Shown here one piece after another: positions 1 through 64,000 of a stretch of 64,000 nucleotides of DNA. Below the pieces are notes generated by a model. The model had not been told where the DNA came from, did no database searches, and worked only from the letters and a program-made list of their open reading frames with translations. Origin of the DNA: Pontibacter litorisediminis (lineage in GTDB: Bacteria > Bacteroidota > Bacteroidia > Cytophagales > Hymenobacteraceae). A program made the translations under genes and the position numbers. Positions within the stretch are counted from its first letter, which is position 1, and the number at the start of each line of letters is the position of its first letter. The stretch lies in NCBI RefSeq assembly GCF_029360645.1, contig NZ_JARDUA010000001.1:248001-312000 (forward strand), read 5' to 3'.

Positions 1-828
1 CTTAAACAGCTGGTTAAGTTCCGGTATGGCAATAAAGAAACCAACAGGCTCACCCTCATAGAAGGCAAACCACATGATGCGCTCGTCCAGGATAGGCTTT
101 AACTGGTTCATGATGGCCGTAGCCTGCGCCTCGCCCATGGGCTTTACCCCTTCGTGCTTGGCCCAGCCTTTGTTGTAAACATCGCGGAAATAGCCGGTGT
201 AGGCACCAAGCTCCTTTTTGTTCAAGTGCCTGAAGCTGTAGCGGGGGTCGCCAAGGATGCGCTGTGCTTTCTCGTGGTATTCCGGAGGCAGCTCGTCGTG
301 TACGGTGCGGTAGTAAGTATACTGCCTGAAGTACAGCTGAAAGCCATAGTTCTCCAGCAGCTGCTGGTAATAGGGGAAGTTGTACGGCATGCAGTAAGTC
401 GGCTGGTAGAAGCCGTCGATCAACACACCCCACCACTTGTCGCGCTCCCCAAAGTTGATGGGGCCGTCCATGGCCTCCATGCCGCGTTCCTTCAGCCACT
501 CGCGGCAGGCATCCAGCAGCATGTTGGCTGCCGCCTGGTCGTTTATGCAGTCAAAGAAGCCCATACCGCCAGTGGGTTGGTCGTTGGCGTTGGCTGTGCG
601 TTTGTTAATGAAGGCCGCCACCCTTCCAATCGATTTTCCCGAGCTATCCTGCAAGATCCACCGAATGGCCTCGCCGTCGCGCAGCAGCTTGTTTTTTTTG
701 GGGTCGAAGACGTTGTTTACATCTTTGTCCAGCGGGCGGATATAGTTGGGGTCGTTCTTATACATCCGCACCTGCAGCATCAGGAACTCCTGCGCAAGCT
801 CGGGTGTGTTCACCTCTATCAGTTTCAT
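1..828 (-). CDS. GNAT-like acetyltransferase-family protein (3' end outside window)
   Basis: Reading frame on the minus strand from ATG at 826-828, open for 276 codons to the window edge, so the C-terminus is missing. The translation begins MKLIEVNTPELAQEF and carries an aromatic-rich segment around GMGFFDCINDQ, followed by a GPINFGERDKWWG motif. These are characteristic of a Bacteroidota family usually annotated as hypothetical or GNAT N-acetyltransferase; I recognise the family style but not a substrate. No signal peptide or membrane segment is visible. A large open frame also exists on the opposite strand here, but it lacks any recognisable protein features and is a shadow. One AAGTATA copy lies inside at 315. 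Function is uncertain. Confidence 0.65.
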   Translation of the reverse strand, partial: MKLIEVNTPELAQEFLMLQVRMYKNDPNYIRPLDKDVNNVFDPKKNKLLRDGEAIRWILQDSSGKSIGRVAAFINKRTANANDQPTGGMGFFDCINDQAAANMLLDACREWLKERGMEAMDGPINFGERDKWWGVLIDGFYQPTYCMPYNFPYYQQLLENYGFQLYFRQYTYYRTVHDELPPEYHEKAQRILGDPRYSFRHLNKKELGAYTGYFRDVYNKGWAKHEGVKPMGEAQATAIMNQLKPILDERIMWFAFYEGEPVGFFIAIPELNQLFK

Positions 829-942
829 AGTATGCGTTGAATAGGAAATGCTAAATAAACTATAATCCGCAAAAAAAGGAAGTATAAAGTCTAAAGCGCC
901 CCTGAGGCAGCTTCGGGAAAAGCGGAAAACTTGAAATAAAAA

Positions 943-968
943 AAGCCTCCAGATTTCTCTGAAGGCTT
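943..968 (-). terminator. Hairpin terminator of the tRNA-Thr pair
   Basis: Read on the minus strand, an 11-base stem with one mismatch (AAGCCTTCAGA / TCTGGAGGCTT) closes a GAAA loop and runs into a T-rich tract. It sits just downstream of the tRNA at 979-1051, so it is a good candidate end point for the tRNA transcript. Confidence 0.7.
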
Positions 969-978
969 CCTCTATAAG

Positions 979-1051
<73 letters not shown>

Positions 1052-1108
1052 TTGTACTTATGTTTACCAGTGAAGCAGATGCAGTACAATCATTTGCTTT
1101 TGGAGTTG

Positions 1109-1181
<73 letters not shown>

Positions 1182-1266
1182 TTAACCTTTTTTGTTGTGC
1201 TTTATTGTGTTAAAGCGTTGCAAAGGTATGTTTAAGATTTTATTCTGCAAATAACTGGTTCAAAAA

Positions 1267-1307
1267 TTTCTCCTGGCTTATTCTAAAAATCTGAAAGCCA
1301 GGAGAAA
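1267..1307 (-). terminator. Terminator downstream of the DUF349 gene
   Basis: A perfect 13-base inverted repeat (TTTCTCCTGGCTT with AAGCCAGGAGAAA) around a 15-base loop, located a few bases after the DUF349 stop codon. In the minus direction it ends in TTT, consistent with intrinsic termination. Confidence 0.7.
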
Positions 1308-1312
1308 AAATT

Positions 1313-3355
1313 TTAGCCTCTGAAGGCGTCGAGCTGGTGTTGCAGGTTAGCAATGCGCTTTTGGGCATCGGCAATGCGGCCCTCATACTCTTCGCGCAGC
1401 TTATCGGCGTTCTTGGAGCGGGCAAAAAACTCGATGTTGGTGCGAAGCGTTTGGATATCATTCTGCAGTTGGGCAATCTCGCGGCGCAGCGTTGTCTCGC
1501 GCTGGTGCAGTTTCTGGCCTGCATCCGGGCTGTGCTTGATGCGTTCTACCTGCAGCTTCACCAGCAGGTCCGTGCGCTCCTCCGGGTTTAGGTCCGGAAC
1601 GCGCTCCAGGTACTTCTCCATTAGCTGGATAAATTTATCCTCTGCCTTGGGGCTGGTGCGCTTGCTGCCCTTGTCGGTTCCGCGCCACTGCTGCACAAAG
1701 CTGTTGAACTCTTCCACAGACCCCACAGCATTTGGCTGCGAGAGCTTGTCGGCTACCTTGTCGCAGATCTCCATCTTCTCTGCGGAGAGCTTTTCCAACT
1801 CGGCGGAGCGCTGCTGCTCCTGCGCCTGCTTGCGGTCAAAGAACTCGTTGCAGGCCGTGCGGAAGCGCTGCCAGATCTTATCGGAGTACTTGTCTGGCAC
1901 GCGGCCAATGGTTTTCCATTTCTTTTGCAGCTGTATCAGTTTCTCTTTGGTGCTGGCCCAGTCGGTGCTGTCTTTCAGACTCTCAGCTTCTTCGCATAAC
2001 TGGGTCTTTAGCTGCAGGTTTTGCATCTTCTGCTCGTCCAAAGCCTTAAAGAACTGGTTCTTGCGCAGGAAAAAGGCCTTATAGTTACCCCAAAAAGCTT
2101 TGTTCACCTCTTCGGCGTTTTCCTTGGGCACCAGTCCGGCTTTGTCCCACTCCTCTTTCAGCTTCTGTATTTCGTCTGTTTTGTCGCGCCACTCGTTGAT
2201 GCGGTCGGTGTTGAAGGCGGAAAACTCCTGCAAGCGCTCCAGCAGACCTCGCTTCACCACAAGGTTTTGCTGCTCACGTGTAGTACGCTCTTCATGGTAA
2301 GCACGCCGGCGCTCATGCACCCGCTCGGAGGCCTGCGTAAATTGCTCCCAGATCGGGTCACGCTGGTCGTTGGGTACCGGCCCGATGTTTTTCCACTCCT
2401 CGTGCAGGTGGCGTAGCTCCTGCAGCGCCTTGTTGATGCTCGGCTCCTGTTGCAGCGCCTGGGCCCGTTCGATGAGTTGCAGCTTGGCCTCCAGGTTACG
2501 GCGGCGGTCCAGCTCCTTCATCTCGAAGAACATGCTGCGGTTGTTATAGAAGATATCGAGCAGCGCATGGTAAGAGTCCCACAGCTCCTGCGCCTCACCG
2601 GCCGGCACCGGACCGATAGAGCGCCACTCTGCCTGCAGTTTCTTCAGCTCATCTCCGCTGTTCTTTGTCTCGGCAGACTCTACTAGCTCGCGCAGGCGGC
2701 TTAGCAGTTCCCTCTTGCGCTGCAGGTTGTTTTGGCGTTGCTCCTCCTGGTTCTGGCGCTGCTGGTAACGTGACTCGCGGTAAGCTGACAACAACTTCTC
2801 CAGGTCCTGGTGCTCACGAGAGGTATGGTAATCGAAGTCTTCCTCGGTGCCCCCCTCCTCTTTGAACTTATTCAGTGCTTCTTGGCGCTCAGCCTGGAAC
2901 TTTAAATCATACTGACGGTGAATTTCATTTATGGTGCGGTACTTCCGGATCGCATCGTTGCCTTTTAGAACATTGGTGAGTTGCTGGCGGAGCTCTTCCA
3001 GTGAGAGTTGGCTGTAATCGGTGTGGTCTTCCTCCTCTTCCTCTTCCTCCTCGTGGTGCTCGTGCGCCGTCGCGGAAGCGGCGGCAGGTGTCTCCGCAAC
3101 ATCTGTCACCCCGGTGTTAGCTTCGGCAAAGGTCTCAGTGATGCTTTCGGAAGCCTCTGATTCCTGCGTTGTGGCCAGCTCCGGCTCTACCTCCGGCTGT
3201 TCTTCCTTCGGTACACCCTGCCCGGTGTCGGCCGCGTTCTCTTCTGTTGGTTTTTGCGTTTGCGAAACCGTCTTTTGTTCATCGGCAGCAGCCTGGTTCT
3301 CTGGTTTGTTAGCCTCAGCTCCGGTGGTGTCCATATGCTCTTTGTCAGTTGTCAT
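1313..3355 (-). CDS. DUF349 domain-containing coiled-coil protein
   Basis: 680 residues, start ATG at 3353-3355. The first about 115 residues are low-complexity and acidic, including an unbroken run of glutamates followed by Asp just before HTDYSQLSLEELRQQL. The body has at least four repeats of the DUF349 signature, recognised as W-(K/R)-x-x-G-x-V-P followed by an aromatic-rich helix: EWRSIGPVP, EWKNIGPVP, EWDKAGLVP and KWKTIGRVP, with a fifth degenerate copy. The C-terminal 80 residues are a predicted coiled coil. No signal peptide is visible, so it is probably cytoplasmic. DUF349 proteins have no firmly established biochemical role in Bacteroidota. It is transcribed after yqgE in the same direction with a 32-base gap and may share its promoter. 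Confidence 0.9.
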   Translation of the reverse strand: MTTDKEHMDTTGAEANKPENQAAADEQKTVSQTQKPTEENAADTGQGVPKEEQPEVEPELATTQESEASESITETFAEANTGVTDVAETPAAASATAHEHHEEEEEEEEDHTDYSQLSLEELRQQLTNVLKGNDAIRKYRTINEIHRQYDLKFQAERQEALNKFKEEGGTEEDFDYHTSREHQDLEKLLSAYRESRYQQRQNQEEQRQNNLQRKRELLSRLRELVESAETKNSGDELKKLQAEWRSIGPVPAGEAQELWDSYHALLDIFYNNRSMFFEMKELDRRRNLEAKLQLIERAQALQQEPSINKALQELRHLHEEWKNIGPVPNDQRDPIWEQFTQASERVHERRRAYHEERTTREQQNLVVKRGLLERLQEFSAFNTDRINEWRDKTDEIQKLKEEWDKAGLVPKENAEEVNKAFWGNYKAFFLRKNQFFKALDEQKMQNLQLKTQLCEEAESLKDSTDWASTKEKLIQLQKKWKTIGRVPDKYSDKIWQRFRTACNEFFDRKQAQEQQRSAELEKLSAEKMEICDKVADKLSQPNAVGSVEEFNSFVQQWRGTDKGSKRTSPKAEDKFIQLMEKYLERVPDLNPEERTDLLVKLQVERIKHSPDAGQKLHQRETTLRREIAQLQNDIQTLRTNIEFFARSKNADKLREEYEGRIADAQKRIANLQHQLDAFRG

Positions 3356-3387
3356 TTCTGAATTGTTAGGTACAACGTTTAAGCGTG

Positions 3388-3957
3388 TTAATTCAGGCGC
3401 GGGTCGTCCGGGTAGTTGCTCAGCACCTTAAACTTTCCGCCCATCTGCCGAAGGATGCTTCGCCAGAGGGTTTCTGTATCCAAAGTAAATAATTTATTTG
3501 CAGCATTGTTGTTCACGATCCAAACATTTTTATCTATCTCCTCCTGCAGTTGGCCCGGTGTCCAGCCGGAGTAGCCCAGAAAGAATTTTATGTCATCCTG
3601 CTGCACCAGCCCAGTCTCGATCATGGTGCGTAACGATTCAAAATCGCCACCCCAGTAGAGGTTGTCATTCAGTTTAACAGCTTCCGGAAGGCCTGCCAGG
3701 CGGTGTACGTAGTGGAGCGTGTTGTACTGCACCGGACCGCCTATGCCCAGCACCATATCAAACTTATCGTCGAACACGTCCAGCACATCCGACAGGTGCA
3801 GGTTCGACGCCCGGTTCAGCACCAACCCAAAGGAGCCTTCTTCTTCGTGGCTGCAAAGCAGTATCACGCTACGCTCGAAGTTCGGGTCGCCCAGGTATGG
3901 TTCAGATATCAGGATGCTTCCGCTCTGTGGTTTTATCGTCTTGCTTTCTGCCATCAT
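3388..3957 (-). CDS. YqgE/AlgH family protein (DUF179)
   Basis: 189 residues, the usual length for the YqgE/AlgH family. Family hallmarks are the N-terminal segment GSILISEPYLGDPNFERSVI, the histidine-containing LLCSHEEEGSFGLVLNR, a GGPV motif, and a later FLGYSGWTPGQLQEEI. The function of the family is not settled; AlgH was linked to alginate regulation in Pseudomonas, which is not transferable here. Two consecutive ATG codons (3955-3957 and 3952-3954) can serve as start. It is a soluble cytoplasmic protein and the first gene of a likely yqgE-DUF349 unit, divergent from pdxH. Confidence 0.92.
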   Translation of the reverse strand: MMAESKTIKPQSGSILISEPYLGDPNFERSVILLCSHEEEGSFGLVLNRASNLHLSDVLDVFDDKFDMVLGIGGPVQYNTLHYVHRLAGLPEAVKLNDNLYWGGDFESLRTMIETGLVQQDDIKFFLGYSGWTPGQLQEEIDKNVWIVNNNAANKLFTLDTETLWRSILRQMGGKFKVLSNYPDDPRLN

Positions 3958-4279
3958 TCTTTCATCACGTTTCTTGTTTTACCGTTGACAGCATAGCGCC
4001 CTTTGCTAATTGCAAATTAACATATAAAAATAACCATCATTTGTTAATTACGCAAACAGACCGATATAGTATCAAAAAGGCATCCTATGCACGGTATTTT
4101 TCAAGCTATACTGTTATCCTGCCAATACAGTTGGCTTCAGCACCTTTGTTTCAGGTTTTATGCTGCAGGCCTCCAAGGTATGTAAGGCATACGTGCAAGG
4201 CAGTCTGTTGCATGATGGCCGCACATTTAGTTTAGCCTCAGCAGATATTTTTATAATTTTGAACAAAACAACCAAGCTT
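3958..4279. other. Divergent intergenic region yqgE / pdxH
   Basis: About 320 bases without a convincing gene. It is AT-rich around 4010-4080 (for example ATTAACATATAAAAATAACC), as expected for a region holding promoters for the two divergent genes. An open frame continues upstream of pdxH here, but it does not match the family and pdxH begins naturally at 4280. I could not place a confident TAnnTTTG promoter. Confidence 0.5.
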
Positions 4280-4930
4280 ATGGCTCTGACACATAATATT
4301 GCCGATATCCGGGTAAACTACATGAAGCACGCACTGACAGAGGCCTCTGTTGCTGCCGCCCCTATCGATCAGTTTAAAACGTGGCTGCAGGAGGCCATCG
4401 AGGCGCAGGTGGAGGAGCCAACGGCGCTGGTGCTCTCCACCGTGGATGCAGCAGGCAAGCCATCTGCCCGCGTGGTGCTGCTGAAAGGGGTAGACGAGCA
4501 GGGCTTCAGTTTTTACACCAACTATGCCAGCCGCAAAGGCCAAGAGCTGGCGCAGAACCCGCATGCCTCCCTCACCTTTTTCTGGCCTGCCCTGGAGCGG
4601 CAGGTGCGGATTGAGGGGAAGGTAGAGAAGGTGCAGCCGGAGGAGTCGGAGAAATATTTCCATAGCCGCCCAAAAGGCAGCCAGATCGGGGCCTGGGCCT
4701 CGCCGCAGAGCCAGGTGATCGCCTCCAGAGAGGTGCTGGAGCAGCGTGAGAAAGAGCTGAGCGAGCAGTATGCCGACGCCGAGCTGCTGCCAAGGCCGGA
4801 GCATTGGGGCGGCTACCGCCTGGTGCCGGATTACCTGGAGTTCTGGCAGGGCCGGCCAAGTCGCCTGCACGACCGTATCGTGTATGAATTGGAGGGAGAA
4901 CGCTGGCAGATCAAGCGCCTGGCTCCCTAA
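4280..4930 (+). CDS. pdxH: Pyridoxamine 5'-phosphate oxidase
   Basis: 216 residues, close to the 218 of E. coli PdxH. It oxidises pyridoxamine or pyridoxine 5'-phosphate to pyridoxal phosphate using FMN and O2. Family motifs are visible in order: the N-terminal [16 protein letters not shown]-binding [20 protein letters not shown] followed by SRKGQEL, RVEGKVEKV-like [22 protein letters not shown], and the C-terminal [18 protein letters not shown] ending RLAP. The frame is open upstream to 4160, but the start at 4280 ([10 protein letters not shown]) matches the family and is preferred. It is followed 60 bases later by a DUF1015 gene. Confidence 0.95.
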
Positions 4931-4990
4931 AATCGCATTGGGTGTCACCGCACCATGATGCTCTTTACTTATACTTTGTAATCACAATTA

Positions 4991-6289
4991 ATGGCTGAGA
5001 TACTTCCACTGCGCGCCTGGCGCTATAACGACGACCTGAACGACAAGATAGATCAACTGACCTCCCCGCTTTTCGATGTGGTATCAGCAAAGCAGCGGGA
5101 TGCCTTGTACCAGAACCCCTTGAACAGTATCCACCTGTCGGTGCCGCGCGGGGACTACCCGGCACCGGATGCGGCCACGTTGCTGCAGAAGTGGAAGGAA
5201 AGCGGCATTTTGCTGCAGGACGGCCTGCCCGGCATCTATGTCTATTATCAATATTTCCGGCTGCCGGGCAATGAGAAAGAGTATGTGCGCAAAGGCTTTA
5301 TCTGCAACATAAAAGCATATGACTGGCATGAGCAGGTGTTGCTGCGCCACGAAAACACCATCCCCAGCGCCGTGAACGACCGCATCGAGCTGCTGGAGGA
5401 GACGCTGCTGAACGTGAGCCCGACCCATGGCCTGTATACCGATCCGGAGTTTTTGCTGGAGCCCTACATGGACGAGAGCATCCGTACGCCAATCTACGAA
5501 ACGGAGGATTACCAGGGGGTGCGCGATGTGCTGGCCGTAATCCACGACCATGAGGTGATACAGCTGTTCGTGCAGACGCTGGCCCAAAAGCAGATCCTGC
5601 TGGCCGACGGCCACCACCGCTACGAAGGCTCGTTGTTTTACCGGCGCAAAATGATGGCCCAGAATCCAAGCCACACCGGCCTGGAGCCTTACAACTACCA
5701 CCTGATGTACCTGACGAACTCGGAGCACGACGACCTGCGCATCCTGCCAACGCACCGCCTGCTGAAAGAGCTTCCCATCTCCGATGAGGCATTTTTGGAG
5801 CGGTTGCAGGAATACTTTACCGTTACACCGAAGGAAGACCCCTACGAGTTGAATGAAGTGATTGTGGGCAAGCCCTGGGCCTTTGGTCTGTACCTGAACG
5901 GCAACGCCTATAAACTGCGCCTCAAGCCGGAGGTGCACCAAAGCATAGACTGGAATTTTCCGGAGGAGGTGAAGCAGCTGGACCTGACGGTGATGCACTA
6001 CTTTATTTTTGAAAAGATTTTGGGTATTTACCGACAGGAGCAGCGCGATTACAAAGGCCTTAGCTACGAGCGCAACTTCACGGCCTGCATCCGGAAGGTG
6101 GATAAGGGAGAGGCGCACCTGGCCCTGATCACCAACGAGATTTCGATGGAGCAGGTGAAACGCGTGTGCAACAGCGGCGCGGTGATGCCGCAGAAGTCGA
6201 CTTTCTTCTACCCAAAAGTTATCTGTGGATTTTTATTTAGCTCGATCAAAGAAGATGAATTTACAACGGCCGCTGCTGCTTGCCTCTAA
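4991..6289 (+). CDS. DUF1015 domain-containing protein
   Basis: 432 residues, start ATG at 4991. It shows the family pattern: a leading PLRAWRYN segment, SPLFDVVS, and a strongly conserved ADGHHRYE motif at about residues 204-211, with further conserved blocks ending in MPQKSTFFYPK near the C-terminus. DUF1015 proteins are annotated in some genomes as HTH-associated or SpoIIE-associated, but no reaction is established. There is no signal peptide. Its 3' end overlaps the maf start by 35 bases, so the two are almost certainly co-transcribed. A TATACTTTG copy lies 15 bases upstream of the start. Confidence 0.9.
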   Translation: MAEILPLRAWRYNDDLNDKIDQLTSPLFDVVSAKQRDALYQNPLNSIHLSVPRGDYPAPDAATLLQKWKESGILLQDGLPGIYVYYQYFRLPGNEKEYVRKGFICNIKAYDWHEQVLLRHENTIPSAVNDRIELLEETLLNVSPTHGLYTDPEFLLEPYMDESIRTPIYETEDYQGVRDVLAVIHDHEVIQLFVQTLAQKQILLADGHHRYEGSLFYRRKMMAQNPSHTGLEPYNYHLMYLTNSEHDDLRILPTHRLLKELPISDEAFLERLQEYFTVTPKEDPYELNEVIVGKPWAFGLYLNGNAYKLRLKPEVHQSIDWNFPEEVKQLDLTVMHYFIFEKILGIYRQEQRDYKGLSYERNFTACIRKVDKGEAHLALITNEISMEQVKRVCNSGAVMPQKSTFFYPKVICGFLFSSIKEDEFTTAAAACL

Positions 6290-6839
6290 CTCCCCCCGCC
6301 GCAAAGAGCTGCTCACCAGCCTTGGCCTGAAGTATGAGGTGCTGGTAAAGGAGGTGCAGGAGGATTTTCCAGCCCATTTAAAGCGGGAGGAGATCGCGGA
6401 ATACCTGGCCTCGCACAAAGCAGCCGCTTATACTTCCGACATCACGGATGAAGCGCTGATTACGGCTGATACCATTGTTTGCCTGGGCGATCGCGTGCTG
6501 AACAAGCCTGCTGACTATGCGGAGGCAAAAGAGATGCTGGAGGCGCTTTCGGGCACACACAACGAGGTGATTACGGGTGTCTGCATTCTTACGCGGGAGC
6601 AGAAAGCGGTTTTCCACGATACCACCAAAGTATACTTCAAGCAGCTCTCGGAGGCGGAGATCGATCATTACATCACGCATTACAAACCCTATGACAAGGC
6701 AGGTGCCTACGGCATCCAGGAGTGGATCGGTATGATCGGCATTGAGCGCATTGAGGGTTCTTATTTTAACGTGGTGGGGCTGCCGGTGCAGAAGCTGTAT
6801 GCCAAGCTGGAGGAGCTGGGGATAGTGGCAGCAGGCTGA
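6255..6839 (+). CDS. maf: Maf-family nucleotide pyrophosphatase
   Basis: 194 residues from the ATG at 6255 (MNLQRPLLLASNSPRRKELL). Maf proteins hydrolyse non-canonical or selected nucleoside triphosphates to monophosphates plus pyrophosphate. Visible motifs are ASNSPRR near the N-terminus, ITADTIV in the middle, and KPYDKAGAYGIQ followed by IEGSYFNVVGLP at the C-terminus, which fit the YhdE-type dTTP/UTP group. An in-frame ATG exists 30 bases earlier, but the family N-terminus argues for 6255. The start lies inside the 3' end of the DUF1015 gene. A palindromic AAGTATACTT occurs within the gene at 6628. Confidence 0.93.
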   Translation: MNLQRPLLLASNSPRRKELLTSLGLKYEVLVKEVQEDFPAHLKREEIAEYLASHKAAAYTSDITDEALITADTIVCLGDRVLNKPADYAEAKEMLEALSGTHNEVITGVCILTREQKAVFHDTTKVYFKQLSEAEIDHYITHYKPYDKAGAYGIQEWIGMIGIERIEGSYFNVVGLPVQKLYAKLEELGIVAAG

Positions 6840-6870
6840 TTATTGTTTTCGCCCTGTTGACTTGATACCC

Positions 6871-6998
6871 TATACTTCGACTACTAATAAAGTCGAAATG
6901 GCTACCTTTGCAAAAATTTATACTTCTGATCTTTTGAAAGTATAAACAACCAGCATTCATCAATTAGCAACCAAGATGTCAATTATTAAATTATACTT
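6871..6998. repeat. Cluster of four AAGTATA/TATACTT copies upstream of and into the rlmI start
   Basis: Copies of the window-wide heptamer sit at 6871 (minus orientation), 6919 (minus), 6938 (plus) and 6992 (minus) within about 130 bases, spanning the maf-rlmI gap and the first codons of rlmI. A 7-base inverted repeat TTCGACT/AGTCGAA (6876-6882 and 6891-6897) lies in the same gap but has no T-tract. Confidence 0.8.
6903..6910 (+). promoter_or_regulatory. Possible -7 promoter box for rlmI
   Basis: TACCTTTG matches the Bacteroidota -7 consensus TAnnTTTG exactly, 66 bases before the rlmI start codon. No TTTG-type -33 element stands at the usual 17-23 base spacing, so the assignment is tentative. 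Confidence 0.35.
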
Positions 6999-8160
6999 GG
7001 CTCCGGGCAAGGAGCATTCTTTAAAGCGCCAGCACCCCTGGGTGTTCTCCGGAGCCATCAGAAAAGCAGACGGCGAGCCGGCAGAAGGCGACGTGGTGGA
7101 AGTATACTCCAGCAAGCGCGAGTTTCTGGGAATGGGCCATTACGCCCCGGGCTCTATTGCCGTGCGTATTTTTTCGTTTGAGCAGGTGGAGCCGGACTAT
7201 ACTTTCTGGAAAGGCAAAGTACAGAAAGCTTACGAGTACCGCCAGCGCCTCGGCCTGGTCGATAACCCTAACACCAACGTGTACCGCCTGGTGTATGCCG
7301 AGGGCGATGGCGTGCCGGGCCTGATCGTGGACTTCTACAAAGACACGGCGGTAGTGCAGACGCACACGGTAGGCATGTACAGCGTGCGCGCGCATGTGGC
7401 GCAGGCGCTGCAGGAGATTTATGGCGACAGACTGCGCGCGGTGTACGACAAGAGCGCCGAATCGCTGCCACCCAAGGCGCCGGTGCAGGCGCAGAACGGC
7501 TACCTCTACGGGCAGTCGGAAGGCGGTGTGGTGGTGACAGAGAACGGCAACCAATTTTTCATTGACTGGGAAACCGGCCAGAAAACAGGCTTTTTCATTG
7601 ACCAGCGCGAGAACCGCGACCTGCTGGCACGCTACGTGAAGAATAAATCAGTGCTGAACACCTTCTGCTACACCGGTGGCTTCTCGGTGTACGCGCTGAA
7701 TGCCGGCGCCACCGAGGTGCACTCTGTGGATGTGTCGAAAAAGGCGATTGAGCTGACGGTGAAGAACGGAGAGCTGAGCCAGGCGCCGGAGAAGCACGAG
7801 GCTTTTGCCGTAGATACCTTTGAGTTCCTGAAAGGTAAAGAAGACCGCTATGACGTGATCGTGCTGGACCCGCCGGCCTTTGCCAAGAGCCAGAATGTGC
7901 GCCACAATGCCCTGATGGGCTACAAGCGCCTCAATGCCGAGGCCATGAAAAAAATAAAGCCGGGTGGAATCCTGTTTACCTTTTCCTGCTCGCAGGTGGT
8001 AGACAAGTACCTGTTCAACAACACGGTTATGGCGGCCGCCATTGAGGCTGGCAGAAATATCAAGATCATGCACCACTTGTCGCAGCCGGCCGATCACCCT
8101 ATCTCTATCTTCCATCCGGAGGGCGAGTACCTAAAAGGGCTGGTGCTGTTTGTGGAGTAA
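6976..8160 (+). CDS. rlmI: Class I SAM-dependent rRNA (cytosine-C5) methyltransferase, RlmI-like
   Basis: 394 residues, typical of the RlmI/YccW family that methylates 23S rRNA (m5C1962 in E. coli). An N-terminal PUA domain occupies roughly residues 1-75 with the signature GKEHSLKRQHPWVFSGAI. The catalytic domain carries QTGFFIDQREN-like QKTGFFIDQREN, the SAM-binding CYTGGFSVYALNAGA near residue 230, and LDPPAFAKS near residue 297. The catalytic cysteine is expected in the TFSCSQ segment. The start at 6976 gives the family N-terminus SIIKLYLAPGKE. It is preceded by the motif cluster described separately and followed by a strong bidirectional terminator. Confidence 0.93.
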   Translation: MSIIKLYLAPGKEHSLKRQHPWVFSGAIRKADGEPAEGDVVEVYSSKREFLGMGHYAPGSIAVRIFSFEQVEPDYTFWKGKVQKAYEYRQRLGLVDNPNTNVYRLVYAEGDGVPGLIVDFYKDTAVVQTHTVGMYSVRAHVAQALQEIYGDRLRAVYDKSAESLPPKAPVQAQNGYLYGQSEGGVVVTENGNQFFIDWETGQKTGFFIDQRENRDLLARYVKNKSVLNTFCYTGGFSVYALNAGATEVHSVDVSKKAIELTVKNGELSQAPEKHEAFAVDTFEFLKGKEDRYDVIVLDPPAFAKSQNVRHNALMGYKRLNAEAMKKIKPGGILFTFSCSQVVDKYLFNNTVMAAAIEAGRNIKIMHHLSQPADHPISIFHPEGEYLKGLVLFVE

Positions 8161-8175
8161 AACCGTATGTATAAG

Positions 8176-8219
8176 AGCAGAAAAGCCGGAGCTATACTAG
8201 TAGCTCCGGCTTTTCTGCT
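8176..8219. terminator. Bidirectional terminator between rlmI and rsmF-like gene
   Basis: A perfect 19-base inverted repeat (left arm 8176-8194, right arm 8201-8219) around the 6-base loop TACTAG. The arms begin AGCAGAAAAGCCGG and the stem is flanked by A/T tracts on both sides, fitting termination of both convergent genes. Confidence 0.9.
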
Positions 8220-8242
8220 TTCAAGTTAACGACGAGCAATCG

Positions 8243-9643
8243 TCAACGAATAACGAAGCTCCCTTCCGGCAAGTCGACGGGCAACTCCATCCGGATACGC
8301 CACTCCTTTGGATAGTAATTGTTCATGCGGTTGCCGATCTGCTTGGCCCATCCCAGCGGCAGGTCCTTGTACTGCAGCAGTAGCCAGTCGTTACCATTCG
8401 AGCCGAGGCTGATGTCTTCTTTCCTTAGATAGCGTAGCGCCTGCTCCAGGTCCAACTCGGCTATTTGAAAGGCTGCCATGTTGAGGTGTTGCGAGAGTGC
8501 CAGGCCCTGGAGTGGTTTTAGCTTTTTGCCCTTCACTTCCGCTAGCTCTGTGCCCGCATATAGCACGTACAGGTGCTGATACACTTCATCGGCAGCTTCA
8601 AACAGGTTTTGTGGTATGGCAGAAATCACTTCTCCGTACTGAAGGAACGCATACTGCTCCGGCTGCTGCAGCCAATCCGCCACCAAAGCCTGCTCTTTTT
8701 TGCCGGCTATGCTTAATTTATACTTCTTCTTTTTGCTTTTGCCGTGGCTGATGGGTTGCTCCTCACCTGCTTTTCTGACCACGGCCATAAAGAAGCCTTC
8801 GCCCTGCACGCGGTGCGGGTAAAAACGATACCCCTCTACCCCTTTTAACTTCGTGGGCACTACACCCCATTCCGGCTGTAGCTGCAAGCTTATACTTTGG
8901 GCTCCCTCCTGCTCCGCAAGCCAGGCTATGTTTTCCTCGTTCTCCTGCTCATTCCAGGTGCAGGTGCTGTAGATCAGCACACCACCCGGTTTCAGCGCTT
9001 CCCACACATCCATCAGGATGCGCTGCTGGCGCTGGGTACACAGGTTCACATTCTCCTCCGACCATTCTCCCACTGCCTGCGGGTCTTTGCGGAACATGCC
9101 CTCGCCGCTGCAAGGGGCATCCACCACCATCACATCAAAAAAGTCGGGTAGCCTGCCAAAATCGCGCGGGTCGTTGCTGGTGACGAGCACGTTGCCGCTG
9201 CCCCACTTTGTTACGTTCTCGGCAAGTATGGAGGCTCTGCTCCGGATTACCTCATTCGAAACAAGCAGGCTGTCTGGTGAGATCAGGCTCGCTAAATGAG
9301 TAGATTTCCCACCTGGGGCGCCGCAGAGATCCAGTACCTGTAGCGGCTCCTCCAAGCTAACCACCTGCCGCAGGGCCTGCTCCACAAACATCGAGCTTGC
9401 CTCCTGCACGTAATAAGCGCCGGCATGAATAGCGGGATCTAAGGTGAACAGTGGGCGCTCGGGCAGGTAATAACCAGTTTCGGTCCAAGGCACAGGCTGT
9501 AAGCCCGCGGCTGCTGTGGCCTTTGCCTTATTCAGGCGGATGCTTACGGGAGGAGTTTGCTGCAGGGCTTTCAAAAACAGGGGGTACTCCTCCTGGCCCA
9601 GCAGGCGCTGCATGCGCTCGGTAAAAGAAACGGGAAATGACAT
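8243..9643 (-). CDS. NOL1/NOP2/Sun-family RNA m5C methyltransferase (RsmF-like)
   Basis: 466 residues, start ATG at 9641-9643. It methylates cytosine-C5 in rRNA using SAM. The SAM-binding motif LDLCGAPGGKSTHL is at residues 104-117, the catalytic-site loop DAPCSGEGMF at 175-184 with Cys178, and the second cysteine Cys228 in the STCTW motif; this two-cysteine arrangement is the hallmark of the family. The C-terminal about 170 residues form an extra domain beginning after KSKKKKYKL, as in RsmF/YebU, which acts on 16S rRNA; the exact target nucleotide cannot be deduced. It is convergent with rlmI and shares its terminator. Confidence 0.9.
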   Translation of the reverse strand: MSFPVSFTERMQRLLGQEEYPLFLKALQQTPPVSIRLNKAKATAAAGLQPVPWTETGYYLPERPLFTLDPAIHAGAYYVQEASSMFVEQALRQVVSLEEPLQVLDLCGAPGGKSTHLASLISPDSLLVSNEVIRSRASILAENVTKWGSGNVLVTSNDPRDFGRLPDFFDVMVVDAPCSGEGMFRKDPQAVGEWSEENVNLCTQRQQRILMDVWEALKPGGVLIYSTCTWNEQENEENIAWLAEQEGAQSISLQLQPEWGVVPTKLKGVEGYRFYPHRVQGEGFFMAVVRKAGEEQPISHGKSKKKKYKLSIAGKKEQALVADWLQQPEQYAFLQYGEVISAIPQNLFEAADEVYQHLYVLYAGTELAEVKGKKLKPLQGLALSQHLNMAAFQIAELDLEQALRYLRKEDISLGSNGNDWLLLQYKDLPLGWAKQIGNRMNNYYPKEWRIRMELPVDLPEGSFVIR

Positions 9644-9685
9644 AAGGGCAAAGGTACGGCTAAATTGCAGGTTCTGAAAGTTAGG

Positions 9686-10096
9686 TTACTGCCGCTTCGC
9701 CACCAGTTGCAGGTATTCCTGCACTATGGGGACGTCGGCAGGGCACCAGGAGTAGCGCATCAGTTCATCAGGCAGTGCCCAGTGGTAAGCGCGGTGCTCC
9801 TGCAGGTAAATGTCGCCGCCGTTGTAACGGCAACGGTATGGGATTAGCTCGATCATGCGCCCCGGGTATTGGTGCAAGGCGGGCTGAAGGCGCTGAAATG
9901 GCTGTACTGCAATATGTAGCTCTTCCTGAATCTCCCGCACGAGGCACTCGGTTTCGGTTTCCCTGGGCTCCAGTTTTCCGCCAGGAAACTCCCAAAGCAG
10001 CGCCTCGCGCATGTGCTCGCTGCGTTGGGTCAGCAGTACCCGCCCCTGCTGCTCCACAAGGGCGCAAACTACTTTGATTATGTTTTCAGGCTTCAT
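9686..10096 (-). CDS. Nudix hydrolase, MutT/NudG-like
   Basis: 136 residues from ATG at 10094-10096 (MKPENIIKVVCALVEQQG). The Nudix box is complete: Gly40, Glu46, Arg54-Glu55 and Glu58-Glu59 in GGKLEPRETETECLVREIQE. The size and the N-terminal VVCALVEQQGRVLLTQR segment resemble MutT/NudG enzymes, which hydrolyse oxidised or modified nucleoside triphosphates to monophosphates. The open frame extends another 32 codons upstream, but that extension is cysteine-rich, unlike the family, and would overlap the next gene. The ATG at 10096 is therefore chosen. It may be co-transcribed with the acyltransferase gene upstream (67-base gap). Confidence 0.9.
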   Translation of the reverse strand: MKPENIIKVVCALVEQQGRVLLTQRSEHMREALLWEFPGGKLEPRETETECLVREIQEELHIAVQPFQRLQPALHQYPGRMIELIPYRCRYNGGDIYLQEHRAYHWALPDELMRYSWCPADVPIVQEYLQLVAKRQ

Positions 10097-10163
10097 CAGT
10101 TTGCTTGTGTAACTATACTTAAGGTAATCTAATTGAAGGAGTTTACAGTGCGGGAACAGGCTT

Positions 10164-11153
10164 TTAGGAGCCGAACAGCAGCACTGACTCATACTTATAA
10201 AATAAGTAGCCGATTAGGGTCGGGATGAAGATGTTGGCCAGGTGCGGCAGGTCCTGATACGTAAGCCCGAAGTAGACCACCTGCACCAGAAATATGTGAT
10301 AAGATGCCTTGCCGAGCTCCGCTAATACGCGAAGCGGGATAAAATTGGAGAAGTTGGGTAGAAAATTTACACACAGCCACACCAGTAACGCCGCATAGCC
10401 AAAGGTCAGGAGCTGCTGCGTTTTCCACTCTGGCCTGATGACCTGTTTCATGTCCACAGCACCATAGAGCAGCAAGTATAACGCTGCGGCTGCCATCGCC
10501 CCTAAAACGGTAAACGATAGAATGTGCCACCAGCGGACAGGTGCCCACACCAGCCTGGATAGCCATAGGCCGAAAGCAAGTGCCGAGAAGTACCTGGCAA
10601 AGGCAGCATCGTAGAGGTAAGGGTTATCGTTGAAGTAGCTGAAATGCGCCGCCCATACCTGGAAAGCCACCTCCAGCAGCACCAGCAGGGACGTGGTAAG
10701 TATAGGCCGTCGGCTAAACCCATAGCCAATGATGGGCAGCAGCAGCACCGACTGCAGCAGCATGGTGATAAAATAATTTCCCGGCCCGGTTACCGGCAGC
10801 ACACCTATCCACGTATAGCCGCTAAACTCCAGCACCTTCTCCCCTTTTAGCCACTCCCAAAGCAGCCCGGCAAGTATAGAAAGCAGGAAGATGAGGATGA
10901 AGGGCACAAAAATACGCGCAGCCTTCTTTGTAAAGTATTTGCGCGTGTACAACTGCTGGAGGTGCTGTGTCTTATGGCGGGTGGAAAGGCCCAGGTTCAG
11001 CCCCATCACCACCAGGAAAAGCGGCACCGCCTGCCAGATGTGGTAAATGGCGTAGCTTTTTTCCAGCTCCGCCCGGGTGAGTGAGTGCAGCAGCAGTACA
11101 GCTACTATAGCGAGCCCTTTCACTACGTCAATCTGCTGTAAGTGCTGCTTCAT
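10164..11153 (-). CDS. Acyltransferase 3 family membrane protein
   Basis: 329 residues, start ATG at 11151-11153. The N-terminus QQIDVVKGLAIVAVLLLHS is the typical opening of acyltransferase family 3 (PF01757), with the histidine in the first membrane segment. About ten hydrophobic segments follow and the protein is predicted to be an inner-membrane enzyme. Family members transfer acetyl or other acyl groups onto sugars, exopolysaccharides or lipids. The neighbours give no hint of the substrate. It contains three AAGTATA copies (10474, 10698 and 10872), one of the densest genes in the window for this heptamer. Confidence 0.85.
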   Translation of the reverse strand: MKQHLQQIDVVKGLAIVAVLLLHSLTRAELEKSYAIYHIWQAVPLFLVVMGLNLGLSTRHKTQHLQQLYTRKYFTKKAARIFVPFILIFLLSILAGLLWEWLKGEKVLEFSGYTWIGVLPVTGPGNYFITMLLQSVLLLPIIGYGFSRRPILTTSLLVLLEVAFQVWAAHFSYFNDNPYLYDAAFARYFSALAFGLWLSRLVWAPVRWWHILSFTVLGAMAAAALYLLLYGAVDMKQVIRPEWKTQQLLTFGYAALLVWLCVNFLPNFSNFIPLRVLAELGKASYHIFLVQVVYFGLTYQDLPHLANIFIPTLIGYLFYKYESVLLFGS

Positions 11154-11279
11154 GTATAAGTGGTATGCATGATGTTAAAGGAGAGCTGCTTTTGCCTCTT
11201 CTCTTGTAAAATAACGGATATTTATATCCCTAAGGCCCCTTGTCAAGTATAAGAAATTGTACAGTATAAAGTTAGGTAT

Positions 11280-11786
11280 ATGCCGATAAGCCTAAACTAT
11301 AAGTTCCTGATCGTGATTTCCAGCATACTTGCCCTATGTTCGCTGACCCTGAATATGGCATTGTTTCACCTGTTGTGGCTGCCGCACGAGCAATTGCCGC
11401 TCTGGGGGCAGCAAAGTATGGCCACGCACCTGTTTGCCTATAGCACGGTGGCTGGGTTCGTACTAGGGTGGGCAGCTACCAGGGCAACACGCTGGGCCCT
11501 GCGAAACCGAAGGGTGTTGCCGCTGCACTGGCACCTCAAGAGTCAGACGCTTATCGACAGACTGCCCTCCAGAACGTTTAACAGGGCCTTTATGTTTGCT
11601 CTGGCCGGGTTCTCCATCGCCAGCATCCTGGTCCTCCTCCTAAGCCTGCTGCAGCTGAACTACGTGCCCTTCTTTGAGTTTCAGCAGCTCTCCATCATTT
11701 ACAGTGTCTGCCTGGCTGGGGCAATAACGTGCATGGCCGTTTACCGGGCCCTCGGCGACCGGATCATGAGCCACTCCAAAGTATAA
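11280..11786 (+). CDS. Small four-helix membrane protein of unknown function
   Basis: 168 residues, start ATG at 11280. I do not recognise a family. Hydrophobic segments lie at about residues 10-32, 45-65, 103-125 and 138-156, giving a probable four-helix inner-membrane protein. A basic, arginine-rich stretch (residues 68-100, including RATRWALRNRR) would sit between helices 2 and 3. There is no signal peptidase site and no catalytic motif. The gene is isolated: divergent from the acyltransferase gene and convergent with gpsA. Its last five codons and stop form one arm of a perfect 23-bp terminator hairpin. Confidence 0.7.
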   Translation: MPISLNYKFLIVISSILALCSLTLNMALFHLLWLPHEQLPLWGQQSMATHLFAYSTVAGFVLGWAATRATRWALRNRRVLPLHWHLKSQTLIDRLPSRTFNRAFMFALAGFSIASILVLLLSLLQLNYVPFFEFQQLSIIYSVCLAGAITCMAVYRALGDRIMSHSKV

Positions 11787-11829
11787 AAGGCACACCGTTA
11801 CCAGGAGTGCCTTTTATACTTTGGAGTGG
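11771..11829. terminator. Perfect 23-bp hairpin carrying TATACTT in both arms
   Basis: Left arm 11771-11793 and right arm 11807-11829 are exact reverse complements, separated by 13 bases. Each arm contains one copy of the AAGTATA heptamer (11779-11785 and 11815-11821). The left arm overlaps the 3' end of the upstream gene, including its stop codon, and the right arm ends 3 bases before the gpsA stop. It separates two convergent genes and should terminate both. Confidence 0.92.
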
Positions 11830-11832
11830 CTG

Positions 11833-12822
11833 CTATTTAAACTTTTCCTTCAGGATCTCAAATTCCACAGTTGGGGAGATGCGCTCGTAGAGGATGTGGT
11901 ACACGGCCTTAGTAATAGGCATGTCTACTTGCAATTTTTTGTTGAGCTCATGGATGCTCTGTACGGCATAATATCCTTCGGCCACCATGTTCATCTCCAC
12001 CTGCGCAGACTTCACCGTATAGCCTCGGCCGATCATGTTCCCGAATGTGCGGTTGCGGCTGAACTGCGAATAAGCCGTCACCAGCAAATCCCCTAGGTAG
12101 GCAGAGCCGCTCAGGGCACGGTGCATGGGCATGATGGCATCCAGGAAGCGCTCGATCTCAAACATAGCATTAGATACCAGCACCGCCTGAAAGTTGTCGC
12201 CGTAGTTCTGGCCACGTGCTATGCCACAGGCCAGGGCAATGATATTTTTCATGACGGCGCAGTACTCAATGCCATCCAAGTCGTCCAATGGGTTGGCCTT
12301 GACGTAGCGGTTCCGAAGCATTTCGCAGAAGCGCTCGGCAGTGGTCAGGTTATGTGAGCCAATGGTCAGGTAAGACTGCTTCTCCAGGGCCACCTCTTCG
12401 GCATGGCATGGGCCTGCGATCACCAGCAGGTGTTCTTCCGGCACATCATACTTCTGTCGCACAAAGTCCGTGATCAGCACATTCTCCTTCGGGATCATTC
12501 CCTTGATGGCCGAGATTACCACTTTACCCTGGAAAGCGTTGCGCGGTAAATCGGCAAGTGCCAGCTGCACGAATGCGGCTGGCACTGCCAGTATCACCCA
12601 ATCCGAAGAAGCCACAACGGCTCGTATGTCTGTGGATGGTTTAACGTAGGTCAGGTCAAACGACACCTGGCTGAGGTAGCGCGGGTTGTGTTTGAAATTA
12701 ATAAGGTGCTGCACATCGTTTTCGTTGCGCATCCACCAGTTTACTTCTGATTTGTTCTCTGAGAGGATTTTCACCAGGGCCGTTGCCCAGCTTCCGCCTC
12801 CCAGTACTGCTACTTTTTCCAA
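11833..12822 (-). CDS. gpsA: NAD(P)H-dependent glycerol-3-phosphate dehydrogenase
   Basis: 329 residues. It reduces dihydroxyacetone phosphate to sn-glycerol 3-phosphate, the backbone for phospholipid synthesis. The dinucleotide-binding motif is VLGGGSWATAL (residues 6-16). Later motifs include AIKG near residue 110, the AGPCHAEEVA segment (family GPS-(F/H)-A-x-E-V), and the NIIALACGIARG block with the catalytic lysine in VMKNIIAL. The start codon is TTG at 12820-12822; no ATG gives the family N-terminus. It begins only 5 bases after the stop of the adaptor gene, so it is the last gene of a tolC-adaptor-gpsA transcript, an unexpected pairing. Confidence 0.93.
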   Translation of the reverse strand: MEKVAVLGGGSWATALVKILSENKSEVNWWMRNENDVQHLINFKHNPRYLSQVSFDLTYVKPSTDIRAVVASSDWVILAVPAAFVQLALADLPRNAFQGKVVISAIKGMIPKENVLITDFVRQKYDVPEEHLLVIAGPCHAEEVALEKQSYLTIGSHNLTTAERFCEMLRNRYVKANPLDDLDGIEYCAVMKNIIALACGIARGQNYGDNFQAVLVSNAMFEIERFLDAIMPMHRALSGSAYLGDLLVTAYSQFSRNRTFGNMIGRGYTVKSAQVEMNMVAEGYYAVQSIHELNKKLQVDMPITKAVYHILYERISPTVEFEILKEKFK

Positions 12823-12827
12823 TGTTG

Positions 12828-14222
12828 TTAATTATCTTTTGTCTCTGCGGCGATTGCCTGCTTGTTGAGCGACTTTTCGTCCTTCACCGCCACCTTAGCT
12901 CCATTTTCCAGCGTTTTCGATACAGCACTAAACGGACCGGAAACCACTTTTTGCCCGGACTCTATGCCGCTCAGGATCTCGATGTTCTCAAAGTCGCTGA
13001 TGCCGGTTTTCACTTTAACGGTTTTCACCGTGTTGGTGCCTTCCTCATACACAAAAATAACCTCGTCTACCTGGGCCGGAGCAGGCGCCTGCTCTGGCTG
13101 CTGGCCTTGCGGGCCGTTCTGCTCCCCTTCTTCCTCTTTTGCCTTCTTGTCGCCTTGTGGTTTAGCGGAACGGGTGGTTACCGCTGACAAAGGTACAGAT
13201 AAAACATTGGATTTACGCTCCGTGATGATGTCTACAGAGGCCGTCATGCCTGGTCGGAACGGGCGTGCCGTAACGCCGCGTAAATGATCGTAAGAGTCGT
13301 TGAGCAGGCGGATGCGCACCTCAAACTCTGTTACGGCCTCCAGCGTGGTGGCGTCTTTTGCCGTGTTGGCGATTGCCGTTACAATGCCTTTGAATTTCTC
13401 GTCGCGGCTGGCGTAAGAGTCCACCTCCACCTCTACCGAGTCTCCGAGTGTCACGCGGATGATGTCGTTCTCGTTCACGTTTACGCGTACCTCCATGTTG
13501 TTCAGGTTGGCGATGCGCATGATCTCGGTACCGGCCATCTGCGAGGTACCTACCACGCGCTCGCCCTGCTCCACATTCAGTTTCGATACCGTGCCGCTCA
13601 CAGGGGCGTAGATGGTTGTTTTGTTCAGGTTCTCGCGGGCGTCCTTCAAAGAGGCGATGGCGTTCTGTACGTTAAACTCAGAGGCTCGTACGCTCTGGCG
13701 CGCCGATTCCACCTCTGCCTTGGTAGCCATGAAGTTAGACTCTATCTGCTGCCACTCTGCCTGGGAGATAACCTTCTGCTCGTACAGGGGCTTGTTACGC
13801 TGGTAGTTTTGCTCCACCTGCGCATAGTTCGCCTGAGCCTGCGACAGTCTTGCTTTTGCCTGCGCCAGGTTGGCGCGCTGGGTGTTCACCATCGCCTGCT
13901 GGGCATCCACCAACGACTGGTAGTTATCCGGGCGTATGCGTAGCAGCAGCTGGCCTTTCACCACCGAGTCGCCCTCCTCTACATTCAGCTCAATAATCTC
14001 CCCCGAAACGTCCGGGCTTATCTTTACCTCTGTCTCCGGCTGCACCTTGCCTGAGGCACTTACCTTCTCTACGATATCAGCGGGTTTGGCCTCGGCCAGC
14101 ACTACTTCTGTGCCTTCATCTTTGCCTAACCAGCCGGCACTTTTAGCTACTACAATAATTATTACCAATAATACCAGCACGCCGATCAGGATGGGGATCA
14201 GCCTTGATTTTTTCTTCGCCAT
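12828..14222 (-). CDS. Efflux RND/ABC periplasmic adaptor protein (HlyD/MacA-like)
   Basis: 464 residues, start ATG at 14220-14222. An N-terminal membrane anchor lies at residues 9-27, followed by the lipoyl-like half motif VKISPDVSGEIIELNVEEGD, a long coiled-coil hairpin (about residues 95-200), the second lipoyl half APVSGTVSKLNVEQGERV and a beta-barrel domain. A charged, glutamine/proline-rich insert around residue 370-400 is unusual and probably a flexible loop. Such adaptors link an inner-membrane transporter to a TolC channel. The TolC gene lies upstream in the same operon, 7 bases away, but no transporter subunit gene is adjacent, so the pump it serves must be encoded elsewhere. Confidence 0.9.
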   Translation of the reverse strand: MAKKKSRLIPILIGVLVLLVIIIVVAKSAGWLGKDEGTEVVLAEAKPADIVEKVSASGKVQPETEVKISPDVSGEIIELNVEEGDSVVKGQLLLRIRPDNYQSLVDAQQAMVNTQRANLAQAKARLSQAQANYAQVEQNYQRNKPLYEQKVISQAEWQQIESNFMATKAEVESARQSVRASEFNVQNAIASLKDARENLNKTTIYAPVSGTVSKLNVEQGERVVGTSQMAGTEIMRIANLNNMEVRVNVNENDIIRVTLGDSVEVEVDSYASRDEKFKGIVTAIANTAKDATTLEAVTEFEVRIRLLNDSYDHLRGVTARPFRPGMTASVDIITERKSNVLSVPLSAVTTRSAKPQGDKKAKEEEGEQNGPQGQQPEQAPAPAQVDEVIFVYEEGTNTVKTVKVKTGISDFENIEILSGIESGQKVVSGPFSAVSKTLENGAKVAVKDEKSLNKQAIAAETKDN

Positions 14223-14229
14223 AGTTGTG

Positions 14230-15687
14230 TTAGAAAGAGATGTCCTTGCCCTGGTAGAAGTCCAGAACTTTTAGTTTAAAGATGTAGTCATACTTCGCCT
14301 GCAGCAACTCCGACTGCGCGCTGCGGAAGGTGTTGGCCACAATAACATACTCCACAGAGTTGATGATACCGGAGTTCAGCCTCAGCTCGGCGTTGCGCAC
14401 GTTGCGCTCTGCGGCTCTTACCTGCTCCCTGGCTGCCACGTAGCGGCGCAAAGCGGCCACGGCGTCCACCTGTGCCTGTTCTATCGTTTGGCGTAGGTTG
14501 TTGCGCGCGATGTCGGCGTTCAGAGCAGCGTTTTCCTGCGAAAGGATGGCGCGCTGCACGCTGTTGCGTACCTGAAACCCGTTGAAGATCGGGACAGAAA
14601 GCGTAAAACCATAGTTCTTTCCGATGTTATCTTTGGCCTGATCTAGGAAAGCATAGTCATCATAGATGGGGGCTGGCTGTAGCAGGTAAAATGTCTGTTG
14701 CTCTGTGCCCTGCGGGTTTGTAAACAGAACCTGCTCCACAAATTTATTTTCTCGGCCTACCAGGAAACTGCTGGTGCTGGAGTAGCGGGTGTTAATACCC
14801 GCTGCCAAACTTAGCCTCGGGAAGTAATTTCCTCTTGCCGCAGCCAATCCTTTTTCGGCGCTTTGCACCCGCAGGTCTACCGCTTTGATGGCAGGCAGGG
14901 TCTGCACGGCCACATCGTATACCTGCGCCCCGTCCACGATCACGGGGTCCTTGTCTGGCTCCGGCAGCTCCGGAATCTCAACCGAAAATGCTTCGCTCGC
15001 CTGCACGTTTAGCAGTTGCATCAGGTTCAGGCGGGCAATGTCACGCTGGTTCACGGCGTTGATCACATTTAGCTCATCGGTGGCCAGCTGCGATTCCAGG
15101 TCCAGCACCGAGTTTTCGGCCACACTGCCTGCATCAAACAGCTTGCGCGTCCGCTCCAACTGTTGCCGGGTCGCATCGCGCTGTAGCTCCGACGTCTTGA
15201 TTAGCTCATCAGAGAAGAGGATGTTTAGGTATGAGGTAACGATCTGTATCGTGATGTCGTTCTGCGCCGAGAGTACATCCTGCTGGCTTGCCTCCAGTTC
15301 CAGCCTGTTTTGCTTGATCTGGTTGGTGAGGCTGAAGCCCTGGAAAAGGGGAACGGACGCGTTGGCGGAGAAGTTGCCGGTCTGTGCCTCCTGGGTCTGC
15401 ACCGAAAACGTCACCGGGTCCTGGAAGGAGCCGGTGTTAAAGAAGTAGCTTCCGTTGGCATTGAGGATGGGCAAACGGTTAAACTGCGACTGGCGGTAGT
15501 CGATCTCGTTGACCTTGCGTTGCAGGTTGCTCTGCCGTACCTGCAGGTTATGCACCTTAGCGTATTCCACCGCCTCCTGCAGCGTCCAGATGCCGTCCCC
15601 GCTTGGGTCCTGCTGCGCCAAGGCACCAGAAGCCCCCGCTAACGAAAGCCCCATGGCCAGCAGCAGGCTCTTCGATGTTTTCTTCAT
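14230..15687 (-). CDS. TolC-family outer-membrane efflux channel
   Basis: 485 residues from ATG at 15685-15687. A signal peptide (MKKTSKSLLLAMGLSLAGAS..ALAQ) is followed by the duplicated TolC repeat: the first half begins WTLQEAVEYAKVHNLQVRQ and the second near AVQTLPAIKAVDLRVQSAEKGL, each with long alpha-helical segments and a PILNANGSYFF or PRLSLAAGIN strand motif. It is predicted to form a trimeric outer-membrane duct with the adaptor encoded next. A TTG three codons upstream is possible, but the ATG gives a better signal peptide. A TATACTT copy lies 16 bases upstream of the start. Confidence 0.92.
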   Translation of the reverse strand: MKKTSKSLLLAMGLSLAGASGALAQQDPSGDGIWTLQEAVEYAKVHNLQVRQSNLQRKVNEIDYRQSQFNRLPILNANGSYFFNTGSFQDPVTFSVQTQEAQTGNFSANASVPLFQGFSLTNQIKQNRLELEASQQDVLSAQNDITIQIVTSYLNILFSDELIKTSELQRDATRQQLERTRKLFDAGSVAENSVLDLESQLATDELNVINAVNQRDIARLNLMQLLNVQASEAFSVEIPELPEPDKDPVIVDGAQVYDVAVQTLPAIKAVDLRVQSAEKGLAAARGNYFPRLSLAAGINTRYSSTSSFLVGRENKFVEQVLFTNPQGTEQQTFYLLQPAPIYDDYAFLDQAKDNIGKNYGFTLSVPIFNGFQVRNSVQRAILSQENAALNADIARNNLRQTIEQAQVDAVAALRRYVAAREQVRAAERNVRNAELRLNSGIINSVEYVIVANTFRSAQSELLQAKYDYIFKLKVLDFYQGKDISF

Positions 15688-15711
15688 AGTTCTCAAACTG
15701 TCTATACTTTT

Positions 15712-16389
15712 TTACAGGTCTATGTTAGGGATGTAAACCACGTGCTGAACCCAGCTGAGCTGCCTCAGGTACTCCAGCGTAATGGGTTTAATGCCCGAGT
15801 CCATTTCAATAAACTGTCGTGCCCGCTCGTGCTTGCCTTTGCGCGACACGCTCATGGTGGCAATGTTGCAGTCGTCGTGCGCCAGAACAGACGCAATAAA
15901 AGCGATACTTCCTTTCACGTCGGCAGCATCAATGATCAAAGTGTGCAGCGTGGCAGAGAAATTGGCCGAAAAGCCGTCCACCTCCGAAATGTTGATCACC
16001 CCGCCCCCACGGCTCTGCCCGACCACCTCCACCTGGCGGTCGCCGGCTTTCAGGTTCAGTTTGATGGTGTTAGGGTGCATGGTAGACGCATTGCCGATGG
16101 AGCGGAAGCTATACTTCAAGCCACGCTCCTTTGCATGGTCAAAAGCCTCTTTTATGCGTTTGTCATCGGTTTTAAAATCAAGCAGCCCTGCTATGATGGC
16201 GCGGTCGCTGCCGTGCCCCTCATAGGTGCGGGCAAAGGAGTTGTAAAAAGTAATAACTGCCTCCTCCGGGGCGGCACCCAGGATACGGATGGCAGCTCTG
16301 GCAATTCGTACCACACCAGCCGTATGCGAACTGGATGGTCCTATCATCACAGGCCCGATCATATCAAAAACACTACTCTTCTCAGCCAT
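15712..16389 (-). CDS. sdaAB: L-serine dehydratase, iron-sulfur-dependent, beta subunit
   Basis: 225 residues, start ATG at 16387-16389. L-serine dehydratase converts L-serine to pyruvate and ammonia. This is the beta subunit: it has the GPSSSHTAG motif at residues 17-25, the AIIAGLLDF segment, and a C-terminal ACT domain (about residues 150-222), a common site of amino-acid binding. The iron-sulfur-ligating alpha subunit is not next to it and must lie elsewhere. The gene is only 24 bases upstream of the tolC start, so it may share a transcript with the efflux genes. Confidence 0.92.
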   Translation of the reverse strand: MAEKSSVFDMIGPVMIGPSSSHTAGVVRIARAAIRILGAAPEEAVITFYNSFARTYEGHGSDRAIIAGLLDFKTDDKRIKEAFDHAKERGLKYSFRSIGNASTMHPNTIKLNLKAGDRQVEVVGQSRGGGVINISEVDGFSANFSATLHTLIIDAADVKGSIAFIASVLAHDDCNIATMSVSRKGKHERARQFIEMDSGIKPITLEYLRQLSWVQHVVYIPNIDL

Positions 16390-16627
16390 ACGTTTTATAT
16401 CGTGAAAACCAAATTTAGAAATTTAACGGCAGCTTTGCGCTATTCCGGGGTTAATTTAGGTTTATTTCTACAAACTCCGTTTTTATATCTATAAAACCTG
16501 CGCTTGCCGCTATAAAGGTAATTCCACAGCGGATGGTTGCTCAGACTAAATACAGCGTACATTTATAAAGTGACACACTGCGGAAGCCATATTTGCCGGC
16601 GGGTACTGAAGCCAATAAATGTTTTGC

Positions 16628-16635
16628 TATTTTTG
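16628..16635 (+). promoter_or_regulatory. Possible -7 promoter box for kynA
   Basis: TATTTTTG fits TAnnTTTG exactly and lies 33 bases before the kynA ATG, a plausible distance for a short leader. The -33 element is not clear, so this rests on one box. Confidence 0.4.
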
Positions 16636-16667
16636 CGCAAGCCACCTCACCTTAAAAAAAGAAGCAG

Positions 16668-17633
16668 ATGGAGCACTCATTCAACCCTGATGTACTGGAA
16701 CAGCTAAAGCGGCTGGAGGAAAAGTACGTGCCGCTTGGTCAGGACCTCTCAGCTTACCTGGAGGGTCTGTACCATACCAAGTTCCTGACTTACTGGGATT
16801 ACATTCACCTGGATACCCTGCTGAGCCTGCAGAACCCGCGCACCAATATTCCGGATGAGAAAATTTTCATCATGTACCATCAGATAACAGAGCTATACTT
16901 TAAGCTCTGCCTGGAGGAATACCGGCAAATAGGTGAGGACAAAGATATTACGGTGGAGGTGCTCATGCGAAGGTTAAAGCGGATTAACCGTTATTTTGAC
17001 AACCTGATCAATTCCTTTGATGTGATGGTGGACGGCATGGACCCCAAGCAGTTCCTGCAGTTCCGTATGGCACTGATGCCTGCCAGTGGTTTTCAGTCGG
17101 TGCAGTACCGTTTCATCGAAATCGCCTCTACCGATCTGCGCAACCTAGTAGACAAGGCAAAGCGGGAGGTGTTGGGCCTGGAGAGCACGCAGGAGGAGAT
17201 GATCGGCTGTATTTACTGGAAAGAGGGCGCGACGGAAGTGGCCTCGGGTGCCAAGACGCTGACGCTGCTGCAGTTTGAGGAAAAGTACACCGCGCAGCTC
17301 ATCAGTTTTGCCAAGGAGTATGCCGATAAGAACGTATGGCACGTGTATAAGAACCTGCCGGAGGAAGACCAGCAAAACCCGAAACTGAAGCAGGCCATGC
17401 GCGACCTGGACAGCAACGTGAACGTGAACTGGCCGCTGATGCACTACAAGTCCGCCGTGCGATACCTGCAGCGCGACCCGGAGGTGATTGCCGCCACCGG
17501 TGGAACCAATTGGCAAAAATACCTGCCGCCTCGCTTCCAGAAGCGCATTTTCTACCCCAAACTCTGGAGCGAGCAGGAAACTGCGGAATGGGGCAAAGGC
17601 TGGGTGGACAAAGTGCTGAACGGGGACCTATAG
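16668..17633 (+). CDS. kynA: Tryptophan 2,3-dioxygenase family protein
   Basis: 321 residues. The enzyme opens the indole ring of L-tryptophan with O2 to give N-formylkynurenine, using heme. Family blocks are LTYWDYIHLDTLLSLQ, the catalytic-site segment MYHQITELYFKL with His71, FRMALMPASGFQSVQYR, and a C-terminal WPLMHYKSAVRYL with the likely proximal heme ligand His259, followed by a GGTNWQKYL motif in place of the GTGGS-type loop. The altered C-terminal loop is common in the Bacteroidota subgroup. No other kynurenine-pathway gene is adjacent, so it appears to be transcribed alone. Confidence 0.9.
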   Translation: MEHSFNPDVLEQLKRLEEKYVPLGQDLSAYLEGLYHTKFLTYWDYIHLDTLLSLQNPRTNIPDEKIFIMYHQITELYFKLCLEEYRQIGEDKDITVEVLMRRLKRINRYFDNLINSFDVMVDGMDPKQFLQFRMALMPASGFQSVQYRFIEIASTDLRNLVDKAKREVLGLESTQEEMIGCIYWKEGATEVASGAKTLTLLQFEEKYTAQLISFAKEYADKNVWHVYKNLPEEDQQNPKLKQAMRDLDSNVNVNWPLMHYKSAVRYLQRDPEVIAATGGTNWQKYLPPRFQKRIFYPKLWSEQETAEWGKGWVDKVLNGDL

Positions 17634-17863
17634 TTATTTGTTGTTGGTTCCGCGTTTCTTCGGAGGATGAGCCAAGCTAAGGGCACATGCTATACTTAGC
17701 GAGCCACAATGGCTTAATTTTATACCATATCGAGTGAATTTGCCACAGGCTTCTGATGTTAGTAAACAGATGAAGCTGTAGAATCCTCTCTTAAACTAAT
17801 TCCTATCAACTGATAAATAATAACTAATAACGACTTTAAGGTTAACTACCTTACTCCATTTAC

Positions 17864-19444
17864 ATGAGAAAGAAAGAACTGGATCTGGTGCTTCCGCCAG
17901 AGCTGGCGTTTGATGCCCAGCAATTAGAAACGGAGATCCTGAAGAATGCCAAAGTACAGCTAGCAGACGTAAAGTTTCTGCACCGCGTAAAGCGCTCCAT
18001 AGACGCCCGCGGTCGGCAAGTACAGGTGCGTGTGCGCGCCGATGTATACCTGGACACCCCTCCTGCCGATATCATTGCCCCAACCTATGTTTACCCGGAT
18101 GTGACCGACGCCAAGCGTGTCGTGATTGTTGGTGCCGGGCCTGCCGGGCTTTTTGCGGCGTTGCGTTGCATTGAGCTAGGAATGAAACCGGTGGTGCTAG
18201 AGCGTGGCAAAGACGTGCGTAGCCGCCGCCGCGATCTGGCCGCCATCAATAAGGAGCATGTTGTAAACCCTGACTCTAACTACTGCTTTGGCGAGGGCGG
18301 AGCTGGTACATACTCCGACGGGAAGCTTTATACCCGCTCTAAAAAACGAGGTGACCTGCAGCGAATCCTGCAGATTTTTGTGCAGCACGGCGCTACCCCA
18401 GACATTCTGTTTGACGCGCACCCGCACATCGGCACTAACAAACTGCCCAAGATTATTGAGGCGATGCGCGAGACAGTGCGTCATGCCGGTGGCGAGGTAC
18501 TTTTCGACAAGCGCGTGACGGATTTTATACTTAAAAATGGTGAAATGCGCGGCGTCGTGACGCAGGACGGACAGGAGCACACGGGTGAGTCGGTTATTCA
18601 GGCTACCGGCCACAGCGCCCGCGATATTTTTGAGCTGCTGCACGAGAAAGGTGTCACCGTAGAGGCCAAGCCCTTTGCCATGGGGGTGCGCGTGGAGCAC
18701 CAGCAAAGCCTGATCGATAGCATACAGTATAAATGCGAGGACCGCGGCCCTTACCTGCCTGCCTCCTCTTATTCCCTGGTGCAGCAGACCTTCTATAATG
18801 GCAAGCAGCGGGGCATTTTCTCGTTCTGTATGTGCCCGGGCGGCTTTATCGTGCCATCGGCCACAGCCCCCGGCGAGGTGGTGGTAAATGGCATGTCGCC
18901 AAGCCGCCGCGACTCCCGCTTCTCTAACTCCGGTATTGTTGTGGCCATAGAACTGGAAGACATGGACCTGGAGAAGCACGGGCCTTTGGCCGGTCTGCGC
19001 ATGCAGCAGGCACTGGAGCAGAAAGCCTGTGCCATGGCAGGTGATACCCAGGCAGCCCCGGCGCAGCTGCTCAAGGATTTTGTAAACAGGAAAGTTAGCA
19101 AGCAACTGCTCGACACGTCTTACCAGCCAGGCTTGGTGTCGGTAGACATGAACGAACTGTTTTCGGAGGACATGGCCTACCGCCTTCGCGAGGGTTTCAA
19201 GGCTTTCGGCAATAAGATGCGGGGTTACTTAACAAATGAGGCGCAGATCGTGGGGGTGGAAAGCCGCACCTCCTCCCCTGTTCGTATTCCCCGAGACCGC
19301 GACACGCTGGAGCATGTGCAGGTGAAAGGATTATACCCTTGTGGTGAGGGTGCGGGTTATGCGGGCGGTATCGTGTCGGCAGCCATGGACGGGGAACGTT
19401 GCGCTGAGAAGGCGGCCATGAGAGCTGGTGTCACCGTCTCCTGA
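17864..19444 (+). CDS. FAD-dependent oxidoreductase (COG2509 type)
   Basis: 526 residues, start ATG at 17864. The first 80 residues form a small alpha/beta domain, then the FAD-binding Rossmann motif VIVGAGPAGLFAA (GAGPAG at residues 90-95) and the family-specific FGEGGAGTYSDGKLYTR, a signature of uncharacterised COG2509 flavoproteins. A GEGAGYAGGI motif near the C-terminus contacts FAD in this family. No membrane segment is present, so it is cytoplasmic. The electron donor and substrate are unknown. It is flanked upstream by a 230-base region in which I see no clear promoter, and downstream by a strong terminator. Confidence 0.9.
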   Translation: MRKKELDLVLPPELAFDAQQLETEILKNAKVQLADVKFLHRVKRSIDARGRQVQVRVRADVYLDTPPADIIAPTYVYPDVTDAKRVVIVGAGPAGLFAALRCIELGMKPVVLERGKDVRSRRRDLAAINKEHVVNPDSNYCFGEGGAGTYSDGKLYTRSKKRGDLQRILQIFVQHGATPDILFDAHPHIGTNKLPKIIEAMRETVRHAGGEVLFDKRVTDFILKNGEMRGVVTQDGQEHTGESVIQATGHSARDIFELLHEKGVTVEAKPFAMGVRVEHQQSLIDSIQYKCEDRGPYLPASSYSLVQQTFYNGKQRGIFSFCMCPGGFIVPSATAPGEVVVNGMSPSRRDSRFSNSGIVVAIELEDMDLEKHGPLAGLRMQQALEQKACAMAGDTQAAPAQLLKDFVNRKVSKQLLDTSYQPGLVSVDMNELFSEDMAYRLREGFKAFGNKMRGYLTNEAQIVGVESRTSSPVRIPRDRDTLEHVQVKGLYPCGEGAGYAGGIVSAAMDGERCAEKAAMRAGVTVS

Positions 19445-19477
19445 TTCGCTTAAATCAAAGTATGAATTAACCATGGT

Positions 19478-19511
19478 CAAGCCTCATAAAGCGAATGCTT
19501 TATGAGGCTTG
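19478..19511 (+). terminator. Terminator after the FAD oxidoreductase gene
   Basis: A perfect 15-base stem (CAAGCCTCATAAAGC / GCTTTATGAGGCTTG) closes a 4-base loop GAAT and runs into CTTTTTAAG. Confidence 0.9.
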
Positions 19512-19601
19512 CTTTTTAAGCAGAAATTAGTGGCTTTTAACTTTTTCATTTGGTTAGATGTACAAGAGTATAACTAGTTGAACCAGATTTTACAAAGCAA
19601 T

Positions 19602-19964
19602 ATGAAAAAAACTGTTGTATTGGGAGCCTCCGATAACCCCACACGCTATGCCTATAAGGCGGTGCACAGGCTGCAGCAGCATGGGCACGAGGTAGTGCCG
19701 GTAGGCATTAAAAACGCTGAGGTAGGTGGCAAGAAGATTATAACGGACAAATCAGAGCCCATAGAAGAGGTAGATACCGTAACGCTTTATGTTGGCCCCA
19801 GTAACCAGCCTGTGTGGTATGATTATATACTGAGCCTAAAGCCAAAGCGCATCATCTTTAACCCCGGCACTGAGAACAGGGAATTGGAAGAAATGGCCCA
19901 AAAGGCCAACATAGAAACGCTGCACCACTGCACACTCGTCATGCTTGCCACAGACAGCTATTGA
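19602..19964 (+). CDS. CoA-binding domain protein
   Basis: 120 residues from ATG at 19602 (MKKTVVLGASDNPTRYAYKAV). The protein is a single Rossmann-like CoA-binding domain (CoA_binding_2 family): TVVLGASDNP near the N-terminus, a GHEVVPVG turn, and KRIIFNPGTENREL toward the C-terminus. These small proteins resemble the CoA-binding part of succinyl-CoA synthetases but lack catalytic partners, and their role is unknown. A TTG eight codons upstream is open but less likely than the ATG. The stop is followed immediately by an AAGTATA copy and two terminator hairpins. Confidence 0.88.
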   Translation: MKKTVVLGASDNPTRYAYKAVHRLQQHGHEVVPVGIKNAEVGGKKIITDKSEPIEEVDTVTLYVGPSNQPVWYDYILSLKPKRIIFNPGTENRELEEMAQKANIETLHHCTLVMLATDSY

Positions 19965-20060
19965 AAGTATAATTATTTTGGCAATTGCATAACCTGCCTT
20001 TTCGGGAGCCGTATATAAGGGAAAGAAGAACAGATGGCATTTGTTGTCTATGTTCTCGAT

Positions 20061-20091
20061 AAGCAGGGGCCTTGTACAAAGGCCCCTGCTT
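20061..20091 (+). terminator. Terminator of the CoA-binding protein gene
   Basis: A perfect 13-base stem (AAGCAGGGGCCTT / AAGGCCCCTGCTT) around GTACA, followed by GCTTTTTG. Confidence 0.88.
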
Positions 20092-20116
20092 GCTTTTTGA
20101 CTGCTTATAAATATAA

Positions 20117-20153
20117 AATCCCCCGCCAAACATAGAAGTATGGCGGGGGATTT
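20117..20153. terminator. Second terminator between convergent genes
   Basis: A perfect 13-base stem (AAATCCCCCGCCA / TGGCGGGGGATTT) with an 11-base loop that contains AAGTAT. It has a TTTTTT run on the plus strand and A/T bases on the other side, so it may end the SDR gene from the opposite strand as well. Confidence 0.85.
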
Positions 20154-20169
20154 TTTGATGGCTAAACCG

Positions 20170-21033
20170 TTACTGCTGAGTTTCGCTCTCCTCATACTTT
20201 GCCGCTCCGTCTGGCTGGCTTTCGTCGTCTTTCCCTTCCTCCATCTGATAACGCATGGTGGCAGCCAGGGCCATGTCAGGCATCAGGTTGGCGCTGGTGG
20301 CCTGCAGTTTATTTTTAAGCCCCGATATGATTCTGCTTTCCCCTTTCATCAGGGCCTCGTAGCCATCTCTGGCTACCTCCTCGGGCTCAGAAAGGCCACT
20401 GTTTGCCGCCCGTGTATGGGCTGCGCCAGCCCGGCGGAAGAACATGGTGTTACTAGCCCCCGGGCAAAGTGCCGTCACGGTTATGTTCGTGTCTTTCAGC
20501 TCATTTGTCAGCGCCTCTGAAAAGGACAGCATAAATGCCTTGGAGGCGCCATAAATGGCCATTAGTGGGGAAGGCATGAAGGATACGATAGAGGCAAGGT
20601 TTAATATTTTCCCTTCGTTGCGGCGCTTCATGTCCTGCAGAAACAGCTTGGTTAGCTCCACGGGAGTAGTTATGTTCAGCTGTATAATGGCCTTTTCCCG
20701 CTCCAGGTCTGTTTCATAGAACATGCCATGCACTCCGGCGCCGGCATTATTGATAAGAATGTCTACCTTCAGGCCTGCACTCTGCACTTCATTGTAAACC
20801 TCCTGCGGGGCTTCAGGGCGTGTAAGGTCTGCCGTAATGATGCACACATGCTCCAGTTGGTGTTGGTCCTGCAGGTAATAGCCAAGCTTGCGCATGCGCT
20901 CAGTACTCCGGGCCACCAGAACAAGGTTATAGCCGTCCTGGGCAAAAAGCTTGGCAAACTCCATCCCAAATCCGTTGGAGGCTCCCGTTATCAGTACTGT
21001 CTTTCCTCTGTTCTTGTCTTTCTCTGTTTTCAT
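20170..21033 (-). CDS. Short-chain dehydrogenase/reductase (SDR) family oxidoreductase
   Basis: 287 residues from ATG at 21031-21033. It is a classical SDR: the cofactor motif TGASNGFG is at residues 16-23, NNAG at 96-99, the catalytic Ser148 in NLAS, and the YxxxK pair Tyr161/Lys165 in YGASK. The acidic-to-arginine pattern after the second strand (VARSTERM) suggests NADP(H) preference, as inference. The C-terminal about 25 residues are charged and probably disordered. A frame extension of 33 codons upstream looks like shadow coding and is not used. The substrate is unknown and the gene stands alone. Confidence 0.9.
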   Translation of the reverse strand: MKTEKDKNRGKTVLITGASNGFGMEFAKLFAQDGYNLVLVARSTERMRKLGYYLQDQHQLEHVCIITADLTRPEAPQEVYNEVQSAGLKVDILINNAGAGVHGMFYETDLEREKAIIQLNITTPVELTKLFLQDMKRRNEGKILNLASIVSFMPSPLMAIYGASKAFMLSFSEALTNELKDTNITVTALCPGASNTMFFRRAGAAHTRAANSGLSEPEEVARDGYEALMKGESRIISGLKNKLQATSANLMPDMALAATMRYQMEEGKDDESQPDGAAKYEESETQQ

Positions 21034-21276
21034 AGTTCCTAAAGTATAGCTGGGTTTTAAATAGTTGTCGCTACACCTTAGTACCAAAACCAGCCATAAT
21101 ATGTTATGTCGGCGGCGAGAAATAAAAGACACCAGACTACGAGCAAATAAGAGAGTCTTTGTATCCCACCGGCTGGAGCGCCTTCAGGTTGTGTGAATAC
21201 GCACCTGTCATTTTTCCTCTGCCGCAGGGAGAGCCACCCCTGCGTCACTTTTTGCCTGGCTGTTCTCTAGGGCATG

Positions 21277-23859
21277 TCAGGCAGCTTCACGTCTCAAGAC
21301 CTCCAACGGCGGACGGCTGAGAATGCTGCGGCTGTTGAGCATGCCGATGAAGACCGTGAGTGCCGTGATGCCTATAAAGACCGGCACAAGCGGCCACAGA
21401 TCCGGCACAAAGGCCACTTCAAAGCTAAATACTGCCAGTGCCCAACTGGCCGCTACGGCTAATATCGCGCCTGTACCGGCGGCCAATGCGCCCAGTAGCA
21501 GGTACTCGAAGGCATTGATGCCTAAAATCTGTTTGCGGCTGGCCCCCAGGGTCCTGAGCAGCACGCTCTCCTGCACCCGCTGGTATTTGCTATTGTTGAT
21601 GGAGCCGATCAGGACAAGCAAGCCTGTGCTGATGCTGAACAGGGCCATGAACCGGATCACGAAGGAAATCTTACTTAAGATATCATCCAGCGTCTCCAGG
21701 ATGAGCCCCAGGTCAATGGCTGAGACATTGGGGAACTGCCGTACCAGTGTTTGTTGGAACTGTGCCGCCTGCTCGTCGGTTTGGGTGCGGGTCATGAGCA
21801 CATGAAACTGCGGCGCCTCCTCCAGCACCCCCTTCGGGAACAGGATCAGGAAGTTGGTCTGCACGCGGTTCCACTCAATTTCACGCAGGTGCGAAATGAT
21901 GGTGGGGATGCGTGCCCCCTGCACATTGAACACCAGCGTATCCCCAAGCCCTGCTTTCAATCGTTCGGCATAACGCTCTTCTACAGAGATAGGTATAAGC
22001 TCCTCATTCTCCGAAACCTCACCTTGCCAGGTGCCGTCTACAGTTTTCTCTGAGCTGATGAGTGTATCGCGGTACGTAACACGGAACTCTCTGGTAAAGG
22101 CCCTCTCAGAGATGCCCAAGGTAGTGTCTGCCCGTACATCTGTTGCGGTCAGGCCATTTACCTCTTCCAGGCGCATCGTGACCACCGGCACCAACTGCAA
22201 AATGGGCAGCCCCTCCCGTTTGGTGAGCGAGGCTACCTCTTCTTTCTGCGCGTTCTGTATATCAAACAGCACCATATTGGGCTGATTCTCGCTAGCGGCA
22301 AAGGCTACCTCGCTCAAGAGCATGCGCTGCATCAGGAAAAGCGTGGCTATGAGGGCAGTGCCCAGCCCAATAGAGACGGTGAGCAGCAGCGTCTGGTTGT
22401 TGGGGCGGTACAGGTTTGCCAGGCTCTGGCGCCATACATACCCCCAGTGCACCGGAAAGAAGCGCTTCACGAGCCACATCATCAGCCTGGCAATCAAAGC
22501 CAGCACCACAAAGCCCACCAGCACGCCTCCCGTAAAGGCAAGTGCCCGTAGCCAGGTGCCCAACTGAAAGTAGGAGAACAGGAAAATGAAGGCGACGATC
22601 AGGAAGTATACGACCCAGCGCAGCCTGTCCGGCTGTTTGGAAACATGCTCTATGCCCGCTCTTAGGGTAATGAGCGGCGATATGTTACGAATAGTAAGCA
22701 GCGGCAGCAGCACAAACAGCACCGCCACGATTACACCGATGGCAATGCCTTGCAGTACAGCGTACCAAGATATAGCCACGGTAACCTCCACAGGCAGGAA
22801 GGACTTGAATAGCTCCGGTAAGTATAACTGTATCAGGCTGCCAAGCACAGCGCCTAGCACAGAGCCGATCAGCCCCATAGCAATAACCTGGAACAGGTAG
22901 ATAAGGAATGCTTGCCGGCCGCTAACGCCCAGACAGCGCAGCACACCAATAGTGGCTAGTTTTTCGCGTATGTAAACATGTACGGCGCTGGCCACGCCCA
23001 CGCAACCCAGCAGCAGGGCCACAAAGCCCACCAAAGCCAAAAAGCTAGCTAGCTCCTCGTAGGATTTGCCGGTGCTTTCCTTGCGGCTCTCAATCGTGTC
23101 ATACCCGAAACCGGCTTCGTCCAGCCTTTTCTCCAGCCGCTTTACCAGTTTATCTGCGTCGGTGCTCTCGGACAGTTTATAGTAGTGGTAATAGCTTACG
23201 CGGCTGCCTCTCTGCACCAGCCCCGTCTCCTCCAGGTACTGGCGCGGGATGTACACGGCAGGCGCGATGGTGGCCGTCATGGCAGTCTGGCCCGGAATTT
23301 TATGCAATGCGCCGGCAATCTCAAAAGTCAGGTTGCCCACCTGAATCGAGTCGCCGGGCTTGGAGTCGTACTGTAGCAGCAGCGTATGGTCTACCAGCGC
23401 TTTGCGGCCTCCCTCGCGGAAGGTATGGCTGGCTTGCCTCGGCTCCGTTTCTATGGTGCCGTAGTAAGGGAAGCCGCCTTGCTCCAGTGCCCGCACCTGC
23501 ACCAGGCGGGTGCCGCCGGAGGCTTTGAACTGCACCATCGACACAAAGCGCACCTCATCAGACCGGTCGCCGCCAATGGCAATGGAATCCAGCAGCTGTT
23601 GCTGGTCCTTTTCAATCTCTTTGTTTGCTGCTATCACCAGGTCCGCCCCTATCAGCGATTTGGCCTGGTTGTCGATATCGGCACGCAGGTTATCTGCAAA
23701 GGAGTTAATTGCCACGAGCGCGGCGATGCCCAGCACGATAGACGAGATAAAGAGCGCCAGCCTCCCCCTGTTGCGCCGGCTGTCGCGCCAGGCCATTTTC
23801 AGGAGCCAGCGCACGTTCAGCGGCCTTTGGCCAGGTATAAAATCAGTATGTTCAGACAC
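21277..23859 (-). CDS. ybbP: FtsX-like ABC transporter permease, YbbP type
   Basis: 860 residues. Start is GTG at 23857-23859 (VSEHTDFIPG); no upstream ATG fits. The protein has an N-terminal membrane helix (RLALFISSIVLGIAALVAI), a large periplasmic domain, then two FtsX blocks each with several helices, in the 10-helix layout of YbbP/MacB-like exporters with duplicated FtsX domains. Conserved IREKLATIGVLRCLGVSGRQAF and RTLGASRKQILGINAFEYLLLGALAA mark the two permease cores. It works with the ATPase encoded upstream (89-base gap). Family members act in lipid, lipoprotein or envelope-stress functions; the substrate here is unknown. Confidence 0.88.
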   Translation of the reverse strand: MSEHTDFIPGQRPLNVRWLLKMAWRDSRRNRGRLALFISSIVLGIAALVAINSFADNLRADIDNQAKSLIGADLVIAANKEIEKDQQQLLDSIAIGGDRSDEVRFVSMVQFKASGGTRLVQVRALEQGGFPYYGTIETEPRQASHTFREGGRKALVDHTLLLQYDSKPGDSIQVGNLTFEIAGALHKIPGQTAMTATIAPAVYIPRQYLEETGLVQRGSRVSYYHYYKLSESTDADKLVKRLEKRLDEAGFGYDTIESRKESTGKSYEELASFLALVGFVALLLGCVGVASAVHVYIREKLATIGVLRCLGVSGRQAFLIYLFQVIAMGLIGSVLGAVLGSLIQLYLPELFKSFLPVEVTVAISWYAVLQGIAIGVIVAVLFVLLPLLTIRNISPLITLRAGIEHVSKQPDRLRWVVYFLIVAFIFLFSYFQLGTWLRALAFTGGVLVGFVVLALIARLMMWLVKRFFPVHWGYVWRQSLANLYRPNNQTLLLTVSIGLGTALIATLFLMQRMLLSEVAFAASENQPNMVLFDIQNAQKEEVASLTKREGLPILQLVPVVTMRLEEVNGLTATDVRADTTLGISERAFTREFRVTYRDTLISSEKTVDGTWQGEVSENEELIPISVEERYAERLKAGLGDTLVFNVQGARIPTIISHLREIEWNRVQTNFLILFPKGVLEEAPQFHVLMTRTQTDEQAAQFQQTLVRQFPNVSAIDLGLILETLDDILSKISFVIRFMALFSISTGLLVLIGSINNSKYQRVQESVLLRTLGASRKQILGINAFEYLLLGALAAGTGAILAVAASWALAVFSFEVAFVPDLWPLVPVFIGITALTVFIGMLNSRSILSRPPLEVLRREAA

Positions 23860-23948
23860 GATTTTTAAATTTTGAATGGGTGAAGGAGTGACTTGTGAAT
23901 ACGGAATAGCCGCAGCCCCTTATTCAGTAGCTACACTACTTACTGGCC

Positions 23949-24647
23949 TTAGTCTTTCGTCAACAAGGCTGTGGTTTGATCTGATACCACCGTGCCGCCC
24001 TTGATGCGGATGATGCGGTCGGTTTTGGCAGCCAGCTCCAGGTCGTGGGTCACCAGAACGAGCGTCGTGCCTGCCTCCTTGTTCAGGTCGAAGAGCAGCT
24101 TCTCCACGCGCTCGCCCGTCTCCTCGTCCAGGTTACCTGTGGGCTCATCTGCAAAAAGGATGGCAGGCTTGTTAGAGAAGGCCCTGGCCAGCGACACCCG
24201 TTGCTGCTCCCCTCCCGACAGCTGCGTGGGATAATGGTCGGCGCGGTCGGCCAGGCCCACGCGGGCCAGCAGGTCTACAGCCTGTTGCTTTACGTTCCGT
24301 TCCCCGCGCAGCTCCATGGGCACCATCACGTTCTCGAGCGCCGTCAGGGTTGGAATCAGCTGGAAGTTCTGGAAAATAAAGCCCACATATTGGTTGCGCA
24401 CCTGCGCCCGCTCATCTTCCGACAAGTTGTCTAAGGGAATGCCATTGAGCACCACCGAGCCGGCGCTGGCCCTGTCGAGGCCGGCGCAGAGGCCAAGCAG
24501 GGTGGTTTTGCCGCTACCCGACGGGCCCACTATGGAGCAGACATCCCCGGCCTCTAAGGAAAAATTTATACCTTGCAGCACCGTCAGGTGTCGGTCGCCG
24601 CTGTCGTAGGTCTTCTTCAGGTCTTTTATTTCTAGTATGGTTGGCAC
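23949..24647 (-). CDS. ybbA: ABC transporter ATP-binding protein, YbbA type
   Basis: 232 residues from GTG at 24645-24647. Motifs are Walker A GPSGSGKTTLL, Q-loop FIFQNFQLIPTLTALENVMVP (type found in LolD/MacB ATPases), signature LSGGEQQRVSLARA, Walker B ILFADEPTGNLD and the H-loop THD. The frame is open to a TTG at 24704, but that 19-codon extension is absent from LolD/YbbA-like proteins, so I prefer the GTG. It is cytoplasmic and pairs with the permease gene just downstream. It is divergent from tesA, as ybbA and tesA are in E. coli. Confidence 0.88.
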   Translation of the reverse strand: MPTILEIKDLKKTYDSGDRHLTVLQGINFSLEAGDVCSIVGPSGSGKTTLLGLCAGLDRASAGSVVLNGIPLDNLSEDERAQVRNQYVGFIFQNFQLIPTLTALENVMVPMELRGERNVKQQAVDLLARVGLADRADHYPTQLSGGEQQRVSLARAFSNKPAILFADEPTGNLDEETGERVEKLLFDLNKEAGTTLVLVTHDLELAAKTDRIIRIKGGTVVSDQTTALLTKD

Positions 24648-24769
24648 TTCGGTATGAATGGTTTTTATGGTTGAAGTATGGAGAGAGCCGTCATCTCCGA
24701 ACAAAATAACTCCTTAGTGGCGTTATAGGTTTAGCTAAAGGCAAGTATAAATTTAGGAAAAAATAAACG

Positions 24770-25504
24770 ATGACGATAAAGAATCAGATTTTAACCCTGG
24801 GCCTGGCTGCCGTTACCGCCCTGTACGGCTGCGGAGATGCGCAGACAAGCGACAGAATGGAGGCAGGGCAGCAGTCGCAAGCTTCCGGCACTTCCGGTAC
24901 AAAACCAGCCGCAGAGGCTGAAGTACAAACAATCCTGTTTTTTGGCAACAGCCTTACCGCCGGCTATGGGCTGGACGACCCCAACCAGGCTTTCCCGGCG
25001 CTTATCCAGCAGCGCATTGACTCGCTGGGCCTGCCTTACGAAGCCATAAACGCGGGGCTTAGTGGGGAGACAACGGCAGGGGGCAAAAGCCGCATCGATT
25101 GGCTGCTGAAAAAGCAGCAGGTAGACGTGTTTGTGCTGGAACTAGGCGCCAACGACGGCCTGCGAGGCATCTCTACTGAGGAAACGTATGCCAATCTAAA
25201 AGCCATCATCCAGAAAGTGCGCGCCAGCAACCCTAAGGTAGAGATCGTGTTAACCGGGATGCAGATGCCGCCAAGCATGGGGCAGCAGTATGCCCAGGAT
25301 TTCCGAGAGGTATTCACGCGTGTGGCGGAGGAAGAGAAAGTGGCGCTGGTGCCCTTCCTGCTTGAAGGCGTGGGCGGCGTAGCGGACCTGAACCAGAAAG
25401 ACGGCATTCACCCAACGGAGGAAGGCCAGAAGATACTGGCGGAAAATGTGTGGCAGGTGCTGGGCCCTATCCTGCAGGAGCAGGAAGCAGGGGCAGAAGT
25501 ATAA
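24770..25504 (+). CDS. tesA: SGNH-family arylesterase/lysophospholipase lipoprotein (TesA-like)
   Basis: 244 residues. A lipoprotein signal peptide ends at the lipobox ALYGC with Cys21, followed by a serine/glycine-rich linker to about residue 50. The SGNH hydrolase core shows block I GNSLTAGYG (nucleophile Ser61), block II with Gly in NAGLSGETT, block III GAND near residue 128, and block V DGIHP near residue 216 (Asp and His of the triad). TesA enzymes cleave acyl esters of lysophospholipids and thioesters in the periplasm; here it would be membrane-attached. The stop codon is formed by the AAGTATA heptamer at 25497. Confidence 0.9.
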   Translation: MTIKNQILTLGLAAVTALYGCGDAQTSDRMEAGQQSQASGTSGTKPAAEAEVQTILFFGNSLTAGYGLDDPNQAFPALIQQRIDSLGLPYEAINAGLSGETTAGGKSRIDWLLKKQQVDVFVLELGANDGLRGISTEETYANLKAIIQKVRASNPKVEIVLTGMQMPPSMGQQYAQDFREVFTRVAEEEKVALVPFLLEGVGGVADLNQKDGIHPTEEGQKILAENVWQVLGPILQEQEAGAEV

Positions 25505-25614
25505 AAATGCGGATGCCTGAAAAAAACAGAAAATTTTAGCCCCTTTGTAACCTTCTTTTTCCAGTCCCGTTATTAAGTATGGCTAAAAGTTGAAAATTTG
25601 ATTTTCATAAACAC

Positions 25615-25646
25615 GAAACGGCTCCTCAAGATTGGGGAGCCGTTTC
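25615..25646. terminator. Terminator between convergent tesA and adaptor genes
   Basis: Perfect 11-base stem GAAACGGCTCC / GGAGCCGTTTC with a 10-base loop. It lies between two convergent genes. Confidence 0.75.
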
Positions 25647-25670
25647 TGCGTTTATAAGGTCTGTAGTTGC

Positions 25671-26846
25671 TTATTCTTCCGCTACCTCAGCCTTCATTTT
25701 CTCCGACAGGATAAACGAGGCCCCTTTCAGAACAATCTGCGCACCCTGTGGCAGTTCCTCCTCTAGCCTCACCTCCGTGTAGCCGTCTTCCGTTACCCCT
25801 GTTTCTACCGGTATCATCTTGAAGGAAGTAGCGTTAAGCTGCTGAAATACATAATTTTTGCTCTTGTACAGCACAATGGCTTCTTCCGGCACTGCAGGGG
25901 TGGTATGCCGGCCCGTCAGAATAAAGCCGTTGATGTACATACCGGGCAACAAGCCTTTGCTGTGGTTGTTTTTGATCTCGGCGTGTACCGGCACTACGCG
26001 CGTATCGCCTTCAAACGCTTTTCCAATGGCAAACACTTCTGCTTCTACCTCCTCTCCGGATACGTTCGGCAAAGAGAATACAACTTTTTGCCCTTTCTCC
26101 AACTTCGGGTAGTCCCGCTCGAATACATTTAAGTCCAGGTGCAGGTGGCTGTCATCAACAATTTGTAGCACAGGCTGGTTTGGCTCAGCAAAAGTACCCA
26201 GGTTAATGCCGATGGACTGCACGAAGCCGGTGATGGGCGCCCTCAGGTTAAGGGTGCGGGTAACCCGGCCGCTTTCCACGCTTTTGGGGGAAATACCCAA
26301 GGTCTGGAGCTGTTCCCGGAGTGAGTTTCGCTTCGCCTCCAGCACCTGTACGTCGGCTGTGGCCTGCTGGTAACGCTTCAGCGCCCCTACCTGCTCATCG
26401 GCCAGCATCTTTTGCCGCTCATATTCCTGGCGCGCCATGCTCAGCTGGCTAGTGGCAGATAGGTAGGCCTCCTGCAACGCCAGCAGGTCCGGGTTCTCTA
26501 TGGTGGCCAGCACCTTCCCCTTCTGCACATAGTCGCCCTCTATCACGCTGATGCTGCGCACCATGCCCCCCACCAGCGGACTGACGCTGGCCATGCCTTG
26601 CGGCGGCAGTGAGAGCTGCCCCTTGGCCGGCACTCTGGTAGACAATGTGCGCTCCTGCAGCGGCCCCACCTCTATCTGGCTTACCTCCTGCATCTGCTTA
26701 GGAAACGCTACCACATCTGAGGCTGCAGCGCCAGCAGTGGGTTCTGGCGCCGCTTCCGTGGTGGCTTCAGCAGGATCTTTCTGCTCTGAGCAGCCTGCTG
26801 TAAAAAGTATGGCGGCAAGGGCTGCCGGTAGGATATATCGTTTCAT
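25671..26846 (-). CDS. Heavy-metal efflux RND periplasmic adaptor lipoprotein (CzcB-like)
   Basis: 391 residues, start ATG at 26844-26846. It is a lipoprotein: the signal peptide ends at FTAGC (Cys19). An alanine/proline-rich linker precedes the domains. The two lipoyl half motifs are VSPLVGGMVRSISVIEGDYV and LRAPITGFVQSIGINLGTFAEP, separated by a coiled-coil hairpin, and a beta-barrel with DDSHLHLDLNVFERDYPKL follows, which is typical of CzcB/CusB adaptors. It starts 1 base after the pump gene stop, so it belongs to the same transcript. It would bridge the inner-membrane pump domain and the TolC domain that is fused to the pump here. Confidence 0.92.
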   Translation of the reverse strand: MKRYILPAALAAILFTAGCSEQKDPAEATTEAAPEPTAGAAASDVVAFPKQMQEVSQIEVGPLQERTLSTRVPAKGQLSLPPQGMASVSPLVGGMVRSISVIEGDYVQKGKVLATIENPDLLALQEAYLSATSQLSMARQEYERQKMLADEQVGALKRYQQATADVQVLEAKRNSLREQLQTLGISPKSVESGRVTRTLNLRAPITGFVQSIGINLGTFAEPNQPVLQIVDDSHLHLDLNVFERDYPKLEKGQKVVFSLPNVSGEEVEAEVFAIGKAFEGDTRVVPVHAEIKNNHSKGLLPGMYINGFILTGRHTTPAVPEEAIVLYKSKNYVFQQLNATSFKMIPVETGVTEDGYTEVRLEEELPQGAQIVLKGASFILSEKMKAEVAEE

Positions 26847-26847
26847 G

Positions 26848-29800
26848 TTATTCTTCTCCGGTTAAAAACTGTAAGTTGATGATGCTCTGGTTATAATACA
26901 GCAGGGCGTTGAGGTACTGCAGGCGCAGGTTGTATGCTTGGTCCAGGGCCTGCACAAACTCCACGTAGTCCACTTCGCCCAGCCTAAAGCTAAGACCTGC
27001 CGCCTTCTCTAACTGCTCCGCCTGCTGCAGCGCTCCCTGCTCGTAGTACTGTAGCTGCTCTGCCTGCTTCTGCAGTTCCTGCAAAGCGTTCTGAAGGTCG
27101 GCCTCAAGCATCTTTTCGCGCGCCTCTGCCTGCTTTTGTACTGCCTGCTCGTTCAGCCGTGCCGCGTTGATCCTGGATTTCTGAGCTCCGAACCAGAGCG
27201 GCACAGCAATGCCGGCCTCCACTCCCGTAAAACGGTCGGAGTTGCCATAAACCCGTGACGGATCCCGCGCCGGGCTCTCGCCGATGAAGGTCTGGTTAAA
27301 GTAGCCGATGCTAAAGTTAGGCAGCAGGCGCGCGCTCTCTAACTTAGTTTGCTGCCTGGCCACCTGCACCTCATTCTGCAGTAGCTGCAGCCATACTTGT
27401 GCGGTGGTCGTGTCGGTAAGTACAGCAGAAGTATACTTTTGCGGCGCGGACGCGGTGAAGCGCACCGCCCCCGCAGGGGCATGCAACAGCTGGCGCAGGC
27501 GCGTCTCGGCAATCGCAGCATCAGCGTTGGCTTGAGCCAACTCGGCTTTGATGCTTAAGCGTTTTGCCTCGGCGGTGGCGCGCTCCAGCGCACCTGTCTC
27601 ACCTGCTTTCTCCCGCACACGGGCAGCATGCTCAAACCTGGCGTAGAGCGAGTCTTGCAAAAGTATGAATTGCTTCCTGGCCTGCAGGTGCTGCCACTGC
27701 TCAAAGGCCAGTTTTACATCGCGCAGCACCTGGCGCTCGGTCAGTCGCTGCCTGATTTCCGCCTGCGTGGCCTGCGCATCCGCCAATCGTGCCTGCCGGC
27801 CATACACAGTTGGAAAGGCAAACTCTTGGGTAACAGTGATCTCTTCATCTGTCTCAACGGTGCTAATTTGCCCGCGCCTGTAGTTCAGGTTTGTTTTGGG
27901 CAGGTCAAAAGCAGCCCCTTTCAACGCTCTCTGGCTTTCGGTTTCCAGCTGGGCTGCCTGGAGGGTGGGATTGTTTTCGCGGGCGTACTGCAGGGCTCCC
28001 TGCAGGTCCAGGGGCTGAGGGCCTTCCTGTGCCTGCGCCGCAATACTGCTGCCAAAGTATAAACCTATGCTTAACAGCAGCGCCACAACAGAATGCACCG
28101 CCACAGGCTTGCTTTTCCGTTCCTCCCTCGACGTCACCAGGTAATACAGCACGGGTAGCACGACCAGTGTCAGCAGTGTGGAGGTGATCAAACCGCCAAT
28201 AACCACAGTTGCCAGCGGTTTCTGCACCTCCGCTCCCGCTGAGCTGGAAAGCGCCATAGGCAGGAAGCCTAGTGCGGCCACAGAGGCCGTCATCAGCACG
28301 GGGCGCAGGCGAACCGTAGTGCCTTCTATCACCCGCTCATACACATCATGCCAGCCATCCTTTTTGAGCTGATTAAAATAGCCGATGAGAACGATACCGT
28401 TCAAGACGGCCACGCCGAACAAAGCAATAAAGCCCACACCGGCCGATATGCTGAAGGGCATGTCGCGCAGCCACAGGGCAAAAATGCCCCCAATGGCCGC
28501 CAGCGGGATTGCCGTAAAGATGAGCAGGCCCTGCTTCAGGGAGCGGAAAGTAAAGTACAGGAGCACCAGGATGAGCAGCAGGGCGGCCGGTACGGCCACC
28601 TGCAGGCGCTGCTTGGCATTAATCAGATTCTCGAACTGGCCTCCGTAGGTGATATAGTAGCCCGGCGGCAGCTTTAGCTCCTGCTCCAGCTTCTGCTTCA
28701 CTTCCTCCACGATCGACTCTACGTCGCGGTCGCGCACATTAAAGCCTACCACTATGCGGCGGCGTCCCTCCTCGCGGGAAATCTGCATCGGTCCGTCCTC
28801 AAACCGGATGTCAGCTACCTGTTGTAAAGGCACTTGGCCACCGCTCGGTAGCGGGACAAACAAGTCTTCTATGTCATTCAGGTTGCTACGGTAGTCCTGC
28901 TGCAGGCGCACCACCAGGTCGAAGCGGCGGTCGCCTTCGTATACAGCTCCGGCTGTCTCTCCGGCAAAGGCTGTGCGCAACACGCGGTTCACGTCCTGCA
29001 CGTGCAGGCCATACTGCGCCAGCTGTGCCCGCTTGTACTCCACCACGATCTGCGGCAGGCCTGTTACCTCCTCCACAAACAAGTCCTGTGCCCCGCGCAC
29101 CGGTCGTATAAGGCGTTCCGCCTCGCCAGCCAGCTCGCTTAGTTCGTTCAGGTCCTCTCCATAGATCTTCACGGCCACGTCCTGGCGGGCACCAGTAATG
29201 AGTTCGTTGAAGCGCAGCTGAATTGGTTGCTGAAAGCCATAGTTCACCCCTGGCAGCACCTGCAGCGCCGAATCCATTTTGGCGGCCAGCTCTTCGCGGG
29301 TGCTGGCGCTGGTCCACTCTTCGCGGTCCTTCAGCAGGATCATCACGTCGGCAGCCTCTATCGGCATCGGGTCTGTAGGGATTTCGGCGGTGCCGATCTT
29401 GCCTATCACCTCTTTTACCTCGGGGAAGTTCTTCTGCAGAATCTCACTGGCTTTAAGCGTAGTTTGAATCGTTTGTTCAAGTGATGCTCCAGGTACCAAT
29501 CGCAGGTCCATGGCAAAGTCACCTTCATCCAGCTGAGGTATAAATTCGCCTCCCATTCTGCTGAAGACCACCAGGCTGATCGCCAGCAAGCCCACAGCCA
29601 GACCTAGTATAAGCGCCTTGCTGCGCAGCGCAAAACGGATGACAGGCTGGTACAGGTGCATGAGCTTATCCATTATCCGGTCGGAGATGTTGCGCTTGTG
29701 CTTTGTTTTCTTGCTCAGCAACAGCGTGGAGACCATAGGCACGTAGGTGAGTGAGAGAATCAGCGCCCCGAGTATGGCAAAACTCACTGTCTGCGCCATC

Positions 29801-31233
29801 GGTTTGAACATTTTGCCCTCGATGCCCACCAGTGCCAGGATCGGGAGGTACACGATCAGGATGATGATCATGCCGAAGGCAGCAGAGTTCATGATCTTGG
29901 AGGCAGCGCTCTCCACCTCCAGGTCCATCTCTTTTTGGCTTAGCTTGCGGAGCGGCAGGTTGGCGTTTTTGGCAGCGATAAAGTGCAGCACCGACTCCAC
30001 AATGATCACGGAGCCATCCACGATGAGGCCGAAGTCAATGGCCCCCAAGCTCATCAGGTTGCCCGAAACGCCGAAGAGGTTCATCATGATGATGGCAAAG
30101 AGCATGGAAAGCGGGATAACGGAGGCCACCACCAGGCCGGCGCGGAAATTGCCCAGCAGCAGCACCAGTACAAACACCACGATCAGGCCACCTTCTATCA
30201 GGTTTTTCTCCACAGTGCTCACGGCCCTGTCCACCAGCTCGCTGCGGTCCAGGTAAGCTTCTATGACCAGGCCTTCGGGCAACGACGCCTGTATGGCTGC
30301 GATGCGCTGCTTCACCTCGTCAATCACCTGCGAGGAGTTGGCATCTTTGTACATCAGCACGATGCCGCCCACCACTTCGCCTTCGTTGTTGCGGGTTAAG
30401 GCGCCGTACCGCACCGGATGGCCATACTTTACCTCCGCCACATCGCTCACCAGCACCGGCACGCCGTTGCGGTTGTTGATCACGATCTGCTTTATATCCT
30501 CTAGCTCGCTCACCATACCGAGGCCACGAATGAAGAAGGCGCTGTTGTTCTTCTCGATATAGGCAGCCCCGGTGTTCTCGTTGCTGGAGCTGATGGCTTC
30601 CAGCACGTCTGGTACCGTAAGGTTGAGGCTGCGGAGGCGGTCTGGGTTCAGGGCCACCTCATACTCTTTTAGGAAGCCGCCGAAGCTGCTCACGTCGGCC
30701 ACGCCTGGGGTGCCCAGCAGTTGCCGGCGCACGATCCAGTCCTGCACGGTGCGCAGTTCCATGGCAGAGTAGTCTTTGGGGCTGTTTTCCTTTTCATGGA
30801 TGGTGTACTGGTAGATCTCGCCGAGGCCGGTGCTGACAGGGGCCATCTCCGGCGTCCCCACCCCCGGCGGGATTTCCTCGACAGCCATGTCCAGCCGCTC
30901 CTTGATGAGCTGGCGGGCCAGGTAAATGTCCACGCCGTCCTCAAAAACGACCGTGATCACAGAAAGGCCAAAGCGCGACACCGAGCGCATCTCAATGGCG
31001 TCAGGCACGTTGGCAAGGGCAATTTCAATAGGCGTGGTGATAAAGCGCTCCACCTCCTGCGCGGCGAGCGTGGGCGAAGAGGTTACCACCTGTACCTGGT
31101 TGTTGGTGATGTCGGGCACGGCGTCGACGGGTAGCCTGGTAAGGTTGTACACCCCCACCACTACCAAGGCCAGCACCATCAGCCCCACCACCAACTTGTT
31201 GTGTATGGAGAAACTAATAATCTTCTGAAACAT
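26848..31233 (-). CDS. CzcA-type heavy-metal RND pump fused to a TolC-family channel
   Basis: 1461 residues from ATG at 31231-31233 (MFQKIISFSIHNKLVVG); an ATG 13 codons upstream is less family-like. Residues 1 to about 1040 are a full RND proton antiporter with 12 helices, and the membrane motif DFGLIVDGSVIIVE near residue 420 keeps the two Asp and Glu of the CzcA (Co/Zn/Cd) class rather than the CusA sequence. After YYLVTSREERKSKP a further hydrophobic segment ending AAQAQEG looks like an internal signal peptide, and residues of about 1065-1461 form a TolC domain with PLDLQGALQYARENNPTLQ and repeated coiled coils. This fusion is known in Bacteroidota. How the two parts reach inner and outer membranes is unclear; proteolytic cleavage is possible. 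Confidence 0.92.
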   Translation of the reverse strand: MFQKIISFSIHNKLVVGLMVLALVVVGVYNLTRLPVDAVPDITNNQVQVVTSSPTLAAQEVERFITTPIEIALANVPDAIEMRSVSRFGLSVITVVFEDGVDIYLARQLIKERLDMAVEEIPPGVGTPEMAPVSTGLGEIYQYTIHEKENSPKDYSAMELRTVQDWIVRRQLLGTPGVADVSSFGGFLKEYEVALNPDRLRSLNLTVPDVLEAISSSNENTGAAYIEKNNSAFFIRGLGMVSELEDIKQIVINNRNGVPVLVSDVAEVKYGHPVRYGALTRNNEGEVVGGIVLMYKDANSSQVIDEVKQRIAAIQASLPEGLVIEAYLDRSELVDRAVSTVEKNLIEGGLIVVFVLVLLLGNFRAGLVVASVIPLSMLFAIIMMNLFGVSGNLMSLGAIDFGLIVDGSVIIVESVLHFIAAKNANLPLRKLSQKEMDLEVESAASKIMNSAAFGMIIILIVYLPILALVGIEGKMFKPMAQTVSFAILGALILSLTYVPMVSTLLLSKKTKHKRNISDRIMDKLMHLYQPVIRFALRSKALILGLAVGLLAISLVVFSRMGGEFIPQLDEGDFAMDLRLVPGASLEQTIQTTLKASEILQKNFPEVKEVIGKIGTAEIPTDPMPIEAADVMILLKDREEWTSASTREELAAKMDSALQVLPGVNYGFQQPIQLRFNELITGARQDVAVKIYGEDLNELSELAGEAERLIRPVRGAQDLFVEEVTGLPQIVVEYKRAQLAQYGLHVQDVNRVLRTAFAGETAGAVYEGDRRFDLVVRLQQDYRSNLNDIEDLFVPLPSGGQVPLQQVADIRFEDGPMQISREEGRRRIVVGFNVRDRDVESIVEEVKQKLEQELKLPPGYYITYGGQFENLINAKQRLQVAVPAALLLILVLLYFTFRSLKQGLLIFTAIPLAAIGGIFALWLRDMPFSISAGVGFIALFGVAVLNGIVLIGYFNQLKKDGWHDVYERVIEGTTVRLRPVLMTASVAALGFLPMALSSSAGAEVQKPLATVVIGGLITSTLLTLVVLPVLYYLVTSREERKSKPVAVHSVVALLLSIGLYFGSSIAAQAQEGPQPLDLQGALQYARENNPTLQAAQLETESQRALKGAAFDLPKTNLNYRRGQISTVETDEEITVTQEFAFPTVYGRQARLADAQATQAEIRQRLTERQVLRDVKLAFEQWQHLQARKQFILLQDSLYARFEHAARVREKAGETGALERATAEAKRLSIKAELAQANADAAIAETRLRQLLHAPAGAVRFTASAPQKYTSAVLTDTTTAQVWLQLLQNEVQVARQQTKLESARLLPNFSIGYFNQTFIGESPARDPSRVYGNSDRFTGVEAGIAVPLWFGAQKSRINAARLNEQAVQKQAEAREKMLEADLQNALQELQKQAEQLQYYEQGALQQAEQLEKAAGLSFRLGEVDYVEFVQALDQAYNLRLQYLNALLYYNQSIINLQFLTGEE

Positions 31234-31373
31234 GATATGCAGTTTAATTCTAATGTAATGCTGATCCGGCATAGGGTATAGCCGCCGCTCAGCTTGTGGC
31301 GGAGACTATTGGAAAACAAAGTATAGACCTGCCATGCGGCGGGTTATACTAGCACCGGGAAGAAGAAAAGAGA

Positions 31374-31697
31374 TTAAACTACCTGCCGGGGTGGGTGCCA
31401 AAGCACAAAGGCGATATGCTTCTCCTGCTCTTCGCGTAGCTGCATAGGCTTTGCCTGCGGCTCTACAAAGAACCGGAACACCAACTGCGTGAACTCCTGG
31501 GTTACCGTAAGGGTGGCACAGCAAACACAGGCGCAGAAAATGGGGCAGGAATCCTCGTGAAAAGGGCTTTCGCCAGTTGTGTTAACCGGGTCTACCACAA
31601 GCTGCGCATGCTCGTGCCCGTCCAGCACCATATCGGTGCAGGGCTGCCAGGCATTCCAGAGCATAAAAAGCGACAGAAGCAGTGTGGTAATCCTCAT
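31374..31697 (-). CDS. Small exported Cys/His-rich protein leading the metal-efflux operon (DUF6660-like)
   Basis: 107 residues from ATG at 31695-31697 (MRITTLLLSLFMLWNAWQPC). An N-terminal hydrophobic segment looks like a signal peptide. The remainder contains a DGHEH motif and a cysteine cluster SCPIFCACVCC, which together could bind a soft metal. Small proteins of this size and pattern precede CzcA/CusA operons in many Bacteroidota and are annotated as DUF6660; I am fairly but not fully sure of that family name. It is 140 bases upstream of the pump gene on the same strand, so it is probably the first gene of the operon. A copper or zinc sensing or handing-over role is inference. Confidence 0.7.
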   Translation of the reverse strand: MRITTLLLSLFMLWNAWQPCTDMVLDGHEHAQLVVDPVNTTGESPFHEDSCPIFCACVCCATLTVTQEFTQLVFRFFVEPQAKPMQLREEQEKHIAFVLWHPPRQVV

Positions 31698-31956
31698 GGC
31701 GGACAAAAATAAGGCAGCCGCACCATAAATCCATACTTGCGCCTTATTAAGAATTGATCTTAAATAGATCCTGGATATTTTTATAGTTGATGTTCAGTTG
31801 TTTATAGTGGAGAGGTTGGGGGTCACAAAAAAAAGATGAAAATTTATACCTCCTCAGGCAACCACACCACCGGTACCTTGCATCTAAGGGGTAATGAGCA
31901 ACAAATGCTCCTCATTGAAAACGGAAGACGACCTATAGCATAAACTTTTACCAAGC

Positions 31957-32490
31957 GTGACAGAAGCAGAACTGATAGCAGGATGCCAGAAGGCAGACGG
32001 GAAGGCGCAGAAGCTCCTGTATGAGCGCTTTGCCGCCCAGATGTACGGCGTTTGCCTGCGCTACCTAAAAAACCAGATGGACGCGGAGGAGGCTTTGCTG
32101 AACGGCTTCATGAAGATTTATCAGCACGTGGACCGCTTTGAGGGGAAAGGCAGCTTTGAAGGATGGGTCCGTCGGATCATGGTAAACGAGGCGCTTGCCT
32201 TTCTGCGCAAGAAAGAGCCGCTGCACCTGGCCATAGAAGACAGCTACATACAGCTAGCCACACCAGCGGGCGCTGACCACGACATGGCCGAGGGCGAGCT
32301 GCTGGAGCTGCTGAGAACGTTGCCCGCCGGTTACAGGGCGGTTTTTAACCTGTACGCCATAGAAGGATACTCACACAAGGAAATAGCCGATATGCTCGGG
32401 ATAACCGAGGGCACCTCAAAGTCGCAGTTGAGCAAGGCACGAGCCATGCTGCAGCGCAGGCTGGAGGGACAGGAAGCTATAGCCGGTTAA
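31957..32490 (+). CDS. ECF-type RNA polymerase sigma factor
   Basis: 177 residues, start GTG at 31957. Sigma region 2 covers about residues 25-90, including RYLKNQMDAEEALLNGFMKIYQ and FEGWVRRIMVNEALAFLRK, and sigma region 4 about 115-170 with the helix-turn-helix GYSHKEIADMLGITEGTSKSQLSKAR. This fits extracytoplasmic-function sigma-70. It is the first gene of a three-gene unit, 15 bases before a membrane protein and a beta-barrel protein, which suggests envelope sensing. A short inverted repeat GAGCA-acaaa-TGCTC lies 47-61 bases upstream, with an unclear role. Confidence 0.9.
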   Translation: MTEAELIAGCQKADGKAQKLLYERFAAQMYGVCLRYLKNQMDAEEALLNGFMKIYQHVDRFEGKGSFEGWVRRIMVNEALAFLRKKEPLHLAIEDSYIQLATPAGADHDMAEGELLELLRTLPAGYRAVFNLYAIEGYSHKEIADMLGITEGTSKSQLSKARAMLQRRLEGQEAIAG

Positions 32491-32505
32491 GTAAGGAGGA
32501 TAAAG

Positions 32506-33414
32506 ATGAAACCAGAAGAAATAGACAAGTTATTTAAGGAGCGGTTGGGAAACACCTCCCCTACGCCTCCAGGTGACCTTTGGAGTCGCCTGCAGGAACG
32601 CATGGAGGCGGACCAGGAGAAACCCCTTATGGTGCTCACGCCGGAGGCCGAGCAGAAGAATGAGGGCAAGCAACGCTTCATGTGGATCTATTCCTCGGTA
32701 GCGGCCACCTTGTCGCTGCTGCTGGCGGTGGGAGTGGTGTTTTATAACATCCAGACTGGCACGCCGGAGATCAGCGAGACCATCACCAAGTATGACATCA
32801 CGCTACCAGAGGGCAGGCCTGCCGCGGAGCCTATACTTATCCCAGCGCCGGAGGCAAGCACTCCGGAAAGTATGGTGGCGCAGCAGGAACCTGTTGAAGA
32901 GGTGTTACCGCAAACAGAAAAAAAACTTGCCCCCCAGGCAACCGAGGAAGCAACCTCCGCATCTACCATTACAAAGGCGCCAATCAAACAAAGTGCCATA
33001 GCCAAGGCAACACCTAAAGCTGCACCGCAGCAACCCAAGGCTAAGGCGCTTCTAAAAGAGGCAACTAAGGCAGATGCGCAGACGGCCATCGCAGCCAACA
33101 TCCTTCCAGCAACTCCTGCCACAGAGGTGGCACCGGCAAAGGAATCTGCAGGCTTTGCCAACGCCAACCTCAATGCTGAGCCAGTGGAGATCATCATCAA
33201 GCGCGCTGTTGACTCTCAAACTGCCATGGCAGAGCCGTCTGCGGCACCAACCAATGGCGGCAAGAAAGCACTGGCCAAGAACATCTTCAAGCAGGTGCGC
33301 AACCTGGCCGCCGGCGAAGGTGTGGAGTTGGAAGAACTAGGCATCCGCGCCGATCGGGTTGCCCTGGAAACGCAGATCGGCAAACAGAAACTCTCTAAAG
33401 TGATCAACCTCTAA
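32506..33414 (+). CDS. Single-pass membrane protein, probable anti-sigma factor
   Basis: 302 residues. It opens MKPEEIDKLFKERLGNTSPTPPGDLWSRLQERM, a short helical cytoplasmic region, then one membrane helix at residues 59-80 and a long periplasmic part that is rich in alanine, proline, lysine and glutamine and looks disordered. The layout (short cytoplasmic head, one helix, periplasmic tail, directly after an ECF sigma gene) is that of an anti-sigma protein, but no ZAS zinc motif (HxxxCxxC) is present, so the inhibitory role is inferred from position. An unusually good Shine-Dalgarno-like AAGGAGGA lies 5 bases upstream of the ATG, rare in this window. Confidence 0.7.
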   Translation: MKPEEIDKLFKERLGNTSPTPPGDLWSRLQERMEADQEKPLMVLTPEAEQKNEGKQRFMWIYSSVAATLSLLLAVGVVFYNIQTGTPEISETITKYDITLPEGRPAAEPILIPAPEASTPESMVAQQEPVEEVLPQTEKKLAPQATEEATSASTITKAPIKQSAIAKATPKAAPQQPKAKALLKEATKADAQTAIAANILPATPATEVAPAKESAGFANANLNAEPVEIIIKRAVDSQTAMAEPSAAPTNGGKKALAKNIFKQVRNLAAGEGVELEELGIRADRVALETQIGKQKLSKVINL

Positions 33415-33424
33415 ACCCAAAGAC

Positions 33425-34558
33425 ATGAAACGGATTCTACTACTTGCAATGGCCATTGTCATGGCCGCCGCTACCGGTGTGTCTGCCAAAGGCGGTACCA
33501 CCCTTAAAGACAGGCTTCACACAGCAGACCAGGACACCATTGTGGTGAAAATGGCGAACGGCGCCACCATGATCCTGCACCTGGAAAACATACAGCAACT
33601 GCAGGCTTTCCAGAACTACAGCCTCGACTCCCTGATGCGCGAACTGACTAAGTATGTGGAGCGGGTAGACCAAATGGAAAACTCCAATCAGGAGTCGAAG
33701 GAGATGACCGTGACCTTTAACCGCGCAGCAACCGGCAACGCCCAAAACGAGCAGGTGACCGTTACCGTGCAGCAGGAAGACCCACAGACCGGCGAGGTGA
33801 GAAAGGAAACCCATGAGGTGGTGATCAACAAGAACTTTAAAATAAAGGTGGATGTGGAGGAAGACGGCGGAAACACCCGGGTGAACGTGGATATGCCTAG
33901 CAAGCACGAACGCGACAGCACCCGCCAGGAGCACCACGTTGAAACGTACAAGGCCACCCGCACCGGTTTTGACCTGGACCTTGGCTTTAACACCTTCACA
34001 GAGCAAGGGGGCGATGTTGCCGACCTTCGACCATGGGGATCCCGCTACGTGAGCCTTAACTTCCGCCTGAAGTCGCAGATCGGTGGCCAGAAGAGCCCTT
34101 TCCACCTGGTGTCCGGCCTGGAGTTCGCCTTCAATAACTACATGTTCGAAGATAACGTTGTGGTGCAGGACATCGATAACGTGACCTATTTCACCATCGA
34201 TCAGGAGCGGGACTATGAAAAGTCAAAACTGACGCACTCTTCCGTTAACCTGCCCCTTATGGCAACGCTGGAGTTCAAGCGCGACAACGGCAAAGATGGC
34301 TTAAAGATTGGCGCCGGCCCGTTCGTAGGCTACCGCTTGGGCGGCCACACCAAGCTTAAGTACAGAGAGGACGGCAAAACCGAGAAAGACAAGACCCGCG
34401 ACAGTTATAACCTGAACGATTTGCAGTACGGGTTGGAGGGCGTGATCGGATACGGCGGTGTGGATCTGTTCGCCAAGTATAACATGAACGATCTGTTTAA
34501 AGACAACCGTGGCCCGCAGACAAACGTGGTAAGCTTTGGCTTCCGCCTGCTCTACTAA
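33425..34558 (+). CDS. Outer-membrane beta-barrel protein of the sigma-factor operon
   Basis: 377 residues with an N-terminal signal peptide (MKRILLLAMAIVMAAATGVSAKG). Residues of about 30-165 are a soluble segment with coiled-coil and beta content, and the C-terminal about 200 residues have alternating polar/hydrophobic strands (for example YVSLNFRLKSQIGGQ, LKIGAGPFVGYRLGGH) ending in FGFRLLY, which is typical of a small outer-membrane barrel (porin family, PorT-like). It starts 10 bases after the anti-sigma gene. A role as the signal input or a target of the sigma system is inference. Two AAGTATA copies lie at the 3' end, one right after the stop. Confidence 0.8.
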   Translation: MKRILLLAMAIVMAAATGVSAKGGTTLKDRLHTADQDTIVVKMANGATMILHLENIQQLQAFQNYSLDSLMRELTKYVERVDQMENSNQESKEMTVTFNRAATGNAQNEQVTVTVQQEDPQTGEVRKETHEVVINKNFKIKVDVEEDGGNTRVNVDMPSKHERDSTRQEHHVETYKATRTGFDLDLGFNTFTEQGGDVADLRPWGSRYVSLNFRLKSQIGGQKSPFHLVSGLEFAFNNYMFEDNVVVQDIDNVTYFTIDQERDYEKSKLTHSSVNLPLMATLEFKRDNGKDGLKIGAGPFVGYRLGGHTKLKYREDGKTEKDKTRDSYNLNDLQYGLEGVIGYGGVDLFAKYNMNDLFKDNRGPQTNVVSFGFRLLY

Positions 34559-34591
34559 AGTATAAAACGTGTTTGTATTAAGGTGAGAAAG

Positions 34592-34618
34592 AAAGAGGAG
34601 CTGTAAAGGCTCCTCTTT
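34592..34618. terminator. Terminator between convergent barrel and SpoU-family genes
   Basis: Perfect 10-base stem AAAGAGGAGC / GCTCCTCTTT with a 7-base loop, followed by TGCTTTT on the plus strand. It ends 5 bases before the stop of the convergent gene. Confidence 0.8.
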
Positions 34619-34623
34619 TGCTT

Positions 34624-35370
34624 TTAGCCGTTACGCCTGAAATTATCGATGATGATAGCCGTCGCCGTGGCCACGTTGAGCGACTCAGCCCCCCCGAAGG
34701 CCGGAATTTTAATGAGCTGGTTCACCTGCTGCGCCACTTCCGGGCGGATGCCGTTGGCCTCGTTGCCCAGCACCACGATGCCCTCAGGCTTTAACTGCAG
34801 GCGGTGCAGGTTCTCTCCGTGAAGTGCCGCGCCATAGATGTTATACTTGCCTGTGTGCTGCCGCAGCCACAGGGGCAGGTCCAGGTAGTGCACCTGGATG
34901 CGCGTAAAGGAGCCCATGGTCGAGGAGATTACCTTAGGGTTGTAGAAGTCGGCGCAGCTCTCGGAGCAGACCACGTGCTGGATACCGTACCAATCGGCAA
35001 TGCGGATGATGGTGCCCAGGTTGCCAGGGTCGCGGATGTCGTCGAGGGCTATGACCAGGTCCGTTGGGTGGATTTGCAGCGGCGGCAACAGCTTCATACG
35101 GGCCACAGCCAGCGCGGCGTTGTTGCTGGAGAAGGTGCCGGCTTTGATGAGTTCGTCTTCTTTCACCACCTCATACTTTAAACCTTTGGCAAGTATGGCG
35201 GTATGTTCTCGCAGGAAGTCCTCTGTGACAAAAAGGTGCTGCAGCTGAAAGTCGGACCGTAACAATTCAAGCACACTTTTGGCGCCCTCCACCACAAAGG
35301 CTTGGTGTTGGTTGCGGTATTTTTTTACTTGCAACGATTTAATATACTTTACAACTGCTTTCGACAACAT
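34624..35370 (-). CDS. TrmH/SpoU-family RNA 2'-O-methyltransferase
   Basis: 248 residues, start ATG at 35368-35370. It has an N-terminal L30-like substrate-binding domain (QAFVVEGAKSVLELL) and a C-terminal SPOUT knot domain with motif 1 DDIRDPGNLGTIIRIADW, motif 2 IVVLGNEANGI and motif 3 ESLNVATATAI. Members of this RlmB/TsnR-like subgroup methylate ribose 2'-OH in rRNA; the exact nucleotide cannot be read from sequence. The gene is divergent from tamL, with only 14 bases between the two start codons, so its promoter must reach into tamL coding sequence. Confidence 0.9.
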   Translation of the reverse strand: MLSKAVVKYIKSLQVKKYRNQHQAFVVEGAKSVLELLRSDFQLQHLFVTEDFLREHTAILAKGLKYEVVKEDELIKAGTFSSNNAALAVARMKLLPPLQIHPTDLVIALDDIRDPGNLGTIIRIADWYGIQHVVCSESCADFYNPKVISSTMGSFTRIQVHYLDLPLWLRQHTGKYNIYGAALHGENLHRLQLKPEGIVVLGNEANGIRPEVAQQVNQLIKIPAFGGAESLNVATATAIIIDNFRRNG

Positions 35371-35384
35371 AGCTGGTTACACGT

Positions 35385-37826
35385 TTGAGATCACGATTAT
35401 ACATAGCCGCCCTGAGTTTTGCAATGTTGGGCCTGCCTGCCTGCATTCCGACAAAGAACCTGGGTGAGAACGAGAAGCTGCTTGTAAGTATGGAGCCAAA
35501 GGGGCTGGAAACTGTGGATGCAGCTGCCATTCAGGGTCTTTACCAGCAGCAGCCCAACCGTATGGTGCTCGGCTCCACCCCTTACCTGGTGCTTTACAAC
35601 TTCGGCAAAAAGTTTTACGATCCGCAAAATATTCGGGCCCGCATAGCCAAGCAGGAGAACCGGATGGCGGTGAAAATAGAGGAAGCGGGCACGGACTCTG
35701 TGAAGATCAACAAACTGCGCGAGAAGTATAACAACCGCGTGGAGCGCCTGGAGAAAAAACTGCAGGAAGGCAATTTCTTGATGCAGTTGGGGGAGCCGCC
35801 AGCCATTTTCGACTCCCTGCGCATGCAGGAGACGATGGACCAGATCGGCATTTACCTGAACTCCAAAGGCTATTTTAACTACCGCGCCAACTACTCCTCG
35901 GAGGTCAGGAAGGAGAAGCTGCTCTACATTGATATCAATATCGACGAGAACAAGCCATACCGCTACTCCGAGCTGAGCTATGACATCAAAGACCCGCGAA
36001 TTCTGGAAATCGTGCAGCGCACCCAGGACCGCTCGCTGCTAAGGCTGGGAGAGCGTTATGATGAGGAGCAGCTGACGCAGGAGCGCGACCGCCTGTATGA
36101 TGTGCTCAAAAACCGCGGCTACTATGACTTTGCGCGTGCCTACATAGAATTTGAGGTGGATACGAGCTGGGCGCAGAACTCTGCACGCGTGAAAACGGTA
36201 ATCGAGAGCCCGGAACAGGATTCCACGCATAAGGTGTATACTATAAAGGATGTGTACTTCAAGTCTGATGCGGATCGCTTCGGTATCCCCAGGGATACGA
36301 TGGGGTACAATGGTGTGAAGTATGTGGCCTACGACCACAAGTATAACCCCGTCATCCTGGATAAAAAGCTGGATATTTACCCGGGCCAGCGGTACAGCCA
36401 ATTCCGCACGCTCACCACACAGCGCAAACTCGCGGACCTGGACGCCTTCCAGTTCAACAACGTGTTCTATAACAAGGTGGAGACTCCTACCGACTCCACC
36501 TATGAGTTGATTGCCTTGGTGAATGCCCTGCCGGCCAAGAAATTTCAGGAAACAGCTGAGCTGGGAATGAACTTCACCGAGAAAAGGCCGGGCCCTTTCT
36601 CCAGCCTCACACTCCGTGTGCGAAATGTGTTTGGCGGCGCAGAGAACCTCGATTTTGGGGTTCGGGGCGGCATTGAGTACCAGGCGAGCATCTCTGATCC
36701 GGATCAGGCGGTCATGATCAAGGAATTTGGCCTTAATGCCTCGCTTTCCTTCCCGGTCATACTGTTGCCCTTCACTAAAAAGAACCTGCTCTCTGACTTC
36801 AGCCCACGTACCCGTTTCTACACCGGCTACAACAGCGAAAACCGGCAGGAGTATGTGCGCTCTACCTACGAACTGGGCCTGGACTACATTTGGCAGCGCG
36901 CCCGTAACCCGCTGCAGCCACCCGTGTTGCAGTTTATACTTTCGCCGGTGAACTTTAACATCGTGCAGGGCGATATCAAGGACCTGGAGTTCAGGAGCAG
37001 GCTGGAAAACAACACCTCCGGCAGCCGCTCTTTGCTGGGAAGCTTTGACGACGGCATCATTTCTTTTGTCGGGTTGAGCCTCATCTACAACACCAACGAT
37101 TTTACGCAGACCCGCAACGCCCACTTTTTCCGGACATTGACAGAGGTAGGTGGCCTGACGAAAGAGCTGGGGCTAGACCTGAACGTGAACAACCTGCGCA
37201 CGTACCAGTACGCCCGCATAAACCCGGACTACCGCCGCTACATTCCTTTGGGCGGCCAGCGCTACTTTGTGTACCGTGTGAACGCGGGAGTGGCCTCTCC
37301 TATCCTGAGTGGCAACACACTACCCTACGATAAATTCTTTTTTGCCGGTGGCGCCTCCAGCGTGCGGGCGTGGCAGTCACGCCGCCTCGGCCTGGGTTCT
37401 TATGCAGCTTTAAGGGTGACGGAGGATGAAGAGGGTAACGTCAAGATTGAGCGTGATTACAACATGGAGCAGCCCGGCGAGGTCTTGCTGGAGGCTAACG
37501 TAGAGTACCGCTTTAACATGTTCAGCTTTATCAACGGAGCTTTCTTTGTGGATGCAGGCAACGTGTGGCTGCTGGAGCCGAACGCCGCCCGGCCGGGGGC
37601 TGATTTCCAGTTCAACCGCTTTTACAAGGAAGTGGCTGTAGGTACCGGCTTCGGCCTGCGTTTCGACCTGTCGGTGCTTATTCTGCGCTTTGACTTCGCC
37701 ACAAAAGTGTATGACCCAGCTAAGTGGAAGGAAGACCGCTTTGTGCTGCCAAGGTTCAACGTGACGGATTTCTTCACCCGTAACAACCAAAGCACCCTGC
37801 AAATCGGTATCGGTTACCCCTTCTAG
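35385..37826 (+). CDS. tamL: TamL-type BamA/TamA-family outer-membrane lipoprotein
   Basis: 813 residues. The start is TTG at 35385; the only early ATG would cut the signal peptide. The N-terminus MRSRLYIAALSFAMLGLPAC ends in a lipobox-like cysteine, fitting the Bacteroidota TamL, the lipidated version of TamA. POTRA-like domains occupy about residues 25-430 (NSKGYFNYRANYSSEV, LKNRGYYDFARAYIEFEV). A 16-stranded barrel follows, with the Omp85 motif region FFAGGASSVRAWQSRRLG and the final strand LQIGIGYPF with a C-terminal Phe. It is thought to help insert outer-membrane proteins together with the inner-membrane protein TamB, which is not encoded in the window. Confidence 0.9.
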   Translation: MRSRLYIAALSFAMLGLPACIPTKNLGENEKLLVSMEPKGLETVDAAAIQGLYQQQPNRMVLGSTPYLVLYNFGKKFYDPQNIRARIAKQENRMAVKIEEAGTDSVKINKLREKYNNRVERLEKKLQEGNFLMQLGEPPAIFDSLRMQETMDQIGIYLNSKGYFNYRANYSSEVRKEKLLYIDINIDENKPYRYSELSYDIKDPRILEIVQRTQDRSLLRLGERYDEEQLTQERDRLYDVLKNRGYYDFARAYIEFEVDTSWAQNSARVKTVIESPEQDSTHKVYTIKDVYFKSDADRFGIPRDTMGYNGVKYVAYDHKYNPVILDKKLDIYPGQRYSQFRTLTTQRKLADLDAFQFNNVFYNKVETPTDSTYELIALVNALPAKKFQETAELGMNFTEKRPGPFSSLTLRVRNVFGGAENLDFGVRGGIEYQASISDPDQAVMIKEFGLNASLSFPVILLPFTKKNLLSDFSPRTRFYTGYNSENRQEYVRSTYELGLDYIWQRARNPLQPPVLQFILSPVNFNIVQGDIKDLEFRSRLENNTSGSRSLLGSFDDGIISFVGLSLIYNTNDFTQTRNAHFFRTLTEVGGLTKELGLDLNVNNLRTYQYARINPDYRRYIPLGGQRYFVYRVNAGVASPILSGNTLPYDKFFFAGGASSVRAWQSRRLGLGSYAALRVTEDEEGNVKIERDYNMEQPGEVLLEANVEYRFNMFSFINGAFFVDAGNVWLLEPNAARPGADFQFNRFYKEVAVGTGFGLRFDLSVLILRFDFATKVYDPAKWKEDRFVLPRFNVTDFFTRNNQSTLQIGIGYPF

Positions 37827-37912
37827 ATCAAGGTTTACTTGCTGCTTAGTGAGTTAACTTGCATCTAGGTAGCATTATATGGTCTTGCAGAAAGAGCTAA
37901 TTAGTCACGCTA

Positions 37913-37968
37913 CAAGTATAAAGCAAGACGCCCTGCCAGTAGTGGCAGGGCGTCTTGCTTTATACTTG
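37913..37968. terminator. Perfect 25-bp hairpin carrying AAGTATA/TATACTT in its arms
   Basis: Left arm 37913-37937 and right arm 37944-37968 are exact reverse complements around the 6-base loop AGTAGT. The outermost part of each arm is the heptamer (37914-37920 and 37961-37967). It separates convergent tamL and the E1 gene and should act in both directions. Confidence 0.93.
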
Positions 37969-37981
37969 GTTGATTTATTTA

Positions 37982-40060
37982 TTAGTAATTGAGCAGCTCT
38001 TCCATTTTAGCAGCTACCTTCTCAGGGTTTGGCAGCATCATCTTCTCCAGCTCCACATTCAGCGGAATGGCAGGCAGGTTGGCGGCACCTAAAGTATAAA
38101 CCGGGGCATCCAGCTTCTGGAAACAATCTTTAGACAATCGCCCGGCCAAGGATTCCGCGAAGGAGTTCATCAGCGGCTCCTCCGTCAGCACCAGAGCTTT
38201 GCCGTGGCGCTCCACAGAGGCTTTAACAGTGTCATAATCCAGCGGGTTAAGCGTGCGCAGGTCCACGATCTCTATACTTCCAGGAAACTGCTTAGAGGCG
38301 GTCTTGGCCCAGTATACCCCCATGCCGTAGGTGATCACTGTCATGCTGTTGCCCATGCGCACCTGTTCCTCGTCTGCTTTTTGAACAATGTTAGCCTTGC
38401 CCAGCGGTAGAATATAGTTTTCATCCGGCTCCACGGTCTTGGCATCCTCGGTGCCGGCCACTTTTGACCAATACAGGCCCTTGTGCTCCAGCATCACCAC
38501 CGGGTTGGGGTCCAGGAACGCTGCCTTCATCAGGCCTTTCATATCAGCGGCATTGCTCGGGAACACCACTTTGATGCCGCGTATGTTCAGCAGCGTGGAC
38601 TCTATACTTCCGGAGTGGTACGGTCCGCCGCCGCCGTAAGCGCCAATCGGCACCCGAATAACAGATTGAACGGGGAATTTGCCATTGCTCAGGTAGCAGC
38701 TCTTCGACAGTTCCTCCACCAGTTGATTGATGCCGGGCCAGATATAGTCGGCGAACTGAATCTCCACGATTGCTTTCGCCCCAACAGCCGACATGCCTGC
38801 TGTTGAGCCAACTATGTACGCCTCCTGGATTGGTGTATTGAACACGCGGGCGTCGCCATATTTCTTAGCCAACAATGCGGCCTCACGGAACACGCCCCCC
38901 AGCTCTCCCCCTACATCCTGTCCGTAGAACAGGGCCTCGGGGTAGGTTTTCAGGATATCATCCACCGCATGCAGGGCCGCATCCACCATGATCGCCTTGT
39001 CTGCGCCTGCCGGGCTTCGCTCGCCTTTTTCCTCGGTTACAGGTGTGGGGGCAAATTCATGCGTGTCAAAGGTGCTTGGGTCGGGGTTGGGGGCATTCAG
39101 GGCCCGCTCGTAATCGGCGGCAACGGTGCTAATGGCCTCCTGCTCCAGCAGCTTCACCTCGTCTACTTCCAGGCCTGCGTTCAAAAGTAACTCACGTAGT
39201 TTCGGAATCGGGTCGTCCACGCTGTGCTGCTGCAGGTTATCGCCCCTATACCACTCCCGGCGCACCCCGGAAGTATGGTGGCCCAACAGCGGCACCTTGG
39301 CGTGCACCAGTATCGGGCGGCGCACTTTACGGGCATACTCTATCGCCACGCGCATCCCCTCGTAGGATTCCTCAAAATCAGAGCCGTTAACGCGCAGGCG
39401 CTCCATGCCTTTGAAGCCGGCAGCATACTCAAAAGCATCCATGGCGCGCATTTCCTTGCCCGTGGCTGAGATCCCCCAGTCGTTGTCCTGCACCAGGTAA
39501 ATGATCGGCAGCCCTTTGAGCACCGCCATCTGGAAAGCCTCGGCCACCTCGCCCTCGGTTACAGAGCCGTCTCCCAGCGAGCACAGCACTATGGGCTTTT
39601 CCTCGCCCTTCAGCAGCCCCTGCCCTTCCAGGTACGCCACGCCGTGTGCCATACCGGTGGCCGGAATGGCCTGCATGCCGGTGGCCGAGCTTTGGTGCGG
39701 AATCGTCGGGAAGCCATCCCGCCTCAGCGACGGGTGCCCGTAATAGGTGCGGCCCCCGGAGAAGGGGTCATCGGCCTTGGCCATGAGCTGCAGCATGAGC
39801 TCGTAAGGCTGCAGGCCCATGCCCAACAACATAGAGTCGTCGCGGTAATAGAGCGAGGCGTAATCGAAGGGCTTTAGCTGCAGGGCGGCTGCCAGTTGTA
39901 TGGCTTCGTGGCCGCGTGAGGTGCTGTGCACATACTTACTGCAAATCGCCTTGTTATCTTCGTAGGTATCTGCCATGGTCTTGGCAGTAATCATCAGTCG
40001 GTAAGCCTTTTTCAGTAATTCCAGATCGAGTTTAGTGGCTTCCAGGGTTTCTCGTGACAT
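37982..40060 (-). CDS. 2-oxoacid dehydrogenase E1 component, alpha and beta subunits fused
   Basis: 692 residues, start ATG at 40058-40060. Thiamine diphosphate-dependent decarboxylase of a 2-oxoacid dehydrogenase complex. Residues 1 to about 330 are the alpha part with the TPP motif GDGSVTEGEVAEAF (GDGS at 163-166, closing Asn193). After a linker near EKGERSPAGADK, residues of about 360-692 are the beta part, with FYGQDVGGELGGVFREA, FNTPIQEAYIVG and FPSNAADMKGL. The order and length fit the fused branched-chain-type E1 (bkdAB-like) of Bacteroidota; pyruvate or acetoin as substrate cannot be excluded. No E2 or E3 gene is adjacent. Three AAGTATA-type copies are inside. Confidence 0.9.
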   Translation of the reverse strand: MSRETLEATKLDLELLKKAYRLMITAKTMADTYEDNKAICSKYVHSTSRGHEAIQLAAALQLKPFDYASLYYRDDSMLLGMGLQPYELMLQLMAKADDPFSGGRTYYGHPSLRRDGFPTIPHQSSATGMQAIPATGMAHGVAYLEGQGLLKGEEKPIVLCSLGDGSVTEGEVAEAFQMAVLKGLPIIYLVQDNDWGISATGKEMRAMDAFEYAAGFKGMERLRVNGSDFEESYEGMRVAIEYARKVRRPILVHAKVPLLGHHTSGVRREWYRGDNLQQHSVDDPIPKLRELLLNAGLEVDEVKLLEQEAISTVAADYERALNAPNPDPSTFDTHEFAPTPVTEEKGERSPAGADKAIMVDAALHAVDDILKTYPEALFYGQDVGGELGGVFREAALLAKKYGDARVFNTPIQEAYIVGSTAGMSAVGAKAIVEIQFADYIWPGINQLVEELSKSCYLSNGKFPVQSVIRVPIGAYGGGGPYHSGSIESTLLNIRGIKVVFPSNAADMKGLMKAAFLDPNPVVMLEHKGLYWSKVAGTEDAKTVEPDENYILPLGKANIVQKADEEQVRMGNSMTVITYGMGVYWAKTASKQFPGSIEIVDLRTLNPLDYDTVKASVERHGKALVLTEEPLMNSFAESLAGRLSKDCFQKLDAPVYTLGAANLPAIPLNVELEKMMLPNPEKVAAKMEELLNY

Positions 40061-40147
40061 AGGTAGCGTTAAGGTTTGCCCGAATTTACAAATTTTCGGC
40101 TTTTAAGTAAAGTGTGATTTTGGCTCGGTAGAGCGACAAGAATTAGG

Positions 40148-40155
40148 TACTTTTG
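40148..40155 (+). promoter_or_regulatory. Possible -7 promoter box for hemF
   Basis: TACTTTTG fits TAnnTTTG. A TTTTG lies about 25 bases upstream, slightly farther than usual for the -33 element. The box sits inside a short inverted repeat GGTAC-N7-GTACC (40146-40162). The leader to the hemF ATG would be about 110 bases. Confidence 0.4.
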
Positions 40156-40275
40156 CGGTACCTTGACAAAAGACTTCTTGACGAAGCACATAAGACATTT
40201 GTTAGACAAACGATGTTCTGAATCTGTTGTTGGATAATCCTTTGTCTAAGTTATCTACCTAATTGCTGCGAAAAT

Positions 40276-41178
40276 ATGTTCAGAGAAAAAGTTGAGGCGT
40301 TTATGCGCCAGTTTCAGTCAGACCTGTGCCAAGCCCTGGAAACCTGCGACGGCGGCGCCACTTTCACCTCGGATGTGTGGGCGCACGAGAGCGGCGGAGG
40401 CGGTGTTTCCCGCGTGATAGAGGGAGGTAACGTGCTGGAAAAGGGCGGTGTAAACTTTTCTGCTGTTTCGGGAGAGCTTTCCCCGCAGTTTCTGAAGGCC
40501 TTGCAGATGCCTGATCCCGCTTACTTTGCCACAGGCGTGTCGGTGGTGATGCACCCGCACTCCCCCATGGTGCCTATCTCCCATATGAACGTGCGTTACT
40601 TTGAGGCGGGCAACGGGCAGGCCTGGTTCGGCGGCGGCATCGACATGACCCCGATTTTTGTGGATGTACAGCAGGCGCGGGAGTTCCATGAGCAGATGAA
40701 GGCTATTTGCGACAAGCACCACCCCAGTTATTACCCGGAGTTCAAGAAGTGGGCCGACGACTACTTTTATAACGAGCACCGCGACGAGACACGCGGCGTG
40801 GGCGGCATCTTCTTCGACAGGCTGATGGCCACAGGAGAGATAAGTATGGAAGAGCGCTTCGCCTTTGTGCGCGATGTAGCCTATGCCTTTATCCCTTTCT
40901 ATACTTCTATCATCAACCAAAACCGCGACCTGCCCTATGGCGAGCGTGAGAAGAAGTGGCAGCTCATCCGCCGGGGGCGCTATGTGGAATTTAACCTGGT
41001 GTACGACCGCGGCACCAAGTTCGGCCTGTTTACCAAAGGCAGAATCGAGTCTATTTTGATGAGCCTGCCGACACACGCCTCCTGGGTCTACAACTTTCAG
41101 CCGGAGCCGGGCAGCCCGGAAGAGCAGACGCTCCGCTATCTCAAGAAAGACATTAACTGGATCAACGAGGGCAAGTAA
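40276..41178 (+). CDS. hemF: Oxygen-dependent coproporphyrinogen III oxidase
   Basis: 300 residues, matching HemF length. It converts coproporphyrinogen III to protoporphyrinogen IX with O2 in heme synthesis. Conserved blocks visible are WAHESGGGGVSRVIEGGNVLEKGGVNFS near the N-terminus, VVMHPHSPMVPISHMNVRYFE, the AWFGGGIDMTP motif, HRDETRGVGGIFFD, and the C-terminal RRGRYVEFNLVYDRGTKFGL. No signal peptide is present. The stop codon shares one base with the start of the PAP2 gene, so they are translated from one transcript. Heme supply is relevant to the cbb3 oxidase encoded 9 kb downstream, but there is no direct link. Confidence 0.95.
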   Translation: MFREKVEAFMRQFQSDLCQALETCDGGATFTSDVWAHESGGGGVSRVIEGGNVLEKGGVNFSAVSGELSPQFLKALQMPDPAYFATGVSVVMHPHSPMVPISHMNVRYFEAGNGQAWFGGGIDMTPIFVDVQQAREFHEQMKAICDKHHPSYYPEFKKWADDYFYNEHRDETRGVGGIFFDRLMATGEISMEERFAFVRDVAYAFIPFYTSIINQNRDLPYGEREKKWQLIRRGRYVEFNLVYDRGTKFGLFTKGRIESILMSLPTHASWVYNFQPEPGSPEEQTLRYLKKDINWINEGK

Positions 41179-41753
41179 TGGTAGAGGCGCTGGAGCAGCT
41201 GGATAAAGAAGTCTTTGTCTACCTGAACAACATGCACAGCCCGTTCTGGGACGTGATTATGGTGTTTGTGTCGGAGAAGCTGGTGTGGATACCCTTTTAC
41301 CTGGGTCTGATCGGGTACCTGGTGTGGCGCTACCGCCGTCAAAGCATTCCCATGCTGCTGATGGTGATCATCGCCATTGGGCTAGCCGACTTTATTGCCT
41401 CCGGTCTCATGAAGCCGTACTTCATGCGCCTGCGCCCCTGCCACGACCCCACGCTTGCAGAGGTCATCAACATTGTAGAAGGCTGCGGCGGCAAGTATGG
41501 GTTCATTTCCTCACATGCGGCCAACACCTTTGCGCTGGCGGTTTTCTTCAACCTTATCCTCTCCGACCGCTACCTAATTTTTAAGGTGGTGCTGGTAGCC
41601 TGGGCGGTGGTGGTAACCTACAGCCGTATTTACCTGGGCGTGCACTTTCCGGCGGATGTTATTCTTGGGGCCCTGTTAGGCTCTGTGCTGGCTTTTCTGG
41701 CCTCGTTGGCGTACAGCAAGCTCCTGCAGCGCTACAGCTATTTCCGGCCCTAA
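41178..41753 (+). CDS. PAP2-family membrane phosphatase
   Basis: 191 residues with about five membrane helices. The three-part phosphatase signature is complete: KPYFMRLRP (K-x6-R-P), SSHAANT (P-S-G-H variant, with the serine and histidine kept), and SRIYLGVHFPADV (S-R-x5-H-x3-D). PAP2 enzymes remove phosphate from phosphatidic acid, undecaprenyl pyrophosphate or similar lipids; the size and N-terminus EALEQLDKEVFVYLNN are typical of undecaprenyl-pyrophosphatase-like members in Bacteroidota, but that is inference. Its ATG overlaps the hemF stop (TAATG), so the genes are coupled. Confidence 0.9.
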   Translation: MVEALEQLDKEVFVYLNNMHSPFWDVIMVFVSEKLVWIPFYLGLIGYLVWRYRRQSIPMLLMVIIAIGLADFIASGLMKPYFMRLRPCHDPTLAEVINIVEGCGGKYGFISSHAANTFALAVFFNLILSDRYLIFKVVLVAWAVVVTYSRIYLGVHFPADVILGALLGSVLAFLASLAYSKLLQRYSYFRP

Positions 41754-41801
41754 ACCTTTGTTCCCAACTGCTGTTACACCATAACTTAAACAGCAAACGG
41801 A

Positions 41802-44168
41802 TTGCGAAGCTTCACTTATACTTTCCTTCTTCTCCTGGCTTGCCTGCACCCGGCCCTGGCGCAGTCGGTTTACACGCTGTCGGGGCGTGTGCTGGATGCC
41901 GAGACGAGTTTGCCCCTGGTGGGCGCTGCCGTTGCCCTCAAGGAGCGTCCTTCTGCCGGAGCCATAACCGATGCCACGGGCAGGTATAGCTTTGCTGCAC
42001 CTGAAGGCGCGTATACCCTTGTGGTAAAGTATATTGGCTACGATTTGCAGGAGCAACTGGTGCAGCTAAATCAACCTGTCGCTTTAACCATACGCCTCAC
42101 GCCAACGGCCTACCAGGTACAGGAGGTGGAGGTGGTGGCGGAGCGGCGGCCCCCTCTTACCGAGACACCTGTGATGGGCCAGTTGGAGTTCCCGCTGGAG
42201 ACAATAAAAGTACTGCCCGTGCTCTTCGGCGAGGTTGATATCCTGAAGACCGTCTCCCTGATGCCAGGTGTCAAGTCAGCCGGCGAAGGCAGCACGGGCT
42301 TTTATGTGCGCGGGGGCGGTGCAGACCAAAACCTGGTGTTGCTTGACAAGGCTACCGTTTATAACCCCGGGCACCTGTTCAACTTCTTCTCCGTCTTCAA
42401 CAGCGACGCCATTGACCAAACCACGCTCATCAAGGGCAACATGCCTGCCCGCTACGGCGGCCGGCTTTCCTCGGTGCTCGACATCGGCATGAAAGCAGGA
42501 AGTTACGACGACTTTCAGGTGGATGGTGGCATCGGCCTGATATCTTCCCGGCTGTCGGTACAGGGCCCTCTGCAGGAGGGAAAATCCTCTTTCATCCTGT
42601 CGGGCAGGCGCACCTACGTGGATGTGCTGCTGGGCCCTTTCCTGAAGGACACTGAACAGGGCGGCATTCCGTATCATTTCTATGACCTCAACGGCAAGCT
42701 CAGCTTTAAACTTTCTGAAAAGGACAACCTCTACTTGAGTGGCTACTATGGCCGCGATGTGGGGGAGCTAACGCTCTCTGAAGGACGTTTTGTGGCCGAT
42801 TTCTTCTGGGGAAACGCCAGCGCCACCGCCCGCTGGAACCACCGGTTTAACGAGAAACTGCAGGTGGACGTGTCCGGGGTGCTGAGCAAGTATGACTTTG
42901 AGTTCAGTTGGGACTTTGGCGGCTTTACCACCGTGGCTGAAACCGGGGTTAAGGACTACAGCGCCAACATCGACTTCTCCTACAAGCCTAACGTACGGCA
43001 TCAGCTGCAGTACGGCCTGCAGTACACGTATCACCAGTTACGGCCCCGTGCCGGAGAGGCAGAGAGTGCCAGCGGGGAGGTCTTTGGCACCGATAGGCTG
43101 CTCACCAAGTATGGCCATGAATACGCCCTTTACTTGTCGGATGATGTATACCTGACAGACAGGCTGCAGCTTAGCCTCGGCATCCGAAACAGTTACTTTA
43201 CCCAAACCGGCCCTTTTACCTTTTACCAATTCGACGCCAACCAGTCTCCCACCGACTCAACTACCTATGGGGACGGCCAGAAAGTAAAGAGCTTTAGCGC
43301 CTGGGAGCCGCGGGTGTCGGCAAAGTATGAGCTGAACAAAAAGTCTTCGTTGAAGGCTGCTTTTTCTAAGTCTGCCCAGTACCTGCACCTGGTTTCCAAT
43401 GCCTACACCACCTTACCGCTGGATGTGTGGGTGCCTAGCTCTGCTATGGTGGAGCCGCAGCGGGCAACGCAATACGCACTGGGCTACTTCAGGAGCATAA
43501 AGGAGAATCAGTATGAGGGTTCTGTGGAGGTTTATTACAAAGACCTGGAGAACCAGTACGAGTACCGCGAAGGTTTTGCCCCGGGGCCCAGCAACCGTGA
43601 CCTGGAGTATGAGTTCGTGAGCGGCAGCGGTGAGTCTTACGGTGTGGAGCTTTTCCTGCGCAAGAACTATGGGGCGCTGCAAGGCTGGTTCGGCTACACG
43701 CTCTCCCGCACTACCCGCACCTTTCCTGCCCTGAACAAGGGCCGCGAGTTTCCGGCCCGCTACGACCGGCGCCACGACCTGTCGGTGGTGGGCACCTACA
43801 AGTATAACGACCGCTGGACCTTTGGCGGCAGCTTTGTGTACGGCACCGGTGAGGCCACCACGCTGCCGGTGCGCCGCTACTACCTGGAAGGGACCGTGAA
43901 CTACCAGTATGGCGAGCGCAACAGCTTCCGGATGCAGCCCACCCACCGCCTCGACCTATCGGCCACGCTGGAGGGCAAGAAGTGGAAGAACATCGAAAAC
44001 AGCTGGACTTTCTCTGTCTATAATGTGTACGGCCGCCGTAACCCATACCTGTACTACATCGATAACGAGGGCAATGCCTACGGCAACAGCGTACAGCTTC
44101 AAGCCAAGAAAGTATCCATCGTGCCGTTTCCGCTGCCTTCGGTTACGCTGAACTTTACCTGGGAATAA
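41802..44168 (+). CDS. TonB-dependent outer-membrane receptor with carboxypeptidase-like N-terminal domain
   Basis: 788 residues. The start is TTG at 41802 (MRSFTYTFLLLLACLHPALAQ), giving a good signal peptide. Residues of about 22-110 form a CarboxypepD_reg-like domain (SGRVLDAETSLPLVGAAV), then a plug (about residues 130-235) with GFYVRGGGADQNLVLLDKATVYN, and a 22-stranded barrel ending in PSVTLNFTWE. It lacks a SusD partner and is paired instead with a DUF4249 lipoprotein 3 bases downstream, a recurrent Bacteroidota arrangement of unknown substrate. A TATACTT copy lies inside the signal-peptide coding region. Confidence 0.9.
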   Translation: MRSFTYTFLLLLACLHPALAQSVYTLSGRVLDAETSLPLVGAAVALKERPSAGAITDATGRYSFAAPEGAYTLVVKYIGYDLQEQLVQLNQPVALTIRLTPTAYQVQEVEVVAERRPPLTETPVMGQLEFPLETIKVLPVLFGEVDILKTVSLMPGVKSAGEGSTGFYVRGGGADQNLVLLDKATVYNPGHLFNFFSVFNSDAIDQTTLIKGNMPARYGGRLSSVLDIGMKAGSYDDFQVDGGIGLISSRLSVQGPLQEGKSSFILSGRRTYVDVLLGPFLKDTEQGGIPYHFYDLNGKLSFKLSEKDNLYLSGYYGRDVGELTLSEGRFVADFFWGNASATARWNHRFNEKLQVDVSGVLSKYDFEFSWDFGGFTTVAETGVKDYSANIDFSYKPNVRHQLQYGLQYTYHQLRPRAGEAESASGEVFGTDRLLTKYGHEYALYLSDDVYLTDRLQLSLGIRNSYFTQTGPFTFYQFDANQSPTDSTTYGDGQKVKSFSAWEPRVSAKYELNKKSSLKAAFSKSAQYLHLVSNAYTTLPLDVWVPSSAMVEPQRATQYALGYFRSIKENQYEGSVEVYYKDLENQYEYREGFAPGPSNRDLEYEFVSGSGESYGVELFLRKNYGALQGWFGYTLSRTTRTFPALNKGREFPARYDRRHDLSVVGTYKYNDRWTFGGSFVYGTGEATTLPVRRYYLEGTVNYQYGERNSFRMQPTHRLDLSATLEGKKWKNIENSWTFSVYNVYGRRNPYLYYIDNEGNAYGNSVQLQAKKVSIVPFPLPSVTLNFTWE

Positions 44169-44171
44169 AGA

Positions 44172-45107
44172 ATGCAGAAGTTAAACGTTATACTTGCCAT
44201 ACTTTGGAGCCTGCTTCTGTTCGGTTGTGAAGAGGACATCACCATAGACATACCAGCGGGGGAAGAGCAACTGGTGGTGGAGGGGCACATTGAGCAGGAC
44301 GCCCCGCCGGTCGTGATCCTTACCCGCACGGTTCCGGTTTTCACCGAGGTGTCGGCTGCAGCGCTGGCGCAAAGTTTCGTACATGACGCGCAGGTGCGCA
44401 TAACGGTTGACGGCCAAACCTATACTTTAAAAGAAGTGCCATCAACGGCCTTCTCAGAGGAACTTAAGCAGCTGCTTCAAGTGCAGTTTGGGCTCAAGCC
44501 TGAGCTCTTTAACACCCCAACAGGTCTCGTTTTTTATATCTATACTTCTGAGGAACTGCGGGGCCAATTAGGTAAAACGTACAGCCTGCAGATCAATCAC
44601 GATGGGCGTACGCTTTCGTCTGTCACCACCATCCCCCAGCTTAACCCGCTAGATTCCCTCTGGACGATCCCACACCCAAATCGCGCACAGGATAGCCTGC
44701 GCCAGCTCTACTACCGTTACTCCGACCCCGACACGCTCGGCAACTATGTCCGCTACTTCACCAAACGCAACGATGAGCCCTTTTACCCGGGCCTGTTTGC
44801 CTCTGTTTTCTCGGATGAGTTTATCAATGGCGCCACCATCGTTTACCCGCTGGACCGTGGCGAGCCAAAGGGGCAACCGGAAGTGGATGTGGACCTGTAC
44901 AGTTACTTTGGAAAAGGCGATACAATCACCGTGCGCTGGGCGGCCATCGATTTGGCGCATTACCGCTTCTGGTTTACACTCGAGAACGAGCAAAACAACA
45001 ACGGCAGTCCCATTTCCTCGCCTAACATCACCCAATCCAACATTGAGGGCGGATTAGGCATATGGGGAGGCTATGCCGTTTCCCGGCATACGCTGCTGGT
45101 GGAGTGA
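44172..45107 (+). CDS. DUF4249 domain-containing lipoprotein
   Basis: 311 residues. A lipoprotein signal peptide ends at LLLFGC (Cys19) followed by EEDITIDIP. The N-terminal part, with EEQLVVEGHIEQDAPPVVILTRT and VHDAQVRITVDGQTYTL, and a central IPQLNPLDSLW segment identify the DUF4249 family. It starts 3 bases after the TonB-receptor stop, so they form one operon. It is likely surface- or periplasm-facing and acts with the receptor, but its ligand is unknown. Three TATACTT copies fall in this gene in different reading frames. Its stop and that of the convergent channel gene are 1 base apart. Confidence 0.88.
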   Translation: MQKLNVILAILWSLLLFGCEEDITIDIPAGEEQLVVEGHIEQDAPPVVILTRTVPVFTEVSAAALAQSFVHDAQVRITVDGQTYTLKEVPSTAFSEELKQLLQVQFGLKPELFNTPTGLVFYIYTSEELRGQLGKTYSLQINHDGRTLSSVTTIPQLNPLDSLWTIPHPNRAQDSLRQLYYRYSDPDTLGNYVRYFTKRNDEPFYPGLFASVFSDEFINGATIVYPLDRGEPKGQPEVDVDLYSYFGKGDTITVRWAAIDLAHYRFWFTLENEQNNNGSPISSPNITQSNIEGGLGIWGGYAVSRHTLLVE

Positions 45108-45108
45108 T

Positions 45109-45930
45109 CTACGCCAGCTCATGAAACCTGTAACCACAGTTGAAACAGTAGTTTGCGTCGGCATGGTGGCCCTCGGTGTGGCAATTGGGGCAAACCTGCG
45201 CAGTAACGGCCGTTCTGTCGGTTCTAGACATCTCCACGGTGACAATACCAGTGGGCACTGCAATGATGCCGTAGCCCATGATCATGACAAAGCTGGCTAC
45301 AAACTGCCCGAGCGGCGTTTGCGGTGAAATGTCCCCATAGCCAACGGTGGTGAGGGTCACGATGGTCCAGTACACGCTCTTCGGAATACTGGTAAAGCCG
45401 TTTGTCCTCCCCTCAATCAGGTACATCAAGGAACCGATAATAACCACCACTAAGAGCACGGTACCCAGGAAAACCGCGATTTTACTGGCACTGGCCCTTA
45501 AGGCTTTGGAAAGTACCTGTCCTTCATTGATGAACTGCGTCAGTTTGAAGATTCGGGCGATGCGCAGCAGGCGGAGCACACGCACCACCAGCAGGTACTG
45601 AGAGCCAAGTATGAAAAGGCTTAGATAAGTAGGAATGATGGCTAGCACATCGACTATGCCAAAGAAGGAAAAGACATACTTCAGTGGCCGCGGTGTGCTG
45701 TAGATACGGAGAAGGTACTCAATCGTGAAAATGATCGTAAAGAACCATTCCAATGTCAGGAATAAGTCCAGGTAAACCCGCCGCAAGGAGACCACGCTCT
45801 CCAGCGACACGACGGCCACACTCGTGACAATGAGCACCAGCAGCAGCACGTCGAAGACCTTGCCTGCCGGCGTGTCGGCCTCGAAAATAATCCGGTAGAG
45901 CTTCTTCTGAAGGTTACTGTAGGCAGCCAT
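45109..45930 (-). CDS. Voltage-gated-type potassium channel with C-terminal zinc ribbon
   Basis: 273 residues, start ATG at 45928-45930. It has six membrane helices plus a pore loop: S1 about 25-45, S2 about 57-77, S3 about 84-105, an S4-like segment with Arg117, Arg120, Arg123, Arg126 and Lys129, S5 about 150-172, the selectivity filter TVGYGD at 195-200, and S6 about 208-233. The cytoplasmic C-terminus has Cys247, Cys250, Cys262 and Cys265, forming a CxxC-x11-CxxC zinc ribbon with a histidine pair between. The filter indicates potassium selectivity. The zinc ribbon may link gating to metal or redox state, which is inference. The gene is last in a minus-strand run with DUF389 and DUF2254 genes. 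Confidence 0.9.
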   Translation of the reverse strand: MAAYSNLQKKLYRIIFEADTPAGKVFDVLLLVLIVTSVAVVSLESVVSLRRVYLDLFLTLEWFFTIIFTIEYLLRIYSTPRPLKYVFSFFGIVDVLAIIPTYLSLFILGSQYLLVVRVLRLLRIARIFKLTQFINEGQVLSKALRASASKIAVFLGTVLLVVVIIGSLMYLIEGRTNGFTSIPKSVYWTIVTLTTVGYGDISPQTPLGQFVASFVMIMGYGIIAVPTGIVTVEMSRTDRTAVTAQVCPNCHTEGHHADANYCFNCGYRFHELA

Positions 45931-46047
45931 TCGTTTATTAGGTTAACACAGGAGGGTATACGCAGGCCCGCCGCTAAAGCTACTGTGTAGCCTTGGCCTG
46001 CTTAAAGCTATGCTTCAGCTGTAGATCCCATGTATATAAGAATCAGG

Positions 46048-47457
46048 TTAAAAGGTGGAGATCACGTGTACTGAGTCGCGCTGCAGCCTGTAGCTCAGGA
46101 AGCTTTTGATGCGGGATTCATACTCCTGCACTTGCTCTGGCCGCAGCCTGGCCTTTACTGGTGCCGTTGCCTTCTTGTTCGGCGTAGGGGCCTGCTGCTC
46201 CACAGGCTGCTTCTGTTGCCAGTCGATCATTACCAGTGTGATGGTATCTGGTTTCACCGGATTCGTGGTGCTAACCATATCCCCCACCTGCACTTTCTGA
46301 ATCTCGGGGAACAACATCCGCAGGTCGCGGGTGGCGCTGCCGTTCAGCTCCAGCTTTTGTCGCTGGCGCAGACTGTCAGCGTGCTGCTCCTGCAGCTTTT
46401 GCAGCTCAAGCGTCTTCAGGAAGTCCTGGGTGATGTTGTTGGTTACGTCATAGGCTATTTTCTGCACTTCCTCCGGCGACACATCCAGCTGTACCAATTT
46501 TACCCTGTAGCTACTTAAGTTATTCTGCGCCAACACTTCGTCGTAATGCTTCACCAGCCCTTCGTCCACCTTTTTGCCCACGCTGTATATCTTCACATAC
46601 TTCAGTGAGTCTGCCGGCTGCATCTCCCACTTGATGATCTCGTTTTTGCGCCTGGTGAAGTCCGAGATTACCAGCTGCTCTATCTGCTTCTTGGTCTGGA
46701 TGTCAGAGTAAATATTGTAAAGGAAGTACACGCTCGGGAGCACCACGATGATCAGCACCACCACCATGGCCTGGGCCACGCGCTTTTGTTTGGCCTGGTC
46801 CACGTACGCTTTGGTGTGGAAGTGCAGGTACTTCACAATCATATACGTGGCAAGGCTGATGAACACCGCGTTGATGAAGAAGAGGTAGAAGCCGCCCAAA
46901 AAGTAATCGTAGCGGCCTACCGCCAGTCCGAAGCCCGCCGTGCAAAGCGGTGGCATGAGTGCCGTGGCAATGGCTACGCCCGGTATCGCGTTGGACTTGT
47001 CGGATCGGGAGATGGAGACGATACCAGCCACCCCGCCGAAAAAGGCCACGCCGACATCCAGCAGCGTGGGCGTAGTGCGCGCCAGTAGTTCGTTCGTAGG
47101 CTCGCCGAGAGGCGTAACGGTAAAGTATAAAAAGCTAACCACCAGGCCCGCCGCGGCCGCCAAAGCCAGGTTCTTGATGGAATCGATGAGCATTTCGCGG
47201 TCGTTGATGCCTACCGATAACCCCACGCCCAGTATGGGCGACATGAGCGGGGAAACTAACATGGCACCGATGATCACAGCGCCGGATCCGGTATCCAGGC
47301 CAATGGATGCCAGCACCGCCGAGCAGATGAGCATCCAGGTGTTGTTGCCCCTAATCGGGATCTTGTCGTTTATCTCGCGGATGGTGCCTTCTTCATCAGT
47401 CTCGTGCTGGATGTTCAGGACACTACCCATCAGCCTCTTTAGGGATTGTAGCAGCAT
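46048..47457 (-). CDS. DUF389 domain-containing membrane protein
   Basis: 469 residues, start ATG at 47455-47457. The N-terminal half is a DUF389 domain with about six helices, including NTWMLICSAVLASIGLDTGSGAVIIGAMLVSPLMSPI and GVAIATALMPPLCTAGFG. A further helix lies near VVVLIIVVLPSVYFLYNIY, and the C-terminal about 200 residues are soluble with coiled-coil character (periplasmic or cytoplasmic not determined). No function is established for DUF389. A possible hairpin lies after the gene (GCAGGCC 45962-45968 with GGCCTGC 45995-46001). Confidence 0.88.
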   Translation of the reverse strand: MLLQSLKRLMGSVLNIQHETDEEGTIREINDKIPIRGNNTWMLICSAVLASIGLDTGSGAVIIGAMLVSPLMSPILGVGLSVGINDREMLIDSIKNLALAAAAGLVVSFLYFTVTPLGEPTNELLARTTPTLLDVGVAFFGGVAGIVSISRSDKSNAIPGVAIATALMPPLCTAGFGLAVGRYDYFLGGFYLFFINAVFISLATYMIVKYLHFHTKAYVDQAKQKRVAQAMVVVLIIVVLPSVYFLYNIYSDIQTKKQIEQLVISDFTRRKNEIIKWEMQPADSLKYVKIYSVGKKVDEGLVKHYDEVLAQNNLSSYRVKLVQLDVSPEEVQKIAYDVTNNITQDFLKTLELQKLQEQHADSLRQRQKLELNGSATRDLRMLFPEIQKVQVGDMVSTTNPVKPDTITLVMIDWQQKQPVEQQAPTPNKKATAPVKARLRPEQVQEYESRIKSFLSYRLQRDSVHVISTF

Positions 47458-47505
47458 ACAGTAAAAGTGTAAGGGCTACAAAAATAAGCAAAATCGCCAA
47501 AGGGC

Positions 47506-48846
47506 CTAATGCGGAGCCTTCAGGAGGGGCAGTGCCTCCTGCACAATAGGCTTGCTGTTGATAACGGCAAGCATCAGGTTGATCTTCTGCCTGTCGCCTA
47601 GGTTCTTGATAGTTTCATCTGCATCGTGGAGCAGCAACTTGGCCTCCTGGTGCAGCACTGGCAGGAACTGCGGGTGTGGGGCTGCCATGTGCAGCAGGCT
47701 CTCCAGCATAGACAGCAGCTTTAGAATAATCAGGCAGTCCTGCTTGCCGTAGGTGCGGAACGGGCTGAGCGTAATGCTGTATATATCCCTGAAGGTTTGA
47801 TGCTTGAACCTGATTCTGCCGGCGCCGTTCTCATCGTATATTACCTTCTCGTCAGTTAACTGCATGCGTAGCGAGAACAGGGCCGTCAGGTAGTCAATGG
47901 CTTTAATTGCGGTGCCGGGGTCGTTGATGCCTGGGCTCAGGGCTTTAACGGCACTCTCCGTTATGTGCTTTATCCCGAAGATATAATTCATGCCTGGCCG
48001 CTCTTCCCGGTAAAAATTCACGTGGTTGAAAAGCCTATCCGTAAACTCCTTCATCTCCGGCAGCCGTTTGTTGATGCGGGCAAATGGCACTCCCTCAATC
48101 AGAAAGCTGCCCAGTGGGTGTTCAAAGTCAAGTACGACGTCATACTCCTTTAAAATACCCAGCACAGCGTGCTCGTCCAGGCCTTGCAGGTAGCCCGTTC
48201 GGGGGCTCTCCAGAAGCTGCCACTCCTTCTGCTCAAATACGTTGGGCACCTTTGTCCCCTTGTCGCGCTCTATCTCCTCCTTCAGCTGGTCTTTTGTCAC
48301 AAGGTAAATTCCCTCCAGCAAATTGTCGATCTGCACCGACTCTGATATGGAGTGTATAAAGTAGACAAAAAAGCCCAGGCACATGATGGCAAAAACCATA
48401 GCCAGGAAAATGGCAAATCCCGGCAGGTTCACACTATATAAGTCGGAACGAATGTTCACCATCACCACCAGAGTATAAATTAAGGTGCCCAGGTAGAGGC
48501 CCGTGACGCTCTGGTTTGCTTTATAGGTAATAAGGCTTGGTATCACCCGCGGGGAAAAATTAGAGCTGGCCTGATTCAGTACCAGCATCACCATGGTGAA
48601 GCTGAAGACGGTCAGGGAGATAACGCCGGTGGCAATGGTGCTAAGTATAAGGCGTGCCGTTGCGCCGTTGCTGATGATCATGTACGGCAAGTCATCGTCC
48701 AGCTTCTTGCTGAGTCCCAGCGTCTCGAGGTACAGCACGACCAGTGCCAGAACTAAGAATGCCAGAGAGATAATTGTGGGGATGAACCCAATGCTGGAGA
48801 TGATGTACTGGTAAATAAATTTTATACGGCTCAGGATCTTGCCCAT
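47506..48846 (-). CDS. DUF2254 domain-containing membrane protein
   Basis: 446 residues, start ATG at 48844-48846. Four membrane helices in the first about 175 residues (FIPTIISLAFLVLALVVLYLE, LSTIATGVISLTVFSFTMVML, GLYLGTLIYTLVVMV, and an LAMVFAIMCLGFFVYFIH segment), then a soluble C-terminal domain with ALSPGINDPGTAIKAIDYL, which is the family's most conserved motif. DUF2254 function is unknown. The gene runs in the same direction as DUF389 (48 bases apart) and the K+ channel gene. Confidence 0.9.
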   Translation of the reverse strand: MGKILSRIKFIYQYIISSIGFIPTIISLAFLVLALVVLYLETLGLSKKLDDDLPYMIISNGATARLILSTIATGVISLTVFSFTMVMLVLNQASSNFSPRVIPSLITYKANQSVTGLYLGTLIYTLVVMVNIRSDLYSVNLPGFAIFLAMVFAIMCLGFFVYFIHSISESVQIDNLLEGIYLVTKDQLKEEIERDKGTKVPNVFEQKEWQLLESPRTGYLQGLDEHAVLGILKEYDVVLDFEHPLGSFLIEGVPFARINKRLPEMKEFTDRLFNHVNFYREERPGMNYIFGIKHITESAVKALSPGINDPGTAIKAIDYLTALFSLRMQLTDEKVIYDENGAGRIRFKHQTFRDIYSITLSPFRTYGKQDCLIILKLLSMLESLLHMAAPHPQFLPVLHQEAKLLLHDADETIKNLGDRQKINLMLAVINSKPIVQEALPLLKAPH

Positions 48847-48916
48847 ACTTTCGTGCGCTGGCTTGTTAGGTGCTGCTCTGTCTTACTTTTATTCCCTGCT
48901 GTAGGTTATAAACACC

Positions 48917-48945
48917 GCAGCCACACCTCCTAAAGGTGTGGCTGC
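48917..48945 (-). terminator. Hairpin downstream of the universal stress protein gene
   Basis: Perfect 12-base stem GCAGCCACACCT / AGGTGTGGCTGC around CCTAA. It is in the 211-base gap after the universal stress protein gene. No strong T-tract follows, so termination efficiency is uncertain. Confidence 0.6.
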
Positions 48946-49057
48946 GCATGCTAGTGAAGCCTGGGAAGAAACGTGGAGAAGTGCCGCTGTTTGCTTTCTA
49001 AGAAGACTGCTGGCGCACTGCTCAGAACAACCTTCTCTTATACCATTTTAGGTGCTG

Positions 49058-49957
49058 TTAACCAGCAATGACCTCTATTGCCTGCAGAGGTTGGCTGTTT
49101 TTGCTTTTACAGTTGGCGCAGCAGCCGGAGCAGGGCTTGCGCTTCAGCTGCCTATAGGTTAGCAGCGGAATCCGGGTGTGGTAGGCTTTTGTCTTCACAT
49201 AGGCATTGCTGAAGAGGCGCTCCATCAGGTAATTATCCTGGGTGGCCAGCAGCAGCATATCAGCCTGCTCTTGTTCGGCAAACTCGCTGATGCCCTCCAG
49301 CACATCTTCCTCTTCCAGCAGTCGCACCCTTACATTGCTGCCTCGCAGCTGCGCCTCTACCTCCCGCATGGCCTGGTTCATAGCGCTTAGCTGAGGCTTA
49401 TCGGCCAGGCTGTACACCTGCACCAGCGTTAGCCGGGCGCTAGCCTGGTTGGCAAAACCCTGGATTCGCTCCAGTACCTTGGGGTCCTTGTCCGTAAAAT
49501 CCGTAGCGAAAACCAGGTGCCTCAAGTTCTGATAGGCTTTAGCCGTGGGTACTGCCAGCACTGGCACATCCAACAGGTTGATCAAGGCCGCGGCGGTATC
49601 TTCCTCTGGGCTGGTGCCCAGGGTAGGCACCGCCTGTACCACGACCATGTCGATGGCATAGTCCTGAACCACGGCTTTTATACTTTCCTGCAAGGAGCCT
49701 GGCCGCACCACGCACTCGAATCCTTTCAGGCTGTCGTCATACGGCTGAGCAAGGTGATGGTCGGCTAGGGTGCGAAGTGCCTGTATGGCTCTGCTCTGCT
49801 GTGTAAACGTAAGCTCTGGCGTACCTGTGTTATACAGCAGCACCAGTTCCACGCCCAACGCCCTGGCCATAGCCCCTGCATAAGCCAGTAATTTTTCACT
49901 TGCTCCGTCGAAGCGAACCGGTACAAGAATTTGCTTGATAGGTGTTGCCGTACTCAT
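49058..49957 (-). CDS. Tandem universal stress protein with C-terminal cysteine cluster
   Basis: 299 residues, start ATG at 49955-49957. Two UspA-like domains are present: the first begins IKQILVPVRFDGASEKLLAYA, the second near LRHLVFATDFTDKDPKVLER. Neither shows a complete G-x2-G-x9-G-(S/T) ATP motif, so ATP binding is doubtful. The C-terminus carries Cys276, Cys279, Cys280 and Cys283 in PCSGCCANCK, an appendage I do not know from ordinary USPs and a possible metal or redox site. The gene follows the cbb3 locus on the same strand, downstream of the TauE/SafE-like gene, suggesting a link to low-oxygen physiology. Confidence 0.88.
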   Translation of the reverse strand: MSTATPIKQILVPVRFDGASEKLLAYAGAMARALGVELVLLYNTGTPELTFTQQSRAIQALRTLADHHLAQPYDDSLKGFECVVRPGSLQESIKAVVQDYAIDMVVVQAVPTLGTSPEEDTAAALINLLDVPVLAVPTAKAYQNLRHLVFATDFTDKDPKVLERIQGFANQASARLTLVQVYSLADKPQLSAMNQAMREVEAQLRGSNVRVRLLEEEDVLEGISEFAEQEQADMLLLATQDNYLMERLFSNAYVKTKAYHTRIPLLTYRQLKRKPCSGCCANCKSKNSQPLQAIEVIAG

Positions 49958-50038
49958 GTCTTTTAATTTTATCTGGAGTAAAAATTAGCTTCTTTGTATT
50001 TCCAAGCCACCGTAACCCACCGCTATACACGGTTCTGC

Positions 50039-50770
50039 TTACTTTTGCGCAGTTTGCTTTGGGCTGGTGCAGCAAGTAATTTCGGTGGTGTGCTGTGGTG
50101 TATGCGTGATTTTAGGGCTCAGGTACGGGATGCCCAGGCTCAACCCCCGAAGTATAAAAATAACTGCAAGCACCATGCCTGCATAAGGCACCAGCCGGTT
50201 GAATGTGCCCCGTAGCTTCAGGCTAATGAACTTGCCAGACAACGATACCAGGAACATCAGCGGGAAGGTGCCTAGCCCGAAGAGCAGCATGTACAGCATG
50301 GCACCCGGTACCCCCGGTGCGCTAATGGCACCGGCCAGGGCGATGTACACAAAGCCACAGGGCAACAGACCGTTCAACATGCCCACCATGAACAGCGCTC
50401 CCAGGTTGTCGCGCCCAAAAAAGTAGCCTAGCTTCTGGCGCACCCAGGCCACGGCCTTATCCGTACCCAGCGCGCTGCCAGCTTTGCCTTTAAGGGCTGC
50501 CGGGGCAACCAGTAAAAAAAGGATGAGCAAGCCTGAAACAACAGAGACTACCTGCTGTAGCCCCGCCATCTGCAGCGACTGCCCAAAGGCACCTGCCAGT
50601 GCGCCCAACAAACTGTAGGTAACCAAGCGCCCCCCATTGTACAGGAGCCGGCCGGTGTAAAAACGCCAGCCGCCGCTCCTGCCAAATGGTAAGGCCATGG
50701 CAATCGGGCCGCACATCCCGACGCAATGGAAACTGCCTAAAAGTCCGAATAGAAAACCAGCCCAGATCAT
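50039..50770 (-). CDS. TauE/SafE-like membrane protein of the cbb3 locus
   Basis: 243 residues from ATG at 50768-50770 (MIWAGFLFGLLGS). A frame extension of 25 codons upstream overlaps fixH and is rejected. Six or seven helices are visible. The first contains the His15-Cys16-x3-Cys20 motif (FHCVGMCGP), typical of the family annotated as sulfite exporter TauE/SafE or heavy-metal transport proteins in cbb3 operons; the motif LPCGFVY lies in a later helix. The C-terminus has a further Cys-Cys pair. Its position suggests copper delivery to the oxidase, as inference. It begins 2 bases after the fixH stop. Confidence 0.88.
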   Translation of the reverse strand: MIWAGFLFGLLGSFHCVGMCGPIAMALPFGRSGGWRFYTGRLLYNGGRLVTYSLLGALAGAFGQSLQMAGLQQVVSVVSGLLILFLLVAPAALKGKAGSALGTDKAVAWVRQKLGYFFGRDNLGALFMVGMLNGLLPCGFVYIALAGAISAPGVPGAMLYMLLFGLGTFPLMFLVSLSGKFISLKLRGTFNRLVPYAGMVLAVIFILRGLSLGIPYLSPKITHTPQHTTEITCCTSPKQTAQK

Positions 50771-50772
50771 GG

Positions 50773-51243
50773 CTATTGTACCTGTATGGTCTTCTCTGAG
50801 TAATAATCTTCTCCGTCCGCGCTGAAGCTTACGCGTACTTTCCACAAGCCGCTCTCCAGGTCCGCTACCTCCAGCAACTGGCTCTGGTCGCGGCCTAGTT
50901 GCAGCGGGATCTGCTTGTCCAGCTTGTCGTTGGATGGGCGAAACAGCGTGATGGTGCCGTTCAGGCTCTTGCCCTGGTAAGTTGCCGGCAGCTGCAGCAG
51001 CACTGTTTTGTCCTCTGCTCTGTACTGCAACATCACGTCCCCGAGCGCCTGCGTACGCTTCACCCGCTCTATCTGGTCCTGGTACTGTATCTCCTGCTCG
51101 TAGTAATCCTTGCTCACCAGGCCTACATCCTGTTGCATGGCTCTATAAACAAACATGGCAATGTAACCCATAAAACATACCATGGCTGCCACGATCATGT
51201 AAGGCCAGAGTGTAAAGCTTTTATTTTTATCTTGATTCGTCAT
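50773..51243 (-). CDS. ccoH: FixH/CcoH family cbb3 oxidase assembly protein
   Basis: 156 residues, start ATG at 51241-51243. One N-terminal membrane helix (YMIVAAMVCFMGYIAMFVYRAM, about residues 14-35), then VSKDYYEQEIQYQDQIERVKR and a periplasmic beta-rich domain, as in FixH. It stabilises or assembles the cbb3 oxidase complex together with CcoG and CcoI. It is 59 bases after ccoG and 2 bases before the TauE/SafE-like gene, all on the minus strand. Confidence 0.9.
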   Translation of the reverse strand: MTNQDKNKSFTLWPYMIVAAMVCFMGYIAMFVYRAMQQDVGLVSKDYYEQEIQYQDQIERVKRTQALGDVMLQYRAEDKTVLLQLPATYQGKSLNGTITLFRPSNDKLDKQIPLQLGRDQSQLLEVADLESGLWKVRVSFSADGEDYYSEKTIQVQ

Positions 51244-51302
51244 GTTGATGCCTCCTTTGCTGCCCTCCTCTTTCGGTGAGCTTTTGTTACTTCTATACTT
51301 CC

Positions 51303-52709
51303 TTACTTAGCCGGTCCCAGGAACTTGGTTTCCGTGGTTGTGATAAGCTCGTCGCCGTGGAAGACCCCCACTTCTATTTCCGAGTTCATACCATCCAGCT
51401 GCTTTAAATCAATCTCTGTAAAGAACACCCCTTCCACAATGCCTTGTGCCGGAAGTATAAGCTGTTCTCCTCCTATCACTTCTACCGCGCCTTCCTTGTT
51501 CAGCAGCTTTAGGGTAAGCGGCATGTCATGGTTGGTCTTGTTGATGACAGAGATGTTGTACAGGTTCTTGATGTGCCCCTGCTCTGTTTTCTGGTACAGC
51601 TGGCCCGGGGTGCGAAGTATAGTGGCTTCCGCCTCATCGCGGGTAAGCAGCAGCGTAGTAAGGGCTGTCAGAAGTATAAACAGTACCGCCGTGTACCCTA
51701 TCACGCGAGGGGTGAAGAAAGACCACTTGGTGCCTTTCTCGATAGCCTCCTCCGATTCATAGCGGATCAGCCCTTCCGGCTTCTCCACCATGCGCATGAT
51801 GGCGTTGCAGGCATCGATGCAGGCAGTGCAGTTAATGCACTCCAGCTGCTGCGCTCCATTCCGGATGTCAATGCCTGTCGGGCAAACCTGCACGCATTGG
51901 TTACAGTCGATGCAGTCGCCTTCGGTGCGCTCCTGGTTCTTGCGCAGTTTGCCGCGCGGCTCGCCCCGGCCATAGTCGTAGGCTACCACCACGGTCTTTT
52001 TATCCTGCATGACCCCCTGCAGGCGGCCGTAAGGGCAGACAATAGTGCATACCTGCTCACGGAAATAAGCAAATACCCAATAGAAGACTCCTGTAAAGGC
52101 CACCAGCGCGCCAAAACCTGCCAAGTGGTTAAAAGGGCCTTCCACAATCACCTTCTTCAATTCATCTATACCGATGATATAAGCCAGGAAGATGTTGGAG
52201 ATCAGGAAAGATATCAGGAGGAAAACCGTGAACTTTGCCCCTTTCTTCAGGATCTTCTCCGTGTTCCAGGGCATTTTATCCAGTGCGCGCTGTTTCGTGT
52301 AGTCACCCTCTATGGCGTACTCTATGCGGCGGAAGATCATCTCCATGAAGATCGTCTGAGGACAGACCCAGCCGCAGAATACGCGCCCGTAAACCACCGT
52401 GAACAGGATAATGAACACGACCATGGTGAGGAAGGCCAGCACCAGTATAAAGAAGTCCTGCGGCCAGAACAGCACGCCGAAAATCACGAACTTGCGCTCC
52501 ACCACGTTTAGCATGAGCAGCGGCAGGCCGTTTATCTTGATAAATGGGCCCGCAAACAATAGCGCCAGCAGCAAATAGCTAACATATTTCCGGTAGTTGT
52601 AGAGTTTGCCTTTCGGCTTTTTCGGATATACCCAAACGCGTTTACCCTGTTCATCTACTGTAGAGATGTGGTCCCGAAATTCATCGGTAGGTTTTGTTTT
52701 AGTTGCCAT
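51303..52709 (-). CDS. ccoG: Cytochrome c oxidase accessory protein CcoG (RdxA/FixG)
   Basis: 468 residues, start ATG at 52707-52709. It has five membrane helices, the periplasmic-type motif FCGWVCPQTIF near residue 110, a second CxxxC pair in TIVCPYGRLQGVMQ, and a two-cluster ferredoxin domain with DCIDCNQCVQVCPTGID and ECINCTACIDACNAIM, each a CxxCxxCxxxC iron-sulfur pattern. The C-terminal about 120 residues form an immunoglobulin-like extracytoplasmic domain. CcoG reduces copper for oxidase maturation, by family knowledge. A TGAC-N4-GTCA palindrome lies 117-128 bases upstream of the start and several TATACTT-type copies occur inside. Confidence 0.93.
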   Translation of the reverse strand: MATKTKPTDEFRDHISTVDEQGKRVWVYPKKPKGKLYNYRKYVSYLLLALLFAGPFIKINGLPLLMLNVVERKFVIFGVLFWPQDFFILVLAFLTMVVFIILFTVVYGRVFCGWVCPQTIFMEMIFRRIEYAIEGDYTKQRALDKMPWNTEKILKKGAKFTVFLLISFLISNIFLAYIIGIDELKKVIVEGPFNHLAGFGALVAFTGVFYWVFAYFREQVCTIVCPYGRLQGVMQDKKTVVVAYDYGRGEPRGKLRKNQERTEGDCIDCNQCVQVCPTGIDIRNGAQQLECINCTACIDACNAIMRMVEKPEGLIRYESEEAIEKGTKWSFFTPRVIGYTAVLFILLTALTTLLLTRDEAEATILRTPGQLYQKTEQGHIKNLYNISVINKTNHDMPLTLKLLNKEGAVEVIGGEQLILPAQGIVEGVFFTEIDLKQLDGMNSEIEVGVFHGDELITTTETKFLGPAK

Positions 52710-52825
52710 GGCAGTGATAAATTGTGCGGATTTTACTCCTGCCTTTGATTTAAAATGTACCAGCAGACCTTAGCTTTGCTTTGATCTACTGGTACAAAAT
52801 TCCTAAAACAGCCCCGCTTAAAAGA

Positions 52826-52837
52826 TGACCTAGGTCA
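52826..52837. promoter_or_regulatory. FNR-like palindrome upstream of ccoG
   Basis: TGACCTAGGTCA is a perfect palindrome inside the 14-base ATGACCTAGGTCAT, preceded by AAAAG. It lies 117-128 bases before the ccoG start. The same AAAAGATGAC context recurs upstream of ccoNO. The TGA-N6-TCA spacing fits Crp/Fnr-family dimers. Confidence 0.6.
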
Positions 52838-52903
52838 TGTTGAGGAGTGATTATCGTCAGCAAGTGCGGAAAGGTGCCGGAACTTGCTGCAAACCCTATA
52901 AAA

Positions 52904-52941
52904 AAACAGCAGGCTCCTCTTTAGAGGGGAGCCTGCTGTTT
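52904..52941 (-). terminator. Terminator downstream of ccoP
   Basis: Perfect 14-base stem AAACAGCAGGCTCC / GGAGCCTGCTGTTT around a 10-base loop, with a run of T in the minus direction. It separates ccoP from the ccoG transcription unit, so ccoG is likely started by its own promoter. Confidence 0.85.
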
Positions 52942-52960
52942 TGTAGGCACAACACCTGAA

Positions 52961-54163
52961 TTATTGTTTCTCGCCCTGGGGCTCTTTTGCATTGGCTGGG
53001 TTTGTGCCCTGCAGGCTCAGGATGTAGCTGGATACCTCCAGGATCTGATCCTTCGTGAGCTTGCCCTGCCATGGCACCATGCCTTTGGCCGGCACACCGA
53101 ATTTGATCGTCTTGAAGATGTCGTTTACATCACCGCCATGCAGCCAGTACTCGTCCGTTAAGTTCGGGCCTACAGTACCCTGGCCTTCTGCGCCGTGGCA
53201 GGCCGCGCAGTTGGTGCTGAAGACAGACTTGCCAGACTCCAATGCTGCAGCGTCGGTCAGAGCCTCATAATTGGTTACAGCATTCGGGTCGTCCGCGTTT
53301 TTGGCGGCGAACAAGGCTGCCTGCTGCATCTCCACTTCGTACTCTTCTGCCTGAAGCGAACCTGTTCTGAACACGTGGAAGTGTAGCATATACCCTACCG
53401 CAAACACAATGGTCACGTAGAAGAGCGCTTTCCACCAAGGCGGCAGGTCATTGTCGTACTCCTGAATGCCGTCGAAATCGTGGGTCGAATGGATCTTGTC
53501 CTTCGCCTCTCCTGCCAATACCGTCGTATCACCTCTCAGCAGGAAGAGCACTCGGCCGGCAAAGGAGCTGCGGAAGTCCTCATCGTAAATAGAGTCTCCA
53601 AGCATCGGGACAAACAGTCGGAACATCAGCACCAGTACCAGTATGGTCAGGAGGATAATGGCGGCCGCCAGCCCAAATGTGAACAGCAGCACCGGAGGCA
53701 GGTCAGTAAAGGCAACATCCTGTGCAGCAGCGGGTGGCGTAGCGGTAGCGTCAGTAGCCTCTGCTACCGGTGCTGCCTCAGCCTCCGCTGGTTTGCTACT
53801 CTCCTCCTTGATGAAGGCAATTACGTTCTTAATGTCATCCTCAGAAAGGGAGCTGCCGAAGGCAGGCATGGGTATCTTGCTATACTTCTCGTATACTTCT
53901 ACCGCGTCCTTATCGCCAGCCTGCACCAGTTCCTGAGAGTTCTGGACGAATTTCACCAGCCATTCATCCCCGCGGCGCTCATGCACATTCTTCAGGGCCG
54001 GGCCCACCACATCGGCGTCCAGGCTGTGGCAAGCGACGCAGTTGCCTTCAAAAATAGCCTTTCCTGCAACCGGGTCCTGCGCCAGAGCGGCAGAAGTGCC
54101 CATTAAGAGCAGGCCTGCGCCTAGGGCCAAGCCGCGTTTTCCTATAAGTTTTATCATGTTCAT
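52961..54163 (-). CDS. ccoP: cbb3 oxidase diheme subunit CcoP with an N-terminal cytochrome domain
   Basis: 400 residues. The start is fixed by a 4-base ATGA overlap with ccoQ (ATG at 54161-54163). Signal peptide or anchor (residues 1-29), then a class I cytochrome c domain with CVACH at residues 42-46 and IPMPAF as likely methionine ligand region, an Ala/Pro-rich linker, two membrane helices (LLFTFGLAAAIILLTILVLVLM and WWKALFYVTIVFAVGYMLHF), and a second cytochrome domain with CAACH at 319-323. Classical CcoP has both hemes after the helices; here one heme domain precedes them. It passes electrons to CcoO and CcoN. Confidence 0.92.
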   Translation of the reverse strand: MNMIKLIGKRGLALGAGLLLMGTSAALAQDPVAGKAIFEGNCVACHSLDADVVGPALKNVHERRGDEWLVKFVQNSQELVQAGDKDAVEVYEKYSKIPMPAFGSSLSEDDIKNVIAFIKEESSKPAEAEAAPVAEATDATATPPAAAQDVAFTDLPPVLLFTFGLAAAIILLTILVLVLMFRLFVPMLGDSIYDEDFRSSFAGRVLFLLRGDTTVLAGEAKDKIHSTHDFDGIQEYDNDLPPWWKALFYVTIVFAVGYMLHFHVFRTGSLQAEEYEVEMQQAALFAAKNADDPNAVTNYEALTDAAALESGKSVFSTNCAACHGAEGQGTVGPNLTDEYWLHGGDVNDIFKTIKFGVPAKGMVPWQGKLTKDQILEVSSYILSLQGTNPANAKEPQGEKQ

Positions 54164-54360
54164 CGTCTTGCTGCTTCTTGTGTGGTGGTGGTGTCTTGTG
54201 CTTCGTCTTCGCATGCAACCCTGCTCATGGCCTGCACATAGCCTTTGTCCATGAGGAACACATAAACCAGCAGGCCCAGGAAAAACAGAAAGAAGATGCT
54301 GAACGAGATTAGCGGGTATATTTCGATGCCGTCTATGGCTTGCAAAACATTCTTATACAT
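54160..54360 (-). CDS. ccoQ: CcoQ-type small subunit
   Basis: 66 residues, start ATG at 54358-54360. One membrane helix (YPLISFSIFFLFFLGLLVYVFL, about residues 15-36) followed by a short charged tail with MDKGYVQAM, the form of the CcoQ/FixQ subunit of cbb3 oxidases. The stop overlaps the ccoP start (ATGA), indicating translational coupling. Confidence 0.88.
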   Translation of the reverse strand: MYKNVLQAIDGIEIYPLISFSIFFLFFLGLLVYVFLMDKGYVQAMSRVACEDEAQDTTTTQEAARR

Positions 54361-54390
54361 TGTCTTAACTTTTATGACGCTTCAACCTAA

Positions 54391-54448
54391 TGACAAGGGA
54401 CAAAAGACTTCCGGTCTTGAAATACTTTCTGCCTTTTACCCTTTGTCA
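54391..54448 (-). other. Nested inverted repeats between ccoNO and ccoQ
   Basis: An imperfect 16-base inverted repeat (54391-54406 against 54433-54448, about 13 matches) encloses a smaller perfect hairpin AAGAC-TTCCG-GTCTT (54404-54418). It lies in the 109-base gap between ccoNO and ccoQ on one transcript and could be an attenuator or processing site; no T-tract is clear. Confidence 0.35.
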
Positions 54449-54469
54449 CTCAGTTCTTTGTCAGGTTAA

Positions 54470-56656
54470 TTATTCTTCTGTTTTTACTTTGATGTCCGTG
54501 CCCAGGCGCTGCAGGTACGCGATCAGGGCCACAATCTCAGCCTCTGGCTTCACTTCGATGCCTTCTTTGGCCAATTGCGCGCTGATCTGGTTGGCTTGCG
54601 TCATCAGCTCCTCGTTTGCGTTGGCGATATACGCGTCCTCATAAGGTACCCCTAGCTTCTTCAGTGTCTTCAGCTTGTCCTGTGTTGTGCTCAGGTCGAT
54701 GTCCTGCTCAAACAGCCATGGGTAAGCCGGCATGATAGAGCCTGGCGACATAGAGGTTGGGTCCATCATGTGGTGGTAGTGCCAGGAGTTAGGGTACTTG
54801 CCTCCTACTCGGTGAAGGTCCGGACCGGTACGCTTAGAGCCCCACAGGAAGTTGTGGTCATACACAAACTCACCAGCCTTGGAGTACTCGCCGTAACGCT
54901 CCGTCTCAGATCTGAACGGACGCACCATTTGCGTGTGGCAGTTAACGCAACCCTCTTTGATGTACAGGTCACGGCCCTGCAGCTCCAGCGAAGTATAAGG
55001 CTTCACGCTGGCGATGGTCGGCACGTTAGACTTGATCACGAAGGCAGGAATAAACTCGACCAAACCACCTATCAATATTGCTATGGTAGCCCAAATCGCC
55101 ATTTGCATTGGGCGCTTCTCGATCCAGGAGTGCCAGTGGCCGGCGTTCATGCTTTGCGTAGGTACAACCACAGGAGCTTCAGTTCTTTCGTTTGCCACCA
55201 GGCTGCCAGACTTAGCAGTTTTATAGAGGTTGTACACCATCAGGAACACACCGCTCAGGTACAGCACACCACCAATACCACGCAGGTAGTACATTGGCAC
55301 GATCTGGAGAACTGTTTCCAGGAAGTTAGAGTACTGCAGCGTACCCTCTGCTGTGAACTGTTTCCACATCAGACCTTGTGTAAAGCCGGCCCAGTACATG
55401 GGGATGGCGTAGAACAGGATGCCCAGGGTGCCCAACCAGAAGTGGGCGTTGGCCATCTTCTTAGAGAACAGCTCTGTTTTGTAAAGGCGTGGGAACAGCC
55501 AGTACAGCATGGCAAATGTCAGGAAGCCGTTCCAGCCAAGGGCGCCAACGTGTACGTGTGCTACGATCCAGTCGGTAAAGTGGGCTATAGCGTTCACGTT
55601 CTTCAGCGACAGCATCGGGCCTTCGAACGTAGCCATACCGTAGGCGGTTATCGCTACCACCATGAACTTCAGGATCGGGTTCTCGCGAACTTTATCCCAG
55701 GCACCGCGCAGTGTCAGCAGGCCGTTGATCATACCACCCCAGCTCGGAGCAATTAGCATTACGGAGAACACTACGCCCAGCGACTGAGCCCAATCGGGTA
55801 GTGAAGTATAAAGCAAGTGGTGCGGACCAGCCCAGATGTAGATGAAGATCAGCGACCAGAAGTGGATAATAGACAGACGGTAAGAGTAAACCGGGCGGTT
55901 GGCCGCCTTCGGCAGGAAGTAGTACATCAGGCCCAGGAACGGCGTTGTCAGGAAGAATGCCACCGCGTTGTGGCCATACCACCACTGCACCAGCGCATCC
56001 TGCACCCCGGCATAACCAGAGTAGCTCTTAAAGAAGTTAACCGGCATCTCGTAGGAGTTCACGATGTGCAGCACCGCTACTGTCAGGAAGGTGGCAATGT
56101 AGAACCAGATGGCCACGTACATGTGCTTTTCGCGGCGCTTGGCAATGGTACCAAACATGTTCCAGCCGAATACCACCCAAACCAGGGTGATGGCAATATC
56201 GATTGGCCACTCCAGTTCGGCATACTCTTTAGAGGTCGTTATACCCAGAGGAAGGGTGATAACCGCAGAGACAATGATCAGCTGCCAGCCCCAGAAGTTC
56301 AGCTTGCTAAGCAGGTCTGAGTACATACGGGCTTTGCAGAGGCGCTGAAGTGAGTAGTACACACCCATAAAGATGGCGTTACCCACAAAGGCGAAAATAA
56401 CGGCATTGGTGTGCAGCGGCCTCACGCGGCCAAATGTAGTATACTGGTTGCCCATGTTCACGTCCGGGTTAGCCAACTGGAAGGCGATGATCACGCCTAT
56501 CAGCATACCGGCAATACCCCAGAACACGGTGGCTATACCAAAATCCCGAACGATCTTATTGTCATAAAAGAACGTGTCGGTCAGCCCCCGGTCCGTACCT
56601 TTCGGCACAACCCGGTCGGGCGCATTTTCCAAGACTTCAGCTACATTAGTCGACAT
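54470..56656 (-). CDS. ccoNO: Fused CcoN-CcoO subunit of cbb3 cytochrome c oxidase
   Basis: 728 residues, start ATG at 56654-56656. Residues 1 to about 480 are CcoN, the catalytic subunit: 12 helices with heme-binding histidines in VRPLHTNAVIF, GHNAVAFFLTTPFLGLMYYFLP and FTDWIVAHVHVGALGWNG. After a linker and the helix WATIAILIGGLVEFIPAFVI, residues of about 530-728 are the monoheme CcoO with CVNCH at about 570-574 and PGSIMPAYPWL. It reduces O2 to water with high affinity and pumps protons. The fusion is characteristic of Bacteroidota. It is 109 bases before ccoQ. Confidence 0.95.
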   Translation of the reverse strand: MSTNVAEVLENAPDRVVPKGTDRGLTDTFFYDNKIVRDFGIATVFWGIAGMLIGVIIAFQLANPDVNMGNQYTTFGRVRPLHTNAVIFAFVGNAIFMGVYYSLQRLCKARMYSDLLSKLNFWGWQLIIVSAVITLPLGITTSKEYAELEWPIDIAITLVWVVFGWNMFGTIAKRREKHMYVAIWFYIATFLTVAVLHIVNSYEMPVNFFKSYSGYAGVQDALVQWWYGHNAVAFFLTTPFLGLMYYFLPKAANRPVYSYRLSIIHFWSLIFIYIWAGPHHLLYTSLPDWAQSLGVVFSVMLIAPSWGGMINGLLTLRGAWDKVRENPILKFMVVAITAYGMATFEGPMLSLKNVNAIAHFTDWIVAHVHVGALGWNGFLTFAMLYWLFPRLYKTELFSKKMANAHFWLGTLGILFYAIPMYWAGFTQGLMWKQFTAEGTLQYSNFLETVLQIVPMYYLRGIGGVLYLSGVFLMVYNLYKTAKSGSLVANERTEAPVVVPTQSMNAGHWHSWIEKRPMQMAIWATIAILIGGLVEFIPAFVIKSNVPTIASVKPYTSLELQGRDLYIKEGCVNCHTQMVRPFRSETERYGEYSKAGEFVYDHNFLWGSKRTGPDLHRVGGKYPNSWHYHHMMDPTSMSPGSIMPAYPWLFEQDIDLSTTQDKLKTLKKLGVPYEDAYIANANEELMTQANQISAQLAKEGIEVKPEAEIVALIAYLQRLGTDIKVKTEE

Positions 56657-56747
56657 GTGCGGTGTCCTCCATTTAAGTTTAAGTGTGTTGTTATTTAGTG
56701 TTGTTCTCTACTGGCTACAAATGTCAGCATAGCAATGCCGGTAAAAG

Positions 56748-56759
56748 ATGACAGAAGTC
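56748..56759. promoter_or_regulatory. FNR-like palindrome upstream of ccoNO
   Basis: TGACAGAAGTCA (TGAC-N4-GTCA), preceded by AAAAGA, lies 92-103 bases before the ccoNO start and 34 bases after the ccoS stop. Context and half-sites are the same as at the ccoG palindrome. Confidence 0.55.
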
Positions 56760-56793
56760 ACTCCTGAAGGTGATTGATATCAGCCGGCCTGGT

Positions 56794-56976
56794 TTAGGAT
56801 GCTTCTTTCTTAGCTGCAGCCTTCGCCTTAGGGGCTGTTTCGTTATCGAAGAGCATGCGCACGGCAGGTGTATAGTCGTCGTCGTACTGGCCGGAGCGCA
56901 CTGCCCAAAGGAACGCCCCCAGAAAACAGGCTGCCACCGTTACGCTGATGGCGATCATTAAAAAGATGATGTACAT
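56794..56976 (-). CDS. ccoS: cbb3-type cytochrome oxidase assembly protein CcoS
   Basis: 60 residues, start ATG at 56974-56976. One membrane helix (residues 3-27) followed by the family motif FLWAVRSGQYDD and a short Ala/Lys-rich tail. CcoS is required for cofactor insertion in CcoN. It is 74 bases after ccoI, with a hairpin in between. Confidence 0.9.
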   Translation of the reverse strand: MYIIFLMIAISVTVAACFLGAFLWAVRSGQYDDDYTPAVRMLFDNETAPKAKAAAKKEAS

Positions 56977-57009
56977 ATGGAGAAGAGTTAGGGGTTGAGG
57001 GATATATGT

Positions 57010-57035
57010 GGCAAGTTTTTGATGAGAAACTTGCC
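57010..57035. other. 9-bp hairpin between ccoI and ccoS
   Basis: Perfect inverted repeat GGCAAGTTT / AAACTTGCC around an 8-base loop, located 15 bases after the ccoI stop. No T-tract follows, so it could be an RNA-stability element or a weak terminator. Confidence 0.45.
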
Positions 57036-57050
57036 ATTACTCCTTGATCA

Positions 57051-59453
57051 TTATAAACCTGCTCGCTTGGCGGCAATCTTCACGGATAAGGTGGCGAAGA
57101 TGATCACGCTTAGAGAGCTGATGGGCATCAGGATGGCTGACACCAAGGGTGAGAAAAGCCCCTGCACGGCCAGCGTTAAACCGATCACGTTGTAGACTAG
57201 CGACACGGCAAAAGTGGCCAGGATGATTTTCATGGTTTTTCTGGAGAAGCCCAGGAAGCTGCTCAGCTTGTCAAATGCCGCTGCATCCAGAATCGCATCG
57301 CAGGATGGGGAGAAATTAGTGATACTGTTGCTCAGGGCTATCCCCGCATCGCTCTGCTTCAGGGCCCCGGCGTCGTTCAGGCCGTCGCCAATCATCAGCA
57401 CCTGGTGGTACTCGTTCTTAAGCTTCTGAATAAACTCCAGTTTTTGCACCGGGCTCTGGTTAAAGCTTAGTTCTGCCTCATTGCCGAGCAGTTCTTTCAG
57501 GCGTGCCTCCTCGTGGTTGTTATCTCCTGACAGTACGGCGATCTTTTTATCTTTCAGATCATGCAGAATCTCTTTCAGGCCCTGGCGGTACACGTTGTAA
57601 AACGTGTAGTAACCCTGCAGCACGCCATCCACCGACACATACACCGTCGTTTTAAGTGTATCTTTCATTGCATCGGCTTTTACTCCTATGTATGAAGCAG
57701 ATCCGACTCTAATTATACTTCCGTTCACCTCAGCGATCAGACCTTTGCCGGCAAACTCCTGAAAGTGCTCCACAGCAACGGTCTCTCCATTCAGGCTATG
57801 GAAAATCCGCTGGCTCAGGGGGTGCGTAGAGTGGCTCAGCACTGATTTTATACTTTGTTCCTGGGCTGGCGTGAGGGCCTTGCCGGTGTAGCTGATTTCG
57901 GCTGCGCTGGGCTCTGTGAGCGTACCTGTTTTATCAAACACCACGGTGTCGATGTGGGCAAGCGTTTCCACCACAGCCGTGTTCTTCAGGTAAAACTTGT
58001 TGCGCCCGAACACGCGCAGCGTATGCCCGTGCACGAACGGCGTTGACAGCGATAAGGCGCATGGGCAGGCGATGATCAGCACGGATGTAAAGGCCTTCAT
58101 GGCCATGTCCGTATCGCGGGGCACCCAGTAGATGAGGGAGCTGGCGGCAACCAGCAGCGTTACAATGATAAACCATTTGCCGGCCACGTTGGCGTAGGTG
58201 TTCACGCTTTGCTTTTCTTCTTTGGAGAACACACTATCGTTCCAGAGCTGGGTGAGGTAGCCTTGCGATACCTCTTTCACCACCTCCAGTTCGATGCTCT
58301 CCCCTACCTGGCGGCCACCGGCATAAATCACCTCGCCCATCACCTTTTCTACCGGCTCCGACTCGCCACTCACGAAGCTGTAGTCGATCATGGCCTGGCC
58401 ACGAAGCAGGATGGCATCGGCAGGTATAAGCTCCTGATTGCGAATACGGATACGGTCGCTTACCTTAAGGTTTCGTACAGCCACTGCCTCTTCGCCGCTC
58501 TCCTTGAGCACCGTCACCGAAACGGGGAAATAAGAAGTATAATCCCTGTCGAAGGAAAGGGTATCGTATGTTTTCTGCTGAAAGTATTTACCGATCAGCA
58601 TGAAGAACACCAGACCGGTGAAGGAGTCGAAATAGCCTGGGCCGGTGCCGGTAACTACCTGGTAAATACTCACGAAGAAAAGGGCGAGCAGACCGGTGGC
58701 AATGGGCAGGTCGATGTTTACCATGCGCTGCTTTATACCCTCCCAGGCCGAGGTGAAGAAGCCACGGGCGCTGTAAACGAACACCGGGATGGACAGCAGA
58801 AGACTCAGGTAGCCAAAGAACGACCCAAAGGTGCGCTGCAGCCCCTCGGTAATGGCCAGGTAGTCCGGGAAGGCAAGCAGCATCACGTTACCGAAGCAAA
58901 AACCGGCTATGCCCAGTTTGTAGATAATGGTGCGGTTGGGCTTGCTGGTTTTCTTGCCGTCTGTGTCGGCCAGGGTGATCTCGGGCTCGTAACCAATGCG
59001 CGCCAACAGGGTTACCACCTCGCGCAAGGTGGTTTTCTGATGGAAATACGTCAGTGACACCTCCTTGCGCAGGAAGTTCACGGTGGATTCAGAGATGCCA
59101 GGATTAAGCTTGAACAGGTTCTCCAGTAACCAGATACAGGAACTGCAGTGCATCTGCGGCACATAGAACGTGATTTTACAAATGTTGTCGCTCTTAAAGC
59201 TGATCAGTTGGGCTTCTACACCCGCATCATCCAGGTAGGCGAAGCGGGAGTCTGCTCCCAGCTTCTTAAGCGTGTTTCCCGGCTTATCTTCCAGGTTATA
59301 GTAATTGCAGAGGTTATTCTCCTCTAAAAGCTCATAAACAGTTTTGCAACCATCGCAGCAGAACGCTTTGTCGTGCGCTACAATAGGTTCTTCATTGCAG
59401 GAGTCCCCACAATGGTAGCATGTCTGAATATTGGTTTGGAGTGCGGCTTCCAT
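57051..59453 (-). CDS. ccoI: Copper-transporting P-type ATPase CcoI (FixI)
   Basis: 800 residues, start ATG at 59451-59453. The N-terminal about 50 residues hold a cysteine-rich domain (CYHCGDSCNE, AFCCDGCKTVYELL), then an HMA domain with MHCSSC near residue 100, eight membrane helices with the metal-binding CPC in ACPCALS (463-465), the phosphorylation motif DKTGTLTEP around residue 505 and MIGDGLNDAGALKQSD. It exports copper for insertion in CcoN, by family knowledge. It is first in the cbb3 locus. Two FNR-like sites lie 57-90 bases upstream. Confidence 0.94.
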   Translation of the reverse strand: MEAALQTNIQTCYHCGDSCNEEPIVAHDKAFCCDGCKTVYELLEENNLCNYYNLEDKPGNTLKKLGADSRFAYLDDAGVEAQLISFKSDNICKITFYVPQMHCSSCIWLLENLFKLNPGISESTVNFLRKEVSLTYFHQKTTLREVVTLLARIGYEPEITLADTDGKKTSKPNRTIIYKLGIAGFCFGNVMLLAFPDYLAITEGLQRTFGSFFGYLSLLLSIPVFVYSARGFFTSAWEGIKQRMVNIDLPIATGLLALFFVSIYQVVTGTGPGYFDSFTGLVFFMLIGKYFQQKTYDTLSFDRDYTSYFPVSVTVLKESGEEAVAVRNLKVSDRIRIRNQELIPADAILLRGQAMIDYSFVSGESEPVEKVMGEVIYAGGRQVGESIELEVVKEVSQGYLTQLWNDSVFSKEEKQSVNTYANVAGKWFIIVTLLVAASSLIYWVPRDTDMAMKAFTSVLIIACPCALSLSTPFVHGHTLRVFGRNKFYLKNTAVVETLAHIDTVVFDKTGTLTEPSAAEISYTGKALTPAQEQSIKSVLSHSTHPLSQRIFHSLNGETVAVEHFQEFAGKGLIAEVNGSIIRVGSASYIGVKADAMKDTLKTTVYVSVDGVLQGYYTFYNVYRQGLKEILHDLKDKKIAVLSGDNNHEEARLKELLGNEAELSFNQSPVQKLEFIQKLKNEYHQVLMIGDGLNDAGALKQSDAGIALSNSITNFSPSCDAILDAAAFDKLSSFLGFSRKTMKIILATFAVSLVYNVIGLTLAVQGLFSPLVSAILMPISSLSVIIFATLSVKIAAKRAGL

Positions 59454-59509
59454 CTCAATTTTCCTTTAAATGTTTAGGCAAAGGTAGATGGCGGCAAAGC
59501 CCTAAAGGA

Positions 59510-59543
59510 TGACGAGTATCAGTTTTGATGTTGATACTTGTCA
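59510..59543. promoter_or_regulatory. Pair of FNR-like sites upstream of ccoI
   Basis: TGACGAGTATCA (59510-59521) and TGATACTTGTCA (59532-59543) are each TGAY-N4-RTCA. They are also reverse complements of each other with one mismatch, forming a larger 12+10+12 dyad 57-90 bases before the ccoI start. Confidence 0.6.
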
Positions 59544-59826
59544 GTGCCCATGCCCCCTGAAAGCCGGACATTTGCTAGTGTCAAGTTCACAGTGGCGGCC
59601 TACCCAGGTGCTGCCCCGAACATTGAGAGAAGATTTGTGCTTTGCAGTAGTTTAAGGTGAGATAAAGCTGCTTTAGCCAGGGTTGTAGTGGAAAGGAACG
59701 AGGAATGCACTGTTGCTGTAGAACCACCACCCCGCGCAACTCTGGCGCAAAGCCACTTGAGATGATAGTTTAGTGTTTAGTTAAGTATACATGGTGTTGG
59801 CGTGCCGTATTGCACATACGGACGCA

Positions 59827-59857
59827 AAAAGGCCAGCTGTTTTGCAGCTGGCCTTTT
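59827..59857 (-). terminator. Terminator downstream of the cupredoxin gene
   Basis: Perfect 13-base stem AAAAGGCCAGCTG / CAGCTGGCCTTTT with a 5-base loop, followed by T-runs in the minus direction. It ends the cupredoxin transcript. Confidence 0.88.
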
Positions 59858-59899
59858 ACGTTATGTTAAAATCACTTCGCGCGATAAGCAGCTTTGCTG

Positions 59900-60439
59900 T
59901 TACTGTACAACAAGCACACCGTTCATTTTTTCCCAGTGGCCTGGGTACGTGCACACGAAATCGTAGAGGCCGGGCTCTTTGGGGGCCGTAAACTCCACTT
60001 CCACCGTTTGCCCGGGCAAGGCCATGGGCGAGGCTGCAATAACGGCTTCGCTCTGGGGCACATAGTTTCCTGACGGGCCTAGGCTCGCGCCAGCCAGCGC
60101 CACCTGCTTATACTTGCCGGGCGCGGTAAACACCACGTTGTGCACCATCGGCATGTCTACGCCTTCGTTCACGAATTTAAGCCTCACCAATGCTCCTGCA
60201 TCGGCGTGGAGCGTGTCCTGGGCGTAGCGTATCTCGTCTAAGGTGTTTCCCAGTGCGTGCAGCTCGAGTTCCTGCACCTCCTGCTTCGTGGTGTCCCTCT
60301 TTTCCACGAGCGGCGCGCTGGCGGCCGTGGCTGTGTCCTTCAAATTCCTAGTTGCTTCAGGGTCCCCTTCTGCGTCTGGGGTGTTGCAACTCCAAAACAC
60401 CAGCATGAAGGGCAGCATGCATATAAATAGCTTGTTCAT
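59900..60439 (-). CDS. Cupredoxin (plastocyanin/azurin-like) lipoprotein
   Basis: 179 residues from ATG at 60437-60439 (MNKLFICMLPFMLVFWSC). The lipobox FWSC gives a lipidated Cys18. After a Thr/Ala-rich linker the beta-sandwich begins near VQELELHALGNTLDEIRY. The type 1 copper site is visible: the first His in VHNVVFTAPGKY and Cys, His and Met in the FVCTYPGHWEKMNGVLVV strand. It is azurin-like and could carry electrons to the cbb3 oxidase or another periplasmic acceptor; the location 450 bases upstream of ccoI supports this but is not proof. An upstream TTG is less likely than the ATG. Confidence 0.9.
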   Translation of the reverse strand: MNKLFICMLPFMLVFWSCNTPDAEGDPEATRNLKDTATAASAPLVEKRDTTKQEVQELELHALGNTLDEIRYAQDTLHADAGALVRLKFVNEGVDMPMVHNVVFTAPGKYKQVALAGASLGPSGNYVPQSEAVIAASPMALPGQTVEVEFTAPKEPGLYDFVCTYPGHWEKMNGVLVVQ

Positions 60440-60487
60440 GGGGTTGTGCTTGTACAAAGGGTGCAGCTCAAGGCTGCACCGGCTTTG

Positions 60488-62230
60488 TTAACCAAAATAT
60501 TCTTTTCTCAAGGTCTTGTCGTGGCCGTACAGGTCCTCCCGGAAATGCACATTGCCATCCTCATCTACCCAACTGGTAAAGTATACCAGGTATACTTGTA
60601 TCTTCTTGGGCAGCGTGATCCATTTCTCCTCGTCACCGTGCATGACCTCTCGGATACTTTGCTCATCCCACTCCGGCATGCCCTGCAGCACGTATTTTGC
60701 CAGCTCCACTGGTTTTTCTAGACGTACGCAACCGTGGCTAAAGCCGCGCTGCGTCTGGCTAAACAGGGCATCGGCCGGCGTGTCGTGCAGGTAGATCGCG
60801 TGCTCATTAGGGAACAGGAACTTGATCTGCCCCAGCGAATTCTTCGGGCCCGGCTTTTGGCGCACCATGTACTGGAAGTTTTTCTCTGTCACGCTTTCCC
60901 AATCTATGTCATAAGGCGAAACCGGCTTGGGGTTCTTCTCTTTCGTCACGATTTCCATGTTCTGCGTTTCCAGCCAGTTGGGGTTGTTCATCATCTTAGG
61001 CTTTATCTCCCGCTCCACAATACTGTTGGGCACGTTCCAGTAAGGGGCCAGCACCACGTATTCCATTTTCTCGCTGAAGATCGGGGTGGCGTTCATGGTC
61101 TTTCCTACCACCACGCGCATGTTCAGCACCTCTTTGTATTCCCGCTCGGCCTCTGGATCGTTGTTAGGATCTTCGTACACATACAGTTTATACTCCGGGA
61201 TGTTCACCCAGATATACTTTTGGTCCAGGCTTTTGGGCACCATGCGCTTCGGAATCCAGCGCCAGCGCTCCATATTGATCATGATCTGCTCAATGCGGTC
61301 TTCGATGGGCACGTTCATGGTAGAGAGCGTTTTCCCTCCTATCACGCCATCCTGCGACAAGCCGTGCAGCATCTGAAACTTTTTTACCTGCGCCTCCAGC
61401 TTTCCGTCGAAGAACCAGTTGCGCTTGTCTTTCAGGTCTATAGGCTGATCGGGGTTAAGGCGCTGGCGTATGGTTGCCACGGCCTGCGCACTGTCGCCTT
61501 TCTGCAGCGTCTTTTTTGCGCCCAGCTCTATTTTGGGCCAGCCTCCTTTTTCCTGTATGCTGCGGTAATGCTGCAGGGCATCCCGTAGCCTGGTGTAGCC
61601 GGCGTGCAGGGCCTCAAACTCATAGTAGGGATAAGTGCTCTCGCGCTCCTGCAGAATGGTTTGCAGCGCCTTGTGTAGCTTAATTTTGTTTTTCTTGACT
61701 TCCCAGTTCACGTTGTTCTGCGAGGTGGGGTCCACGCGGCCACGGTAAAAATCCGAGGCGTAGTTGAAGTACGAGGCTGTAAGGGCCACATCGATCTGCT
61801 GCTGCAACTGCAGCCTGGTGGAGTCCTGCGGGTCCAGTTGCTTATACTTCTGGAACATTTCCTTGAAGTTCACCAGCTTATACTTCTCCGGGTTTAGCCC
61901 TTCCACGTTCGAAGAGTCTATCACTCCTAAGAATTTCTCGGCTTGCGGTACCAGTTCGTTGTCCTTGAACCAGGCTAGTTTGTAGTTGCGGTCGCCGTAG
62001 AACTGGAACATCAGGTCCTCGTGCTCTTTAAACTCCGGCTCCTTGGCAATGTAGCCGCGCACAAACAGGCTGTCGGTCGTGGCCTGTGGCAGCTCATCTT
62101 TTTTAAATATGTCTGCTATACCTTTTGATTTATTGTTGTCGGAGTCGCCTTGGTTACAACTCGAAAGGGATCCGACAAGCAGCATTGGAAGTATGCTTAA
62201 GATGAGGAATCTCATTTTATAGGGGTTCAT
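60488..62230 (-). CDS. Murein L,D-transpeptidase (YkuD family) lipoprotein
   Basis: 580 residues, start ATG at 62228-62230 (an ATG five codons later is also possible). The signal peptide ends in a lipobox LSSC near residue 25. An N-terminal helical scaffold precedes a peptidoglycan-binding segment (VKKFQMLHGLSQDGVIGGKTL), then the catalytic YkuD domain with YIWVNIPEYKLYVYE and the active-site HDTPADALF...SHGCVRL, where Cys501 is the nucleophile. Similar to E. coli YcbB/LdtD in domain order. It forms 3-3 crosslinks or attaches proteins to peptidoglycan. Two TATACTT copies lie in the gene. Confidence 0.92.
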   Translation of the reverse strand: MNPYKMRFLILSILPMLLVGSLSSCNQGDSDNNKSKGIADIFKKDELPQATTDSLFVRGYIAKEPEFKEHEDLMFQFYGDRNYKLAWFKDNELVPQAEKFLGVIDSSNVEGLNPEKYKLVNFKEMFQKYKQLDPQDSTRLQLQQQIDVALTASYFNYASDFYRGRVDPTSQNNVNWEVKKNKIKLHKALQTILQERESTYPYYEFEALHAGYTRLRDALQHYRSIQEKGGWPKIELGAKKTLQKGDSAQAVATIRQRLNPDQPIDLKDKRNWFFDGKLEAQVKKFQMLHGLSQDGVIGGKTLSTMNVPIEDRIEQIMINMERWRWIPKRMVPKSLDQKYIWVNIPEYKLYVYEDPNNDPEAEREYKEVLNMRVVVGKTMNATPIFSEKMEYVVLAPYWNVPNSIVEREIKPKMMNNPNWLETQNMEIVTKEKNPKPVSPYDIDWESVTEKNFQYMVRQKPGPKNSLGQIKFLFPNEHAIYLHDTPADALFSQTQRGFSHGCVRLEKPVELAKYVLQGMPEWDEQSIREVMHGDEEKWITLPKKIQVYLVYFTSWVDEDGNVHFREDLYGHDKTLRKEYFG

Positions 62231-62538
62231 GTTCTGACTGTTGTGCTCAGCCGTACTTCAGTATTCGGAGCCGGTGGCAAAAGGCTAATACTTTTTTTAG
62301 AAAGGTATAGCTTTAGTACAATACTGAAACTGCTGAGTAGGTTATTGATGCATTTCACCTTTTAGTACTTCAAAAAGCGGCAAAATGTTTTGTGGCCTCT
62401 TCTGCCGCTACTTTTGCTCCTGCCAGAAACAGCACCGGCAGCCCCGCTTCCGCTGCCGCACGGGCTATACTGTGCTTGTCCGTTTTATGATTTGGTGCAG
62501 ATTGCCTATCTTACACCAAAATATTCCCTGAAAAACCC
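62231..62538. other. Divergent intergenic region
   Basis: About 308 bases between the divergent L,D-transpeptidase and M1 aminopeptidase genes. It contains promoters by position, but no clear TAnnTTTG box, RNA gene or repeat was recognised. Confidence 0.4.
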
Positions 62539-64000
62539 ATGAAATATTACCACCGTTGTTTACTTGGGCTGGGGCTGGCTGGTAGCCTGCAACTGGCCTC
62601 CTGCTCATCCACCACCACATCCGATAATGAAACTATGACCGCAGAACAAAGTGCAATGCAGCAAACTCCGGGCGATGTACACAGCTACGCCCAGCCGGCC
62701 GAGGCCGTGGCCAAGCACCTGGACCTGGACATTGAGGTGAACTTTGACCAGAAAGTGCTGAGCGGAACTGCCTCCTACCTCATCGAGAATAAAACCGGAA
62801 CCGACAAGATCATTTTTGATACTCGGGGCCTGCAGATAGAGAATGTATACCTCGGTGAGAATAGGGAGGAAACTACCTTTGAGTTGGGCGATGAAAAGGA
62901 GTTCCTGGGCCGCCCGCTGACGGTAAATATTAAGCCAGACACCAAGAAAGTTACCATACAGTATAAAACCTCTCCGGATGCAGCCGCCCTGCAGTGGCTG
63001 AACCCGCAGCAGACAGCCGGTAAGAAACACCCGTTCCTGTTCACGCAGTCGCAGGCCATTCTTGCCCGCACCTGGATCCCGATTCAGGATAGCCCCGGCA
63101 TCCGCATCACCTACAACGCCAAGGTAAAGGTACCGAAGGAGTTGCTGGCCGTGATGAGCGCCGAGAACCCGGTAGAGAAGAACGCAACCGGCGTTTATAC
63201 TTTTGAGATGAAGCAGCCGATCCCATCTTACCTGATGGCGCTGTCGGTAGGTGACCTGGTGTTTCAGCAGATCGGGCCGCAGACAGGTATTTATGCTGAG
63301 CCAGCCACAATCAAAGCGGCCGCCTACGAATTTGCGGAGATGGACAAAATGCTGGCCGCCGCCGAGAAGCTGTATGGCAAGTATAGATGGGACCGCTACG
63401 ACCTGCTGGTGCTGCCGCCTTCGTTCCCGTTTGGGGGAATGGAGAACCCGCGCCTGACATTTGTGACACCTACCGTGCTGGCCAAAGACCGCTCGCTGAC
63501 GAGCCTGATCGCGCATGAGCTGGCGCATAGTTGGAGCGGCAACCTGGTGACCAACGCCACCTGGGATGATTTCTGGCTGAACGAGGGCTTTACCGTATAC
63601 TTTGAGCGCCGCATTATGGAAGAGATCTACGGGAAAGACTATGCCGATATGCTGAACGTGCTGGGCTACCAGGACATGATGAATACCATTAATGACATCG
63701 GCCCCGAGAGTGAGGACACGCGCCTGAAACTGGACCTGGAAGGCCGCGACCCGGATGAGGGGCTAACCGACATCGCCTACGAGAAAGGAAACTTCTTCCT
63801 GCAGAATATTGAGAAGGCCGTTGGCCGCGAGCGGTTCGATGCGTTCCTGAACAACTACTTCAACACCTTTGCTTTCCAGAGCACTGATACGGACAAGTTC
63901 CTGAACTTCCTGCGCACCGAGCTGATCAAAGGAGATGAGCAACTGGCCGAAAAGATTAACATTGAGGGCTGGGTGTTCTCGCCGGGCCTGCCTGAAGGCT
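62539..64000 (+). CDS. M1-family metallopeptidase, leukotriene A4 hydrolase-like (C-terminus outside window)
   Basis: 487 codons visible from ATG at 62539. A lipoprotein signal peptide ends in LQLASC (Cys22). The N-terminal beta domain follows (SYAQPAEAVAKHLDLDIEVNF), then the exopeptidase motif GGMEN at 299-303 and the zinc site HELAH at 326-330 with the third ligand Glu349 in LNEGFTVYFE. The sequence continues in the order of the LTA4H-like subfamily (EKGNFFLQNIEKAVG). It removes N-terminal residues from peptides, probably at the outer face of a membrane. The C-terminal helical domain lies beyond the window. Confidence 0.93.
   Translation, partial: MKYYHRCLLGLGLAGSLQLASCSSTTTSDNETMTAEQSAMQQTPGDVHSYAQPAEAVAKHLDLDIEVNFDQKVLSGTASYLIENKTGTDKIIFDTRGLQIENVYLGENREETTFELGDEKEFLGRPLTVNIKPDTKKVTIQYKTSPDAAALQWLNPQQTAGKKHPFLFTQSQAILARTWIPIQDSPGIRITYNAKVKVPKELLAVMSAENPVEKNATGVYTFEMKQPIPSYLMALSVGDLVFQQIGPQTGIYAEPATIKAAAYEFAEMDKMLAAAEKLYGKYRWDRYDLLVLPPSFPFGGMENPRLTFVTPTVLAKDRSLTSLIAHELAHSWSGNLVTNATWDDFWLNEGFTVYFERRIMEEIYGKDYADMLNVLGYQDMMNTINDIGPESEDTRLKLDLEGRDPDEGLTDIAYEKGNFFLQNIEKAVGRERFDAFLNNYFNTFAFQSTDTDKFLNFLRTELIKGDEQLAEKINIEGWVFSPGLPEG

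Follow-up and report, generated by a model that had tools for sequence, protein, structure and literature searches.

The window is the whole 64,000-nucleotide stretch of Pontibacter litorisediminis DNA that we analysed. Within it, a short open reading frame and gpsA converge on a long hairpin. Their features, together with a second hairpin of the same kind, are as follows.

11280..11786, + strand: upstream ORF of 168 aa, with no Pfam match; it adjoins gpsA in many Pontibacter genomes.
11769..11793, + strand: left arm of a perfect 25-bp stem, overlapping the final codons of the upstream ORF.
11779..11785, + strand: heptamer AAGTATA, the ancestral copy; relatives have this arm sequence, in places slightly varied, on the same side.
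11784..11786, + strand: TAA stop of the upstream ORF, made of the heptamer's final two bases and the next A.
11788..11812, + strand: conserved core of the putative terminator, AGGCACACC ... GGAGTGCCT (in relatives GGCACACC ... GGTGTGCC), with compensatory changes across 14 genomes.
11794..11806, + strand: apical region of 13 nt, in which 2 extra C-G pairs close a 7-nt loop.
11807..11831, + strand: right arm, ending 1 nt short of the gpsA stop codon.
11810..11824, + strand: U-rich tract CCTTTTATACTTTGG of the + transcript, delimited by eye and by folding; in the window species it is paired within the stem.
11815..11821, - strand: heptamer AAGTATA, the derived inverted copy on the gpsA side, which clade-mates do not have.
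11833..12822, - strand: gpsA, NAD-dependent glycerol-3-phosphate dehydrogenase, with its TAG stop at 11833-11835.
37913..37968, + strand: 26-bp perfect stem with an inverted AAGTATA pair, the second such hairpin in the window.

An inverted-repeat search at the gpsA gap returned arms of 28 nt with 96% complementarity, the uninterrupted part being 25 bp, and each arm holds one AAGTATA. The initial annotation had described a perfect hairpin with this heptamer in both arms; it fell 2 bp short with a stem of 23 bp, and was right to place the hairpin between convergent genes, here ORF 11280-11786 (+) and gpsA (-). Its claim that the left arm occupies the last codons of the upstream gene agrees with the sequence of that ORF, which ends in AGC CAC TCC AAA GTA TAA: the stop codon is built from the heptamer and therefore lies inside the left arm.

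The folding energy is -48.0 kcal/mol on the + strand and -47.6 kcal/mol on the - strand, against shuffle means of about -17 (z of about -9.8 on either strand, equalled by none of 200 shuffles). The hairpin at 11769-11831 is not a product of chance. Rfam matches to microRNA precursors lie far below the gathering scores, and this identity was rejected as an artefact of long hairpins. The second hairpin, at 37913-37968, also lies between convergent ORFs, 35385-37826 (+) for an Omp85-type protein and 37982-40060 (-) for a dehydrogenase E1/transketolase-type protein; the matching gap of the related genome G022 has a stem of 9 bp.

At gpsA, the stable GC-containing hairpin sits at both stop codons, 11784-11786 and 11833-11835. 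The same core, AAGGCACACC...GGTGTGCCTTTTTT, is found in the gap 3' of gpsA in 14 Pontibacter genomes, where its pairing holds in 97.6% of cells, with far lower values for slid versions. Compensatory (two-sided) changes affect 7 of its 12 pairs, as high a number being reached in none of 500 shuffles. Judged by this position and covariation, the two convergent genes very probably share the hairpin as a bidirectional intrinsic (Rho-independent) terminator.

It shares with known bidirectional intrinsic terminators the A-tract and GC stem between two stops, followed by a putative T-tract, as well as the compensatory changes. It differs from them by a stem that is unusually long and perfect (25 bp), enters coding sequence and holds the T tract paired inside. 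A consensus terminator scan made no call at 11769-11831, because the T run is taken up in the stem, and the complete 25-bp stem has no free T tract after it. In relatives, the core is followed by a T run and then ATACTT; in the window species it is followed by TTTTATACTTT, paired within the longer stem.

The initial annotation further held that the hairpin is built from the two heptamers, and here it has to be corrected. The conserved stem is the GC core GGCAC...GTGCC; the heptamers lie further out, in an AU-rich part, and the core GGCAC/GTGCC is present in relatives that have one heptamer or none.

We propose that RNA polymerase coming from either side would transcribe the GC core, upon which the hairpin would begin to fold. 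At the U-rich stretch after the core (UUUUAUACUUU, including the complement of the heptamer), the complex would then pause and be released; the perfect outer stem would zip afterwards and should also protect the 3' end. In genes generally, sense heptamers are most frequent at the stop codon, antisense ones about 45-60 nt downstream.

The palindrome might instead be a mobile repeat (REP- or MITE-like), a protein-binding site or a small RNA, for which one could cite its very strong fold and the weak Rfam matches. We find this very improbable: the stem sequence varies among sites, and both the placement between two stops and the covariation of the core suit a terminator.

The history of the terminator can be followed in related species. 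In a tree computed from about 2.4 kb of linked sequence (G026 not included), the window species (G000) belongs to a clade of nine genomes (support 100/99), where it sits beside G012 and G062. Seven of its eight clade-mates keep the hairpin, and in these the heptamer, exact or nearly so, is confined to the upstream-gene side. The match is exact (TATACTT) in G022, G012, G062, G020 and G013, and a one- or two-base variant in G021 (TATACCT) and G070 (TATAAGT). The remaining one, G034, has no such hairpin in the gap 3' of gpsA, and the gpsA-side copy occurs in none of the eight.

Among species with the core, both heptamer copies occur only in G000 and in G019, each with a perfect stem of about 25 bp. 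G019 lies outside the G000 clade and carries GCACCACTCCAAAGTATAAAAGCACA together with its exact complement; its sister G035 has TATACTT on one side only, the gpsA-side copy being absent. The outer arms of G000 and G019 differ (AGCCACTCCA versus GCACCACTCCA), and in either species the arm agrees with the one facing it. Another perfect stem with a heptamer pair, the third and of different build, is found in P. vulgaris (L018) and, with the same sequence, in G071 (locus L168).

For about 16 nt beyond the core (AGCCACTCCAAAGTAT), the derived arm is the exact reverse complement of the ancestral one, with the polarity given by the relatives. The simplest reading of these alignments would be that the gpsA side received an inverted copy of the upstream-gene arm, on at least two occasions in the genus. 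Going by the same comparison, the second heptamer at gpsA is not one acquired as an independent "uptake sequence".

Template switching appears to fit this copying best. A single heptamer copy would have made up the end of the upstream gene as well as the tail of the terminator; a template switch during replication, by which the imperfect palindrome was corrected, would then have put an inverted arm on the gpsA side, and with it the second heptamer and the perfect 25-bp stem. Template switching has been described as creating and maintaining perfect hairpins (PMC8794818). As in known template-switch (quasipalindrome) mutations (PMC8794818, PMC7202029), a stretch of sequence gives way to the exact reverse complement of the arm facing it; the difference is that here the process would have acted on a terminator in bacteria, apparently on two occasions at this one locus within a single genus. 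The perfect forms of G000 and G019 could in principle go back to one ancestral event with several losses, or to gene exchange, but the matched differences between their arms would still need concerted change. Altogether, we consider a bidirectional terminator with an arm copied by template switch to be the probable explanation of the whole locus. A bidirectional terminator is an element of known kind; what would be new is an inverted heptamer pair produced by arm copying, within a repeat family that resembles uptake sequences.

By its gpsA relatives, the genome belongs to Pontibacter. The window holds 81 copies of AAGTATA where 3.8 would be expected, and the whole genome 6,185, compared with 328 of the reversed word. 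Counts in the genus range from about 770 to about 11,800 per genome. The abundance is restricted to Pontibacter, the other families of the order being near their own control. In a 1.2 Mb sample, where gene calling simply took the longest ORF, called genes hold 0.97 copies per kb over all frames and both strands, divergent and tandem gaps 2.4-3.0 per kb and convergent gaps 4.2 per kb, with control words at about 0.03-0.26 per kb. The enrichment is about 15-fold in genes, in all frames, and higher between genes. A plasmid search gave no match.

Such an excess within and between genes could belong to a polar chromosome signal, be it Chi-like, KOPS-like or another architecture sequence, whose presence in terminators would be incidental. 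Chromosome signals of the Chi and KOPS type are strand-biased. On contig C1, most 50-kb bins hold about as many forward as reverse copies of AAGTATA, whichever side of the GC-skew switch they lie on, which makes a polar signal improbable; identity with Chi or KOPS was rejected because this bias is absent there.

The copies are also kept in place. When the window is compared with other AAGTATA species, 48-65% of the sites that can be aligned prove to be conserved, and 0-23% of control words; lost sites are mostly due to substitutions, in aligned blocks that are about 66-87% identical.

The word itself varies within the genus. The top word is AACTATA in P. burrus, P. fetidus, P. sp. Tf4 and P. 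populi. By whole-genome count, G060, G017, G066, G030 and G065 are rich in AACTATA, and both words are numerous in G032, G026 and G071. AACTATA reaches about 6,000-13,000 copies per genome in G060, G017, G066, G030, G065, G032 and G026 (loci L017, L024, L026, L027). The genomes G060, G017, G032, G065, G066 and G030 form one clade with support of 100/100, so that the dialect is clade-specific, as those of DUS and USS are. In the 4-kb loci of this clade, and in those of G069 and G003 (loci L145-L174), tblastn gave no hit to the ORF upstream of gpsA. Changes from AAGTATA to AACTATA in place at aligned sites are suggestive, in numbers that are small and not independent. GGTATAA occurs at about 5-9 times its reversed control in G036 (L016) and in AAGTATA-poor genomes such as G009, G016 and G028, and is possibly a third, weaker dialect.

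We then come to the arrangement of heptamers between genes. In a sample of 1.12 Mb that includes the window and excludes four 20-kb blocks chosen for known hairpins, we counted as hairpin-forming any pair of inverted heptamers with at least 7 further complementary bases. Seven of the eight such pairs lie in convergent gaps, which make up 2.6% of the sequence. For all inverted pairs within 60 bp, convergent gaps hold 10 where random placement matched by class gives 5.5 (P = 0.064), tandem gaps 12 against 8.1, divergent gaps 8 against 2.9 and genes 11 against 11.7. An enrichment between convergent genes therefore exists, almost wholly within hairpins: the excess that the initial annotation had anticipated is borne by hairpin-forming pairs, and pairs without extra complementarity stay near chance.

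The pairs change with the dialect. In counts that take in some pairs without a full stem, AAGTATAAAA...TTTTATACTT occurs 2-25 times per AAGTATA-rich genome and 0-1 times in the AACTATA-dominated G060, G065, G066, G030 and G017; AACTATAAAA...TTTTATAGTT occurs 5-11 times per AACTATA-rich genome (G032 and G026, with both kinds, among them) and 0-1 times elsewhere. Enriched between convergent genes and swapped with each genome's dialect, these pairs behave as DUS-type inverted pairs do.

Most long stems have no heptamer at all. Among 44 convergent stems of at least 14 bp, 6 hold a pair (stem and flank scanned), 9 a single heptamer and 29 none. Loci of Rufibacter, Hymenobacter and Adhaeribacter/Botryobacter contain 6.0-8.2 such stems per 100 kb, without a heptamer pair in any; the values for Rufibacter and Hymenobacter are 8.2 and 6.7, against 5.5 in AAGTATA Pontibacter loci. 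In four AACTATA loci we counted zero long stems, in too little sequence to judge. In G022, the corresponding gaps have stems in which both arms have changed yet still pair. Long perfect stems, mostly without a heptamer, thus appear to be a feature of the whole family, which the heptamer joins where it is common.

These counts lend themselves to a reading in which template switching keeps the long palindromes of the family perfect and words common at gene ends enter both arms, with no role in termination. The prevalence of heptamer-free stems, their density in Rufibacter and Hymenobacter and the way in which dialect terminators track dialect abundance all suit it, and we give it close to an even chance. 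Against it, the heptamer density of convergent gaps is 7.0 per kb in hairpins versus 3.4 outside (p = 0.0004), and the heptamer's complement falls at the expected position of the U-tract. Both may be effects of composition.

The original paper on inverted DUS and USS pairs in terminators is that of Ambur et al. from 2007. Such pairs of the Neisseria DUS and the Haemophilus USS are discussed in PMC2346458 and PMC3630211, and the terminator role of uptake sequences has been called contentious (PMC2346458). The architectural parallel with Neisseria that the initial annotation drew stands, since hairpin-forming pairs are concentrated between convergent genes and follow the dialect. As for DUS and USS, we see a short word with thousands of copies, clade dialects and terminator-associated inverted pairs that form stem-loops; the likeness to the DUS of Neisseriaceae (PMC3630211) covers abundance, symmetry, site conservation, dialects and terminator pairs. 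Unlike in these systems, the Pontibacter heptamers stand at the base of an independent GC stem, with a second copy that would be an arm copy, and the genus is one of Bacteroidota in which type IV pilus ATPases were undetected.

AAGTATA may accordingly be compared with a DNA uptake sequence whose inverted pair was recruited as a terminator, as for DUS and USS. The copy number is very high (about 6,000), in either orientation and without replication-strand bias across the GC-skew switch; the enrichment in all frames of genes, the conservation of sites and the clade-specific dialects with mixed genomes, as in Neisseriaceae (PMC3630211), point the same way. ComEC is present in 50 of 50 Pontibacter genomes. 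It cannot, for this reason, separate heptamer-rich from heptamer-poor genomes, and its presence does not track heptamer load. Two ComEC matches have an in-frame stop (G021:C1:2771217-2771876 and G009:C76:160505-161305) and are possibly broken competence genes.

Against recruitment of an uptake sequence stand the pair at gpsA, which would have arisen by arm copy, and the long perfect terminators that exist without the heptamer. In addition, PF00437 matched in all 50 genomes nothing longer than fragments of about 40-65 residues, at 19-26 bits, with no full-length PilB/PilT-type ATPase, a result that speaks against reading of the heptamer by type IV pilus machinery (ComP or equivalent) as in Neisseria; the machine of Neisseria and Haemophilus is therefore probably absent. 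Riemerella, another member of the Bacteroidota, has competence although it lacks pilus homologues (PMC8459023), and a preference for its own DNA has been reported for R. columbina (PMC7965970), so that a pilus-free reader of the heptamer would be possible in Pontibacter. Weighing both sides, we regard the recruited uptake sequence as a tentative reading, somewhat short of even.

A broader view can be drawn by analogy. AAGTATA and its dialects may be the uptake sequences of a pilus-independent competence system of Bacteroidota, which would have converged on the Neisseria pattern, including dialects and inverted-pair terminators, with template switching turning single copies at gene ends into pairs. 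We hold this with more reserve, as a conjecture that is rather doubtful. Among the open-access papers listed for these subjects we found no report of competence in Pontibacter, no uptake sequence and no earlier report of such a repeat family in Bacteroidota; those listed for AAGTATA were all unrelated. The heptamer family nevertheless offers a concrete candidate uptake word for a phylum that has competent members without pilus genes. On the question of how inverted uptake-like pairs enter terminators, which also arises for Neisseria and Haemophilus, the relatives of the window species present the states before and after, which point to the copying of one arm and not to two separate gains of the word.

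Two minor observations concern another arrangement of the heptamer and a further repeated word. Same-direction heptamer pairs within 60 bp number 45 in genes, against 23.4 at random, and 21 in convergent gaps, against 10.9 (1.12 Mb of G000). The palindrome AAGTATACTT has 122 copies in the whole genome, against 1 for the reversed word, and occurs in the window at 6628-6637 and 27429-27438.
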